64,000 nucleotides of DNA from Collibacillus ludicampi (lineage in GTDB: Bacteria > Bacillota > Bacilli > Tumebacillales > BOQE01), in assembly GCF_023705585.1 (NCBI RefSeq), contig NZ_BOQE01000001.1, forward strand, positions 464,501 through 528,500, written 5' to 3'. The position numbers were made by a program, and so were the translations under genes. This document shows positions 1-64,000 of the stretch, piece by piece; positions within the stretch are counted from its first letter, which is position 1, and the number at the start of each line of letters is the position of its first letter. A model generated the notes under the pieces. The model was not told the DNA's origin. It searched no databases and saw only the letters and a program-made list of their open reading frames with translations.

Positions 1-172
1 GTTCGCTCCGGACAGAAGATTTTCTTGTTTTTTGAGGGCCAACCTTGTCGGCACATGTCCATCATCTTACACGACTGGTTAGGTTGAAGTGTAATGCACA
101 TAGATGAATGCCGTTCCAAGATCAGATGTTTTCACATAGTGTAAATCACCGATATGGAAGGAGGGGTGTTCC

Positions 173-292
173 ATGGATGGATGCTTTGGACTCTATACTC
201 GTTGGGCGGTTGTTTTCTTGATTATCTTTGTCCTGTTCTTCTTGCTCGTACCTGGCTACACGACCGTTTGTAAAAACGTTCCCGTTTACTAG
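173..292 (+). CDS. tiny single-pass membrane protein, YjcZ-like
   Basis: A 39-codon reading frame starts at ATG 173, seven bases after a very strong AAGGAGGGG ribosome site, and ends at TAG 290. Residues 11-28 form one hydrophobic segment (WAVVFLIIFVLFFLLVPG) after a short Gly/Cys/Tyr-containing head, and the tail is short and polar. Size and layout resemble the tiny YjcZ-type sporulation proteins of Bacilli (Gly/Tyr-rich head plus one hydrophobic helix). The family assignment is inference: the head is less Gly/Tyr-rich than typical members. The ribosome site is the main support that it is translated. Confidence 0.5.
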   Translation: MDGCFGLYTRWAVVFLIIFVLFFLLVPGYTTVCKNVPVY

Positions 293-594
293 ACTTTCGG
301 CGCTTAATCTTCCCTTTCTTCTCTCCGTTCGCATAGTGCCTCTACGAATCATGTGTGTATTCTACCCTACACGGTTTCATGCAGAATTGTATCGTGAAGG
401 TGTGCAATACTGTCCCCATCTACTAATCACCGATCATCAATGATCACGTATGTGGGCCGGAATGATTTCCGGCTTTTTTGTTTCTCCTGTTTCGAACGTT
501 CAGGTGACCATGCACAAATTTATCATACAAACGCATATGACGTTATATACCCGTCATTTACCCAGAAAACTTGTAAAGAGAAAGGAGTGGGGGT
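293..594. other. intergenic region before the MFS gene
   Basis: No credible gene is seen in these 300 bases. They hold the terminator at 456-479, a small palindrome around 431-446 (GATCA-TCAA-TGATC) and the AAAGGAG ribosome site at 581-587 of the next gene. No convincing promoter was identified by eye. Confidence 0.4.
456..479 (+). terminator. rho-independent terminator
   Basis: GCCGGAA (456-462) and TTCCGGC (467-473) form a perfect 7-bp stem with a TGAT loop, followed by six T. It would end transcription from the tiny gene at 173 and insulate the MFS gene. Confidence 0.75.
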
Positions 595-1818
595 ATGAGC
601 GAAAAATTGGAGTCTATTCCACATCAAATGAATGCACCATCTGCCAATAAACTCCTTGTTGTGTCAGGGCTCGGTCTACTTTTCGATTCAATGGATGTAG
701 CCCTTTTAGCATACGTTCTAGTCGCGCTTGCGAAAGAGTGGAACCTGCACCCTGATATCATGGGATTGTTGGGAAGCATAAGCTTTATCGGTATGGCCGT
801 CGGTTCCGCTTTTGCCGGACTCTTGGCCGACCGCTTTGGAAGAAAAAACGTTTTTATGTGGACCTTGCTATTCTACAGCATCATGACTGGGTTAACCGCA
901 TTGGCCTCTGGCATCGGCATCTTTATTCTATTCCGCTTTCTCGTCGGATTCGGATTAGGGGGTGAATTGCCAGTCGCCACCACGTATGTTCTCGAGTCTT
1001 CTCCTGAAGAAGAGCGAGGGCGCCGCGTCGTTCTATTGGAATCCTTCTGGGCAGGAGGTTCTCTTCTGGCTGCGTTAATCTCCTTCTTTATCATTCCCCA
1101 TATCAGTTGGCGCTTCGCTTTTCTGATCGGTGCTCTGCCGGCACTCTATGTGCTGGTCTTGCGCCGCGCCTTACCGGAAACACCCAAATTCCGTGCCCTT
1201 GCTGACAAACAAAGGATGAAAGTGGTTTTCCGAACGCTATGGAGCAAAGAACTGATCCGCGGTACGGTTGTCACCTGGATACTATGGTTCGTGATGAACT
1301 TTGCGTACTACGGTATGTTTCTGTGGCTGCCTTCCGTCATGGCTTTGAAAGGATATTCCCTCGTTAAAAGTATCGGATACGTTCTCATCATGATCCTTGC
1401 CCAAATCCCCGGATATCTTTCTGCCGCATGGCTTGTGGAGAAATGGGGACGCAAAAAAACGCTGATTTCTGCAATGCTTCTGTCTTCTTTTTCCGCTCTC
1501 GGATTTGGGTACGCCCCAAATACAACATGGCTCATTCTTTTCGGTCTTCTGCTCTCCTATTTCATGCTGGCCGCCTTTGCCGGAACGTATATTTTCACAG
1601 TGGAACAATTCCCGACGAAAGCGCGCGCTTCCGGGATCGGCTGGGCAGCCGGTTTCGGACGGATCGGCGGCATTATCGCTCCGTTCCTTGTAGGTATAAT
1701 GATTAAAGCTCACATAGGTTTCAGTATGATCTTCGGTCTTTTCTTCCTATCCATTCTCATAGGTTTCTTCGTCGTTTGGGCATTCGGCCGCGAGACAAAA
1801 GGAAGCCGATTGACATGA
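595..1818 (+). CDS. MFS transporter, aromatic acid/niacin-type
   Basis: A 407-residue major facilitator with about twelve hydrophobic segments. The cytoplasmic loop after helix 2 carries the MFS signature (GLLADRFGRK, about residues 81-90) and the matching loop in the second half reads WLVEKWGRKK. The first helix has a DSMD motif like that of the sugar/aromatic-acid:proton symporter branch that includes Bacillus NiaP (YceI), so a small organic acid is the likely substrate. ATG 595 lies seven bases after AAAGGAG (581-587). The gene stands alone between two terminators. The substrate is inferred from the subfamily only; no substrate-pathway genes adjoin. Confidence 0.85.
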   Translation: MSEKLESIPHQMNAPSANKLLVVSGLGLLFDSMDVALLAYVLVALAKEWNLHPDIMGLLGSISFIGMAVGSAFAGLLADRFGRKNVFMWTLLFYSIMTGLTALASGIGIFILFRFLVGFGLGGELPVATTYVLESSPEEERGRRVVLLESFWAGGSLLAALISFFIIPHISWRFAFLIGALPALYVLVLRRALPETPKFRALADKQRMKVVFRTLWSKELIRGTVVTWILWFVMNFAYYGMFLWLPSVMALKGYSLVKSIGYVLIMILAQIPGYLSAAWLVEKWGRKKTLISAMLLSSFSALGFGYAPNTTWLILFGLLLSYFMLAAFAGTYIFTVEQFPTKARASGIGWAAGFGRIGGIIAPFLVGIMIKAHIGFSMIFGLFFLSILIGFFVVWAFGRETKGSRLT

Positions 1819-1847
1819 TAAAAGTAACATAGTAGAAGAAAGTTTTA

Positions 1848-1869
1848 GAGGGGACATCCCCCTTTTTTT
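1848..1869 (+). terminator. terminator of the MFS gene
   Basis: AGGGG-ACAT-CCCCCT stem-loop followed by a run of seven T, about 30 bases after the MFS stop codon. Confidence 0.8.
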
Positions 1870-1906
1870 CATGCCGCAAGCAGCGTCATCAAAGGATGAA
1901 AAGTGT

Positions 1907-2073
1907 CTTTGGGTGGGCGTAATGCTTTGCGTGAGACAACGACCTTGGAGGTCGTCTTGCAACATTTGTTTATTATTCCATGCAAGACGACCTCCACGGA
2001 GCATGAGCGCAAAGCATATGCCTCAATGACGACCTTCATCGAACCCACGCGCAAAGCGATACACCCACCCAAG
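1907..2073. repeat. long palindromic repeat element, copy 1 (shortened)
   Basis: About 167 bp of non-coding DNA with imperfect terminal inverted repeats: 1907-1931 (CTTTGGGTGGGCG...) against 2050-2073 (...CACCCACCCAAG). An inner perfect 15-bp inverted repeat lies at 1947-1961 and 1981-1995 around a 19-base spacer. Read on the minus strand, the first roughly 140 bases match the element at 7817-8049 with only a few substitutions. This copy lacks about 60 bases of the distal arm, consistent with recombination between two internal CGCAAAGC boxes. Confidence 0.8.
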
Positions 2074-2165
2074 CACTCATTTTCAAGATAGCAACCGTTC
2101 CTCCCTTCCACGTGCGTGAAACGTTAAACTATGATAAAGTGTATGATGGATTACAATGAGGGGGA

Positions 2166-2918
2166 ATGAGATTGAATCTTATTTGGTCAAGCATCTTTCG
2201 TCCAAGTGCCTACAAGGAAATGACGAACGTCAAACTCGGGAATGCCATTGGTATATTTCTGCTCTTTTTCACCGTACTCGCATTGTTCAACGGTGTGATT
2301 CTCATAAAAGGAACGAATCAACAGATCATGTCACTGCTTCAAAATTACGATCAAAAAGTACCCTCTTTCACGTTTGACGGGAAGGAGTTGCACGTGCAAC
2401 AATCTGCACCGATTCAGTTATCGGATGACCCACAAAATCAGGTGATTATTGATACGTTGCATGATCGTCCGAATATCCCGACCGACACGGTATCTACCGT
2501 AGTATTCGGGAAAACTTCCATATATGCTTACAGTAGTACGCGCGGTTTGCAAGAGATGACTTATAATAAATTCCATCTTGATCCTTTCGATAAGGAGAAA
2601 CTCAAACAGTATATCCCGTATCTGCATTCGTTTTTAGTCACACTCATCATTTGTTGGGAACTCTTGACGATCATCGGCAAGTTTGTTTTAGTTACACTGT
2701 TCTCCCTGATTGCCTTGTTGTTCGCATCATTGGGAAGAATTTCTCTTACTTATAGACAAGCATGGTTGATCTCGGGGTTCGCCCTCGTACCTGCTTTTCT
2801 TATCAGCTTTGTCAACGGACTGATCAATTCCTCTTGGCTGACCCTAGCCTTTTGGGTTGCTATTTTTACGTATATCTATCATGGCGTGATCAGCTTTAAA
2901 TCTACAGCGAATCGCTAA
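2166..2918 (+). CDS. DUF1189 family membrane protein
   Basis: A roughly 250-residue membrane protein: one hydrophobic segment near residues 27-47, an extracytoplasmic domain of about 110 residues, then four hydrophobic segments from about 155 to 245. This plan and the terminal sequence fit DUF1189, which includes proteins of Bacillus maltodextrin loci (YvdJ type) of unknown function. The nominal ATG 2166 is only about two bases from the GAGGGGG ribosome site (2158-2164), so TTG 2172, seven bases away, is the likelier start (248 residues). It stands alone between the palindromic repeat and a terminator, so context gives no function. Confidence 0.7.
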   Translation: MRLNLIWSSIFRPSAYKEMTNVKLGNAIGIFLLFFTVLALFNGVILIKGTNQQIMSLLQNYDQKVPSFTFDGKELHVQQSAPIQLSDDPQNQVIIDTLHDRPNIPTDTVSTVVFGKTSIYAYSSTRGLQEMTYNKFHLDPFDKEKLKQYIPYLHSFLVTLIICWELLTIIGKFVLVTLFSLIALLFASLGRISLTYRQAWLISGFALVPAFLISFVNGLINSSWLTLAFWVAIFTYIYHGVISFKSTANR

Positions 2919-2941
2919 ACTGTACATGTCGGGCAAACTGG

Positions 2942-2980
2942 CTAACAAGCATGTTCATAGCTTTGTTAGTCTCTTTTTTT
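2942..2980 (+). terminator. terminator after the DUF1189 gene
   Basis: CTAACAA (2942-2948) pairs with TTGTTAG (2963-2969), followed by CTC and a T run (2974-2980). Confidence 0.6.
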
Positions 2981-3099
2981 GTGAACGTTTACACGATACG
3001 ACAAAACTTCTCTAGTTTTTACAAAGGAAACGACAAACCATTTTGCGAATGAATAGTGTAATAACGAAGATGAAAAGAGATGTGAAGAGGAGTGAGGAT

Positions 3100-3348
3100 A
3101 TGAGGTACTACGAAACGTTAAAAGTGCTTGATCCGCAGGAACTCCAACTCTTCAATGTAAAAGATCAGCCGACGGTCTCTACGGAAACGCCTTCTCAAGA
3201 ACATACGAATGTGATTCACAGTAAGGAAAAAACGATTCTGTTGGATAACCGGTTCTCGTACTTAAGGGAGCGAATGGCGTTACGCAAGAAAAAGCGCCAT
3301 CGCATCAACGCATTTGCAAATATCGTCCGCAACGCGCTTCATATATGA
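3100..3348 (+). CDS. small hypothetical protein, 82 residues
   Basis: Not recognised. The frame could open at 3043, but ATG 3100 is preferred because AGAGGAG (3086-3092) lies seven bases before it. The predicted 82-residue protein is soluble and polar, with a basic C-terminal third (RMALRKKKRHRI) and no membrane segment or known motif. It lies between the DUF1189 terminator and the bidirectional-looking terminator of rocA. Translation is supported only by the ribosome site and frame length. Confidence 0.45.
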   Translation: MRYYETLKVLDPQELQLFNVKDQPTVSTETPSQEHTNVIHSKEKTILLDNRFSYLRERMALRKKKRHRINAFANIVRNALHI

Positions 3349-3419
3349 TACTCCAAAGATGAAAATCATGAAAAATTTTGGTGATTGTCAGTATGGTGAT
3401 GATCCTTGGTCACAGTCCG

Positions 3420-3460
3420 TAAAAAACCCCCAAGCAACTGTCGCGCCTGGGGGTCTTTGA
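3420..3460 (-). terminator. terminator of the putB-rocA operon
   Basis: A CCCCCAAG/CTGGGGG hairpin with a T run on the minus strand (the AAAAAA at about 3421-3426), immediately after the rocA stop codon. Confidence 0.8.
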
Positions 3461-3466
3461 TTCTCC

Positions 3467-5008
3467 TTACAGTTTTTCACTAACCACTTTCGCTTGTGTG
3501 AAAAGGAGCAGATAATCACGACCGCCTGCCTTGCTGTCCGTACCGGACATGTTGAACCCGCCGAACGGATGAACGCCTACGAGAGCACCCGTACACTTGC
3601 GGTTGAAGTAGAGGTTTCCGCAATGCATATGGGTACGCGCATATTCAAGATGCTCCCGGTCGTTCGAGTAGACGGAACCTGTCAGCCCGTATTCTGTGTT
3701 GTTAAAGACATTAATTCCTTCTTCAAAAGAATCCACTTTCGTGATCGCAAGTACAGGACCGAAGATTTCCTCAAGCATTATACGCGCTTGATGGGGAACA
3801 TCTACGAAAACAGTCGGCTGGATATAATATCCGTTTCCTTCCGCTTTTCCTCCTCCCGCAACGAGTTTCCCTTCCTCTTTACCGATCTCGATGTATTCCA
3901 GGATCTTCTCATATGCTGCTTGGTCGATCACAGGACCTACCGGATAGTTTTCCTCCGCAGGACCTACTTGCAAAGCTTTTACCCGTTCAATCACTTTCTC
4001 GACAACTGCGTCATATACGTCCTTATGAATGATGGCGCGGGAACCTGCTGAACATTTTTGCCCTTGGAAGCCAAATGCAGACGTTACGATGCCTTCTGCC
4101 GCTGCATCCAGATCGGCGGACGCATCGACCACGATACCATCCTTACCGCCCAATTCACCGACGAATCGCTTGATCCAAATTTGCCCAGGCTGAATTTTTG
4201 CTGCCAATTCGTTAATGCGTAAGCCCACATCGCGGGAACCGGTGAACGAGATGAAACGGGTTTTCGGATGTTCGACCAGGAAATCACCGATCTCTGAGCC
4301 GGAACCGGGGATGTAATTCACAACACCTACCGGCATCCCGATGCTCTCCAGGAGTTCAACAAATTTTGCCGCAATCACAGGTGCCGTGGAAGCCGGTTTC
4401 AAAAGAACCGTATTGCCGGAAACCAGTGCAGCCGTCGTCATTCCGCACATGATGGCCAACGGGAAGTTCCAAGGCGGAATCACAACACCGACTCCGAGCG
4501 GGATGTATGTCAAACGATTGTCTTCACCCGGGTACGGCGTGAGCGGTTGGCGTTCTGCGAGACGCAGCATTTCACGACCGTAGAACTCCATGAAGTCGAT
4601 CGCTTCTGCCGTATCTGCATCCGCTTCTGCCCAGTTTTTGCCTACTTCATAGACGAGATACGCGGAAAATTCAAATTTACGGCGTCGAAGCTCCGCTGCG
4701 GCTTTGAACAAATAACCGGCGCGCGTCACAGGGTCGACAAGCTTCCATGTTTCAAACGTCTCAAGAGCCACTTGCATCGCTTTTTCCGCCAATTTTTGAT
4801 CCGCTTTGGACACAAGCCCTACGACTTGATCGACGTTTCCGGGATTGATCGATTTAATTTTCTTTTCCGTAAAGATCTTTTCACCGCCGATCACCAACGG
4901 ATACTCTTTTCCCAGTTGCTCTTTAACCGACGCAAGCGCCGCTTCCATAGCTGCTCGGTTTGCCGGATCTGCAAAATTTGTGAAAGGTTCATTTTTAAAT
5001 TCGATCAT
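3467..5008 (-). CDS. rocA: 1-pyrroline-5-carboxylate dehydrogenase
   Basis: Second enzyme of proline breakdown: oxidises glutamate semialdehyde/P5C to glutamate with NAD+. The 513-residue length matches the Bacillus RocA/PutC family. Aldehyde dehydrogenase landmarks are visible: [10 protein letters not shown] (178-187), the general-base Glu in ELGGKD (E285) and the catalytic Cys in GQKCSAG (C319). The C-terminus carries [13 protein letters not shown], typical of P5C dehydrogenases. ATG 5008 follows AGGAGG. It lies 28 bp after putB, so the two are one operon under the sigma-54 promoter at 6038-6052. No defect was seen. Confidence 0.95.
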
Positions 5009-5036
5009 GATGATAACCTCCTCGTATCCTGTTTAT

Positions 5037-5957
5037 TTAATTTTTAAACATGCTTTTGATGACGAACGCCACATTCGCTGGGCGCTCCGCCAATCGGCGC
5101 ATGAAATACCCATACCAGTCATTTCCGTACGGTACATACACCCGCATGGTATATCCTTCTTTCGCCAGTTGTTCCTGCAGCCCCGTACGGATCCCATACA
5201 ACATTTGAAACTCGAACTGGCTGCGGGGAATGTTATGCTTTTCGGTAAATGCTTTCACATGCTGGATCACAGCTTCATCATGGGTGGCAACTGCCGCATA
5301 GTTACCCAACAGCAGATGTTTTTCAATGATTTTGATAAAGTTTTTATCCACATCCGTCTTCAACGGGAACGCCACTTCTTTCGGCTCTTTATACGCTCCC
5401 TTCACCAATCGCAAATTGGGACGGAACTCATGCAGGTCATCGATATCTTTTTCCGTTTTGTACAGGTACGCCTGAAGCACGAGTCCGACATGTTTCCCGT
5501 ACTCTCTGCGCAACTCTTTGAAGATAGAGATCGTCACTTCGTTGTGTGCGTAATCCTCCATATCGATGCGCACAAAATTGTCATGGGATTGGGCTACGTC
5601 GAGAATCCGGCGCATGTTCCGCATGCACAGATTCTTATCGATATCGAGCCCTAACTGAGTTAATTTGAGCGACAGATTCGACTTGACGCCTGCATCGGCG
5701 ATCGCATCCAATGTGCGAATGCAATAATCTGCCGATTCATTCGCTTCCTCACGGGAGGTCACGAATTCCCCAAGATGGTCCAATGTGGCAACGATCCCTT
5801 TGCGATTCAGATCGTTGACGGCGCGAATCGCATCCGGTATGGTCATTCCCGCTACAAACCGGCTGGCTCCGAAACGAAGCCCCCACTTTTTGGCGGCATG
5901 GTTCAACCCCTGATTTTTTGAAAGATACAGAAAGACATTTCTCATAAGTTCTTCCAT
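5037..5957 (-). CDS. putB: proline dehydrogenase
   Basis: First enzyme of proline catabolism: FAD-dependent oxidation of proline to 1-pyrroline-5-carboxylate, passing electrons to the membrane quinone pool. The 306-residue stand-alone monofunctional form is usual in Bacilli, where the larger PutA fusion is absent. Seen: the barrel strands with LRLVKGAYKEP near residue 185 and the C-terminal RRLAERPANVAF motif that belongs to the substrate-binding helix of PRODH. ATG 5957 follows GGAGCTTCCCAT. First gene of a two-gene operon with rocA, opposite a sigma-54 regulator that probably controls it. Confidence 0.93.
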   Translation of the reverse strand: MEELMRNVFLYLSKNQGLNHAAKKWGLRFGASRFVAGMTIPDAIRAVNDLNRKGIVATLDHLGEFVTSREEANESADYCIRTLDAIADAGVKSNLSLKLTQLGLDIDKNLCMRNMRRILDVAQSHDNFVRIDMEDYAHNEVTISIFKELRREYGKHVGLVLQAYLYKTEKDIDDLHEFRPNLRLVKGAYKEPKEVAFPLKTDVDKNFIKIIEKHLLLGNYAAVATHDEAVIQHVKAFTEKHNIPRSQFEFQMLYGIRTGLQEQLAKEGYTMRVYVPYGNDWYGYFMRRLAERPANVAFVIKSMFKN

Positions 5958-6037
5958 ATGGGAAGCTCCTTTCCAAGTGAAACAAGGAAATCACACGTTG
6001 ATTCAGGTTCATGAGCAACTCTCTGACCATTAAACAA

Positions 6038-6052
6038 GCAAAATCCGTGCCA
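6038..6052 (-). promoter_or_regulatory. sigma-54 (-24/-12) promoter of putB-rocA
   Basis: On the minus strand the sequence is TTGGCACGGATTTTGCTT. The -24 box TGGCAC is at 6047-6052 and the -12 box TTGC at 6038-6041, with the correct five-base spacer, matching the consensus YTGGCACGRNNNTTGCW. Start of transcription is expected near 6026, about 70 bases before putB. It matches the presence of a sigma-54 activator encoded divergently. Confidence 0.9.
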
Positions 6053-6103
6053 ACATAACAAGGTTACCTCTCTCTGAAAGTGAAAGAACATTTCCATACC
6101 AAG

Positions 6104-6121
6104 TGTTCAAAAATATGAACA
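6104..6121. promoter_or_regulatory. candidate enhancer site for the proline regulator
   Basis: An 18-bp inverted repeat, TGTTCA-N6-TGAACA, lies 52-69 bases upstream of the -24 box and close to the regulator's own promoter. The position suits an upstream activating site bound by the regulator at 6203. Binding is inferred from symmetry and location only. Confidence 0.5.
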
Positions 6122-6154
6122 TATGTATTGTATTGTTTATTTTTTTGTACAGAA

Positions 6155-6183
6155 TTGTTTAAAACACAGTATCTTTGTACAAT
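6155..6183 (+). promoter_or_regulatory. sigma-A-type promoter of the proline regulator
   Basis: TTGTTT (6155-6160), a 17-base spacer and TACAAT (6178-6183), followed by AGGTG (6191-6195) and ATG 6203. Confidence 0.6.
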
Positions 6184-6202
6184 AGATATGAGGTGAAGGA
6201 AC

Positions 6203-7807
6203 ATGTCATCCTTATTACACACGACTGTAGCCGATTGGATGGAAACTCTTATAAATGATCCTTCAGTTTCAAACTATCCAACCGTACGTTCCACCACCCC
6301 GTTTATGGAATGGATCCGACTCGTTCGCGAAGACACACCCGATTTTCTCGTAACGGACGAAAACGGTCATCCTATCGGCATTCTCTCCGTCACCCGGGTG
6401 TTACCACGCGTGGCGGAAGCCTGGGCGAAAACGCAAGCGTTTTTTGAAACGTTGCTCGATACGATATCAGAAGCGGTTACCGTCGTCGATCATAACGGAA
6501 TCGTTACTCATTGGAACAAATCGGCGGAAGATTTGTACGCCATTTCCAATCCATCGATCGTAGGACAATCGATTCACCGATTCGAATGGAAATCATTGAT
6601 GATCGCCAGGATTCTTGATGAAGGCAGAAACATTCGGCAGATCTATCATGAACCCCGCCCAGGCACACATGTGCTCGTCAATGCATCTCCTGTTTTTCAA
6701 GGGCAAGAGATCATCGGTGCGCTCGCATCCGAGCAGGATGTGACGAAACTCGTGCGGTTGCATAATGAATTGTTTAGCACGTCCGCCCAGTTGCGAGATC
6801 TCGAACAGGAATTGGCCCCGAATAACCAGCCGTTTCACAAGATTAAAGGCAGTGGACCAGCCATCACACATGCGATCTCACTGGCGAAACGGGTCGCGGT
6901 TACAGATGCCACCGTGCTCATCAGCGGCGAATCGGGTGTGGGCAAAGAATTGTTTGCACACGCCATTCATTCGGCAAGCCCGCGGCGAGAAGGCCCTTTC
7001 GTCGCGATCAATTGCGGTGCGATCCCTGCCGCATTGTTTGAAAGTGAGTTGTTCGGTTACCAAGGAGGCGCATTCACCGGTGCGGACCGCAAAGGTAAGC
7101 CGGGGAAACTGGAATTGGCACATGGGGGAACCCTGTTCCTTGATGAGGTTGGAGAATTGCCTCTCGATATGCAAGTCAAGTTGTTGCGCGTATTGCAGGA
7201 TCAAGTGGTCTACCGCGTGGGAGGGACACAGCCGATTCAAGTGAACGTGCGCATTGTGGCCGCAACGAATCGCGCTTTAGAGGAAGAAGTGAAAAAAGGA
7301 AACTTCCGTGAGGATCTTTATTATCGTCTCAATGTGGTTTCACTGGAGATTCCTCCATTACGCGAGCGTGTGGAAGATATTCCGGAGCTCGTACAACTGT
7401 TCGCCAAAGAATTTGCGCAACAATACGGGAAGCCTATGCCGCGTTTCGACCCCGAAGTGATCGTTATCTTCATGAATTATCATTGGCCGGGAAATATCAG
7501 GCAATTGCGTAACGTCATTGAACGGCTGATTATTTTGCACGAGGGAGAATGGATTCGCAAAGAGCATCTTCCGCTCTCGATGCAAGGACCCTCTTTACAA
7601 GAAGAACCGCCGGTTCGAACAACTGAGTTGGTTCCAAGTCCGGCGACAGGAGAAACGACTTTACAGCAATCGAGTGAAATCGCGGAGAAGAGTGCGATCC
7701 TCTCCGCCTTGCAGAAAACTTACGGAAACAAATCGGCCGCCGCTAGAATGTTGGGGATCTCACGGGGCACGCTTTATAACAAGATGAAACAATACGGATT
7801 ACTATGA
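6203..7807 (+). CDS. sigma-54-dependent activator of proline/arginine use, RocR-type
   Basis: A 534-residue enhancer-binding protein. Residues 1-70 hold a CBS-like stretch ([14 protein letters not shown]), about 78-185 a PAS domain, about 213-450 the AAA+ domain with Walker A GESGVGKE (242-249), the sigma-54 contact loop GAFTGA (289-294) and Walker B LFLDEV (311-316), and 490-534 a Fis-type helix-turn-helix. It should act on the putB-rocA promoter next door, with proline or a breakdown product as the signal (inference, by analogy with Bacillus RocR/PutR-type regulators). ATG 6203 lies seven bases after AGGTG. A palindromic repeat follows directly. Confidence 0.9.
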
Positions 7808-7816
7808 TAATAAGTG

Positions 7817-8049
7817 CTTGGGTGGGTGTATCACTTTGCGCTTGGGTTCGATGAAGGTCGTCATTGAGGAATATGCTTTGCGCTCATGCTCCGTGGAGGT
7901 CGTCTTGCATGGAATCATAAACAAATGTTGCAAGACGACCTCCATGGTCGCTATTACGCGCAAAGCATATTCCTCTTAGCGGTATAAAGGAAGCGGAACG
8001 ACCTTCAACTCACCTCTGCGCCGCAAAGCGATACAATCCACCCAAAAGC
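7817..8049. repeat. long palindromic repeat element, copy 2 (fuller copy)
   Basis: About 230 bp that can fold as one long interrupted hairpin. Terminal arms are CTTGGGTGGGTGTATC... (7817-7840) and CGCAAAGCGATACAATCCACCC (8022-8043). An 18-bp perfect inverted pair lies at 7866-7883 and 7958-7975, and a central 15-bp perfect pair at 7895-7909 and 7929-7943. The boxes CTTTGCG and GGTCGTC recur in both arms. It matches copy 1 in inverted orientation. No coding capacity or target duplication is evident. Confidence 0.8.
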
Positions 8050-8140
8050 TATTTCGTTGCTTGTGGCAGCCTCAAACTTCTCTTTCCGCTGAAAACACTT
8101 GTCACTCTTTTGTTGGCGTATCTTGTTATGAAGGAGTTGA

Positions 8141-8194
8141 AAAAACACCTCCTCTCAATCGACCGAATGACTCGTGATTCAGGGAGGTGTTTTT
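8141..8194. terminator. bidirectional terminator after the nitrite/sulfite reductase gene
   Basis: AAAAACACCTCC (8141-8152) pairs with GGGAGGTGTTTTT (8182-8194) around a 29-base loop, with A and T runs on both sides. It sits about 65 bases beyond the stop codon of the leftward gene. Confidence 0.7.
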
Positions 8195-8260
8195 CCTTGT
8201 CTCATTATACGGTGTCAGTCTATCACCTAGGCTTGTTTTCTATGACATTATTGATAGACT

Positions 8261-9874
8261 TTACACGTGTGCCGCCAAGATGTCGTCCAACTGTTCCTGT
8301 ATGGTTTGTACCCCGACGCGTTTCACATAGGCGTGGAACGGTTCGCCTTCCAAACGATTTTCTTTATAGAAGGTTATGAGTCGTGCCAATACAGGTGCGA
8401 CTTGATCGGCAGGAATGCGACCTTTCAGCTTCGTGTTAAATGTGGCGCCCGGCCCGAGAGTACCCCCTACGGAAAGATCGAACGCGTCGACCATCCCATT
8501 TTCCGTTTTCATGAGTGATCCCTGTAGACCGATATCGGCAACTTGCTGCTGTCCGCATGAGTTCGGGCAACCGTTCACATGCAGGCGAATCGGTGTATCC
8601 AGTTGTACATGTTCATCAAGATACGTTGCGATTTCGCGCATACGTTCTTTCGTTTCCACGAGCGCCAAGTTGCAGAACTCGATCCCCGTACAGGATACCG
8701 CATGGCCGATGAACGTCTTTGGAAATGGAGTGAGACGTTCCAGCAACTTTTCACCGAGGAACGCTGTCAGCTTTTCATCGGGTATGCCGGGAATCACAAC
8801 ATTCTGTGAGTTACATGTACGTACCGTACCGTCGCCATACACATCGGCCAAGCGAGCCAATTCTTCCAATTCATCTGCGTTCATGCGACCGACGGGAACC
8901 GAAAGGCCCACATAGTTAAGCCCTGGCTGTTTCTGTTTATGCACACCTGTAAAATAGCCTGCATTCCATCCGACAACGCGGTCGACGCCGCGGGTTGGCA
9001 GTTCGCCCGTGAGCTTCAACAGCTCTTCGCGGAATTTTTCCGGCCCCCAGTCGTTCACCAGGAATTTCAAACGTGCATGATTGCGCTTCTCGCGATATCC
9101 GAAATCGCGGAAGATTGTCGTCACGCCGATGGCTACTTTGAGCACTTCCTCCGGTCGTACAAAAACATCCAGTTGTTTCGCGAGAAACGGTTTGGCAGAC
9201 AAACCGCCGCCTACCCATACATGGAAGCCGACGACTTCTTCTCCGTCGATCTCTTTCGTCGCGGGTGTAAAAGCCAAGTCATTGATTTCTGCATGACCTG
9301 CGTTATAGATATTTGCAGAGATCGATATTTTGTATTTGCGCGGCAAATTCGAAAAATCTCTGTTGCCCAAGAAAAAGTCCGCCACTTCTTTGACAATCGG
9401 TCGCGTGTCTATTAATTCATTCGGATCGATCCCGGCAAGCGGATTCCCTACGATGTTACGAGGGCAGTCTCCGCACGCTTCTGTGGAAGACAAGCCTACT
9501 GAGGCAAGTCTTTCAAAAATAGCCGGGATATTTTCGATGGTTAGCCAGTGGAATTGAACCGATTGACGTGTCGTAACATCCACAAGACCCCGCCCAAAAT
9601 CACGGCTGATCCCCGCTAATGTACGCGCTTGTTCTGAAGTCAAAATCCCTGATGGGATCCGCACCCGCATCATGAAGTGTCCTTTTTTCGGTTTTTGTTG
9701 ATACACGCCCGCCCATTTGAACCGGTCAAAATCTTCTGGTGTAATCGCATCAAAACCTAATTTCGAATATCGATAGATGTCTTCGAATACATCTAATCCG
9801 TCTTTTTCCAGCTTTAAAAGTTCCGTTTTGTTAAGTTTCGACGGATCATTCGCCCATTTCGCCTCATAAGCCAC
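8261..9874 (-). CDS. ferredoxin-type nitrite/sulfite reductase
   Basis: A siroheme and [4Fe-4S] enzyme for the six-electron reduction of nitrite or sulfite. It has the duplicated nitrite/sulfite reductase half-domains and, near the C-terminus, the cofactor ligands SCTGIEFC and NGCPNSC (Cys 395, 401, 436 and 440 from the preferred start). The frame opens at TTG 9949 without a ribosome site; GTG 9874, nine bases after AAAAGGGGG (9884-9892), is preferred and gives 537 residues, close to the usual length. The family does not by itself separate assimilatory nitrite (NirA) from sulfite reduction, and no nitrate or sulfate genes adjoin. A terminator follows at 8141-8194. Confidence 0.88.
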   Translation of the reverse strand: MAYEAKWANDPSKLNKTELLKLEKDGLDVFEDIYRYSKLGFDAITPEDFDRFKWAGVYQQKPKKGHFMMRVRIPSGILTSEQARTLAGISRDFGRGLVDVTTRQSVQFHWLTIENIPAIFERLASVGLSSTEACGDCPRNIVGNPLAGIDPNELIDTRPIVKEVADFFLGNRDFSNLPRKYKISISANIYNAGHAEINDLAFTPATKEIDGEEVVGFHVWVGGGLSAKPFLAKQLDVFVRPEEVLKVAIGVTTIFRDFGYREKRNHARLKFLVNDWGPEKFREELLKLTGELPTRGVDRVVGWNAGYFTGVHKQKQPGLNYVGLSVPVGRMNADELEELARLADVYGDGTVRTCNSQNVVIPGIPDEKLTAFLGEKLLERLTPFPKTFIGHAVSCTGIEFCNLALVETKERMREIATYLDEHVQLDTPIRLHVNGCPNSCGQQQVADIGLQGSLMKTENGMVDAFDLSVGGTLGPGATFNTKLKGRIPADQVAPVLARLITFYKENRLEGEPFHAYVKRVGVQTIQEQLDDILAAHV

Positions 9875-10052
9875 CGGATATAGCCCCCTTTTCCGACCAA
9901 ATAAGTGCGGATTGATTTTCGATACGTATACTATACGATACAAACTCAAGAATGTCTATAGGGATTTTCAGAATAATGTTACTGTATGCATGTCTCCCTT
10001 CTCTTCCTCATATCTTTTGTTTAGAGAAGATACGGGGGACGGTGAGAACCGC

Positions 10053-10382
10053 ATGAGTTTTCTTTCTACATTAGTTCTCGATTTTACGGTGGCACTCGGG
10101 TTGATGTTAGGAGGTTCCCTCGTCGGTGCTGTCGGCGCCCTGCTCACTCATCACCCTCCTATGTACACGATGGTACGCCTCGCTGACCAATTGAAGATTT
10201 GGGCACTCGTAGCTGCACTTGGCGGTTCGATGGATACTTTAAAAGAAATCGCGGATGGGGTATTTGGGTGGAAACTATCACCCGTTGTCAAACAATTTTC
10301 CTTTTTAATGGCCGCTTTCCTCGGTAGCCAAACCGGATATCTGTTAATCAAATGGCTGGCATACGGTTATGAAGAAGGATGA
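10053..10382 (+). CDS. ytrH: sporulation membrane protein YtrH
   Basis: A 109-residue membrane protein matching YtrH, a sigma-E-controlled, mother-cell sporulation protein of Bacillus. It has hydrophobic segments at about 3-30, 45-55 and 80-98, with the family-like core LMLGGSLVGAVGALLTHHPPMY. The frame stays open upstream to 9912, but ATG 10053 is preferred because GGTGAG lies about seven bases before it and the family is about 110 residues long. Three bases separate it from ytrI. It is good evidence that the organism sporulates. Confidence 0.85.
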   Translation: MSFLSTLVLDFTVALGLMLGGSLVGAVGALLTHHPPMYTMVRLADQLKIWALVAALGGSMDTLKEIADGVFGWKLSPVVKQFSFLMAAFLGSQTGYLLIKWLAYGYEEG

Positions 10383-10385
10383 AGC

Positions 10386-10889
10386 ATGAGAAGACAAATC
10401 AAGGGGTTTGCCGCTGTGTTTGTTATTGGATTCATCGCCGGTTCCGCTTCACTTGTCGCTATTAAGGGACATGATGTAGAACAACTCTACGCCAAAATCG
10501 CCCAGCTTAAAGTAGAGAACGAACAACTGAAAGAGATCAATGAATCAGTGGAAAAGGAACTCGCGCAGAAAAAACGCCAAAGTATCCGCCGGATCCGCAA
10601 AGTCGAAGTTCATATACAAGGTAAGGATGGAGAGCTCGATGATTTTACAAAACTCGCCATTTATAAATTCATCACGCAAAAAACGAAACCATTGATTGAG
10701 CAGGATCTGACATGGATTGACAAGAAATCCGGCGATGATATGAAACCTGATGATTTGATCCGTGAATTGATTAATGATCAAAAGGTTCAAGTGAATAACA
10801 ATTCATATCGTATCAAGTATCAAGCAGCGACGATCGGCGAAATTCTCAAGCTGTGGGTGGTCGTAGAAAAAGAGGCTCCAGCCTCTTAA
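10386..10889 (+). CDS. ytrI: sporulation protein YtrI
   Basis: A 167-residue protein with an N-terminal transmembrane segment (about 8-28), a coiled-coil stretch (about 32-68, ENEQLKEINESVEKEL) and a C-terminal globular domain. This matches YtrI, encoded next to YtrH in Bacillus and needed for efficient sporulation with unknown mechanism. It sits three bases after ytrH, in the usual order. A small inverted repeat (AGAGGCT-CCA-GCCTCT) overlaps the stop codon but has no clear T run. Confidence 0.85.
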   Translation: MRRQIKGFAAVFVIGFIAGSASLVAIKGHDVEQLYAKIAQLKVENEQLKEINESVEKELAQKKRQSIRRIRKVEVHIQGKDGELDDFTKLAIYKFITQKTKPLIEQDLTWIDKKSGDDMKPDDLIRELINDQKVQVNNNSYRIKYQAATIGEILKLWVVVEKEAPAS

Positions 10890-11098
10890 CATGTTTGTTC
10901 ACGTGTCCTTCTCTTATGTTCTCACATTTTTGAGATGGAATATGAAATATCTTCCCAGACCAAGAGCCGTTTCTTTAACTCGGAGCCTCCGGTGAACCGG
11001 TCGATTCACCCATTATTTCTTCAATAATTCTTTGATTCGTTTGAAGTCCTTTCCGATCCCCGATTCATAAATACCTATTTCAGACTCATATCATTTAT

Positions 11099-12126
11099 TC
11101 ATTTTTGGTCGGATGTTAACATGGCATCTTGTATCCGAATCTTTTGGCGAATCAGTCCTGCTTCAAAGAAAGTATCTGCGATGCACTGCTGTGCTGCCAC
11201 TACGTCAGCAGTCAGTGGATACTCGCCGTATTCTCGCCTTTCCAAGGTTCGTCGCCAAATCACTTCCGGAATTTTGGTGTCAATAGAAAATTGTGTCGCT
11301 GCCTGTCTGGGGTTCACCTGAATTTCCTGATGTATCTTGCTCAACTCTTGAATTAACAGGTTCTGAATTTCAGGATATTGCTGCACATATTCCCGTCTTC
11401 CCAGGATAAATCCATATTGGCGAGGCAAACCCTTCGCATCCGGAGTATTCTGGCCCCCGCATGCTCCTCCGCGTCCGCCAAATAGGGATCCCAGATGACC
11501 CAAGCGTCCACATCTCCGCGTTCAAACGCTGTCCTCGCATCGGATGGCTGCAAATTGACCGGTGTAATATCCGAAATGCTCAAACCGACGGTTGCTAAAG
11601 CGGAAAGCAACGTATAATGGGCGCTGGATCCCTTGGCAAAAGCCACCTTTTTCCCTTTGAGATCCGACAAGCTGTGAATGGTAGAGTTTTTCGGCACGAC
11701 GATTGCTCTTGCCACTTCTGGTTCATAAGCCAGATACACCAATTGCGACCCGGGATTGGCTTCCGCAAGCACAGCAGGCGCTCCGCCCGAATACCCGATA
11801 TCAATTTTTCCCGCATTCAGTGCTTCCAATAGAGGTGGGCCAGATTGGAACTCAAACCAGCTTACATGTACTCCATGCGACGACAACCTCTCCTCGATGC
11901 TTCGCTTTTGCTTGACAAAAAGAAGAAGGGAAGATTTTTGATACCCAATGCGTAATTCTTTCGGCCAGTCCCCCTGATTCCCCTGCTGGGTCGAGGACTC
12001 TCCGTTTTTCGAGGAGGGCCCGGATTGTTTCGCCGCACCCGTCGCACCCCCATTTCCACATGCGGTTGCAAACACCAAAAGCAGAACCAGCAAGCTCAAC
12101 CCGGAAAATATTTTTTTACCTTTCAT
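11099..12126 (-). pseudogene. ssuA: aliphatic sulfonate ABC transporter, substrate-binding lipoprotein (frameshifted)
   Basis: The N-terminal part (12126 to about 11440) has a lipoprotein signal ending in TACG and the SsuA/TauA-type periplasmic fold. The C-terminal part continues in another frame from about 11440 to 11099. The join near ILR|DAKGLPRQYGF needs one extra G at about 11437-11445 (CTCCGGATG should read CTCCGGGATG). As written the protein ends in about 30 wrong residues after ARILR. Either this is a true frameshift or a base missed in a short G run; the decayed ssuD in the same operon favours real decay. Confidence 0.8.
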
Positions 12127-12136
12127 GACACCCTCC

Positions 12137-12907
12137 TCATCCCGCGTGATTCTCCATCAGCCGAAGCGGAGTTCTTTCTTCTTCTCCGATGATTCGCTTC
12201 AAAATTTTATCAACGATTTCCGCAAACGCTGCGTGGCCTCGTTGGCGGGGCCGCTGCAGATGTATGGGCAGATCCATCGTAAATGTCCCGTCTTCAATCA
12301 ATAACACCCGGTCGGCTAATGTGACCGCTTCTTCCACATCATGGGTAATCATAAACGCCGTGAATCTTAGATCCAACCAAAGACGTTCGATCAACCGTTG
12401 CATCTCAATCCGGGTCAACGCGTCCAATGCTCCTAACGGTTCATCGAGCAAGAGCAGGCGTGGCTCACTTGCCAGCGCTCGAGCTAATGCCACCCGCTGT
12501 CGCTGCCCTCCGGACAAGACAGAAGGCCACTCATCGGATCGATGAGCCAAACCCACCTGCTGAAGAGCGCGTTTCGCTCTTTCTCGCCAATCACCCCTCA
12601 GGCCGAGTCCGACGTTTTCCATCACCCTTTTCCACGGCAGCAATCGGGAATCTTGAAACATGACCCGCGCCTGCGAATTGAGTCCCTGTAGGGGTTGGCC
12701 ATCCAGCAGGATGCTGCCCGCATATGCCGTATCCAGCCCGGCAATCAGACGCAACAAGGTGCTTTTCCCACATCCGCTTCTCCCGATGATCGCAACGAAT
12801 TCCCCCGGTTCCACTTCCAGGTTAAGACCGCGCAATACTTCGTTCGATCCGAAGCTTTTCTGCAGCTGTTCAATCTTCAAGTGCGATCCATAACCGTCCG
12901 ATTTCAT
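12137..12907 (-). CDS. ssuB: aliphatic sulfonate ABC transporter ATP-binding protein
   Basis: A 256-residue ABC ATPase with Walker [10 protein letters not shown], signature [14 protein letters not shown] and Walker [13 protein letters not shown], and the switch His in MITHDVEEA. It fits the SsuB/TauB/NrtD branch that powers sulfonate, taurine or nitrate importers; the ssuD remnant and SsuC-like permease upstream favour sulfonates. ATG 12907 follows GGAGGAAAGG. It lies between the permease and the frameshifted binding protein. The gene is intact, but with ssuA and ssuD broken the system is probably non-functional. Confidence 0.88.
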
Positions 12908-12940
12908 AACCTTTCCTCCTCCTGTTCCATGGTTGAAAAC

Positions 12941-13726
12941 TTACAAATTTTGATAAACGGAATGCCACCTCAACCATCGCTTCTCAACAAATTTGACAAT
13001 CACGTCAGCCAATTTTCCAAACAGGGCATACAACAAGATGCTTAGTACCACTACGTCCGTCTGCATGAACTCACGTGCGTTCATGGCCATATATCCAATT
13101 CCTTTGTCTGAAGCGATGGTCTCCGCTACAATTAAAGTCAACCACATAATCCCGAGTGCGTACCGCACCCCGACGAGGATTGAGGGAAGTGCACCGGGTA
13201 ACAAGATCTTCCAAAAAAGGTGCCAGGCATTCAATCCGTATACTTTCCCCATCTCAAGCAGACCCGGATCCACGTTTCGAATGCCGTGTAACGTATTTGC
13301 ATACACGGGAAACAAAACCCCAAGTGACACCAGAAACAGTTTGGCTTGCTCGCCGATGCCAAACCAGAGGATGACCAACGGAATCATCGCCAGATGCGGG
13401 ATATTGCGTATCATCTGGATCGTGGTGTCAAACAATCGTTCCGCAAACCGAAATACACCATTTGCCAATCCCAGTGCAAACCCGAGACTGCCCCCAATCA
13501 GGAATCCCATAATCGCCCGTTCAAAACTTATGGACATGTGCTGGAACAGTTCCCCGTTACTAACCAGTTGCCAAGCGGCGGCAACCACTTGGGTGGGCGC
13601 CGGCAGGATTTTGACAGACAACCAACCGGATTGGGCGAGCCACTGCCAAGCCAACACCAGCAACGCCGGAAGCAGCCATGGCACCCCCCGATTCGCGAAC
13701 CATCGACCGATATCGTCCCGTTTCAT
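12941..13726 (-). CDS. ssuC: aliphatic sulfonate ABC transporter permease
   Basis: A 261-residue permease with about six membrane segments and the BPD-transport EAA-like loop near residues 160-185 ([19 protein letters not shown]), typical of SsuC/TauC. The C-terminal RWHSVYQNL also fits the family. Its ATG overlaps the stop codon of the ssuD remnant (13723-13726, ATGA), so translation is probably coupled to that remnant. Intact. Confidence 0.88.
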
Positions 13727-13995
13727 ACCAACGCCTCCTTATACTTCGGAAGGTGCTTAAGGGCAACGATTTCTCCAAATGATCCATCCCACAAATTGGG
13801 ACTGATTTCGAGCATTCCCCTACTTTCCTTGTAGAAGTTCGATCTTCCCGTCGGTACCAATCTCCCGCCATATCCGAGCGAATCGGACGCCTGTGCAATC
13901 TGACGAAGATCGTCGTAATCGGTCGCCCTTCCCCTCACAGTCGTTCCTAAATACTGTCCGTTCTCATGCGTTGGTAAAAACAAGAATACCTTCAT
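13723..13995 (-). pseudogene. ssuD: alkanesulfonate monooxygenase remnant with large internal deletion
   Basis: FMNH2-dependent SsuD proteins are about 360-380 residues; this frame has only 90. Residues 1-50 ([18 protein letters not shown], ...PTGRS) match the SsuD N-terminus. The sequence then jumps to [11 protein letters not shown], which in full-length SsuD lies near residue 290. About 235 codons are therefore missing in frame, and the last 20 residues are not recognisable. The active-site core is gone, so no activity is expected. ATG 13995 lies nine bases after GGGAGG. The stop still overlaps ssuC, preserving operon coupling. Confidence 0.8.
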
Positions 13996-14108
13996 GTTTC
14001 TCAACCTCCCGTTGCGTCTTCTTTAAGTCTGGAATGGAAATACCGCATCTTTCGCGTAACTAGAGAGAATAAACTGTCCAAGAAGCGATTCCCCCTTTTC
14101 AAAAGACA

Positions 14109-14151
14109 AGCCCCCTGATATACGGCTTTCATGCCGTAAATCAGGGGGCTT
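14109..14151 (-). other. strong hairpin in the ssu operon leader
   Basis: AAGCCCCCTGAT-A-TACGGC (14109-14126) pairs with GCCGTA-A-ATCAGGGGGCTT (14133-14151), giving about 17 paired bases around a six-base loop. It lies in the roughly 210-base untranslated leader between the promoter at 14223-14252 and ssuD. There is no T run on the minus strand, so it looks like a structural or processing element rather than a classic terminator. Confidence 0.55.
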
Positions 14152-14222
14152 CTGGTGGTCCAGTCAGCCACAGCTTTATTCCGACTAATCAGATTTATTT
14201 AATGAAATTGTTTGTGTTCCTT

Positions 14223-14252
14223 ATCTTACCTTTCACTCTTTCGTTTTGTCAA
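14223..14252 (-). promoter_or_regulatory. sigma-A promoter of the ssu operon
   Basis: Minus strand TTGACA (14247-14252), an 18-base spacer and TAAGAT (14223-14228). Transcription should start near 14216, giving a long leader with the hairpin at 14109-14151. The rest of 14005-14489 shows nothing else recognisable. Confidence 0.65.
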
Positions 14253-14489
14253 CCCATCTTTTGAAAAATCTTTTTTCGTGAAAAAGAGTGACTTCAAAAA
14301 GCGGCACTTGCCTTTTTACAGGCACATAGGATATCGTCTCGATATTCGTGCCCTTAGCTTTTGTTCCGCTGGTCGGTTCTGAGAGCCCACGTAACAAAGT
14401 CCATTTGATGTCGCAGCTATATACATTTGCCATTGTTCATAAACAAACAAAGTCCAATAAACCGTTTGGTTACTTTTTGTCTCCACTGT

Positions 14490-15134
14490 CTAACACTCCA
14501 TGGTTATTTTATTGCGATTTAATCGGCGATAATCTGTCGGCGTATGACCCGTTTTCTTCTTAAACAAGGTTATAAAGTAAGCTGTATTGGGAATGCCTAC
14601 TGCCAGAGAAATTTCTGTAATGGTTTTATCCGAAGTGGTAAGATACTGAATGGCTTTGGAAATTCTCGTTTGCTGGATATATTCGGCCGGGGTTATCCCT
14701 TTGATCCGTTTAAACGTACGATGCAAATGATAGGGACTGCCATGACACATGTCTGCCAATGTTTCCAGCGTTAAAGTTTCACCGTAATTCGTGTCAATGA
14801 ATTGTGTGATTTGGTCCACCCATTCTTCATCCGGCAACCGTTGTCCGGTCGGTTTGCATCGTTTGCATGGGCGAAAATTTTCCGATAGGGCCTGCTGTAC
14901 ATTTTGAAAGATGCGTACATTTTCAATTTTGGGAGGCCTGGATTTACAAGAAGGACGGCAAAAAATACCTGTCGTCTTTACGGCGTAAAAAAATTTATCA
15001 TCGTAGGACGAATCGTTGTTCACGATCGCTTGCCACATTTCGTCTGTAATACTTTCCTCACCCGTAACTACTTCATTAGCGTTCTGAGGTACCATTTGAA
15101 TATTCTCATGTTCTTGCTGTGTTTTATTCTTCAT
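14490..15134 (-). CDS. adaA: Ada-type methylphosphotriester-DNA methyltransferase / AraC regulator
   Basis: A 214-residue protein built like Bacillus AdaA. The N-terminal Ada zinc domain takes methyl groups from DNA phosphotriesters; its four Zn cysteines are seen in FCRPSCKSRPP and CKRCKPT, the first being the methyl acceptor. The C-terminal AraC helix-turn-helix (about 105-205) includes CHGSPYHLHRTFKRIKGITP. It should activate the adaptive response to DNA alkylation. ATG 15134 is preferred over the upstream in-frame 15218 because a full-length Shine-Dalgarno, GGAGGTGATCCA (15136-15147), precedes it. No adaB (O6-methylguanine methyltransferase) adjoins. Confidence 0.9.
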   Translation of the reverse strand: MKNKTQQEHENIQMVPQNANEVVTGEESITDEMWQAIVNNDSSYDDKFFYAVKTTGIFCRPSCKSRPPKIENVRIFQNVQQALSENFRPCKRCKPTGQRLPDEEWVDQITQFIDTNYGETLTLETLADMCHGSPYHLHRTFKRIKGITPAEYIQQTRISKAIQYLTTSDKTITEISLAVGIPNTAYFITLFKKKTGHTPTDYRRLNRNKITMEC

Positions 15135-15314
15135 TTGGATCACCTCCACACAAAGTATACCTTGGTAGATTGCCGCGCGTACGTTTCCACGAATATAAAA
15201 GCAAGATTTCAAAATCACACGGAATCATTTTATGTTAAACCTAAGAATGGATCGTTATGGTTATAAAAAAGGCGTTTCGTGGAAACCTTCGGCCGATACG
15301 TAGAGTGGGAGGCA

Positions 15315-15364
15315 GTGTCACGTCAAGAGGTGAGTCAATAGCGAGTTCCTCTACAACGTGACAC
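15315..15364. other. isolated 50-bp hairpin
   Basis: GTGTCACGT (15315-15323) pairs with ACGTGACAC (15356-15364), and inside it AGAGG (15326-15330) pairs with CCTCT (15348-15352). A short T run follows on the plus side (CATTTTTG). A second inverted pair (TTGCGT/ACGCAA) lies just beyond, at about 15377-15403. No gene is visible in 15135-15487. It could be a terminator region, a structured RNA or an insertion-sequence relic. Confidence 0.4.
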
Positions 15365-15487
15365 CCGTCATTTTTGCGTCAAAATAAGGCATTTCTTTAC
15401 GCAATTTTGGATCATTACCAGCCGACATGAATAGCTTTCAAAATATGCAAGTACAAGTTTGTCCAAAATGAAGCATTATGGGTTACA

Positions 15488-17593
15488 TTATCGAATTTTT
15501 AATAACCGTAACCCATTCAACGTAACCAGTATGGTCGCACCCATATCAGCGAGGATTGCCAACCAGAGTGTAAGCCATCCCGGAAAAACCAAAAGGACAG
15601 CCATTAACTTCGTGATTAATGCAAACGAGATGTTTTGTTTTATGACGCGCACTGCACTGCGGCCGAGGCGAATGGTAAAAGGAAGTTTGGACAGATCGTC
15701 TGACATTAACGCGATATCCGCGGTTTCCAAGGCGATATCCGTACTCACGCCTCCCATTGCGATCCCTACCGTCGCGGAAGCAAGTGCCGGAGCATCATTC
15801 ATCCCATCCCCAATCATCGCAACTTTTCCATATTTGTCGCGCAGCTGCTTGATTTTCTCCAATTTGTTTTGCGGTAACAATTCAGCATGATATTCGTCAA
15901 CGCCAACCCGCTTGGCAATCGTAGCTGCCGTTTTGTTGTTATCGCCGGTGAGCATAATGGTTTTTTCGATACCCGCGTTTTTTAATTCACGAACAGCTTC
16001 GACGCTTTGCTCCCTGACTTGATCCGCAACCGCGATCAAGCCGAGAATCTTTTCTTTAGTTCCTAGGATCATAACAGTCTTACCCTGCTCTTGCAGCGAC
16101 GAGATCCGCTCTTCAATCAAGGAGAGATCCCCGTGAAGCTCTTCAAACAGACGAGGATTTCCGATATAGTACGTTTCCCCTCCAATTCTTCCCGAAGCGC
16201 CTTTCCCCGTGATTGCCGCGAAACCTTCTGCCGGATGCGGAGACATGTTGTTTTCTTCCGCTTTATGCACGATCGCTTTTGCCAACGGATGTTCGGACAA
16301 TTTCTCCAGTCTCGCTGCTATTTCTAGAATATCGAGCTGGTTCTTTCTGCTCACTGTTTCGATATCTGTGACGGCCGGTTCACCTTTGGTTAGCGTTCCG
16401 GTTTTATCGAATGCGATAGCTTTCAGGTTGCCCGCCTCCTCCAAAAACACGCCGCCTTTAATCAAAACACCGTTTTTCGCAGCAGAACCGATCGCGGACA
16501 CGATCGCCACCGGTGTCGAAACGATCAGCGCGCAAGGGCACGCAACAACCAGGAGAGCTAATCCTTCGTAAACCCAACGGTTCCAATCACCTCCTGAAAG
16601 TGGAGGAATTACCGTAACGGCGACCGCCAACGCCATGACAATCGGCGTATAATATTTGGCGAATGTATCTACGAACGCTTGAGAAGGCGCTCTTTCGTTT
16701 TGTGCTTCTTCCACCAAGTGAACGATTTTCGCAATCGTAGTATCTTCGACCAATTTGTTGACGCGGACTTGAATCGCGCCCTGTTGGTTGAGGCTTCCCG
16801 CGTAAACCGCGTCGCCGATGTTTTTTCCAACCGGCATGGATTCACCGGTGATCGCCGCTTCATTGATCGACGATGTTCCGTCAATGATTTCCCCATCAAT
16901 CGCGATCTTCTCTCCGGGTTTAACCAAAACGACATCGCCTACGATCAGCTCCTCGACAGGAATTTTGTATTCTTTTCCGTTACGAATGACGGTCGCCTCT
17001 TTTGGCGCGATGTCCATCAAGGAGCGAATCGATTGCCGGGCTTTCTCCATGGAATAGGATTCAAGCATCTCGCTAACAGAGAAAAGAAACGCCACGACCG
17101 CCGCTTCTTTCCATTGCCCGATGAACAACGCCCCCACGATCGCTACGCTCATAAGGACATTCATATCAAAGTTCAACCGAAGCAGATTCCGAATCCCTTT
17201 GATCGCGACGGAATATCCACCGGCAACCATTGAAATGAGCAAGAAGGTTTTGGCCGAAACACTGTTCTCTTGAAACATCAAACCGATGAGCGAGGTAATG
17301 AGAGATACGCTCGCCGTAATCGACTTGCGATTGGATTCCCAAAAGGACTTGTTCACCGTGGATTCAGGAGCCCCCACCGGATGAATGGTGACGTTCTCCA
17401 CTTTCTTGATTTCTCTTTGCAATTCATCGTCAGAGATTGCCCCGACAATCGTCAGTTTTGCTGCTGCAAAATTCAATTTTGCCTCTTTTACGCCAGGCAC
17501 CGCCTGGACATGCCGCTCCAATTTCGCGGCACAATCCGCTCAGGTCAATCCTGTTAATCGGTATTGTTTTTGAACCGCCGAGATGTCATCCAT
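15488..17593 (-). CDS. cadA: Cd/Zn-type P1B ATPase, predicted selenoprotein (UxxC metal-binding domain)
   Basis: ATP-driven efflux of Zn2+/Cd2+/Pb2+, 701 residues from ATG 17593 (AGGAGGTGATTC ribosome site). Seen: one N-terminal metal-binding domain, the CPC motif (VVACPCALIVSTP), DKTGTLT with the phosphorylated Asp, SEHPLAKAI, GDGMNDAPAL and the C-terminal ADMGAT typical of CadA/ZntA. Codon 18 is TGA (17540-17542): it reads YRLTGLT-UGA-ADCAAKLERH, so UGA stands exactly for the first Cys of GLTCADC. The stem TGCCGC/GCGGCA (17526-17531 and 17511-17516) around a nine-base loop starting with G lies eight bases downstream. Selenocysteine decoding is inferred; otherwise only a protein restarting at TTG 17521, without this motif, would be made. 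Confidence 0.8.
17511..17531 (-). promoter_or_regulatory. candidate bacterial SECIS hairpin in cadA
   Basis: A perfect 6-bp stem, TGCCGC and GCGGCA, extendable by two G-U pairs, with loop GAAATTGGA. It starts eight bases after the in-frame TGA, and the first loop G is 14 bases after it. The spacing is slightly shorter than the usual 16-37 bases for bacterial SECIS loops, so confidence is moderate. Confidence 0.55.
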
Positions 17594-26159: not shown

Positions 26160-27349
26160 CGATCCGATTGTAGATGTTGAACCAGATCGCTTATGAATTT
26201 GGATCCATCTGCTCCATCTATGATTCGGTGGTCAAAAGAAGCATTCAGAATGAGGACGGGTTTTATTTCTACTCTATTATCTACGACAACCGGTTGTTCC
26301 CGAACCTGTCCTACAGCTAAGATACCCGCTTCAGGGGGATTTACAATCGCTACAAATTCATCAATTTCAAATGATGCTAGATTTGAAATTGTGAAAGTAC
26401 CATGACTCATTTCTTCGGGCTTTAAGATGCCTTTTTTTGCTTTTTCAATTAATTCAACACGTTTTTTTGCAATCTCCGCCAATGACATTTGATCGGCATT
26501 ATGAATCACTGGTACTACCAGTCCATCATCTACCGCTACCGCTAGTCCTACATTGATATCGTCATGTTCATAAATGTATGGTTGGGTATCGGAATCAATG
26601 TATGAGGCATTCACGCTAGGATGTTTTTTTAATGTCAATGCGACGGCTTGAATAAGAAAATCGTTAATTGACAACCGGACTCCTATAGATTCTTCGAAAC
26701 TTGAAACCAATAGGTTACGAACTTGTAGGATTGCTGTGACATCCACTTGTTTCTTTAGTTGAAACTGGGGAACCATCATAAAACTTTGCGTCATTCGTTC
26801 AGCAATAATTTTTCTCATTCGGGTAAGAGGTACATGTTTTCCTTTTCCTCTAGCTTTTGTCGTTTTCACTGGTAATTTGGTTTTTATTGTATCAATTTCT
26901 ATTTTTCGTTCCTTCAGAGATTTTTCTGCGATGGCTTCTTGTACATCCATCAATAGGATCCTGCCCCTAGGTCCGGAACCTCTTAATCCTTCTATTTCTA
27001 TTCCGTTTTCTCGTGCTAATTTTCTTGCTGCTGGAGATATTCTAATTCTGTATGGTTCTTCAACAGGAAAATCTATATTTTGAAACATGTTTACCGGTTC
27101 ATCTTGTTCCTTTGTATCTGAGATATAACCCAATACTGTACCAACGGGTACAACTTCTCCCTCTTTGACAAGTATATCTTGAAGAATTCCGTCGACGGGC
27201 GCCTCGACTTCTAGGGCGGCTTTATCCGTTTGAATCGTAAGTATGACTTCATGTTTTTCTACATAATCACCAACTTTTTTTTCCCATGCCAGCATTTCTG
27301 CCTCCTCCATGGTTAACCCCATTTTCGGGAGTACTATTTCCGTAGTCAT
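26144..27349 (-). CDS. 2-oxoacid/acetoin dehydrogenase E2, lipoyl acyltransferase
   Basis: A dihydrolipoamide acyltransferase of about 401 residues. One N-terminal lipoyl domain has the modified Lys in TDKAALEV (about residue 43), then a linker, a peripheral-subunit-binding domain (about 112-148, RISPAARKLARENGIE) and the catalytic domain ending with the active-site His in ASFDHRIIDGADG. The single lipoyl domain is usual for AcoC-type or branched-chain E2. ATG 27349 fits the GGGAGG ribosome site better than ATG 27355. Third gene of E1a-E1b-E3-E2 in transcription order plus E3. Confidence 0.9.
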   Translation of the reverse strand: MTTEIVLPKMGLTMEEAEMLAWEKKVGDYVEKHEVILTIQTDKAALEVEAPVDGILQDILVKEGEVVPVGTVLGYISDTKEQDEPVNMFQNIDFPVEEPYRIRISPAARKLARENGIEIEGLRGSGPRGRILLMDVQEAIAEKSLKERKIEIDTIKTKLPVKTTKARGKGKHVPLTRMRKIIAERMTQSFMMVPQFQLKKQVDVTAILQVRNLLVSSFEESIGVRLSINDFLIQAVALTLKKHPSVNASYIDSDTQPYIYEHDDINVGLAVAVDDGLVVPVIHNADQMSLAEIAKKRVELIEKAKKGILKPEEMSHGTFTISNLASFEIDEFVAIVNPPEAGILAVGQVREQPVVVDNRVEIKPVLILNASFDHRIIDGADGSKFISDLVQHLQSDRWKIF

Positions 27350-27382
27350 TATCATGAACCTCCCTCAATTTAAACCCATCAT

Positions 27383-28801
27383 TTATCCATTAATTTCTTG
27401 ACCTTCAACAGCTAAGGTAGCCTCTCCAAATATTTCATTCAGAGTAGGATGAGGGTGGATAGTTAAGGAAACTTCCCAAGCTGTAGCTTGCAACAGCATA
27501 CCTAGAGCTGCCTCTCCGATTAATTCTGTTGCATCGGTTCCAATGATGTGTACTCCTATGATTTGATCCGTTTTTGCATCGCAGATAATCTTTACAAAAC
27601 CATCGGAATTCCCAAGGGTTAAAGCTCTACCAATCCCTTTGAACGGGAATTTCCCGACTTTAAGTTCTAATCCTTTTTGTACTGCTTCTTGTTCAGTAAA
27701 ACCGATACTTGCGACCTGAGGGTGAGAGTAAACACATCTTGGAACTGATAACGGTTGATACGGATGGACTTCACTCTTAATCATATGATCCACGGCTATG
27801 ATTCCTTGATGAGCGGCCACATGAGCTAATTGGTAGGATCCAGTAATATCACCGATAGCGTATAGACCTTTTGTTGTTGTTTCTAGAAATTCATTTACTG
27901 GAACAAAGCCCTGAGATATATCAATACCCAGTTGTTCCAAACCTATATCTTTGATATTATTTGTTCTACCAACAGCAACAAGAAGTAGATCTGCTTCCAC
28001 CTTAACTTCCGAATTTCCCGACCGTATAACTGGAATTTGCACGCCTGTATCCAAGATTTTTAAACCCTCTAAATTGACTGTTGAATCAAGTAATAGTTCA
28101 ATTTTTTTCTTTTTCATTATGCGTTCCATTTCTTTACTTATATCTTCGTCCTCGAAAGGCAGAAGTCTGTTTTGTTGCTCAATGATCTTTACCTTACTGC
28201 CAAGTTCGTGAAAAAGAGTTGCAAATTCAACACCTATAACCCCCCCTCCAAGGATCGCAACCGAACTCGGAATATAATCCATATCTAACATTTGGTCACT
28301 CGTCACAACTTTATTTCTCACCAATTCTAATTGAGAGGGAAAAGCAGGCTTCGATCCTGTCGCTATAATGACTTTTGATGTCTTAAACTCTAGTACTTCT
28401 TTTTCTTTACGCACTTGTACAAAGAAATCTGTACCGTCATGCTTCGCTATTTTCCCAAAACCAAATTCAACTCGAATTTTGTTTTTTTTCATCAAGTATT
28501 GAATGCCTTGATAGAGCTGATGAATTACCCCTTCTTTTCTTTCCATTAACTTCTCTACTGAAATTTTAGGACTACCCTCAATCTCAATTCCCCAATCTTT
28601 AGCGAAGGAATTAACTTTGTTGAAAAGACTTGAACATTCTAATAAGGTTTTAGTCGGAATACATCCCTTGTGAAGACACGTCCCGCCTAATTTGTCCTTT
28701 TCAATAAGAAGTACTTTCAAGCCTTTTTTGGCCGCCCGAATTGCGGCAGTATATCCCCCTGTTCCACCACCAATAATCGCTAAATCATAATAAGTTTCCA
28801 T
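27383..28801 (-). CDS. dihydrolipoyl dehydrogenase (E3)
   Basis: A flavoprotein disulfide reductase that reoxidises the lipoyl groups of E2 with NAD+, about 472 residues. Seen: FAD-binding IIGGGTGGYTAAI, the redox disulfide GGTCLHKGCIPTK, NAD-binding AILGGGVIGVEFA, and the C-terminal His-Glu pair in TIHPHPTLNE. ATG 28801 follows AAAGGTGG. It lies between E1b and E2, so it is dedicated to this complex. Named acoL or lpd depending on the complex, which is not settled. Confidence 0.93.
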   Translation of the reverse strand: METYYDLAIIGGGTGGYTAAIRAAKKGLKVLLIEKDKLGGTCLHKGCIPTKTLLECSSLFNKVNSFAKDWGIEIEGSPKISVEKLMERKEGVIHQLYQGIQYLMKKNKIRVEFGFGKIAKHDGTDFFVQVRKEKEVLEFKTSKVIIATGSKPAFPSQLELVRNKVVTSDQMLDMDYIPSSVAILGGGVIGVEFATLFHELGSKVKIIEQQNRLLPFEDEDISKEMERIMKKKKIELLLDSTVNLEGLKILDTGVQIPVIRSGNSEVKVEADLLLVAVGRTNNIKDIGLEQLGIDISQGFVPVNEFLETTTKGLYAIGDITGSYQLAHVAAHQGIIAVDHMIKSEVHPYQPLSVPRCVYSHPQVASIGFTEQEAVQKGLELKVGKFPFKGIGRALTLGNSDGFVKIICDAKTDQIIGVHIIGTDATELIGEAALGMLLQATAWEVSLTIHPHPTLNEIFGEATLAVEGQEING

Positions 28802-28951
28802 AACTTCCACCTTTATTTTGGGTATCGAGCTTTACATAAACAAAAATCCAAATATCCACATGAATCGTACCGTTTCTCTGAAACATTCTCTTCTGTCAAT
28901 GCAGGTATCCGTGTACTTTGGCGAGTTGGATAGAACAGATCATAAAAGAAC

Positions 28952-29944
28952 TTAGATTGACAGATAAAGGGAGTTCCTCACTGCATCAACGATATCCCGT
29001 ACCTGAGGAAGCGTTTCTTTTTCTAAATTTAAGTTGTAAGGAATTGGAACGTCTTCAGCACCTACTCTATACACTGGTGCATCCAGTTCATCAAACGCTT
29101 CTTCTTGAATTCTAGCGGCTACCTCAGCCCCCCACCCATAGGATTTCGTCGCCTCATGAACAATAAGCAATCGATGGGTTTTTTGCACCGATTTCTTTAC
29201 CAGTTCCAAGTCCAGCGGTACCAACGTGCGGAGGTCAATCACTTCCGCTTCAATTCCCTCTTTTTGAAGTTCCTTAGCAGCGTCAAGACAGAAATGAACC
29301 ATTCTTGATATAGAAACTATAGTAATATCCTTACCTGCTCTTTTTATATCGGCCTTTCCTAAAGGAATGAAGTATTCTTCACTAGGTATCTCAGCCTTCT
29401 GATTATAAAGCATTTTATGTTCTATAAAGATTACAGGACATCCCTCACGAATCGATGATTTCAGTAATCCCTTCGCATCATATGGAGTCGAAGGTAAAAC
29501 CACCTTAATTCCCGGAACGTGTGCAAATATTGTTTCAAGACTTTGAGAATGCTGTGCAGCATTTCCTCTTCCCCCGCCTCCTTGGGTACGAATTACTAAA
29601 GGAACTTTCGTTTGTCCCCCGGACATGTAGGACATCTTTGCTGCCTGGTTCAAAATTTGATCCATTGCCACGAGGGTGAAGTCCACCCACATGATCTCCA
29701 CAACTGGTTTCATTCCAGTCATAGCGGCTCCAATCCCTGCCCCAATAAACCCTGCTTCGGAAATTGGTGTATCAATAACTCTGTCTCTACCAAATTCATC
29801 CAATAAACCTTTGGTTACCTTGAAGACGCCACCGTAAGATCCTATATCTTCACCCAGAAGAATAACATCTGGATCTGAATGCATTTCCTCTCTAAGAGCC
29901 TCATTTATAGCTTCCGCATACGTAACAATTTTTTTAGTAGACAT
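28952..29944 (-). CDS. 2-oxoacid/acetoin dehydrogenase E1 beta subunit
   Basis: The beta subunit of the thiamine-diphosphate E1 component, 330 residues. It shows VILLGEDIGSYGGVFKVTKG, RVIDTPISEAGFIGAGIGAA and the DLRTLVPLD element of the transketolase C-terminal domain. The frame runs up to 30037, but ATG 29944 after GGAGGAGATC is the start, overlapping the E1 alpha stop by 11 bases. This coupling shows both subunits are co-translated. Confidence 0.92.
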   Translation of the reverse strand: MSTKKIVTYAEAINEALREEMHSDPDVILLGEDIGSYGGVFKVTKGLLDEFGRDRVIDTPISEAGFIGAGIGAAMTGMKPVVEIMWVDFTLVAMDQILNQAAKMSYMSGGQTKVPLVIRTQGGGGRGNAAQHSQSLETIFAHVPGIKVVLPSTPYDAKGLLKSSIREGCPVIFIEHKMLYNQKAEIPSEEYFIPLGKADIKRAGKDITIVSISRMVHFCLDAAKELQKEGIEAEVIDLRTLVPLDLELVKKSVQKTHRLLIVHEATKSYGWGAEVAARIQEEAFDELDAPVYRVGAEDVPIPYNLNLEKETLPQVRDIVDAVRNSLYLSI

Positions 29945-30932
29945 CGGTAAAGATCTCCTCCATCCCAGGTTGTTCTGCTTCCATCGCCTGTTGAGCTGCT
30001 GTATCAATTTCCTTGTAAATCTGATTCTGAATTTCATTCAATCGCTGTTCATCCAATAATTGTTCTTGTAAGCACACTTGTTGAAAACGTTTTATTGGTT
30101 CCTTTTGTCTCCACTCTGCCACTTCTTCTTTACTGCGATAAGTTTCCGCGTCCCCAAACATATGGCCCGCGAGTCGATAAGTTTTTGCCTCAATAAACGT
30201 CGGTCCCTCACCCAAACGGGCGCGATTTACGGCTGCTTTTGTGGCTTCAAACACAGCTCGAACATCATTTCCGTCTACTACAATAGAGGGTATACGGTAA
30301 GCGGCCCCTCTTTCGGCGAGATCCTCATTTAACGTAGAATATTTTATTGGAGTCATTTCGGAGTACAGGTTGTTTTCACATACAAACACAATCGGAAGCT
30401 TTAAAATGGCAGCTAAATTTAACGCCTCATGAAAAGCACCTTGATTTGTTGCTCCATCTCCGAAAAAGGTTACGGCAATTTGCCCTTTCTTCCTATATTT
30501 TGCGGTTAAAGCGGAACCGACAGCGATCGGTATTCCGGCACCAACGATTCCGTTCGCACCTAAAATCCCCAATTCGCGGCATGCAATGTGCATCGGTCCC
30601 CCTTTCCCCTTGCAATATCCATCTTTTCGCCCTAACATTTCAGCGAATAACTTATAAGGATCTGCCCCTATTGCTATTGCTTGACCGCGTCCACGATAAG
30701 TCATAGTTATATAGTCATCCGTATTTAGATTCATACATACACCTGTTGCTACTGCTTCTTGCCCTATATAGGAGTGAAGTGAACCTCCCATCAGTCCTTG
30801 TTTATACAGCTCTATACTTTTCTCTTCAAATGCCCGGATTACATTCATTTTGCGCCAGGCTTCTTCCGCTTTTTGTTGATCCCAGCTCCAAGACTGTTCG
30901 TTTAATTCAAAGAATTGTAACCATTCACCCAT
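29934..30932 (-). CDS. 2-oxoacid/acetoin dehydrogenase E1 alpha subunit
   Basis: The alpha subunit, 332 residues, binds thiamine diphosphate: GDGATNQGAFHEALN is the GDG-N cofactor motif and MYRAFE-like RAFEEKSIELY lies near the N-terminus. KGKGGPMHIA and the compact length resemble acetoin dehydrogenase AcoA or short pyruvate dehydrogenase E1a. In context it may oxidise pyruvate, acetoin or a 2-oxoacid produced by the hydroxylase pathway; the substrate is not decided by sequence. Confidence 0.9.
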   Translation of the reverse strand: MGEWLQFFELNEQSWSWDQQKAEEAWRKMNVIRAFEEKSIELYKQGLMGGSLHSYIGQEAVATGVCMNLNTDDYITMTYRGRGQAIAIGADPYKLFAEMLGRKDGYCKGKGGPMHIACRELGILGANGIVGAGIPIAVGSALTAKYRKKGQIAVTFFGDGATNQGAFHEALNLAAILKLPIVFVCENNLYSEMTPIKYSTLNEDLAERGAAYRIPSIVVDGNDVRAVFEATKAAVNRARLGEGPTFIEAKTYRLAGHMFGDAETYRSKEEVAEWRQKEPIKRFQQVCLQEQLLDEQRLNEIQNQIYKEIDTAAQQAMEAEQPGMEEIFTDVY

Positions 30933-31040
30933 TTATTTCACTACCTTTATTATTAATTTATAAAAAATTCTTAATACAATTGTTTACGAGATCACAAAGT
31001 GACTCCATATCGTAAAGAGGTAAAAAATCATTAATATATG

Positions 31041-31547
31041 TTACTTCTCGGTATGTGATACGGCGGCTTGCATTTTAACTGCAGCTGCTTTTACGGATTT
31101 GATAATTCCCTGATAACCTGTACATCTGCACAGATTTCCAGACAGCGCCTCACGAATTTTCTCATCAGTGGGATTTGGATTTTCGGATAGGAAAGCGTAC
31201 GCCGAGATTACAAAACCAGGAGTACAGAAACCGCATTGTAAACCATGATTCTCCCAAAAGGCTTGTTGAATCGGATGAAGTTGCTCAGGGGAACCTATTC
31301 CTTCAATAGTTGTGACGGAAAGACCATCGGCCTGTACGGCTAAGGTAAGGCAGGATCTAATTGCTTGACCGTCAATCAATACGGTACAAGCACCACAGAC
31401 TCCCTGCTCGCAACCGACGTGAGTTCCGGTTAAGCCCAATTCCCGTCGAAGAAAATCTACAAGTAGTGTTCGAACGTTAACTTCCCGCTCGTATTTTACT
31501 CCGTTAACAGTGACCGAAATCTTTTGCCGTACAGCAGATTTTGTCAT
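31041..31547 (-). CDS. molybdenum hydroxylase small subunit, [2Fe-2S], first set
   Basis: A 168-residue CoxS/XdhA-type iron-sulfur subunit. The plant-type cluster ligands are in GCEQGVCGACTVLIDG with a further Cys in SCLTLA; the second cluster ligands are in GLQCGFCTPGF and NLCRCTGYQ. It passes electrons from the molybdenum site to FAD. The ATG touches the stop of the FAD subunit gene (TAAATG), so the two are coupled. It belongs with the large subunit at 33685. Confidence 0.92.
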   Translation of the reverse strand: MTKSAVRQKISVTVNGVKYEREVNVRTLLVDFLRRELGLTGTHVGCEQGVCGACTVLIDGQAIRSCLTLAVQADGLSVTTIEGIGSPEQLHPIQQAFWENHGLQCGFCTPGFVISAYAFLSENPNPTDEKIREALSGNLCRCTGYQGIIKSVKAAAVKMQAAVSHTEK

Positions 31548-32486
31548 TTAAATACCCCCTTTTATACGCTGATATGCGATATTCAGTGCTCGACAACTTA
31601 ATACACTGGATACTTGTTTCCTATAAGTAGCGCTACTGATTTCCGATACACGGCGACCTGTGATTCCTGAATGTTGTTTTATATAGGCAGCTTCTGAATC
31701 AGCATGAGGATCAGGATTCACTTCAGCTTCTATCTCTTTTGCCAGGTCAGCAAGAACATCTGGGGTTATTTTTTGACCATATAATCGGGAAACGGCTTTT
31801 ACCTTATAAGGTACGCCATTATTACTCACGTTGCCTAACGCAATGCGCGCCTCCTTAACAGTATCATCGGGATTTAGCATTAGAGTTGCCGCTGTTGAAA
31901 CAATGGGTATATGCCCGTGACGTCGTGTTACTTCTAAGAATGCGTATCCCGTTTCTTTAGGGAGAGCCGGAAATCGCACTTCGGTTATCATTTCATTAGG
32001 CTTCAAATCAGTTTTAAAATGACTTACAAAGAATTCTTCTGCCGGAATTATACGCTCACCATCCGGACCAACCACCACAATCTCAGCATCAAGCAATCGA
32101 GTCACTACCCCGTACTCGGCCCCAGGAGCATTGTGTGAAAGGCTTCCACCAATTGTTCCACGATTACGAACCTGGAAATGTGCGATATGTTTAACTGCTT
32201 CTTGCACGAGTGGGCAGATCTTTCGTACGATTTCCGAACGCTCAACTGTTCGATGGCGAGTAAGAGCTCCAATTACCAATCCGTTAGTCGTTTCTCGAAT
32301 ATAATCCAAATCTTTAATTCCATTAATGTCCACAAGAAAGGAAGGACGAGTTTGTCGAAGGTTCATTTCTTGCAGCAGGCTTTGACCACCAGCAATTATT
32401 CGACTGTTAGTCCCATACCTTTGTAGCACTGTAACTGCTTCGTTAACACTGCTAACCGCAACATATTCAAACGGAGCGGGCTTCAT
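31548..32486 (-). CDS. molybdenum hydroxylase FAD-binding subunit, first set
   Basis: A 312-residue CoxM/XdhB-type subunit. FAD-binding motifs IIAGGQSLL (about 31-39) and NRGTIGGSLSHNAPGAE (about 107-123) are both clear, and the C-terminal CO-deh-flavoprotein domain follows. It takes electrons from the small subunit to an acceptor. The gene order L, MBL, VOC, M, S is unusual because two unrelated genes separate the large subunit from M and S. Confidence 0.9.
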   Translation of the reverse strand: MKPAPFEYVAVSSVNEAVTVLQRYGTNSRIIAGGQSLLQEMNLRQTRPSFLVDINGIKDLDYIRETTNGLVIGALTRHRTVERSEIVRKICPLVQEAVKHIAHFQVRNRGTIGGSLSHNAPGAEYGVVTRLLDAEIVVVGPDGERIIPAEEFFVSHFKTDLKPNEMITEVRFPALPKETGYAFLEVTRRHGHIPIVSTAATLMLNPDDTVKEARIALGNVSNNGVPYKVKAVSRLYGQKITPDVLADLAKEIEAEVNPDPHADSEAAYIKQHSGITGRRVSEISSATYRKQVSSVLSCRALNIAYQRIKGGI

Positions 32487-32502
32487 CCAGCAACCCCCTA
32501 AC

Positions 32503-32895
32503 CTAATTATTTTCCGATCTTGCTAATGCTTCTAACGAATCGTCTCCGGAATAACAAACAAAGACAATTCGGAAAGACCCAATTTTTGTAACCATATGTT
32601 CCATAGCTCCAACCCGAAATTTTGAAAGTACCTCTCCTCCAACTTCCGAAACGGCAGATGGCACCTCGCTCATGTCTTCTACACGAATATGGAAACTACG
32701 AAGTGAGTCGAATTCAGAATCCTGTTCTTGAATCAGCTCGATTCCAAGAGAAGAAAACGCCAACTTTATAGATGAGCTTCCTATTTTTAAATCTTGTCGT
32801 TGGAATCTAGTGCCCAACAGTTTAGAGAATAGTAAAACGGATTCATCAATATCTTTCACTTCTAATGCGACGCGCTCTATCCCCTTTACTCGCAT
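32503..32895 (-). CDS. VOC-superfamily (glyoxalase-like) protein
   Basis: A 130-residue protein with two beta-alpha-beta-beta-beta modules: VKGIERVALEVKDIDES at the start and SFHIRVEDMSEVPSAV in the middle. The family includes metal-dependent lyases, epimerases and dioxygenases, but the metal-ligand pattern here is incomplete by eye. ATG 32895 is chosen because GGCGGAGG precedes it by about six bases. It is placed inside the hydroxylase cluster, so it may act on a pathway intermediate; no reaction is claimed. Confidence 0.7.
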   Translation of the reverse strand: MRVKGIERVALEVKDIDESVLLFSKLLGTRFQRQDLKIGSSSIKLAFSSLGIELIQEQDSEFDSLRSFHIRVEDMSEVPSAVSEVGGEVLSKFRVGAMEHMVTKIGSFRIVFVCYSGDDSLEALARSENN

Positions 32896-32909
32896 AGCAA
32901 ACCTCCGCC

Positions 32910-33698
32910 TCAAACACCGTTCGCGTATTTTTTTACAACACTGTAATCATGACAGGGGAGGACAATGTCTGCTTCCTTTTTTATACGAATCATTGCTCGA
33001 TAGGTGGCTTCCAAATCATAATACAAACCGGGCGGAATCCTCTGATTAATATTAAGTTCAATATTTCGAGCTATGTCTCCAAGTATAACTGCCGTACCGG
33101 ACTCAGTTTTTACGTACACCGCTTGACTCCCAGGAGTGTGAGTGTTAGCAAACAATACACACTTAACACCCGGAGCAATCTCAGTATCCCCTTCAATAAG
33201 ATCGACCTGTTGCCAGAGAGGATCCACCAAATCTGCAATATCCTTTCGGTCATAGAATAGGGCTCCACCACCGAATTCTAGCTGTGGGGAAACCATCGGT
33301 GCAGCTGCTGCCTGCATTTCCGAGCGTTGAATAACAAACCTCGCGTTAGGCAGTTGTATACACCCTCCGGCATGATCGTAATGCAGGTGCGTGAGTATGA
33401 ACGTTTTTACTTCTTCTAATTCAAGACCATGATTACCAAGCTGGTGTTTTAAACTCCACTCCGGTCTAGTCCTGTGAGGGCCAAGACCATGCACTTTCAT
33501 ACAGCGTTCAGCGTCGCGAAATCCGGTGTCAACAAGGATGGGTTCAGCGTGATTGTTTAATGAAACCAACAACCAAGCTAAAATTGGAACAGTAACCAGT
33601 GATTTATCCTTGCTTAGAGACCAAAAAACGTCCAAAACCTGTGGAACCTCTGCTTCTCCAACTACAAGAGGATACACTTTCCAGTTAGGATCTGCCAT
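32910..33698 (-). CDS. metallo-beta-lactamase-fold hydrolase
   Basis: A 262-residue MBL-fold protein with the metal motif THLHYDHAGG (HxHxDH), the third His region in FANTHTPGSQAVYV, an Asp in VILGDIARN and a C-terminal His in LPCHDYSV. It is closest to the lactonase (AiiA-like) branch, which opens lactone rings. Its start overlaps the large-subunit gene by 14 bases. A cyclic ester or lactam produced by the hydroxylase would be a natural substrate, but this is inference from context. Confidence 0.8.
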   Translation of the reverse strand: MADPNWKVYPLVVGEAEVPQVLDVFWSLSKDKSLVTVPILAWLLVSLNNHAEPILVDTGFRDAERCMKVHGLGPHRTRPEWSLKHQLGNHGLELEEVKTFILTHLHYDHAGGCIQLPNARFVIQRSEMQAAAAPMVSPQLEFGGGALFYDRKDIADLVDPLWQQVDLIEGDTEIAPGVKCVLFANTHTPGSQAVYVKTESGTAVILGDIARNIELNINQRIPPGLYYDLEATYRAMIRIKKEADIVLPCHDYSVVKKYANGV

Positions 33699-36081
33699 GA
33701 TTCATCCCTCCCTTGTTGATCCACTCCAACACCCTCTCCGGTGTAAGAGGCAAATCCTTTACTCTTACGCCGAACGGTTCTAAAGCATCTTCGACCGCAT
33801 TTGCTACGGCTGCCGGAGAAGGAATTGCTCCACCTTCGCCCATTCCCTTAGTACCCAATGGTGTGAAAGGTGACGGGCATTCGATATGGTGAATCTCGAT
33901 GTCTGAAACTTCCATCACCGATGGGCATAAATAGCTTTGAAAATCTGAATTCACCATGAAACCGTTACTATCATAAGCAAGATCTTCAAGCAAAACTCCG
34001 CCTATTCCGTGAGCGATGCCCCCCGCTATTTGACCATCAGCAATCATAGGATTGATGATTGTACCGGAATCGTGAGAGACTACAAATTTATTTATTTTCA
34101 CTTGTCCAGTTTCACTGTCTACCTCTACGACAGCAATAAACACACCCGTCGGATGGGTAGTATATAAGTTCACCCTGCCATACTTGTCAGGTACCCAATT
34201 CACCACCTCACTGGTCCATGTATACGTACACTCTAAATTACAGTCGACGCCTTTTGGGATGGTTCCGTATGGACCAGGCCACAAATAAACTTTGTTTCCT
34301 ATTTCTTTCAAACTGATTGACGCTTCGGTGGAAGATACCCCCTTTACTCGAACATTACCGTTAACCATTTCCAGGTCTTGAGGATCTGCTACGAGTAGAT
34401 GACCAGCTATTTTCAAGATTTTGTCTTTTAGCATTTTTGCTGCCTCGTAAACAGCAGATACTGTATAAGTGGCACCACGGGAAGAAAATGGCCCTAGACC
34501 GTATGGGGTAACATCGGTGTCTCCATACACGAGCCGAATGTCCTCAATATCCACGTCCATTACACTCGCAACGATTTGTGGAAGTGTGGTTTCCACCCCT
34601 TGCCCAATGTTTTGGTGGCTGGTCAATATTTGAAAACCACCCTCTGGCGTCATGCGCACAGTAGCAGGTTGATATCCATTAAAGACTCCATTGAATACGG
34701 CAGCGCCTGAAGGCTCAAGCATAGCGGCTATACCAATGCCAATATATCTGCCTTGCTGTCGCAATTCTTGTTGTTGCTTTTTCAAATTGTAGTAATCAAC
34801 CTTCTCTAAAGCGATATCCATAAGACGTTGGAAGTCCCCGCTATCGTAAATGGGTCCCGAAATTTGCTCGTATGGATACTCGTCTTTGTTTATAAAATTA
34901 CGACGTCTTATTTCTACGGGAGATATCCCTAGTTTTTGTGCCATGATATCCATCATGCGTTCTACAGGATAATTCGCAATGTCTTTCCCGTACCCTCGAT
35001 GAGCTCCGTACGGTCCTTTATTCGTTACCACCCCTATTACCTCTGCTTCATAAGCTGGGATTTTATAAGGGCCTGGAAAATAAGCTCCAGCAACCAGCAA
35101 CGCAGGGGTTCCAGGGCCTTGACAGGTTCCGTCGACACCAATGTTACCTATCAATTTTGCTTGGAGACCTAGGATCCGGTAGTCCTTATCCAAACCTACT
35201 TTTAATGTGCAAGAATAGTCGCGGGACTGCATTCCAGATAACAAATTTTCCACCCTATCTTCTGTCCATTTAACAGGTCTTCCAAGAATTCGTGACATAA
35301 CGCAGGGGATGATTTCAGCATTTGCCTGGAGTTTCGTTCCATAACCCCCACCAACATCCGGAGTTATCACGCGAATGTTGTGCTCTGGCATCCGTAAAGT
35401 TTGGGCAATCAAAGTACGTACCTGAGACGGAGATTGCGTTGAACACATGACTGTCAAATGTTTGGTAGCCGGATTATAGTCAGCAAAGCAAACGCGTGAT
35501 TCCATTGGAGTGCCTGTGTAGCGGTTATGCGTGATAGTCTCCTCAAACACATATGAGGATTTTGCAAAAGCCTCCTCAATATCGCCAATCGTGGTTTTCC
35601 ATTCCAACTGAATGTTGTGGCCCCAGTCTTCGTATAGCAGTGCCTTCGGTTCAAGTGCATCTTCCACACTAACAACCGCAGGCAAAGGGTCGTACTCCAC
35701 CTCAATGAGATCTACTGCATCTTCAGCTACATAACGGTCAACCGCCGCTACGACAGCCACAGGTTCACCAACGTAACGCACCTTTTTATAAGCGATTGCA
35801 TACATCTCAGGGACATTATTGAAAATATTTATCGTTGTAGCCAGCGGACCATAGTAGTTCAGAGCTTCTTCTCCAGTTACAACCGAGACAACTCCATCCA
35901 ATTGTTTAGCTTTAGTTGTATCAATGTTGACAATTCGAGCATGTGCATGAGGACTCCGTAATATTGCTAAATGAAGTGTACCCGGTTTCTCATAATCATC
36001 GGTGTACTGGCCATTCCCAGTTAAAAATTTCGGATCTTCTTTACGTTTGACGCTTGCTCCCAATCCTTTCTTCGTCATCAT
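33685..36081 (-). CDS. molybdenum hydroxylase large subunit, first set
   Basis: A 798-residue xanthine oxidase/CO dehydrogenase-family large subunit that binds molybdopterin. Seen: RKEDPKFLTGNGQYTDD near the start, DVGGGYGTKL (about 241-250), QNIGQGVETTLPQ and the C-terminal KGMGEGGAIPSPAAVANAV with the catalytic Glu. At the position of the active-site loop it reads YGAHRGYGKD. This lacks the Cys-Ser-Phe-Arg of true (form I) CO dehydrogenase and differs from the AYRGAGR of form II. It therefore hydroxylates some other organic substrate. Family assignment is firm, substrate unknown. Confidence 0.9.
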   Translation of the reverse strand: MMTKKGLGASVKRKEDPKFLTGNGQYTDDYEKPGTLHLAILRSPHAHARIVNIDTTKAKQLDGVVSVVTGEEALNYYGPLATTINIFNNVPEMYAIAYKKVRYVGEPVAVVAAVDRYVAEDAVDLIEVEYDPLPAVVSVEDALEPKALLYEDWGHNIQLEWKTTIGDIEEAFAKSSYVFEETITHNRYTGTPMESRVCFADYNPATKHLTVMCSTQSPSQVRTLIAQTLRMPEHNIRVITPDVGGGYGTKLQANAEIIPCVMSRILGRPVKWTEDRVENLLSGMQSRDYSCTLKVGLDKDYRILGLQAKLIGNIGVDGTCQGPGTPALLVAGAYFPGPYKIPAYEAEVIGVVTNKGPYGAHRGYGKDIANYPVERMMDIMAQKLGISPVEIRRRNFINKDEYPYEQISGPIYDSGDFQRLMDIALEKVDYYNLKKQQQELRQQGRYIGIGIAAMLEPSGAAVFNGVFNGYQPATVRMTPEGGFQILTSHQNIGQGVETTLPQIVASVMDVDIEDIRLVYGDTDVTPYGLGPFSSRGATYTVSAVYEAAKMLKDKILKIAGHLLVADPQDLEMVNGNVRVKGVSSTEASISLKEIGNKVYLWPGPYGTIPKGVDCNLECTYTWTSEVVNWVPDKYGRVNLYTTHPTGVFIAVVEVDSETGQVKINKFVVSHDSGTIINPMIADGQIAGGIAHGIGGVLLEDLAYDSNGFMVNSDFQSYLCPSVMEVSDIEIHHIECPSPFTPLGTKGMGEGGAIPSPAAVANAVEDALEPFGVRVKDLPLTPERVLEWINKGGMNHGRS

Positions 36082-36212
36082 CTTTCATTTTCGCCTCCCC
36101 CTAAGGTTATTTTTGTTGCTAAACACTTACATAAAGGATAATTTCACGCATAATGTAGCTGCATTACCAAGTTTCAGCGTATTCCATCCGTAAATATTGT
36201 ATTTTTTAATAA

Positions 36213-36249
36213 CACATATATATGTGAAGTTTCTTGAAACTATATATAG
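36213..36249. promoter_or_regulatory. three adjacent palindromes upstream of the first hydroxylase operon
   Basis: CACATATATATGTG (36213-36226), GTTTCTTGAAAC (36229-36240) and CTATATATAG (36240-36249) follow each other between the MocA-like gene and the large-subunit gene, about 130-170 bases upstream of the latter. They may be operators or a terminator-free promoter region. No regulator can be matched. Confidence 0.4.
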
Positions 36250-36255
36250 TACTTC

Positions 36256-36906
36256 CTAAAAAGAGTTGAAGCCTTGATGTTTTAAAATATTAGAGTCATT
36301 GGCATGCTTTGACTTTTCGTACGCTTCTGGGGTATCAATATCGAACAATATCCCGGGATCCTCAACAGGTAACAAAAATGAATGGTTTATGTTCCTGATA
36401 ATTTGTTTAGCTCCCTGATCGCCCTCGAGGCTTGTAAAATCGATCATCCTGAAGTTACCAATAAAAACAGGATGTCCTGGAACCCCCTGAAAGGAAGGTC
36501 GTATTACAAACGGTTGGTTCGGCAAATTACAGCTCTGTTCAAGTCCTCTTTGGAATACTAACCTGATCGTTTCTTCTGAAATCAAGGGTTGGTCACCCAG
36601 AAACACCATCACCGACGAGTGGTGTCTTCCTTTTTTAATCCCTTCAACTAGAGACGAACTTTGCCCAGTATGGTAATTGCGGTTGACAAACCATCGAAAG
36701 CGTTTATCTTCTATATGAATCAAGCTTTGAACTTGATCAGATTGATGCCCAATGACCGCGATGATCTCTGAAAAATTTAGGGGAAGGGTACGCCGAATTA
36801 CATACTCCAAAAGATAGCTGCCCCTAAACTCGAGTAGCTGTTTTGCTCGACCCATACGTGAAGAACTACCAGCAGCTAAAATTAATGCAAAAACATTGGA
36901 ATACAC
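36256..36906 (-). CDS. MocA-like molybdenum cofactor nucleotidyltransferase
   Basis: A 216-residue NTP-transferase with LILAAGSSSRMGRAKQLL at the N-terminus and GDQPLISEETI in the middle, as in MocA (CTP:molybdopterin cytidylyltransferase). The family makes the molybdopterin cytosine dinucleotide cofactor used by bacterial xanthine oxidase-family enzymes. The frame opens at 36960 without a ribosome site, whereas GTG 36906 follows AAGGAAGTG, so that start is preferred. It lies with XdhC and a MoeA-like protein, the usual maturation set. Confidence 0.85.
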   Translation of the reverse strand: MYSNVFALILAAGSSSRMGRAKQLLEFRGSYLLEYVIRRTLPLNFSEIIAVIGHQSDQVQSLIHIEDKRFRWFVNRNYHTGQSSSLVEGIKKGRHHSSVMVFLGDQPLISEETIRLVFQRGLEQSCNLPNQPFVIRPSFQGVPGHPVFIGNFRMIDFTSLEGDQGAKQIIRNINHSFLLPVEDPGILFDIDTPEAYEKSKHANDSNILKHQGFNSF

Positions 36907-37023
36907 GTCATCACTTCCTTTCAACGGTCGTGACAACTTCTCGAGAATCGTAATACTCATTGCTTATCCGTGTAATGTCTCCGAAGAGCCATTATGTTTG
37001 ATAAACCTCATCCAAGTAATTTT

Positions 37024-38025
37024 TTAATGATGGCCTTCCGTATGCGGTTTTCGTGACAATAAACCGCCATAGCCGAGTTTGATCAGATCAGATTTAGTAA
37101 TACGTTTTCTTGCCACAATCCAAGGCAAAACAATATCAAACACCGTAACCGGATCCCACATTACGCATCCCGGTAAACCCATTACCGGCAATTCCCCGTA
37201 GTAACCCATTAGAAACATGGAACCAGGAAGAACCGGAACCCCGTATGAAACAATGTCTATCCCTGCTTCCCGAATGGCACCTGGGGTTCGGTCGTCAGGG
37301 TCTACCGACATGCCTCCAGTTAGGATCAACAAGTCAATCTTTTCGTTTAACATCAATTGAATTGCAGACACGATTCTTGCTTTTTCATCGGGTACGACTA
37401 TACGCTTCGTAATTTGGGAATTGTAAGCACCAAGCTTTTTTTTGACTTTTTTTTCAAACCCATCTTTGATAAGACCTTTGTAAACCTCAGTACCTGTAAC
37501 GATCATTCCCACTTTTAAAGAAGTAAAAGGTGTAATCGAAATCTTAGGCTTACTACTTGCTATTTGCTTAACCGTTTCAATTGATTTCCGATCGATCTTA
37601 ACAGGGATGATGCGGGTACCCGCTACAATTTCTCCCTTTTTGACAGGTATCCCATTCTGTACTGAAGCTAAGATGACTTCGGGAACAGAGTTGATTTCAT
37701 AAAGCAACTGTTGATCCACCATTACCAATCCGTCGTATTGCGCGATCAAGTTAACTCTTCCTTGTGAAGGAGGGGTTAGTTCGACTCCATCGCCTCGAAC
37801 AGAATTCGCAATTTCGAGCGCCGCCTCCTCTTCATGAAGTTCCGCATTAGAAATCTCCATTACATAAACATGGAATTTACCCATTGAGTGTAATACGGGA
37901 ATATCCTCTTCTCGAATGAGATGACCCTTTCGAAAAGCGACACCTTCAAATTTACCTGGTATAATCTGAGTTAAGTCATGCCCCAGTTGCATTCCAATAG
38001 CTTTTTCTACCGGAACCTCTTTCAT
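37024..38025 (-). CDS. MoeA-like molybdopterin-binding protein
   Basis: A 333-residue protein with the MoeA/MogA molybdopterin-binding domain in its C-terminal half (LILTGGMSVDPDDRTPGAI, then GLPGCVMWDPVTVFD) and a divergent N-terminal half. It is shorter than canonical MoeA (about 400). Proteins of this type occur in molybdenum-hydroxylase maturation clusters beside MocA and XdhC. ATG 38025 follows AAGAGGG by nine bases. A role in molybdenum insertion or cofactor handling is inferred. Confidence 0.8.
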   Translation of the reverse strand: MKEVPVEKAIGMQLGHDLTQIIPGKFEGVAFRKGHLIREEDIPVLHSMGKFHVYVMEISNAELHEEEAALEIANSVRGDGVELTPPSQGRVNLIAQYDGLVMVDQQLLYEINSVPEVILASVQNGIPVKKGEIVAGTRIIPVKIDRKSIETVKQIASSKPKISITPFTSLKVGMIVTGTEVYKGLIKDGFEKKVKKKLGAYNSQITKRIVVPDEKARIVSAIQLMLNEKIDLLILTGGMSVDPDDRTPGAIREAGIDIVSYGVPVLPGSMFLMGYYGELPVMGLPGCVMWDPVTVFDIVLPWIVARKRITKSDLIKLGYGGLLSRKPHTEGHH

Positions 38026-38080
38026 GTGATTCATCCCTCTTTTCAAAGTACACACGAATCAATCATCATTCGCGGTTGTA

Positions 38081-39262
38081 TTAGTTCGCTACACCATGTA
38101 CTTTTAAACGCCCCCGTAAAAATCCTCCAGAACGATTGTTTCTAACGGCTAGAATTTCCGCAAGAATACTAATGGCCACCTCTTCGGAAGATTCTGCGCC
38201 TATGTCAAGTCCTATCGGATTATAAAGACGGACGAATCGGTCGATATCTTCTTTTTGTGAGACTTCCATTAATCTCATGCAGCGAGAATTGGGACCAAGA
38301 ACACCTATATATGGAGCGGTGGAGTTTAAGGCAAAGGAAAGACAAGCTCGATCTCGTTCAAGATGATGGTTCATGATAACTACATACGTTCGAGAACTAA
38401 TGTTGACACGTTCTTGCAACGATCCTGAATCTGCCAAAATGATATTTGCCCCAGGAAAACGTTCATGTGTCGCATATGCAGGTCGAGGGTCAACTACAGT
38501 GGTTTTAAAACCTAATTGGATAGAAAAACTTGACAAAGGGATCGCATCATGACCCGCACCAAATATTATTATTTCAGCAGGAGGTACATTCACATCCAGA
38601 AAGATATCGATCGTCTCTCCAGTCGAAAGGTGGCATGAACAAGTTTCCGATTTGGGATGCAGACTCTTGATTTTCTCACCGGCTAATTCCAAAACCTTGC
38701 GATTTAATTCGTCGTGACCGAGACTCCCTATCGGATCACCATGTTCGGGTATAAAGAGGCGACTACCCAAGGAAAGACCAAGCTCAGGTGGAGCTTTTAA
38801 AATGGTGCTTAATACGCCCATCTGTTCTCGTTTGAGACATGTTATCCAAGCTTCTAATGGACTTGAAAAACGTTTTTGTTTAGAGCCCGTACCTTTATTC
38901 ATCTTTTCGTCAGAAACCTGATCGGTTTCAGTCATTCCTGAAAATGTAACGGGTTCAATATAAACTTCCACGATTCCGGGACAACCGAGTCCGAGTCCCC
39001 ACACCAATTCTTCATCCATATCGTACCGCTTTAGTACGGGACAACCATCTTCCATAACCTTCTTAGCTACCTCGGCGACATCTTCTTCTAGACAACCACC
39101 GGAAATTTCCCCTAAGGTATTCTTGTGTTCATCAACGAGCATTTTGGCCCCTTCCCGCCGATAAGCGGAACCTGTAACACGTACCACCGTAGCCAAGGCA
39201 ATCTGTTTACCCGCTTTTCTTGCATCTTCTATTGCACCAACGATGACTTTATTGTCTCCCAT
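38081..39262 (-). CDS. XdhC/CoxI-family maturation factor
   Basis: A 393-residue protein: N-terminal XdhC-CoxI domain (TGSAYRREGAKMLV, SGGCLEEDV, GLGCPG) and C-terminal Rossmann domain (IIFGAGHDAIPLSSF, VVDPRPAYA). XdhC-type proteins bind the cofactor and promote sulfuration and its delivery to the large subunit. ATG 39262 follows GGAGGTGTAAAACG; the upstream frame to 39322 has no ribosome site. It sits directly downstream of the acyl-CoA dehydrogenase-like gene. Confidence 0.88.
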   Translation of the reverse strand: MGDNKVIVGAIEDARKAGKQIALATVVRVTGSAYRREGAKMLVDEHKNTLGEISGGCLEEDVAEVAKKVMEDGCPVLKRYDMDEELVWGLGLGCPGIVEVYIEPVTFSGMTETDQVSDEKMNKGTGSKQKRFSSPLEAWITCLKREQMGVLSTILKAPPELGLSLGSRLFIPEHGDPIGSLGHDELNRKVLELAGEKIKSLHPKSETCSCHLSTGETIDIFLDVNVPPAEIIIFGAGHDAIPLSSFSIQLGFKTTVVDPRPAYATHERFPGANIILADSGSLQERVNISSRTYVVIMNHHLERDRACLSFALNSTAPYIGVLGPNSRCMRLMEVSQKEDIDRFVRLYNPIGLDIGAESSEEVAISILAEILAVRNNRSGGFLRGRLKVHGVAN

Positions 39263-39332
39263 CGTTTTACACCTCCGAAAAAAATGTCCGGTTAGGGGAT
39301 CCTTCCCCGACATCATGTGCACTAGGCAAGAA

Positions 39333-40478
39333 CTACTGATTTTTCTGATTGGAAAACTGTATGTAGTGCCATTTTATTCTTTCATTTCCCAGCGTGAACA
39401 GGCACTTCTGAGTATTTGGAGGAAGAACCTGAGTGGCATAAGAATTATTTCTTAAATAAATAAATTTATTTTTGGACAGAATTCCGTTAATTCCCAGATA
39501 GTTAATGGCACCTTCGGTTACATCATTTATCAAAATATCGGAAGCTACTTTCGCACGTCTTAAACAGATACCTGAACCCATATCTGAATGTGGGCGGGAG
39601 TTGATTGATTCATTCAGTAATAATTCTGTGCTCCGTAACAGTACATCCATCTGACCTAACCATTTCAAAACTTCGACATTTTTACTATCATAAAGTTGCT
39701 TTTCTTTTTCGATAAATAATTCTATTCCTAAATCGGCCATACCGACGTTAATGGCACATATTCCGAGCGTGAGGATGTCAGGATTCATTAAATGAGTAAT
39801 TTCTCCGGGCTGTCCAACCAATTCTGTCTGAGATAGTTCATAGTGATTAAAACGTACACTATGAGTGGAGGAAGCAACCATGGAATCTAAACTGTTTGAT
39901 TTTATCACTTCAACTGCAGGATCCTTTCCGTTAACGATACAAACTTGTAAAGAGTCCATAGATGGACTGTTGACTTCAGTTTGCGCAAATACCACATAAT
40001 AATCAGCTAAACCCGCAAGGGTACAAAAATCCTTTTGACCACTTAGTATCATTGAAGATTTTATCTTGGATATTCGAGTAGAAAAATCATATCTGTAATC
40101 TCTTCCATACTCTGACCGAGCGAGCGCAAAAATGTTTCCTTCGTCTAGCCAAGTTTTTAAACGATACTGAAGAGTTTCGTCCCCCAATTCATTGATAATT
40201 TTTGCGGCAATATTATGAATATGAACTGATAAGGCCAATGCTCCGTCTCCATAAGCTAATAGTCGTATAAGGTCAATGTATCGTTTAAGACTAAGTCCCC
40301 AACCTTCCAAACGGGATTCAATCAACAGACGGTGAAACCCGACTTTGACGAGTAGTGGCCAAATTTTTAAAAGAACTGGTTCATCATGTGCCACATGGTC
40401 AACATGAACCCGAATAACATCGATGAGGTCTCTTGCGATATCAAATAAGTCTTTATTTAACTTGTTTTGTTGTACCAC
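39333..40478 (-). CDS. divergent acyl-CoA dehydrogenase-like protein
   Basis: A protein of 381 residues (GTG 40478, eight bases after AGGTGG; the frame opens at 40556). Its three-part layout matches acyl-CoA dehydrogenases: helical N-domain with LAYGDGALALSVHIHN, a middle beta-domain with ILSGQKDFCTLAGLADYYVVFAQ divided around the FAD/substrate area, and a helical C-domain. The usual catalytic Glu region is not obvious, so it may be a flavin hydroxylase-like or inactive relative. Its place among hydroxylase genes suggests a role in the same pathway. Confidence 0.6.
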   Translation of the reverse strand: MVQQNKLNKDLFDIARDLIDVIRVHVDHVAHDEPVLLKIWPLLVKVGFHRLLIESRLEGWGLSLKRYIDLIRLLAYGDGALALSVHIHNIAAKIINELGDETLQYRLKTWLDEGNIFALARSEYGRDYRYDFSTRISKIKSSMILSGQKDFCTLAGLADYYVVFAQTEVNSPSMDSLQVCIVNGKDPAVEVIKSNSLDSMVASSTHSVRFNHYELSQTELVGQPGEITHLMNPDILTLGICAINVGMADLGIELFIEKEKQLYDSKNVEVLKWLGQMDVLLRSTELLLNESINSRPHSDMGSGICLRRAKVASDILINDVTEGAINYLGINGILSKNKFIYLRNNSYATQVLPPNTQKCLFTLGNERIKWHYIQFSNQKNQ

Positions 40479-40680
40479 TTCCCTTCCCACCTTCCATATT
40501 AGCCTTTTGTATAAAAAACGTTGTGGCCCTGTGTGCCCCCCGGCTTCCAAGCACACGTTATATGATCAACGTCTGCTTTGGGAAACCGGGAGATAATAAA
40601 CCCAACAAAATAACATAAATCTCAGATGGAAATTAACTTCATGTTATCAGTGGATTTGTATATTAAATCATACATTAATT

Positions 40681-41136
40681 TTAATAATTGACACTTAAAA
40701 CAATAGCTTCTTTCTTAAGAGCTTTAAAAAATTGTCCCATTAATAAACTCGCAACACCTGAAATCACTCGCTGCCCTACTCCCGCAATTTTTCCCCCGAC
40801 CGTCGCCTCCCCATCGCAATTCACTTTTGTTTGATTTTCAGAAATTTGTTCGAGTTTTACTAGCATATCTTGCTGCACAAACCCTAATGGTCCCTGACCA
40901 TCCATAATTAATCTGAATTGTTCGCCTTTAACCGCGTCAACCAGTTTTACGGTTCCTTTATAACGTCCTTTTATCGCCTTTATCCCAACCTCTAGTTCAG
41001 CGCCGTACACATTTTCTTCAATTAAATGTAATGATTTCAGTCCTGGTACTGTACGCACCAAAACATCAGGATTTGTAAGTAATTCAAAAGTCGTAATTGA
41101 ATTTGCCGGAATCTCATGGGTAACAGAAATCTTCAT
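40681..41136 (-). CDS. CoxG-family (SRPBCC) protein
   Basis: A 151-residue START/SRPBCC-fold protein of the CoxG family: DVLVRTVPGLKSLHLIEENVYGAELEVGIK split over the first half and GEATVGGKIAGVGQRVISGVA near the end. CoxG-type proteins are encoded beside molybdenum hydroxylases and appear to recruit or anchor the enzyme at the membrane. It follows the second large-subunit gene by 60 bases. Confidence 0.85.
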   Translation of the reverse strand: MKISVTHEIPANSITTFELLTNPDVLVRTVPGLKSLHLIEENVYGAELEVGIKAIKGRYKGTVKLVDAVKGEQFRLIMDGQGPLGFVQQDMLVKLEQISENQTKVNCDGEATVGGKIAGVGQRVISGVASLLMGQFFKALKKEAIVLSVNY

Positions 41137-41196
41137 GGAATCTACTCTCCTTAAGTGTTACATTAATATTTTTTGTATTTTTATTAATCTTAATAT

Positions 41197-43560
41197 TTAA
41201 ATTTCATTCAATGCTTTCCATATCGATTCTGGTGTTAGTGGTAAATTTAATAGCTTAAATCCTGGACGATCAATGGCATCTGTTATAGCACTCGCTAAGG
41301 TAGCCGGAACTGGTGCCGGAATTCCCTCTCCTTTACCTTTGGTACCTAGAGGTGTATAAGGAGTTGGAACATTGAACTCAACCATTTCGATATGAGGGAC
41401 ATCAGCTGCTGACGGCATGTGATACTCCATTAATGTTGTAGCTAAAGGTTGACCCGATTCATCAAAGGAATATTTTTCATAGAGTGCATTCCCTATTCCC
41501 ATTACCGCACCACCGTGAACTTGTCCGCGAACCAGCATAGGATTAATTGGAACTCCACAATCATCGACTACTACATAACGTAAAATCTTAAAACCTCCCG
41601 TAGAGGGATCAACCTCCACAACTGCACCATGTACACCAATGCTTAACATGCTGGCAATATCTGCTTCAAAGTAAGCGGTAGCTTCCAAACCAGCCTCCAT
41701 ACCTTGCGGAAGTTTTGTTGGAGCTAAGATAGCTACATCGGCAATATCTTCAATTTTAACTTTTTTAGTAGTATCTTTTTTCCAAACAACTTCTCGATTT
41801 GAAAAAATGAAGTCTTCTGAATCCGATTCAATTCCAAGAAGATGAGCTGCAATTTTAGTCATTTTCCGTTTCAATTTTCGACAAGCGAGAACTGCAGCAC
41901 TAACAGTATAAGACGCCCCCCGATTGCCGAGTGTTCCAGAAGCGAAGGGGGTGTTGAAAGTGTCACCGTAACTAATATATATATCTTCAATATTCACTCC
42001 GAGTTCATCTGCCACTGCTTGGGCAATGGTCGTTTCATGGCCCTGTCCTTGAGGAGAATCCCCTTCTAACACCTGAATCATTCCATAAGTATCAATCTTA
42101 ACCGTTGCAGAACCATATCCCGGTTGATTTTCCATCGGAACAAAGACTTGTGAGCCTAAACCGGACATTTCAGCACCCATAGCAAAGCCGACACCAATCA
42201 ATCGTCCGTTCTTACGGGCCTCTTTTTGCTCCTGTTTAACTTTGTCATAATCCAAGGCCTCTAACAATTTATTGAATGCGCCTACATAATCGCCGCTGTC
42301 ATGAGTGATTCCAGTGGCCGACACATACGGGAATTCCTTGATTATATTTATTTTGAAAACTTCACGGGGATCCAACTTCAGTTCTCTCGCTACCAAATGT
42401 AAAGCATAATCCATGGCAAATCGAGCAGGGAATTCTCCAAACGCCCGGCTGGGAGATAGGCAAGGTTTATTCGTTACTACACATGTTAGGTCGATGTGAA
42501 CATTTGGAATATCGTACGCATTCGTTAGATAAGCAGCGCTTAACCAAGGCATTACAAATCCCATATATACACCGTTGCTTCCATCACCAGAATCGGCGAT
42601 CATACGGTCTTTAATCCCAAGTATTTTGCCATCCTTACGGACAGCAATTTCCAAATAATGAATTTGATCACGTTCTTGCCCGATAGACATTAGGCTTTCC
42701 ATTCGGTTTTCAATCCATTTGACCGGTCTTTTCAATTTCATTGCCAAATAACTAACGATAAACTCTTCCCGGTATATGGCAGCTTTTGTTCCGAAGGCTC
42801 CCCCCACATCCTTTGGAGCAATGACACGTACCTTGTCATGAGGTAGATTCATAATTTTTGACAAGGCCATTCGCAAAATATGGGGCCGTTGCGAATTGAT
42901 ATGAAGGGTTAAGCCCGTAAAATTATCATAAGCGGCTACCATCCCACGCGTCTCCATAGGAGCCGCACCCGTACGATGTCCATAAAATCTTTCAGATAAT
43001 ATATAATCAGCTTCACTGAAAGCCTTTTCGACATCTCCGTTACCAAGTGTCCCTTTCCAAATGATATTACTTTCCCATTCTTCATAGATCTTAGGGGAAT
43101 CAGGTTTGAGGGCTTCCTCCGGATCTAAAAGTACAGGTAAGGGATCATATTCAATTTCTACTAACTGTGCCGCATCTTCTGCAATATATTTATTTTCTGC
43201 TACAATGGCAACTATAGGATGTCCTACATAATTGACCTTATCAATGGCCAATGGATAAACGGTCGGAACTTGTAATTCCCCTCCTAAATTAGGTCGAATG
43301 GCAGGAATTATAATCGGCTTCATTGCGGCAGCAATCTCTTGCCCGGTAAGTATCGCTACCACACCTGGGTGTTTTTCTGCCTTAGTTATGTCGATTTTGC
43401 GAATTCTCGCATGTGCATGAGTGCTTCGTACCAGTTCAACATATGTTGTTCCAGGAAGAGTTAAGTCGGCAATATATGTTCCCTGCCCAACTAATAATCG
43501 AGGGTCTTCCCGCCGACGAATCGACCGTCCAACCCATTTCGTCTCAGATGCAGTCGTCAT
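41197..43560 (-). CDS. molybdenum hydroxylase large subunit, second set
   Basis: A 787-residue molybdopterin-binding large subunit. It shows SIRRREDPRLLVGQGTYIAD, DVGGAFGTKAAIYREEF, PQGQGHETTIAQAVADELG and the C-terminal GTKGKGEGIPAPVPATLA with the catalytic Glu. At the active-site loop it reads SPSRAFGEFPARF instead of AYRCSFR (form I CO dehydrogenase) or AYRGAGR (form II). It is thus a different substrate class from CO dehydrogenase and from the first set. It is followed by coxG and preceded by its own M and S subunit genes. Confidence 0.9.
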   Translation of the reverse strand: MTTASETKWVGRSIRRREDPRLLVGQGTYIADLTLPGTTYVELVRSTHAHARIRKIDITKAEKHPGVVAILTGQEIAAAMKPIIIPAIRPNLGGELQVPTVYPLAIDKVNYVGHPIVAIVAENKYIAEDAAQLVEIEYDPLPVLLDPEEALKPDSPKIYEEWESNIIWKGTLGNGDVEKAFSEADYILSERFYGHRTGAAPMETRGMVAAYDNFTGLTLHINSQRPHILRMALSKIMNLPHDKVRVIAPKDVGGAFGTKAAIYREEFIVSYLAMKLKRPVKWIENRMESLMSIGQERDQIHYLEIAVRKDGKILGIKDRMIADSGDGSNGVYMGFVMPWLSAAYLTNAYDIPNVHIDLTCVVTNKPCLSPSRAFGEFPARFAMDYALHLVARELKLDPREVFKINIIKEFPYVSATGITHDSGDYVGAFNKLLEALDYDKVKQEQKEARKNGRLIGVGFAMGAEMSGLGSQVFVPMENQPGYGSATVKIDTYGMIQVLEGDSPQGQGHETTIAQAVADELGVNIEDIYISYGDTFNTPFASGTLGNRGASYTVSAAVLACRKLKRKMTKIAAHLLGIESDSEDFIFSNREVVWKKDTTKKVKIEDIADVAILAPTKLPQGMEAGLEATAYFEADIASMLSIGVHGAVVEVDPSTGGFKILRYVVVDDCGVPINPMLVRGQVHGGAVMGIGNALYEKYSFDESGQPLATTLMEYHMPSAADVPHIEMVEFNVPTPYTPLGTKGKGEGIPAPVPATLASAITDAIDRPGFKLLNLPLTPESIWKALNEI

Positions 43561-43598
43561 AAAACGAATCCCCTCCTTAGTTTCTAATATTTACCACA

Positions 43599-44147
43599 CT
43601 AATAGGTTAATAACTTTTCCCGTTCCTCTTTTGACATAGATGACAAACGCTCAGCTGCATACTGTACCGCTTCAATGATATGTTCATAGCCGGTACACCT
43701 GCATAAGTTTCCAACTATTGCTTCTCTAATTTCGTCAGAAGAAGGATGCGGATTGACCTTTAATAGATTATAAGCAGACATCATCATCCCCGGAGTGCAA
43801 AAACCGCATTGCAAACCATGTTTTTCCCAGAAGCCCTCCTGAATAGGATGAAGGTTATCTGGAGTTCCCAATCCTTCTACAGTCAAAATGTTGGCTCCAT
43901 CCGCCTGAACTGCCAATGTTAAACAAGATTTTACATTTTCTCCGTTTAACAAGATGGTACAAGCTCCGCATCTTCCTTCCACAGAACATCCCACATGAGT
44001 TCCTGTTAAACCTAGCTCCTCACGTAAAAAGTCCACGAGTAACATTCTGATATGAACTTCTCTTTCAACTATTTGTCCATTGACTCGAACTTGAATCGTT
44101 TTCGTACCATCCGCACTGGATTTTTGTAGTTCTTTCAGCTGATTCAT
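43599..44147 (-). CDS. molybdenum hydroxylase small subunit, [2Fe-2S], second set
   Basis: A 182-residue CoxS-type subunit. The second cluster ligands GLQCGFCTPGM and NLCRCTGYE are normal. The plant-type cluster loop reads GCSVEGRCGAC, with five residues between the first two Cys instead of the usual four (compare GCEQGVCGAC in the first set); the DNA shows this is not a frame artefact. ATG 44147 overlaps the last base of the FAD-subunit gene. Confidence 0.9.
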   Translation of the reverse strand: MNQLKELQKSSADGTKTIQVRVNGQIVEREVHIRMLLVDFLREELGLTGTHVGCSVEGRCGACTILLNGENVKSCLTLAVQADGANILTVEGLGTPDNLHPIQEGFWEKHGLQCGFCTPGMMMSAYNLLKVNPHPSSDEIREAIVGNLCRCTGYEHIIEAVQYAAERLSSMSKEEREKLLTY

Positions 44148-45040
44148 TAAAATTGATCCTCCTTTGCTCTTTGGATGGCTTTCGATAAAACATTGAAACC
44201 ATAATGTTTTAAAAGAATTTTTCGATAAGTATTAGAAGCACGCATATCAGATTCCACTTCTATTTCCTCCGCCATGACATCCGCTGCTTTTTGTAAGATC
44301 TCCGAGGTAATCGTTTTTCCTTGCAGGAACTCTTCTGTATTAACAGCTCTCTGAGGACGAGGATTCACTCCACCAACATAGATTCGCGATGATTGACAAA
44401 TGTCTTCCAGAAGGGTTACTCTGGCTCCGACGCTAATTACGGAAAAATCTCCAAAGACCACCGAGTGCTTACTATATGCTGCCCCTGTTCCCTTTTGAGG
44501 GGAAGGAATATCTACATAAGCGAGAATTTCATTTTCTTCGACAACTGTCATCATTAATCCGAGGAAAAAATCTTCTGCTGAAAAATCACGTTCCCCGTCC
44601 TTTGAAATAACTCGTAATGTACTATCTAAAACCAATATAGGAACCGGAAGATCAGCTGCTGGATCAGCATGAACTAAACTGCCGCCTATTGTTCCTCTAT
44701 TTCTTATCTGAACATCTCCAATATATTTGGCTGCGTCAGAAATAATAGGATATTTCGATAACACTAACGGATGAGAGGCTAACGTTTTATGTCTTGTCAA
44801 TGCGCCAATTCTAAGAATACGCTTTCCTGGTTCCAGAAATTTTTCACCAAACTCCTGTAATTCAATAATTCTGTTAATATCAATTATGATTGGTGTATCC
44901 ACCATTCTTAGTTTTAATAAAGGTAACAAACTTTGACCGCCAGCTATTATTTTCGCTTGGCTGCCGTAATGATATAATAAATCTAAGCATTCCTCTAAGG
45001 TTGACGGAGCAAAATAATCGGATATAGGCGCCGGGTACAT
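44147..45040 (-). CDS. molybdenum hydroxylase FAD-binding subunit, second set
   Basis: A 297-residue CoxM-type subunit with FAD motifs KIIAGGQSLLPLLKLR and RNRGTIGGSLVHADPAADLP and a C-terminal CO-deh-flavoprotein domain. ATG 45040 follows AAGGGGGGAAG. It is the first gene of the M-S-L-coxG set and probably of a long leftward operon, though no clear promoter was found immediately upstream. Confidence 0.9.
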   Translation of the reverse strand: MYPAPISDYFAPSTLEECLDLLYHYGSQAKIIAGGQSLLPLLKLRMVDTPIIIDINRIIELQEFGEKFLEPGKRILRIGALTRHKTLASHPLVLSKYPIISDAAKYIGDVQIRNRGTIGGSLVHADPAADLPVPILVLDSTLRVISKDGERDFSAEDFFLGLMMTVVEENEILAYVDIPSPQKGTGAAYSKHSVVFGDFSVISVGARVTLLEDICQSSRIYVGGVNPRPQRAVNTEEFLQGKTITSEILQKAADVMAEEIEVESDMRASNTYRKILLKHYGFNVLSKAIQRAKEDQF

Positions 45041-45529
45041 AAACTTCCCCCCTTGTATAGTTAGAGCAGCTACCGATTTTGGTTGACATAACCAGATGTA
45101 GTTGCCCTTTTAGAATTTTTCTTTGAAAATTAAGTAGAATAGATAGAACATTTGTGATATAATAGACGTAGCTCTGCGAAGTGCGGAACCATGATCCACA
45201 ACATGTAAAGGTGTTTATGATCCTGGGTTTTCTTTGGAAGATTACCTTAGGTGTCCACCAAGGGAATGTCACTAATCCACCGGTGCCCTTTGTATCTGGT
45301 GTCATAGATGCTGAAATTGTTCCCTTGGCCCTCATGACATCATCTACACGCTGCCATCCGCAAGCAGAGGGGATTCTACCCCCCTACACCGATGGTCTTA
45401 AGTGTATTCCTATAGCTCGCAAGGCTGTTATTCATGAGGGTTCCCAGGCACATCCCAGGATCGTATACACCGCATCTCTTATGTTAATAAGTTGTCCTTA
45501 TGCCAATTTGATGCTAATCTGAAAAATTA
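45041..45529. other. unassigned region with a rightward extended -10 promoter
   Basis: About 490 bases without a recognisable gene on either strand. TGATATAAT (45155-45163) is a strong extended -10 pointing right. Downstream, the segment at about 45180-45490 contains GATCC repeats, GGGGATTCTACCCCCC hairpin-like sequence and short frames that do not resemble known proteins. It may be a structured RNA or an old mobile-element relic; nothing more is claimed. Confidence 0.3.
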
Positions 45530-45994
45530 TTAATTTTGGTAGTTATGTTCAGTAATGTTTGTAAGCTCTTCTCTTTTATTAAAAGCAGCTCCTTTAGCCT
45601 GTGCACTTGTCTGCAAAACCAGCAGACGGCCTGTTGTACCGCCAACATTATTGAAACCTCTTAACACTCCAGGCGGAATCGTAATAACATCTAAAGGACC
45701 CACTGTAACTCTCTCTTCTCCGTTCGGACCCCAGAAGAATTCCCATAACCCTTCGAGCGGCATAAAAATTTCTTCTACTTCATGATCATGCAAAGCCGCT
45801 TGAGGACCGGGTTCAGCTTCAATGATCCCCAAAGAAATTCCACTGTCCATTAAGACCGGTGGAATTTTGGTATCCGTCGCGGCCAGCGTTCCAATATATC
45901 TGTAAGTGGCTTTTTTAAAATCCGGAAATGCATCCCAATTCGCTTTGACATCCTGCCGGCGAATCACTCGTTTATAGACCTCTTTTAACTCCAT
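45530..45994 (-). CDS. cupin-domain protein
   Basis: A 154-residue single-cupin protein. Metal-binding motif 1 is seen in AALHDHEVEEIFMPLEG (H-x-H-like with Glu) and motif 2 in PLDVITIPPGVLRGFNNVG. Cupins of this size are sensors, isomerases or dioxygenases, and the incomplete second His leaves metal binding uncertain. ATG 45994 follows GGAGGTATAG. It lies between the hydroxylase cluster and the IclR regulator, all reading left. Confidence 0.75.
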   Translation of the reverse strand: MELKEVYKRVIRRQDVKANWDAFPDFKKATYRYIGTLAATDTKIPPVLMDSGISLGIIEAEPGPQAALHDHEVEEIFMPLEGLWEFFWGPNGEERVTVGPLDVITIPPGVLRGFNNVGGTTGRLLVLQTSAQAKGAAFNKREELTNITEHNYQN

Positions 45995-46085
45995 TTTCTA
46001 TACCTCCATATTTTTTTGTTTTAATAAACTTTAATATTAGAGCAACTTCATCTTCATTTACATATTCATCACCCCCTTAAAATTT

Positions 46086-46853
46086 CTATTCAGAGTTCCC
46101 AAAATATCGGGAAGCTTTTTTAGCTATCTCACAGACTTTTTCCACATATTTATCGCGATTCTTGTAATATCTTTCATGAGGCAGACTCACACTATAAGCA
46201 GCAACTGGTTCTTTATTCGCATCAAAAACAGGGGCTGCAATACAACAAATGCCTTTTTTAAACCCCTCTTCATCCAAACTGTAACCGCGCTTCCGTATTT
46301 CATATAAATCCAGCATTAATTCATCCAAGTTTGAAGGGGTTGATTCTGTTAACTTCTCAAATGTTTTCCCCATAAAATACTGTTCGATTTTTGAATCCGG
46401 CCAGAATGCAATGATCGCTTTCGGTAAAGCTCTCGCATAGGGATAATCCTTATATCCTATATATAGCTTGTTTACTTTTATCGCTTGAGGACACTCAATA
46501 ATATTTTGAATAATCACTTCGTTATTATGTTCTTTACCTAAATAGGCAGTTTCTAAAGTAATATCAGAGAGTTCTCGCAAAAAATTATTCAACATTGTAT
46601 CAGGAGCCAAGGATTGTAAATAGGCGTTGTTTAAAAAAGGAATTCGATATCCCAGCAAATAGATATCATCCTTTGTTTTCATCACATACCCGAGATCTAA
46701 CATCGTGTTTATCAGATGGTAAGTTGTACTTAAGTTTATCTTCAGTTCTATGCTAATATCTTTAATCAGCAATCCATTTGGATTTTTTCCAAGTAAGTCT
46801 AAAATTTTAAGCGCTTTCATTACAGACTTGATTTTTGTCCCGGATTTTTGCAT
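46086..46853 (-). CDS. IclR-family transcriptional regulator
   Basis: A 255-residue regulator: N-terminal winged helix (VMKALKILDLLGKNPNGLL, then INLSTTYHLINTMLDLGYV) and C-terminal effector domain with KGICCIAAPVFDANKEPVAAYSV split over the ligand loop. IclR proteins usually regulate aromatic or organic-acid catabolism. ATG 46853 is preferred since AGGTG lies six bases before; GTG 46862 has none. It is the likely regulator of the neighbouring cupin and hydroxylase cluster. Confidence 0.88.
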   Translation of the reverse strand: MQKSGTKIKSVMKALKILDLLGKNPNGLLIKDISIELKINLSTTYHLINTMLDLGYVMKTKDDIYLLGYRIPFLNNAYLQSLAPDTMLNNFLRELSDITLETAYLGKEHNNEVIIQNIIECPQAIKVNKLYIGYKDYPYARALPKAIIAFWPDSKIEQYFMGKTFEKLTESTPSNLDELMLDLYEIRKRGYSLDEEGFKKGICCIAAPVFDANKEPVAAYSVSLPHERYYKNRDKYVEKVCEIAKKASRYFGNSE

Positions 46854-47022
46854 TCCTATCACCTAAACACATTATATAAATTCATATTATTTGTATCAAT
46901 AAAAAAATTTTCATAATATGAAATATGAGATTTTTTTATTCAAAATGATCATTTTCCATAATTCGTGGTACTAATCAATACAGTAGACAGCGAAATTAGA
47001 AAGTCTTTTCAAATAAAGCTAG

Positions 47023-47062
47023 AGAAAAAATCCCATAAGAAGTTACTCACTTCTTATGGGAT
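47023..47062 (-). terminator. terminator of the MFS-hydro-lyase operon
   Basis: A perfect 14-bp stem (47030-47043 with 47049-47062) around a five-base loop, followed by TTTTTT on the minus strand (47025-47030). It lies 157 bases beyond the hydro-lyase stop, past the transposase remnant. Confidence 0.8.
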
Positions 47063-47219
47063 AAATGAACGCAGCTCTCATCGCCAAGCTTATCAAAAAC
47101 GGGCGATACAAGGATCCAATTTCCCGACTGATATCTATGAAGAACTCCCCGTAGCCATGGTGCAACGGAACCGTCTGAATGGGGAACTGAACCGTGTTAA
47201 AAGCCGTCATTATCTTACA
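47063..47219 (+). pseudogene. IS110-family transposase fragment
   Basis: The plus strand reads NAALIAKLIKNGRYKDP and then, after a one-base shift, NFPTDIYEELPVAMVQRNRL and NGELNRVKSR. This matches the middle of IS110/IS1111 transposases (..IA.LI..GRY..P..P...Y.EL....R..L...L...K.R). Both ends of the gene are missing and the frame is broken at least once, so it is a dead remnant wedged between terminator and hydro-lyase. Confidence 0.55.
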
Positions 47220-48011
47220 CTACAAAACGCCAAACTGTTCGTCACGCAAATCGGTAATAAACATATGTCCTGGCGCGTGGGTGATCATTAGTTCGGGCTT
47301 AACATGCATGGCAATAGCCTGGGGCGTCACACCGCATGCCCAGAAGACCGGAATTTCCCCCGCACGAATGGTCACGCGATCGCCAAAATCCGGTTTCTCA
47401 ATATCCTTGATTCCAATCGACTCAGGATTTCCTATATGAATAGGTGCACCATGCACCGCAGGAAAACGGGAAGTGACTTGAACAGCTCGGACAACGTCCT
47501 TTTCCGGAATCGGCCGCATGCTGACGACCATAGGCCCCTCAAATGGCCCAGCCTTTACACAAGGGATATTGGTCTTATACATAGCTACATTTCGACCTTC
47601 TTCAATATGTCGGACAGAGATTCCATTGTTAACCAATGCTTGTTCAAACGTGAAACTACATCCAAGCAAAAAAGCTACCATATCGTCTTCCCAATAATTC
47701 AAAATATCAGTAACTTCTTCCGCTAATTGTCCATGTTTATAAATGCGATATTTAGGTAGATCTGTCCTTAAATCTGCTTCTGGAGCTACAAGCTTCGGAA
47801 TTGGCAATCCAGGTTCAGTTACATCAAGAACCGGACAAGGCTTTGGATTACGTTGACAAAATAAAAGGAATTCAAATGCTAGATCCTTTTTTAAAACAAC
47901 CAAATTTGCTTGCGTATAACCATTGGCCATTCCAGCGGTAGGACATGTTAACTGATTTTGACGAAAAAGCATACGAATTTCTGATGGTTTCATGTTCGAA
48001 AGTTCTTGCAT
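47220..48011 (-). CDS. DUF1445 putative hydro-lyase (YcsI/D-glutamate cyclase type)
   Basis: A 263-residue protein of the YcsI/DUF1445 family. Its opening PSEIRMLFRQNQLTCPTAGMANGYTQAN is the family start (divided around LTCPTAG), and the C-terminus has FWACGVTPQAIAM and ITHAPGHMFITDL. Members act on hydroxy or amino diacids; one mammalian relative is D-glutamate cyclase. ATG 48011 follows GGAGGAAGAG. It is downstream of the MFS gene in one operon ending at 47023. Confidence 0.85.
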   Translation of the reverse strand: MQELSNMKPSEIRMLFRQNQLTCPTAGMANGYTQANLVVLKKDLAFEFLLFCQRNPKPCPVLDVTEPGLPIPKLVAPEADLRTDLPKYRIYKHGQLAEEVTDILNYWEDDMVAFLLGCSFTFEQALVNNGISVRHIEEGRNVAMYKTNIPCVKAGPFEGPMVVSMRPIPEKDVVRAVQVTSRFPAVHGAPIHIGNPESIGIKDIEKPDFGDRVTIRAGEIPVFWACGVTPQAIAMHVKPELMITHAPGHMFITDLRDEQFGVL

Positions 48012-48070
48012 AGTCTCTTCCTCCGTTCGTATATTCTATCCTAAACTCTAACTTGCACTGTTCCTCTCTA

Positions 48071-49354
48071 TTAATCTAGCGCCTTCAGCTCTTTTCCTTT
48101 TGTTTCAGGCAATAGTAATATCGCGATTACGCACAGTAGATACGATGCTGGACCGAAAATGGTGATCGCTTGCCCCAATCCACCTAGGCTGGAACTTAAA
48201 TATCCAATTAAAGCCGGACCTGAAGAAGCGATGGCACGCCCTCCATTATATACAAATCCTTGCGCTGCCCCTCGTACACGGCTAGGAAATAATTCAGCAA
48301 GGTAAGAACCAAAGCCACTGAATATACCGGAGGCGAAAAAACCTAAAGGTAAGGATAGCAAAATCAAAATGGAATTATTTTGGATTATATAAGTATACAG
48401 CAAAATAATAATAGCGGAACCGATTGAAAAAAACAGGAAGTTCTTACGTCGACCTAATTTATCATTCAGCCAACCCGATGTTAAATACCCAATAAATGAG
48501 CCAATAACAACCATCGCAAGATACGGGCCACTACCAACCGCTGTAAGATGTCTTACCTTTTGAAGATAGGTCGGTAAAAACGTAAAAATAGAATAATACC
48601 CGAACAGTGCTCCTGTACTGAGTAAAAGTCCGACTAACGTGCGTCCGATAAGATCAGGTGCCCAAAGTTGGAAAAAGGTAAGGGATATTATTTTTTGGCG
48701 TAGAGATTCTTTATTTTCCGTTTGAAACTTTTCTTGTTTAAGTTTTCGCTTCATCTCCATCGTCTGCAGCCAAATTTCAGGCTCCTTTACCTGACGGAGA
48801 ATATAGAAAATAAATAAGGCAGGTAGTGCGCCGATTATAAACAAAATACGCCAGCCGTTTTCCCCGTGAGATATGGATGAAAAGATTAAATAGACAATTA
48901 AAGCTAATCCCCATCCTAACGCCCATGAACTTTGCACCCATCCTAACCAGCGTCCCCGCCTGTCGGCAGGAGCACTTTCAGATACCAATGCTGCACCAGC
49001 AGCCCATGCTCCTCCAAACCCTAATCCTTCCAAAGCACGGTATATAAACAGCTGTTGATAATTTGTAGCCAGACCGGTCAATCCGGTAAAAACAGCATAA
49101 AGAACAATTGTTATCGCTAACGTTCGTACTCGACCTATATAGTCGGATAATGTTCCGGCAAAAAGTCCTCCAAAAGCGGAAATAAACAAAGAAGCTGTGG
49201 CTAATAATCCTGCTTGACCCGTAGACAATTGAAAGGCTTTAATGATTAAGGCCAAGGAAAGAGTAAAAATCATATAGTCAAACCCATCAAGCATATACCC
49301 GATGAAAGCTGCATAAAGCGCTTTACGGGCTTGAATATTCACCTCATTTGACAT
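48071..49354 (-). CDS. MFS transporter, sialate/aromatic-acid symporter type
   Basis: A 427-residue major facilitator with twelve helices. DGFDYMIFTLSLALI in helix 1, GTLSDYIGRVRTL in the 2-3 loop and RALEGLGFGGAWAAG in helix 4 resemble proton symporters for aromatic or sialic-type acids (metabolite:H+ symporter). It is a likely importer for the acid degraded by the neighbouring hydroxylase cluster, with the hydro-lyase as its partner. No defect was seen. Confidence 0.87.
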   Translation of the reverse strand: MSNEVNIQARKALYAAFIGYMLDGFDYMIFTLSLALIIKAFQLSTGQAGLLATASLFISAFGGLFAGTLSDYIGRVRTLAITIVLYAVFTGLTGLATNYQQLFIYRALEGLGFGGAWAAGAALVSESAPADRRGRWLGWVQSSWALGWGLALIVYLIFSSISHGENGWRILFIIGALPALFIFYILRQVKEPEIWLQTMEMKRKLKQEKFQTENKESLRQKIISLTFFQLWAPDLIGRTLVGLLLSTGALFGYYSIFTFLPTYLQKVRHLTAVGSGPYLAMVVIGSFIGYLTSGWLNDKLGRRKNFLFFSIGSAIIILLYTYIIQNNSILILLSLPLGFFASGIFSGFGSYLAELFPSRVRGAAQGFVYNGGRAIASSGPALIGYLSSSLGGLGQAITIFGPASYLLCVIAILLLPETKGKELKALD

Positions 49355-49661
49355 TTAAAAGCCCCCCTGGAAATAATGTTTTTAAAACACTTCACGAAAC
49401 CATCTTTGATGAGATACGGCTATCTATTACATATGTTAAACAGAGAAAAACACTTCATCAATATAATTTTTCATCAATACGAAATAAATAAAATAAATTT
49501 AAAACTACTAGTAGTAAACGCTTTTAAAGCACAATGGTTAAGTCACACGCTCGCGACTTTGGCTCAAATGGGTACGAGGGAGGATGGAATGACGGAAAGC
49601 CCCGAGAGAGCGGCTTTTTTATTTGTAAAAAAAAGCACACAAAGACACAGCTTTGCATGCG
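49355..49661. other. intergenic region between MFS and ThiF-like genes
   Basis: No gene was seen. A hairpin AAAGCC (49596-49601) with GGCTTT (49612-49617) followed by a T run points rightwards, which does not match the leftward genes on either side. It may mark the end of an unrecognised short transcript. Confidence 0.35.
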
Positions 49662-50693
49662 TTAGTTTCCAATGTATCTTGCGTATAAAGAGCGGGCAAG
49701 AACAGGGTCGTTCGTTCCTTGGACGAGAACCCTCCCGTCGGGAAAGATCACCAGACGGTACGAATCGACATAAAAACGCAACAGGAATCGATTTCGTTCA
49801 ATCCTTCCTAGAGGTGAAAGCCGTTTGGCAAATGATTCAAGATCCAGTGTCACTTGACGTTGAGGCGAGATTTGAATCGTGTCTCGACCGCAAAGGCTTG
49901 TCACATCCGAATCTTGGTGCGGTTCGAGAAACTCAAATTGATGTTTTCCACAAGCGGGACAATCGGTACGTCTCGCATGAGTAACATCTACGTCAGCGAT
50001 GTGGTGATCCCAGAGTGATACATTCAGCATCGATCGACGTAAATGTGCTTGATCGTCTATCAGGATTTTCATCGCTTCAACCGCTTGCAAAGAAGCGACG
50101 ATATGAATCAAAGGCCCGATGACTCCGGCTGTATCACATGTCTGCGTACTTCCGGGGGCGGGCAAAGATTCGAACAAACAACGCAGACAAGGGGTTTTAC
50201 CAGGGATGATGGTCATTGTCATGCCATGGGCGCTGACCCCGCCGCCATATACCCAAGGGATGTTGTGTTTCACACAAACATCGTTAATTAAGAAACGTAC
50301 CTGAAAATTATCGGTGCCGTCTAGGATCAAGTCCATGTTTGCCAATAGTTCTTCCGCATTTCTCCACGTAAGATCGGTAATCACCGGATCAATTTCTACC
50401 CCTGAATTGATCGCCTGCAGCTTCTTGGCCGCTGCTGCCGCTTTGGGGAGACCTTCCTTGGCATCCGTTTCATCATAGAGCATCTGTCTTTGCAGATTAC
50501 TCATTTCCACATAGTCGCGATCGATGATTCGGACAAAACCGACCCCTGCCCGCACCATATGATTCGCCAACACGGTACCAAGAGCTCCCATACCGACGAC
50601 AGCTACACGGCTTTTTAACAAGCGCCGTTGACCTTCTTCTCCGATCGGGGGAAATAAAATTTGTCTTGAATATCGTTCCATGTCGATTTTCAT
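49662..50693 (-). CDS. ThiF/MoeB/HesA-family adenylyltransferase
   Basis: A 343-residue E1-like enzyme that adenylates the C-terminus of a ubiquitin-fold sulfur carrier. Seen: RYSRQILFPPIGEEGQ at the start, nucleotide-binding VVGMGALGTVLANHMVRAGVG split over the P-loop, and the zinc cysteines CLRC and CPACG. An Asp in DGTDNFQVR and the Cys in QTCDTAGVIGP fit the active site. It could activate MoaD (25360). The C-terminal 80 residues are an extra domain of unknown role. It stands alone in the leftward run. Confidence 0.88.
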   Translation of the reverse strand: MKIDMERYSRQILFPPIGEEGQRRLLKSRVAVVGMGALGTVLANHMVRAGVGFVRIIDRDYVEMSNLQRQMLYDETDAKEGLPKAAAAAKKLQAINSGVEIDPVITDLTWRNAEELLANMDLILDGTDNFQVRFLINDVCVKHNIPWVYGGGVSAHGMTMTIIPGKTPCLRCLFESLPAPGSTQTCDTAGVIGPLIHIVASLQAVEAMKILIDDQAHLRRSMLNVSLWDHHIADVDVTHARRTDCPACGKHQFEFLEPHQDSDVTSLCGRDTIQISPQRQVTLDLESFAKRLSPLGRIERNRFLLRFYVDSYRLVIFPDGRVLVQGTNDPVLARSLYARYIGN

Positions 50694-51013
50694 ATGGATA
50701 TCGCCTCTCTACTCTTAGAACATCTTCACGCGCAATTCTGTCATTTGTTTGACCATCATCATTGGATAGGCTTCATATTCTAAAAGAATAACATAGGTAG
50801 GAGATGTATTCCATTCCCTGGTCTGCTAGAAAAGTCTGGAGGCAAAAGTGGCGATTACAAAACTTCACCCCAAAGAAGGCGGTACCTTCTTTGGGGCCCT
50901 TTTCCTCTCTAGGCTGTGGAAACCAGATCGCATTTGAAGTGCGAGACAATCTCGTGAATGTCACCACAACCAGAATAATGATCGGTTAGGGATAGAATTG
51001 AACGCCCATAGTA
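50694..51013. other. intergenic region before the isochorismatase-type gene
   Basis: No gene was seen in 320 bases apart from the terminator at 50868-50902. Nothing else was recognised. Confidence 0.35.
50868..50902 (+). terminator. strong hairpin, possible terminator
   Basis: CCCCAAAGAAGG (50868-50879) and CCTTCTTTGGGG (50885-50896) form a perfect 12-bp stem with a five-base loop, followed by CCCTTTTCC on the plus side. It could end transcription in either direction between the ThiF-like and hydrolase genes. Confidence 0.55.
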
Positions 51014-51553
51014 TTATTTGAGCAATTTGATAATTTGTTTAAAATGGTCGCCTTCTGCAATTTTCATTAATTCGAATAGGACAGTTTCGACACTAGTCCA
51101 TGCGACACCGGCCGATTTCATTTTTTCGAGCCCGATTTCTTTGTTTGCTAAAGTGCGTGAAGATACAGCATCCGTAACAACCTGAACCTCATACCCCATT
51201 TTTTTCAACCCAATGGACGTTTGATAAACACAGATATGGGTTTCAATTCCTGCAACCAGTAATTGTTGCCGTCCTGTCTCCTTTACAGCCTGGATAAATG
51301 TTTCGTTTTCGCATGCATTAAAAGAAATTTTTCGAATCGGTTTGATCCCTGTCAAATATTGTGCCACTTCCTCAATTGTTGATCCCAATCCCTCGGGATA
51401 TTGTTCAACCCAAATGATGGGAACCCTAAGAATACGCAATCCTTGAATCAATTTTATCAAATTTTCTATTAAACTTTCGCTGTCATGTACAATTTTCGCC
51501 AATTTCCCTTGTACATCAACCAATACCAATAAGGCCTGTTCTTTACTAAGCAT
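51014..51553 (-). CDS. isochorismatase-family cysteine hydrolase
   Basis: A 179-residue hydrolase of the isochorismatase/YcaC fold. The catalytic triad is visible: Asp in LVLVDVQGKL, Lys in the middle (KPIRKISFN) and Cys in GIETHICVYQT. Such enzymes cleave amides, ureas or vinyl ethers. ATG 51553 follows GGGGGAGGGC. It sits 60 bases downstream of the HpaB-family gene, probably in one operon under the TetR repressor. Confidence 0.85.
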   Translation of the reverse strand: MLSKEQALLVLVDVQGKLAKIVHDSESLIENLIKLIQGLRILRVPIIWVEQYPEGLGSTIEEVAQYLTGIKPIRKISFNACENETFIQAVKETGRQQLLVAGIETHICVYQTSIGLKKMGYEVQVVTDAVSSRTLANKEIGLEKMKSAGVAWTSVETVLFELMKIAEGDHFKQIIKLLK

Positions 51554-51612
51554 GCCCTCCCCCTCCCAAATTTGATGGAATTTAGAGTGATTCTAAACCG
51601 TTAAAGAATGAC

Positions 51613-53124
51613 TCACTTACATTCTTGCTCGCAGAGCTCGTCATTGACACATGTTTCACATTCCTTGCAGGTTCCTTCTAATTTTGCAAAACACGCTAAT
51701 TTCTGCAAAATATGTTCCTTTTTACTTTCAATATCATAATTTCGAACTGCTGACATTCGCATTGCTTCTGGCGATCCTCCACCATGGAGACTGATAAGTG
51801 CATAAAAGCCACCTTCCTTCGAGGCTGTCAGATCCTCGATAAACCGAGCCATTTTTATTCGCTCCTCCGCAGTTATACCATGCTTGCCAACTAAGTACTG
51901 ATCAATCAATTCTCCAGCTTCCGGTATCGCAATATCTTCGGGAGTTGGAGCCGTTGCGACGATACCTCCACTAATTTCATGGGCAATACGGAAAATATCA
52001 TAGACTTGCTCCGCTAACATCAGTTTTCCAATGTTGGACTGCACGGAATCCGGCACGACATTTCCGGCCACCGTTTTGCGTCCATAAACAGAAGCCGCGA
52101 CTCCCGTGGCGTAAAACCCTTCGATCATTCGGATCAGTTCGCCCAGGTTTCTACGGATATGTGGAACATCCGTGTAAGAAAGACCATTATACTCGGCCAT
52201 AAGCGCCGATGCCCCGATAATCATATCCCCCAATCCAGCACGGGCACCAATACAAGAATGTCGGTGATGATTAGCAAACGCCTCGGCCAATTTCCCAGTG
52301 TATTCCCATTCACCACATAGAAAAACCCTGTCCCAAGGAATAAATACATCGTTAAATATTACAAGAGCAGTGGATTGCCCAAAATTGGAGCTAAAAGGAG
52401 CTTCTGCGTCTTCTGGTCGTCCTGCGGGTTTTGCAATGATCTTTAAGCCGGGAGCGTCAACAGGAACGGCAAAAGACACGGCATAGTCCACATCTTCTTT
52501 CTGCATGGAACGGGTTGGCAAAACAATAAATTCATGGACATAAGGAGCACCAGTTATATTGGCTTTTGCCCCGCGAACAATAATTCCTTTCTGATTCTTT
52601 TCAACCACGCGCACGTACAAGTTTGGATCCGCTTGCTCATGAGGCCGTTTGCTTCTGTCCCCTTTTGCATCTGTAACAGCCGTTCCGCATGTCAGGTCAT
52701 GTTTTTGAACATGCAGCAGATAATCCTTAAACACTGAAAAATAATCAGTTTTTTTATCCGCGTCTATCATCGCGGTGATTTCGGCCAATGCACCAAGTGC
52801 ATCGTGCATGAGGTAACGTTGTCCACATCCAGTCCACTTACAAATCAATCGAACCATATCCAGTTTCTTCAACAAATCGTCTGTACTAAAGTCGAGGGCA
52901 TTTAATCGATTTACCTTTGTTCCATCTTCCAGGGTAGCCAACATAATATCTTGATATTTCTTTTGATGTGCTAACTCATAGGTCACAGCTATAGCGTTAA
53001 TACCCGGTTTAAACAAGGGTTCGTCTGCGACACTTCTAACTTTCTTCCCCTTCACTTGAATATCAGGATTATACTCTTTTAGGCTTAAAACATATTCCCT
53101 ACCGGTCATGAGTTTCATGCTCAT
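51613..53124 (-). CDS. HpaB/4-hydroxybutyryl-CoA dehydratase family flavoprotein
   Basis: A 503-residue member of the family uniting 4-hydroxyphenylacetate 3-monooxygenase (FADH2-dependent) and the Fe-S 4-hydroxybutyryl-CoA dehydratase. Shared motifs: TGREYVLSLKEYNPD, TDAKGDRSKRPHEQ, VVRGAKANITGAP and HGGGSPEAMRM. Of the dehydratase cluster ligands as I recall them, His (HRHS) and one Cys (TGCGQR) remain, but the other two are replaced (QRY, IGAR), so monooxygenase activity is likelier. The last 28 residues are a Cys-rich tail (CKECETC, CEQEC). ATG 53124 or 53118 follows GGAGGAG. Confidence 0.8.
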   Translation of the reverse strand: MSMKLMTGREYVLSLKEYNPDIQVKGKKVRSVADEPLFKPGINAIAVTYELAHQKKYQDIMLATLEDGTKVNRLNALDFSTDDLLKKLDMVRLICKWTGCGQRYLMHDALGALAEITAMIDADKKTDYFSVFKDYLLHVQKHDLTCGTAVTDAKGDRSKRPHEQADPNLYVRVVEKNQKGIIVRGAKANITGAPYVHEFIVLPTRSMQKEDVDYAVSFAVPVDAPGLKIIAKPAGRPEDAEAPFSSNFGQSTALVIFNDVFIPWDRVFLCGEWEYTGKLAEAFANHHRHSCIGARAGLGDMIIGASALMAEYNGLSYTDVPHIRRNLGELIRMIEGFYATGVAASVYGRKTVAGNVVPDSVQSNIGKLMLAEQVYDIFRIAHEISGGIVATAPTPEDIAIPEAGELIDQYLVGKHGITAEERIKMARFIEDLTASKEGGFYALISLHGGGSPEAMRMSAVRNYDIESKKEHILQKLACFAKLEGTCKECETCVNDELCEQECK

Positions 53125-53217
53125 CTCTCCTCCTAGTCATGTCACATGGAACGAGCCCGTTTAAGATTGTGGCACTCAGAACTTGCAGGAGCACTTGTTT
53201 CATCTGGTCTGTTCTCT

Positions 53218-53231
53218 ACTGATTAGTCAGT
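53218..53231. promoter_or_regulatory. operator for the TetR repressor, upstream of the HpaB-family gene
   Basis: ACTGATTAGTCAGT, a near-perfect 14-bp palindrome lying 94 bases upstream of the HpaB-family start. The same motif occurs before tetR at 54013-54026, which is strong support that both are bound by the same repressor. Confidence 0.65.
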
Positions 53232-53330
53232 TGGCAAAAATATGAATCACACCACAAGTCAGAAGCCTCACCCCCTTTTATATACCGATTGTTTAGTTTA
53301 ATTTTTCTCTAAATATAAAACTATTATGAT

Positions 53331-53963
53331 TTATTGCAAAAGAGTCTTTAGTAAATCAATTCTCGTTGTAATATAACCCTCTAGGGTAAATTTTTTCGAT
53401 AAGGACCACCGCCGAAAAGCCCACATTTGAGCCTGCACAAGAATGTCTTCTGCTAAAAGAGAAACACATTCGGGATCGATTTTAAAAAATCCACTATCAA
53501 TGCCTTTCTTAATTTGGTTCTCAAGAAGGTTGCATAGCCTTTGTTCCCGACTGAGGAATGAGCTTCGGGCCGCTTTATCTAACGAAGCGGTTTCCTGATA
53601 CATGAGAACAACATAATCCGAAAGTTGATCCACAATCCGATAAAGAGCGGTAACAAATTCAGAAATCGCTTTCATTGGATCGAGATCCTCTACTTCTACT
53701 GCATACAAAGCTTGTTCAATCATTGAATGAATATGGCAACAAACAAGATACAAAATGTCCTGCTTATTTTTTACATACTGAAACATAGTCCCCACATTCA
53801 TTCCAGCTAAATCCGCTATTTCCTTGGTTGTTGTTGCGTGATAACCCTTTTCTGAAAAAATTTTTACTGCAGCATCAATAATTTCAGCCCTTCTCTTTTC
53901 AACCAACTCTGGATCTTTCACTGAGGTTTCTACTATATACTCTTCTGCGTATGTTCCGCTCAA
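53331..53963 (-). CDS. TetR-family transcriptional repressor
   Basis: A 210-residue regulator. The N-terminal helix-turn-helix reads RRAEIIDAAVKIFSEKGYHATTTKEIADLAGMNVGT in the TetR pattern, split over helices 1-3, followed by a helical ligand domain. It reads left, like the HpaB-family gene downstream of it. Matching palindromes before both genes indicate autoregulation and control of the HpaB-hydrolase operon. The ligand is unknown. Confidence 0.88.
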   Translation of the reverse strand: MSGTYAEEYIVETSVKDPELVEKRRAEIIDAAVKIFSEKGYHATTTKEIADLAGMNVGTMFQYVKNKQDILYLVCCHIHSMIEQALYAVEVEDLDPMKAISEFVTALYRIVDQLSDYVVLMYQETASLDKAARSSFLSREQRLCNLLENQIKKGIDSGFFKIDPECVSLLAEDILVQAQMWAFRRWSLSKKFTLEGYITTRIDLLKTLLQ

Positions 53964-54012
53964 TGTATTCCCTCTTTTCTTTTCTGCTAGTTGAAGCTTT
54001 CAAGCTTTCCCA

Positions 54013-54026
54013 ACTGACTAGTCAGC
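54013..54026. promoter_or_regulatory. operator for the TetR repressor, upstream of tetR
   Basis: ACTGACTAGTCAGC, with the perfect 12-bp core CTGACTAGTCAG (54014-54025), about 50 bases before the TetR start. Partner of the site at 53218-53231. Confidence 0.7.
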
Positions 54027-54270
54027 TGTTATATGGATTATACTAATGACTTTTGTTTTTTGTCAACGAAAATTTCAAATAACTAGAGTTTTTTAAATTC
54101 AACTACAACATCGATGTTAAATAAATACATGTTCACCTAGAGAGATGTTTTTTGTGAATAATGCCTCCCACATAAACGTCGTCCGCTGTTAGGAATTCTT
54201 TCAAACATTCGCGTTTAGTATGATAAAATACGGTTAATGAATTGAGCCATGATGCATACCAAGATGATAA

Positions 54271-54302
54271 AAAGGATGAACTCCAGTCAAAAGACTAGAG
54301 CT
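54271..54302 (-). terminator. terminator of the acyl-CoA dehydrogenase-VOC operon
   Basis: AACTCCAGTC (54279-54288) pairs with GACTAGAGCT (54293-54302) around AAAA. On the minus strand it is followed by CATCCTTTTTATC. The rest of 53964-54270 shows no gene. Confidence 0.65.
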
Positions 54303-54322
54303 CATAAGCAGAGGAAATCGTT

Positions 54323-54754
54323 TTAGACATAATACTTTAAATATACGGATTCATAATACGGATTACTAGGATCCGGCGTGACGATCTCAATCATGTGACC
54401 ATCCGGATCTTTAAAAAAGAGTTGCCGCAAGCCGCTCGGCGAGTGATCCAGCTCATACCAGGGCAGTCCTTCCTCTTCAATCTTTTTGATAATGTTCTCA
54501 AATTCTTCTATACTTTCCACGTAAAAGGCAAGGTGGGCATCTTGCGCTGAAATATCGGCTCGATCCACATGTTTTGAATCCCTTGCAGTCTTAATCACGT
54601 GAATCATTACGTCACCCAACTTGTACCAAATTCCCTCGAAGCTGAAGTCCGGCCGTGGGATTTGTGTCAATCCCAAGATTCGTCCGTAAAAATCCCTAGC
54701 TTTTTCAATGTCAGCCACCGATACGCTCACATGATCAATTTTTGCCAACTTCAT
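54323..54754 (-). CDS. VOC-superfamily (glyoxalase-like) protein
   Basis: A 143-residue VOC protein: AKIDHVSVSVADIEKARDFYG opens the first module and LFFKDPDGHMIEIVTPDP closes the second, with metal-ligand positions at His (IDHV), the middle His (DAHLAFYV) and Glu (IEIV). Such a set is compatible with a metal-dependent lyase, epimerase or dioxygenase. ATG 54754 follows GGGGAAGAG; it overlaps the end of the acyl-CoA dehydrogenase gene by 20 bases, so the two are co-translated. Confidence 0.8.
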   Translation of the reverse strand: MKLAKIDHVSVSVADIEKARDFYGRILGLTQIPRPDFSFEGIWYKLGDVMIHVIKTARDSKHVDRADISAQDAHLAFYVESIEEFENIIKKIEEEGLPWYELDHSPSGLRQLFFKDPDGHMIEIVTPDPSNPYYESVYLKYYV

Positions 54755-55967
54755 ACTCTCTTCCCCTTTCATCACCATTTTGCTTGGATTTCGGTAACCA
54801 ACCGCCTGAGACTTCAAAACCAAGACTTGCCTTTCCTATGATTTCTAGACATTTGTCATTGTTCGGAGGCATCACCATCCCTGCGCGCGCATCGCGGTGA
54901 ATTCGTTCCAGCGAATATTTTTTCATATAAGCCCGCCCGCCGCAGACGCGAATGGCCATATCGGTGACTTCCAAGGCCATTTCGGTGGCAAAGTATTTTG
55001 CGAGTGTAATCGGAACCACCCGGTCTTCTTCACTGCCATGATCCCTAACGTATGCGGCGTGCATCACTAATTGATTGGCAGCTTCAATTTTCACGGCCAT
55101 TTCGGCAACTCTTTGTTGAATATTCGGATAATGACTGATCGGATGTGGATCCGGTTTAAAGGTGGTATTTTTTGCGTAATGCGTCGTAAAGTCAAAGGCA
55201 GCTTCCGCCAACCCGGTATAGACGGCTGCAAACCCAAAAGCATAGACGTCCGTTACATTTTTTCGAAGCGCATCCCCAGGGGATCCAATCGCGTTTCGTT
55301 CTTCCACAAAACACTCATTAAAATGAACGGTGTTGCTGGCAGTTCCCCGCATCCCCATAGCGTCCCATGTTTCTTCCACAGTGACGCCGGCGCTCTCGCG
55401 AGGAATCATGAGCATAATGGCGCCATCTTCCATCGATTCTGCTCCATCAAGAAAACATAACGTATTATAATAATCGGCAGCGGAACTTAACGATGCAAAG
55501 TATTTCGTACCGGAAACCACATAGCCGCCTGGCACCTTCCGAGCGATTGTACTCGGTTTGAATGCTCCCCTAAGGCTGCTCGAAGGTTCACTCGTGACGG
55601 ACGCAAAAAGTTTTCCATGTGTGAAGACTTCCGAGAAAAACCGTTTCTTTTGCTCGCCACTCGCCATTTCGTTTAAAATGTGAATGACTGAACAATGCAT
55701 GTTAAACGTATTCGCGGTGGCTCCATCGCCTTTTGCGATTTCCTTTAAAACTTGCGCCAACAAAAGCGAATCCGCTCCGAATCCGCCGTATTCCTCGGGA
55801 ATGACCAAACTCAGAATCCCGTATTCCTGCAGGTCTTTGTAATTCTCGTAGGGAAAACAGTTTTCCTTGTCGTACTTGCCGGCGCGGGATGCAAAGTTGT
55901 CGATCGCCAAACGTTTGATAATACTGATAATTTCCTGGGAACTTCTTTTTTGAAGCTTTACTGCCAT
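54735..55967 (-). CDS. acyl-CoA dehydrogenase
   Basis: A 410-residue FAD flavoprotein that introduces a 2,3 double bond in an acyl-CoA. Seen: GGFGADSLLLAQVLKEIAKGDG near the start, SEPSSSLRGAF and YVVSGTKYFASLSSAADYYN divided over the FAD-binding loop, and the C-terminal RVCGGRAYMKKYSLERIHRDARAGM helix. The frame opens at 55991, but ATG 55967 after AGGAGGGTTC is the start. A sigma-54 promoter with an enhancer site lies upstream. Substrate unknown; with the neighbouring symporter, an organic acid is plausible. Confidence 0.87.
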   Translation of the reverse strand: MAVKLQKRSSQEIISIIKRLAIDNFASRAGKYDKENCFPYENYKDLQEYGILSLVIPEEYGGFGADSLLLAQVLKEIAKGDGATANTFNMHCSVIHILNEMASGEQKKRFFSEVFTHGKLFASVTSEPSSSLRGAFKPSTIARKVPGGYVVSGTKYFASLSSAADYYNTLCFLDGAESMEDGAIMLMIPRESAGVTVEETWDAMGMRGTASNTVHFNECFVEERNAIGSPGDALRKNVTDVYAFGFAAVYTGLAEAAFDFTTHYAKNTTFKPDPHPISHYPNIQQRVAEMAVKIEAANQLVMHAAYVRDHGSEEDRVVPITLAKYFATEMALEVTDMAIRVCGGRAYMKKYSLERIHRDARAGMVMPPNNDKCLEIIGKASLGFEVSGGWLPKSKQNGDERGREYEVGKN

Positions 55968-56054
55968 GTTGAACCCTCCTGTGTTGATCAATCTTGTTGC
56001 ACTCAGATAAAAGCGGGTATTCGCCTTTACAAAGTGGTTTGTTATCGATCAAAA

Positions 56055-56069
56055 GCAATATTCATGCCA
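56055..56069 (-). promoter_or_regulatory. sigma-54 promoter of the acyl-CoA dehydrogenase operon
   Basis: Minus strand TTGGCATGAATATTGCTT: -24 TGGCAT (56064-56069) and -12 TTGC (56055-56058) with a five-base spacer. One mismatch to TGGCAC. The start should be near 56043, about 75 bases before the gene. Confidence 0.8.
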
Positions 56070-56119
56070 AGGCTAACAACCCAAAGCGTAAGAAATGTAG
56101 AGCTATTCTCCTCTTTTAT

Positions 56120-56137
56120 TGGTGAAATTTATCACCA
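56120..56137. promoter_or_regulatory. enhancer site for the second sigma-54 regulator
   Basis: TGGTGA-N6-TCACCA, an 18-bp perfect inverted repeat, 51 bases upstream of the -24 box. A weaker repeat of the motif (TGGTGC-N6-ACACCT) lies at 56151-56168. A related site stands before the symporter promoter at 57777-57794. Confidence 0.65.
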
Positions 56138-56156
56138 CCCAAACTCGTATTGGTGC

Positions 56157-56201
56157 AAAAAAACACCTCTTTTAAAAACCTTGAGTTTTCAAAAGAGGTG
56201 T
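56157..56201 (-). terminator. terminator of the second sigma-54 regulator
   Basis: ACACCTCTTTT (56163-56173) and AAAAGAGGTGT (56191-56201) form an 11-bp stem; seven T follow on the minus strand (56157-56163). Confidence 0.8.
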
Positions 56202-56203
56202 CA

Positions 56204-57634
56204 CTATTTTCGGAAAAACCGTTTTCCTAGAATGGACTTATAATCGATTTCAAGGTGCCGAATTTTTCTGACCAGTGTAGAATGATCGACTTTTAAAAGC
56301 TGTGACGCTTGACGAATCGACCGGCATTTCTCTAGCGTCTTGATAATTAACTGTTTCTCATAGTGTTTTACCGCAGTGGTCAGCGACGGTGTTTCCCACA
56401 GTGAATCCGGAGAAGCGGGACTCATACGCAAGAATTCGGGGAGATCTTCTAAGGTGATCTCTTTTTTGGTGGTGATAACCACTAATCGTTCAATCATATT
56501 CTTTAGTTCCCGTACGTTCCCCGGCCAGTGATAATTCATAAACTTATCGAAAACCACCGGGCTCATTTCAACCTCCCGGTTATAAATTCTTCCGAATTCG
56601 TTTAGAAATTGAGAAATCAACAGCGGAATGTCCTCTTTTCGTTCCCGGAGAGGAGGAATGGTAAAAGGAACAACATGTAACCGGTAATAGAGATCTTCGC
56701 GGAACAATCCTTCGGCAACCATCTTCTCCAAAGAACGATTGGTGGCGGCAATTACCCGGACGTCGACGTGGATCGTTTGTCTTGCCCCGATTCTCTGGAT
56801 TTCTTTTTCTTGCAACACGCGGAGCAGCTTGGCCTGCATATTTAAAGGGAGTTCCCCGATTTCATCCAAAAATATTGTTCCTTTGTCCGCCGCTTCAAAC
56901 AGCCCCGCCTTCGAGCTTTGCGCTCCAGTAAAAGCGCCTTTTTCATATCCGAATAGTTCTGACTCAATTAAGTTTTCCGGTAAGACGGAGCAGTTCACTT
57001 TTATATAAGGTTGTGAACTGCGGGGACTCATGCGGTGAATCCAATTAGCCAAGACTTCCTTTCCCACTCCGGATTCGCCCAGAATCAGTACGGTGGAATG
57101 GGTGGAAGCCACACGTTTTGCAGTTTCAAAGAGATGGACCATTGCTTGGCTCCTCGTAACCGGCGCGTTATCCAGCGTCTGAAGCTGCTCCTGTAGCTTC
57201 TTGATTTCCATCTCATAGTGATTGATTAACTCGCTCTTTTTTTCTATCTCTTTTTGAAGCTCGGTAAGCTGAGTGATATCTCGCACATTGCAGACAACGC
57301 GGGACAGCTTATGGTTCTCATCAAAAACGGGAACACCGGTTACCAGCAATTGCTTGCCGCCCATTTTATTGATGATCGTCACTGGTTTCTGGGTCTCTAT
57401 AACACCTGGAATCGCCGAGTGCGATAACACACCTGCTTCAATTAATTCCTGCGCACTCCTTCCAAGCACATTTTTTGCTTTAACACCAGAAAGTCGTTCG
57501 TACGCCTCGTTGACCAATATTGTTTTTCCTTCGCCGTCAGCCACCCAAATCCCGTCAAAGCAAGAATTAAAGATTTCTTCCCATTCATGTTCCTTCAATT
57601 GAAAAGAATGCTCTCTCACTTCTGCATCATTCAT
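56204..57634 (-). CDS. sigma-54-dependent activator (PAS-AAA-Fis)
   Basis: A regulator of about 476 residues. A PAS domain (about 10-120, FDGIWVADGEGKTILVNEAY) is followed by a coiled linker, the AAA+ domain with Walker A GESGVGKE, sigma-54 loop GAFTGA (in YEKGAFTGAQ) and Walker B FLDEIGELP, and a C-terminal Fis-type helix-turn-helix (RQASQLLKVDHSTLVRKI). ATG 57634 lies seven bases after AAGGG; upstream in-frame ATGs to 57676 are less well placed. Enhancer sites upstream of both flanking sigma-54 promoters suggest it activates the acyl-CoA dehydrogenase and symporter operons. Confidence 0.9.
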   Translation of the reverse strand: MNDAEVREHSFQLKEHEWEEIFNSCFDGIWVADGEGKTILVNEAYERLSGVKAKNVLGRSAQELIEAGVLSHSAIPGVIETQKPVTIINKMGGKQLLVTGVPVFDENHKLSRVVCNVRDITQLTELQKEIEKKSELINHYEMEIKKLQEQLQTLDNAPVTRSQAMVHLFETAKRVASTHSTVLILGESGVGKEVLANWIHRMSPRSSQPYIKVNCSVLPENLIESELFGYEKGAFTGAQSSKAGLFEAADKGTIFLDEIGELPLNMQAKLLRVLQEKEIQRIGARQTIHVDVRVIAATNRSLEKMVAEGLFREDLYYRLHVVPFTIPPLRERKEDIPLLISQFLNEFGRIYNREVEMSPVVFDKFMNYHWPGNVRELKNMIERLVVITTKKEITLEDLPEFLRMSPASPDSLWETPSLTTAVKHYEKQLIIKTLEKCRSIRQASQLLKVDHSTLVRKIRHLEIDYKSILGKRFFRK

Positions 57635-57776
57635 CCCCATTCCCTTACTTTCAGCCATAACGTATAGCACAATCATGAGTGTGCCGAAAATCTAGTGTCT
57701 GATGTGCGAAATAGAACGCCAAGATACGATGCTTGCTATTTCTTCGATGATTTTATTGATTCAAATATACACCAAA

Positions 57777-57794
57777 TGGTTTGAAAATGCACCA
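57777..57794. promoter_or_regulatory. enhancer site upstream of the symporter promoter
   Basis: TGGTTT-N6-GCACCA, same outer half-sites (TGGT/ACCA) and spacing as 56120-56137, 84 bases before the -24 box. A further ACCAAATGGT palindrome overlaps it (57771-57780). Confidence 0.5.
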
Positions 57795-57878
57795 TTATTC
57801 GAAAAAGTAAGTTTATCAATCATCAAGAAAAACGGGCGAATAAGCTTATGGTTGGCACTGCTCACAATTTTTTAACGT

Positions 57879-57893
57879 TGGTACGGTTCTTGC
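57879..57893 (+). promoter_or_regulatory. sigma-54 promoter of the DUF485-symporter operon
   Basis: TTGGTACGGTTCTTGCTT: -24 TGGTAC (57879-57884) and -12 TTGC (57890-57893), spacer five. One mismatch in the -24 box. The start should be near 57905, leaving a 125-base leader. No other feature was seen in 57635-58029. Confidence 0.8.
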
Positions 57894-58029
57894 TTGAATT
57901 ATGTAAGTAAAAACTATCCAAGCAACTGACGGGAGCACCTTCTAATGTGTTGGAAGGAGGAGCATTGAATTAAATATTGAAAGCGCTTACTGTCTTACAA
58001 ATTAAAAATCACCAGAGGAGGAATTAGAA

Positions 58030-58422
58030 ATGTCAGATGTCCAAATCGCAGCACCGGAAGGAAACTTGAAGTACAATTCAGACTTCATCAAAAACGATTC
58101 CGGAAAAAATGAAGCTAAATGGAGCCAAATCGCGTCATCACCCGAGTTTCAGTCCTTGCTTGCCAGAAAGAAAAGATTTATTATTCCGGGAATTTTGTTC
58201 TTTATGGTGTTTTATTTTCTGCTACCTTTTTCGACTTCCTTTTACACGTTTCTAAACAAGCCAGCCATGGGTTCATTAAGTTGGGCTTTTGTCTATGGAC
58301 TCGCGCAGTTCATAATGGTATGGTTCATGGCCCTGCTTTATATGAAAAAGGCGAACCGATTTGATCAGGATTCGAAAAGAATTCGCGAAATTTACAAAAA
58401 AATGGAGGAGTCATCCCGATGA
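58030..58422 (+). CDS. DUF485 membrane protein
   Basis: A 130-residue protein with two hydrophobic segments (about 52-72 and 88-108), the DUF485 pattern FQSLLARKKRFIIPGILFF split before helix 1. DUF485 proteins are co-encoded with SSS-family acetate/organic acid symporters (as YjcH with ActP) and are thought to be accessory subunits. Ribosome site AGAGGAGG precedes ATG 58030. The stop overlaps the symporter ATG by four bases. Confidence 0.9.
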   Translation: MSDVQIAAPEGNLKYNSDFIKNDSGKNEAKWSQIASSPEFQSLLARKKRFIIPGILFFMVFYFLLPFSTSFYTFLNKPAMGSLSWAFVYGLAQFIMVWFMALLYMKKANRFDQDSKRIREIYKKMEESSR

Positions 58423-59936
58423 ACGCGATTGCTTTGTTATTTTTTGTACTCGTCCTTGCAATGACTTTCGTTATCACTTGGTGGGCTTCCAGAAGAAACA
58501 AAAGCATCAGTCAATTTTACACGGCGGGAGGAGGAATTACCGCGGGGCAGAACGGCTGGGCAATAGCAGGCGATTATCTGAGTGGGGCGTCCCTGCTTGG
58601 GATCGTGGGAGCCATCTCCTTGAACGGGTTTTCGGGCTTTTACTATTCAATCGGTTTTTTGGTCGCCTATTTGGTTGTTTTGTATATCGTGGCAGAACCA
58701 TTGCGCAATTTGGGTAAATTTACATTGGCCGATGCTCTGACATCCCGTTTTAATGTCCAATCAGTCAGAGCCGCCGCCGCACTCAATACAATTGTGATTT
58801 CCACATTTTATCTGATCACACAGATAGTAGGTGCCGGTACGATCATTAAATTGCTTCTAGGCTGGGATTTCACAACTTCGGTGATTGTAATCGGCATCCT
58901 TATGACAGTTTACGTGACCTTTGGCGGAATGTTGGCCACAACATGGGTACAGGTGATAAAAGCGGTTTTGCTTGTATTTGGCTCGCTGGTTTTGACTCTC
59001 ATGGTTTTATACCGGTTTCATTTCAATCCGATGTTATTCTTTGATACCGTAAAAGAAAAACTGGGGAACCAACTATTGCTTCCCCCTCCGCCGTCGACGC
59101 TGGTTGCCGGCCTTGACACTCTCTCGTTTAACCTGGCTCTTGTCCTTGGAACTGCCGGTCTACCTCACATTCTCATTCGTTTTTTTACAGTGCCTGATGC
59201 ACCAGCCGCGCGTAAATCAGTTGTATATGCCACGTTTATTATCGGTTCTTTCTACTTGATGACTCCTATATTGGGTTATGGCGCCGCTCTTTTGGTGGGA
59301 AAAGAAGCGATCGTACAAGCGAACGCGGCTGGAAATCTAGCTGCCCCTTTGCTAGGGAGATTCCTTGGCGGAGATATTTTTATGGCGTTCATTCTAGTGA
59401 TAGCTTTTATCTCCATATTAGCTGTCATAGCCGGTCTCGTAATTGCGGCCACTTCCGCTTTTGCGCATGATTTTTACTCGCATGTTTTTCGCAAAGGGAT
59501 GATCTCTGAAAAAGAACAGATTCGTGTAGCCCGTTACGCTTCGGTCGTCATGTCTTTATTGGCCATATTGTTGGCGTCGGGTCTACAAAAAGTGAACATC
59601 GCCTATCTGGTGAGTCTGACGTTTAGTGTGGCAGCTTCCGCAAACCTGCCTGTAATTATGCTGACCCTGTTCTGGAGGAACTTCAATACCCGGGGCGCTG
59701 TTTGGGGAATGGTCGGAGGGCTTGTATCCACGATTGGCTTACTTCTAATCAGCCCGAATGTTATGGGCAAAAGCTCAGCCATCTTCCCATTATCGAACAC
59801 AGCGTTGGTCTCGGTACCGCTGGGGTTCTTGTTCGCCTATCTGGGAACTAAACTCTCGGCACAAAAAGAGGACGGCAACTTTGAGGAAATTCTTGTCCGC
59901 GCAAATACGGGCATCAACGCATCCGAAGCCCGTTAG
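58419..59936 (+). CDS. sodium:solute symporter, ActP-type
   Basis: A 505-residue SSS transporter with about 13 helices. Motifs: WWASRRNKSISQFYTAGGGITAGQNGWAIAGDYLSGAS split over the first loop and helix 2, and GTAGLPHILIRFFTVPDAPAARKS in the central region. These place it with acetate/monocarboxylate (ActP) symporters. It likely imports an organic acid used by the acyl-CoA dehydrogenase operon, since both are under sigma-54 promoters with a shared enhancer motif. The start overlaps DUF485 (ATGA). Confidence 0.92.
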   Translation: MNAIALLFFVLVLAMTFVITWWASRRNKSISQFYTAGGGITAGQNGWAIAGDYLSGASLLGIVGAISLNGFSGFYYSIGFLVAYLVVLYIVAEPLRNLGKFTLADALTSRFNVQSVRAAAALNTIVISTFYLITQIVGAGTIIKLLLGWDFTTSVIVIGILMTVYVTFGGMLATTWVQVIKAVLLVFGSLVLTLMVLYRFHFNPMLFFDTVKEKLGNQLLLPPPPSTLVAGLDTLSFNLALVLGTAGLPHILIRFFTVPDAPAARKSVVYATFIIGSFYLMTPILGYGAALLVGKEAIVQANAAGNLAAPLLGRFLGGDIFMAFILVIAFISILAVIAGLVIAATSAFAHDFYSHVFRKGMISEKEQIRVARYASVVMSLLAILLASGLQKVNIAYLVSLTFSVAASANLPVIMLTLFWRNFNTRGAVWGMVGGLVSTIGLLLISPNVMGKSSAIFPLSNTALVSVPLGFLFAYLGTKLSAQKEDGNFEEILVRANTGINASEAR

Positions 59937-59943
59937 TTTATCA

Positions 59944-59969
59944 GGGCGCTCCACGTGGGGCGTCTTTTT
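59944..59969 (+). terminator. terminator of the symporter operon
   Basis: GGCGCTCC and GGGGCGTC pair around ACGT, followed by five T, eight bases past the symporter stop. Confidence 0.7.
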
Positions 59970-60088
59970 GTTTGCAAGCACTAGTTTTCAAGATTGAGCT
60001 TTTATTTTAGTATTCGGGATAAGAAGGTTATCATAATTTCATCGAATATTCATTTTCGATGGGTATGATAGAGATGTCATGTTTCAAA

Positions 60089-60118
60089 AGGTTGGCGCCA
60101 AGGTCAACCTAGTTTTTC
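60089..60118 (+). terminator. hairpin with T run before the SGNH gene
   Basis: AGGTTG (60089-60094) pairs with CAACCT (60105-60110), followed by AGTTTTT. Weak terminator or leader hairpin, 50 bases before ATG 60168. Confidence 0.35.
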
Positions 60119-60167
60119 TAAGAAATAAATCATTAATAGAGAAAAAACACAACATAAGAGGTGGAGT

Positions 60168-60932
60168 ATGCGCGGGATTCGTATCTTTTCAATAGGATCA
60201 CTTCTCGTTTCTCTCGTATGTATAATTGGTTTCATATGGGCGTATCTCGATCAAAAGATGCCTCATACGGCTGTTACCACTGCCCAGATTCCGCAGACAG
60301 CGACCGAAAAGAACGAAATGAAGGTTGTTGCCCTTGGTGACTCATTGACACGGGGTTATGGTGATGCGAGTGGAAAAGGATATGTCGGAGATGTTATCGA
60401 TCAACTTCGAACGCATTCGCATTCATCGATCAGCCTGAGCAATCTGGCGATCAACGGCCAAACTTCTCGACAGCTTCTCCAACAATTGGGACAAAAGGAA
60501 GTCCTTCGACAAATTCAACAAGCCGATGTGATTTTGATGACGATTGGCGGGAATGACCTGAATCAACAAGGTCGAACCATAAACGATTTGAATTCGTCTC
60601 ACATTCAAGAAATTCTTTCTTCTTACAAAGACAATCTATCACACATTTTGCAACAGATTCGGTCGGTCAATCCTCATGCTACCCTCTATTTTGTCGGTTT
60701 GTATAACCCGTACATGGACGTAACGGACGCGAATTCGATTTCACAAATCGTGCGTCAATGGAATCATGAAACGGCCGATTTGATCGCCGGTTACTCGAAT
60801 ACGGTTTTTGTTCCTACATTCGATCTGTTCCAGTTACATGAAGATCAGTATTTATACGTGGATCATTTTCATCCGAATACCAAGGGATATCAACGCATAG
60901 CGGATCGTATTACACCCTTGTTGATTCCATAA
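60168..60932 (+). CDS. SGNH/GDSL-type lipase or esterase, YpmR-like
   Basis: A 254-residue protein with an N-terminal membrane anchor (about 7-28) and an SGNH hydrolase domain: block I VVALGDSLTRGYGD (catalytic Ser), block II NLAINGQTS, block III IGGNDL and block V DHFHPNTKGY (Asp-His pair). It acts on an ester outside the membrane; the target may be a lipid or cell-wall acyl group. Ribosome site GAGGTGG precedes ATG. It is followed by the ABC-2 genes 16 bases on, so likely an operon. Confidence 0.87.
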   Translation: MRGIRIFSIGSLLVSLVCIIGFIWAYLDQKMPHTAVTTAQIPQTATEKNEMKVVALGDSLTRGYGDASGKGYVGDVIDQLRTHSHSSISLSNLAINGQTSRQLLQQLGQKEVLRQIQQADVILMTIGGNDLNQQGRTINDLNSSHIQEILSSYKDNLSHILQQIRSVNPHATLYFVGLYNPYMDVTDANSISQIVRQWNHETADLIAGYSNTVFVPTFDLFQLHEDQYLYVDHFHPNTKGYQRIADRITPLLIP

Positions 60933-60948
60933 GTGAGGAGGGATATCA

Positions 60949-61854
60949 TTGGAAATCACGATGGCCGTGAAAGGTCTCAAGAAAATCATCGGACGTAAAG
61001 AAATTATTAAAGGCATCGACTTCGAAGTGAGAAAAGGTGAAGTGTTTGGATTTTTAGGCCCTAATGGAGCGGGAAAAACCACGACCATTCGGATGCTAGT
61101 GGGATTGATCCGGCCGTCTGCGGGGGAAGTAGAGATTTGTGGATATAATCTGTCTACTCATTTTCCTGAAGCCATGCGGCATTTAGGGTGTATTGTGGAA
61201 AATCCTGAGCTCTATCCGTATTTGACCGGTTGGGAAAATTTACAGTTGTTTGCTCGCATGGTTCCAGGGATCACAGAATCTCGTCTGACGGAAGTAGCGG
61301 AATTGGTCGGACTCGACAAACGGATTCACGATAAGGTTAAAACGTATTCTCTCGGAATGCGTCAACGATTAGGGATTGCACAAGCCCTGTTAGGAAAACC
61401 GAAAATCCTGATTCTCGATGAGCCTACCAATGGACTGGATCCGGCAGGGATTCGCGAAATGCGAGAATTCATTCGATTTTTAGCGGGAGAGGGGTTGAGT
61501 GTGTTTGTCTCGAGTCATTTATTGAGTGAGATCCAGCTCATGTGCGATCGCGTGGCGATTATCTCGAAAGGAACGATAAAACGCGTGGATACCGTGGAGA
61601 ATCTGTTGGCTGAAAGGGAACGGCTCGTATGGCGAGTCCACCCATTGGAGAAGGCACGTGAGGTGTTAAGCGAATTTACAGAGGTGCACCTCGGGGAAGA
61701 TCAAACATTATGGACGCCTTATTTGGCGGATCAAGTCACACGATGGAACAAAAAGCTGAACAGTGAAAATGTCGATATTTTCGAGATGAGACGGCAGTCT
61801 CCAACGCTTGAAGATCTGTATTTGGAGCTGACAGGAGGTGAAACGATTGATTAA
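60949..61854 (+). CDS. ABC-2 type transporter ATP-binding protein
   Basis: A 301-residue ABC ATPase. Walker A GPNGAGKTT, signature YSLGMRQRLGIAQAL, Walker B LILDEPTNGLDPAG and switch His in SSHLLSE are all clear. Such proteins drive multidrug, antibiotic or lipid export together with a permease. Start TTG 60949 lies eight bases after GAGGAGG; ATG 60961 is an alternative without such spacing. The stop overlaps the permease start. Confidence 0.92.
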   Translation: MEITMAVKGLKKIIGRKEIIKGIDFEVRKGEVFGFLGPNGAGKTTTIRMLVGLIRPSAGEVEICGYNLSTHFPEAMRHLGCIVENPELYPYLTGWENLQLFARMVPGITESRLTEVAELVGLDKRIHDKVKTYSLGMRQRLGIAQALLGKPKILILDEPTNGLDPAGIREMREFIRFLAGEGLSVFVSSHLLSEIQLMCDRVAIISKGTIKRVDTVENLLAERERLVWRVHPLEKAREVLSEFTEVHLGEDQTLWTPYLADQVTRWNKKLNSENVDIFEMRRQSPTLEDLYLELTGGETID

Positions 61855-62827
61855 CTTAATTGAAAACGAAATGTTAAAGCTGGTTCGCAAGAAACGATTT
61901 TTGGTTGTCACGCTGGTCGTTCTCGTCATTATCTCGATATTCACGTACGCGCAATATCGAACGACCCAAACGGCGATCCAAAGATCGGGAACGACCGATT
62001 GGCGAACGATTCTACAACAGCAAATAGTCGATGCCCAAAATCGCATGTCGAATTCAAGGAGTTCGAATGATATGCGTCAGGCGTTGAAAATCCGTATAGC
62101 CCAGGAGCAGTACTATTTGGATCATAATATCAATCCGAATGCGCCGGGTGCACCAACCTTCATGCGAACCTTTGGCGGACAATCTGTATCCTTGCTTCTT
62201 CCCCTTCTCATTATGGTAGCCACATCCGATATTGTCTCTTCAGAGTACAGTGGAGGCACGATCAAAATGTTGTTAACTCGCCCGGTTCGAAGGTGGAAAA
62301 TTCTATTAAGCAAGTATATCGCCATGATTCTTTCTGTGTCGGCGATCGTCTTTCTTGTAGTTGCTGCCTCCTATCTGATTCCTGGGTTTATTTTTGGTTA
62401 TGACGGGTGGACCATGCCGGTATTAAGCGGTTTTTCCGTATCTTCGGGAGACCTCAATACGTCGAATGTTCATCTCATGCCGCAGTGGCAATATCTGATC
62501 ATGGAATATGGATTGGTCTGGTTTGTCTGTGTGGTCGTAGGAACCTTATCCTTTATGGTTTCGGTTTTGATTCGCAGTACGGCCGCAGGTATGGGCGTGA
62601 TGTTGGCTTCGCTTATCAGTGGGGCTGTATTGAGCAACATGGTCTCCAGTTGGGAATCCGCGAAATATTTGTTTATGATCAATTTGTCCCTACCCAACTA
62701 TTTAAGTGGATCGGCTCCGCCCGTCGATGGCATGACACTGGGCTTTTCCATCGCCGTATTGGCGGTTTGGGGATTCGCTGGGATCCTGGTTTCTTTTTGG
62801 GTTTTCCTAAGACGAGATGTTTATTAA
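61847..62827 (+). CDS. ABC-2 type transporter permease
   Basis: A permease of about 326 residues: an N-terminal hydrophobic segment (about 17-35), an extracellular domain (about 36-105) and five further segments, the ABC-2 plan. SEYSGGTIKMLLTRPVRRWKILLSKY is the ABC-2 coupling motif region, split over two helices. TTG 61847, eight bases after GGAGG, is preferred over GTG 61838, which overlaps the ribosome site. Partner of the ATPase. Substrate unknown. Confidence 0.87.
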   Translation: MINLIENEMLKLVRKKRFLVVTLVVLVIISIFTYAQYRTTQTAIQRSGTTDWRTILQQQIVDAQNRMSNSRSSNDMRQALKIRIAQEQYYLDHNINPNAPGAPTFMRTFGGQSVSLLLPLLIMVATSDIVSSEYSGGTIKMLLTRPVRRWKILLSKYIAMILSVSAIVFLVVAASYLIPGFIFGYDGWTMPVLSGFSVSSGDLNTSNVHLMPQWQYLIMEYGLVWFVCVVVGTLSFMVSVLIRSTAAGMGVMLASLISGAVLSNMVSSWESAKYLFMINLSLPNYLSGSAPPVDGMTLGFSIAVLAVWGFAGILVSFWVFLRRDVY

Positions 62828-62851
62828 AAAAGCTGTCGGCGAACCGACAGC
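62826..62851 (+). terminator. terminator of the SGNH-ABC operon
   Basis: AAAAGCTGTCGG-CGAA-CCGACAGCTTTT, a perfect 12-bp stem with a T run, directly after the permease stop. It could serve both strands, as the leftward adaptor genes also end near here. Confidence 0.85.
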
Positions 62852-62907
62852 TTTTAGTTTATGATTCCGGCATTGGGCGTAGTCTAAAGGAGATGTTTGC
62901 CGTGCAT

Positions 62908-63543
62908 CTATTTATGAATCGATATCGTAGCATTCATCCCCGGTACCCAATCGTCGGGATAATTGCTCATTGAGATGCGTACCGGTATGCGCTGAACCAC
63001 TTTCGTATAGTTTCCGCTTGCATTCTGCTGCGGGAGAAGTGAAAACGTCGAATTTGTCGCTAAACCGATTTGCTCCACTTTTCCCTTCACGGTGGTGCCC
63101 GGATCCGCATCGACTGTGATATCCACGTCCGCTCCAGTCTTCACATCCTGGATTCTTGATTCTTCGATGTTTGTGAGAATATACAGCTTCGATAGATCTG
63201 TCATGGTCGCTATGGACTGTCCGGGTGCCACCACCTGACCGTTTACCGCGCTGCTTTGTATGATTTTTCCGTTGATCGGTGCCGTAATATTGCCACGATC
63301 CCCCATACCCTCGATCCGACCGACAACGTCCCCTTGATTGAAGTTTTGTCCGATCGCTCCTTTCCAATCTGTCAACTTGCCGGGAACTGCGGCAGACAAG
63401 GGAACAAGATCCCCCCATACTTTCGCATCGTCAGTCTTCACATAGTTTAGATTCTGAAATAAATAGTAATAAAGCGCACGGCCGGCCGCAACGAAAACAA
63501 GAATTCCAAGAAAATTAAACAAGAACAAGCGAGCTGTTTTCAT
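62908..63543 (-). CDS. HlyD/EmrA-family efflux adaptor
   Basis: A 211-residue membrane-fusion adaptor. An N-terminal membrane anchor (about 7-28) precedes a barrel-sandwich (biotinyl-lipoyl-like) domain without the usual long coiled coil (VPGKLTDWKGAIGQNFNQGDVVGRI, ITAPINGKIIQSSAVNGQVVAPGQ split over the halves) and a beta-barrel ending in VPGMNATISIHK. ATG 63543 follows GGGAGGCGAAC. Its near twin lies upstream, so a duplication is likely. It would connect to a transporter not in the window. Confidence 0.87.
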   Translation of the reverse strand: MKTARLFLFNFLGILVFVAAGRALYYYLFQNLNYVKTDDAKVWGDLVPLSAAVPGKLTDWKGAIGQNFNQGDVVGRIEGMGDRGNITAPINGKIIQSSAVNGQVVAPGQSIATMTDLSKLYILTNIEESRIQDVKTGADVDITVDADPGTTVKGKVEQIGLATNSTFSLLPQQNASGNYTKVVQRIPVRISMSNYPDDWVPGMNATISIHK

Positions 63544-63568
63544 GTTCGCCTCCCATTCCTTCCATGAG

Positions 63569-64000
63569 TTATTTATGTATTTTGACGGTTGCGTTCATTC
63601 CCGGCACGACATACTTTCCTTGAAAACTATCAATGCTGATGCGCACGGGTACTCGTTGAACGACTCTCCCTGGGCTTACAGATGAAGATAGAGAGGCAGC
63701 GGGTGATAAAACATTCCCTGCCACATCATCAATTCGGGATACCGTACCGCTGAATTTCATTCCCGGGTAGGCATCGAGATACACATCGGCGGTATTACCG
63801 GTTTTTACATCTTTGATCAACTCTTCATCAATATAGGAAAGAATATATTGTTTTGTCAGATCCGCCACCATGGCCAATGGTTGCCCCTGTGAGACTACTT
63901 GTCCGGGAATGGCCGCCGTTTCCAAAATGGTGCCGCTCACAGGTGTCACGATATCGGTGGACGCTGGAGATGTAGCAGTATCCGTTCCCGGTGCAGGCGA
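63569..64000 (-). CDS. HlyD/EmrA-family efflux adaptor, C-terminal part (runs off window)
   Basis: The reading frame is open to the window edge, so the N-terminus is missing. The visible 143 residues contain a low-complexity linker (APGTDTATSPASTD), the second half of the lipoyl-like domain (VTPVSGTILETAAIPGQVVSQGQ) and the beta-barrel ending VPGMNATVKIHK. It is about 50% like its neighbour by eye, including the shared RVPVRISI and VPGMNAT stretches. It reads left, 25 bases ahead of the next adaptor. Confidence 0.85.
   Translation of the reverse strand, partial: SPAPGTDTATSPASTDIVTPVSGTILETAAIPGQVVSQGQPLAMVADLTKQYILSYIDEELIKDVKTGNTADVYLDAYPGMKFSGTVSRIDDVAGNVLSPAASLSSSVSPGRVVQRVPVRISIDSFQGKYVVPGMNATVKIHK

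Follow-up and report, generated by a model that had tools for sequence, protein, structure and literature searches.

The question raised by this locus is whether a heavy-metal P-type ATPase gene with a UGA codon in place of the first cysteine of its CxxC motif is a damaged gene or encodes a selenoprotein. The gene is located on the minus strand of the window analysed here, a stretch of 64,000 nucleotides from Collibacillus ludicampi (contig NZ_BOQE01000001.1). From ATG 17593, which is preceded by GGAGG, the frame reads MDDISAVQKQYRLTGLT-UGA-ADCAAKLERH and ends with TAA at position 15488 (minus-strand translation). The TGA at 17542-17540 is the sole internal stop within the 701 residues, and the gene carries no other damage. 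The initial annotation had described an undamaged ATPase of this length with a good ribosome-binding site and a UGA exactly at the first Cys of GLTCADC, and both descriptions are confirmed. The features of the locus are listed in Table 1.

Table 1 Features of the window relevant to the selenocysteine (Sec) codons
Feature	Position	Strand	Basis
Predicted P1B-2 type Zn/Cd/Pb ATPase gene, UGA read as Sec, 701 aa, Sec18	15488..17593	-	Translation, Pfam, TIGR01525, 4umv alignment
Ribosome-binding site region, AGGAGGTGATTCAAG ahead of ATG	17594..17608	-	Direct reading
Sec-UGA codon, first Cys of HMA CxxC (UADC)	17540..17542	-	Orthologues L025, L026, L027, L034, and L087 have UGA; L024 has UGU
Most likely bSECIS upper hairpin, CCAGGC-GGU-GCCUGG, loop start 38 nt after UGA	17493..17507	-	Pairing and covariation, shuffle p=0.025
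Hairpin of the initial annotation, loop start 14 nt after UGA; possible auxiliary structure	17509..17533	-	Pairs in clade, loop G often lost
DsbA-like thioredoxin-fold selenoprotein gene, UPYC, 215 aa	19665..20312	-	Pfam DSBA 1.2e-30; TGA in relatives of the order
Sec-UGA codon of DsbA-like gene	20274..20276	-	Frame reading
bSECIS of DsbA-like gene, AGCGGA-GGC-UCCGCU, loop start 20 nt after UGA	20245..20259	-	Folding

The encoded protein is a predicted zinc/cadmium/lead-type efflux pump of class P1B-2. It contains an HMA, an E1-E2_ATPase, and a HAD hydrolase domain in that order according to Pfam, and it was recognized by the heavy-metal P-type ATPase model TIGR01525 with 647.8 bits (cut-off 346.25). 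The protein can be aligned end to end with ZntA (PDB 4umv), and in this alignment Sec18 faces the first Cys of the CAAC motif, while the segments VACPCAL, SFALITKL, and LADMGATILV match the CPC motif in TM6, the lysine residue in TM7, and the Asp-x-Gly region in TM8, respectively. The two proteins differ at the HMA motif, which is GMDCAAC in ZntA, with Cys preceded by Asp, but GLTUADC in the window, with Sec preceded by Thr.

The genome encodes the full machinery for selenocysteine incorporation, for which the initial annotation had proposed a search: selA (618 bits), selB (391 bits, above cut-off), selD (418 bits), and a tRNA-Sec with the anticodon UCA (tRNA-SeC(tca)). In addition, each of the 14 genomes examined from the order contains selA. 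The selD gene (L007; G000:C1:206557-207480), which adjoins selA, is itself a selenoprotein gene with an in-frame UGA in the sequence AGUGCKIG. Among the ATPase orthologues of the same order, TGA occurs at the same codon in G002 (72% identity), G004 (63%), and G006 (62%, two copies), and in a sample from the phylum it was found in most of the best matches, which were 56-59% identical. The orthologue of G003 (L024; 78% identity, same order) has TGT at this position, and thus the UGA/Cys variants sought among homologues both occur at one and the same codon. This TGT in a close relative is the observation that favours a pseudogene, in which the UGA of a former Cys gene would have arisen by ordinary nonsense mutation or through a sequencing error. 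However, neither event can account for a UGA that recurs at the same codon across orthologues and scanned genomes. It is kept across genera and is present in many independent genomes, including named strains, with intact downstream frames, and hence is not a peculiarity of one strain accompanied by further inactivating mutations. Taken together with the Sec machinery, the UGA/Cys exchange at a single codon, and the intact gene, this argues for selenocysteine, and we consider the pseudogene explanation as practically out of the question.

According to another explanation, translation starts internally at TTG 17521 and yields a pump devoid of the HMA metal site, with the UGA serving as a regulatory stop. 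An open reading frame of 677 codons does begin at this TTG, but a good ribosome-binding site is located at ATG 17593 whereas none is evident ahead of 17521, and the HMA protein sequence is conserved on both sides of the UGA in the relatives, which makes this explanation very unlikely. Termination at the UGA under low selenium is possible as a by-product. We are therefore highly confident that the UGA specifies selenocysteine at the first Cys position of the CxxC motif in a presumably soft-metal-binding HMA domain of a P1B-2 pump, decoded most likely via a hairpin whose loop starts 38 nt downstream (+38 hairpin). In this process, SelB and tRNA-Sec would read the codon 17542-17540 as selenocysteine, directed by CCAGGC-GGU-GCCUGG. 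The actual insertion of selenocysteine is what we infer from computed properties, i.e. the frame, the machinery, the conservation of the UGA, and the structure signal.

The distribution of such ATPases was surveyed with a degenerate Sec-HMA pattern in 84,980 species genomes, one genome per species. The pattern matched 89 stretches, 87 of which have an ATPase-type HMA sequence, and nearly all of the 87 either have an open frame of at least 480 codons or stop short merely because the locus ends. The matches belong to Bacillaceae, Clostridia-type Bacillota, and Actinomycetota and include Neobacillus, Mesobacillus, Rossellomorea, Virgibacillus, Sediminibacillus, Alicyclobacillus sp. ALC3, Thermosediminibacter, Desulfovirgula, and metagenome-assembled genomes (MAGs) of Actinomycetota. 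A chance match to the pattern (L098) was rejected as a member, and the assignment of L124, another HMA ATPase, to the same type is uncertain. In one of the genes (L107), the Sec motif is preceded by a further HMA domain of the Cys type (GITCMDC), resulting in tandem Cys and Sec metal-binding domains. A record titled Chryseobacterium sp. ISL-80 (L071) carries a Mesobacillus-like Sec ATPase; this assembly is probably mislabelled. The exception among the TGA-bearing matches of the phylum sample is an otherwise intact Cys-type copy (L040, G277), which has an in-frame TGA at residue 331 of its frame. A reading of this TGA as Sec in the membrane CPC motif was rejected: the relatives have Trp at this position, and the HMA site of L040 contains Cys. 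It represents a sequencing error, a mutation, or a case of read-through.

Two hairpins downstream of the UGA are candidates for the bacterial SECIS element (bSECIS). The initial annotation had pointed to a stem-loop whose loop starts 14 nt after the UGA (+14 hairpin) and had named this short distance as its weak point. The stem-loop exists, with a G as first residue of a 9-nt loop, and its spacing is indeed below the 16-nt limit of the published bSECIS model, which gives a range of 16-37 nt between UGA and loop but admits exceptions (PMC13188914). As bSECIS, the +38 hairpin, which had been overlooked directly downstream of it, fits better. With a 6-bp stem (model, 4-16), a 3-nt GGU loop (3-9) with G in the first two positions, and a folding energy of -9.3 kcal/mol for the hairpin alone (limit, -7.5 kcal/mol), it agrees with the canonical element and exceeds the canonical spacing by one nucleotide.

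Comparative data also support the +38 hairpin. In six members of the clade, 97% of its cells are paired, compared to 22-47% in slid controls, and both sides have changed in two of the six pairs (C-G to U-A and A-U to G-C), the former by a third-position change combined with a change in the next Gly/Glu/Asp codon. The covariation score was reached by 5 of 500 shuffles, which, given six related sequences, is supportive but not conclusive. When synonymous codons were shuffled with the protein sequence kept, the hairpin of the window gave p=0.025, and p<0.05 was obtained for 57 of 80 Sec genes versus 2 of 23 Cys genes, counts that derive from related sequences and hence do not represent independent tests; one of the two significant Cys genes is the G003 copy. 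A minimum free energy fold of 70 nt favours a competing pairing that disrupts the +38 hairpin; a 50-nt fold holds both hairpins. The GGU loop resembles the loops of two elements of the same genome, GGCUCAA-GUU-UUGAGCC of selD (+33) and AGCGGA-GGC-UCCGCU of the DsbA-like gene (+20). The +14 hairpin, for its part, has a strong stem (-12.2 kcal/mol alone) besides its loop G, and 93% of its pairs are kept in the clade of the order. However, the loop G is replaced by C in three of the five Sec copies of this clade, a change on both sides is found in one cell only, the stem overlaps the codons of the conserved CAAK-ERH, and the structure was not seen in the other Sec lineages. Moreover, with the UGA in the A site, the +14 hairpin would be situated partly within the ribosome, whereas the +38 hairpin would be free for SelB. 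We therefore regard it as unlikely that selenocysteine is inserted with the +14 hairpin as operative element; this role is probably played by the +38 hairpin.

Equivalent hairpins were found in the other Sec lineages. In 49 distinct sequences, mostly from Bacillaceae, the loop G is located at +41 in a UGGAU loop, and in 23 sequences at +48 in an NGUNN loop; the +38, +41, and +48 hairpins lie in homologous coding sequence. The hairpin of the window thus shares with the canonical bSECIS (PMC13188914) the 6-bp stem and a small apical loop containing GG or GU, but the loop is displaced, to +38 in the window, +40/41 in Bacillaceae, and +47/48 in the Clostridia-type and actinomycetal genes, and the relatives exceed the range of 16-37 nt by about 3 to 11 nt. 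It is rather likely that the Sec ATPase family uses a bSECIS 38-48 nt after the UGA, that this hairpin has moved among three positions while the UGA stayed fixed, and that SelB tolerates the longer spacer. The displaced elements represent a natural series for how far SelB reaches, and searches confined to a spacing of 16-37 nt would overlook many Sec ATPase genes.

In a quick maximum likelihood tree from which the HMA domain was left out, at least seven Sec/Cys changes were required, five of them forced by well-supported branches, with gains and losses not distinguishable. Nested within the Sec clade to which the window belongs, the Cys copy of G003 has retained the hairpin (synonymous shuffle p=0.021), suggesting a recent change from Sec to Cys. 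In another lineage, G324 (L157, GVDUPEC) has UGA versus Cys in G367 (L061, GIDCPEC) of the same genus group, and the Sec form, L157, has a hairpin at +29 whose loop is AGUU. A distant ATPase of G048 (L156) has the sequence GMDUPDC, i.e. Asp-Sec, and no clear hairpin. L156 and L157 are probably separate Cys/Sec switches. A strict rule with Thr or Ser before Sec and Asp before Cys was rejected, since Sec follows Asp in L156 and L157, and in several Cys copies the residue before the motif is Thr or Ser; the Sec-HMA pattern required Thr or Ser before the motif and is therefore unusable for counting Thr/Ser versus Asp.

With respect to function, the most probable ligand of the pair Sec18-Ala-Asp-Cys21 in the HMA domain is a soft metal, be it Cd, Zn, Pb, Hg, or Cu(I). 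Metal bound to Sec18/Cys21 may tune the pump, the metal preference and the regulatory effect being deduced, and the transport site itself, formed by the membrane CPC motif together with the ZntA-type Lys and Asp, would be unchanged. It is plausible, as the initial annotation had proposed, that Sec18 alters metal affinity or redox sensing. Selenocysteine in CxxC motifs is usually redox-active, and a gene for a Sec-containing DsbA-like protein is also present in the window. The main alternative to a metal site is accordingly a selenenylsulfide redox switch formed by Sec18 and Cys21 that gates the pump; the decoding of the UGA would not be affected by it. However, HMA folds bind metals via CxxC, and Cd/Zn-type regulators and exporters adjoin the genes of relatives, so that the redox switch is a possibility to be kept in mind but clearly less likely than metal binding by the Sec18/Cys21 pair.

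In most of the Sec relatives, the ATPase gene is directly preceded by a CadC-like ArsR gene (ELCVCDV) or adjoins a CDF exporter gene, an arrangement that fits a presumed export of Cd, Zn, or Pb. The CadC-like gene just upstream recalls the CadA/CadC cadmium resistance operons of Bacilli. In the window, by contrast, neither a CadC-like regulator nor a CDF exporter was found among the genes adjacent to the ATPase, which stands alone beside a divergent, lipid-methyltransferase-like gene upstream and an Ada-type regulator gene downstream. The latter (14490-15218, minus strand) encodes the metal-binding and AraC domains only and lacks the methyltransferase domain.

A Sec-containing cation ATPase had been expected to be unusual by the initial annotation, but the literature has for years contained a family termed 'Cation-transporting ATPase E1-E2, UxxC' (PMC2398784; PMC5029168; PMC9312934; PMC13188914), with 32 proteins from 25 organisms (PMC5029168). 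Like the protein of the window, this family (TIGR01525/COG2217; example ABB15669.1) comprises HMA P-type ATPases with Sec at the first Cys of CxxC in Sec-decoding hosts, predicted from UGA/Cys pairs. The gene of the window shows the properties of a member, namely the TIGR01525 match, the UGA at the first Cys, the Sec machinery, and the homologues with UGA. A difference from the family as described is the SECIS loop at +38. No listing of the Bacilli order to which the window member belongs was found in the four publications. What is new is this member together with its record of exchanges between Sec and Cys and the shifted position of its SECIS, whereas the kind of gene has already been predicted in other bacteria. 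The surprise value is thus lower than initially assumed, and the aspects that merit following are the SECIS displacement and the recurrent exchange of Sec and Cys. On genome-wide evidence, a selenoprotein gene in a broad set of Gram-positive bacteria codes for a heavy-metal pump, and annotation pipelines may truncate this gene or label it as broken. Its presence in many cultured Bacillaceae provides a tractable case for what selenocysteine adds at a metal-binding versus a redox site.

A second Sec gene in the window, to which the initial annotation had referred, was likewise found. A candidate consisting of ORFs joined by the TGA at 10380 was rejected, as these look like two neighbouring genes. 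The DsbA-like gene, on the other hand, has a UPYC motif with the UGA at 20276-20274, and its bSECIS at +20 fits the published range of 16-37 nt. The single in-frame TGA also occurs in relatives of the order (66-77% identity), and one copy in G008 is without the stop.
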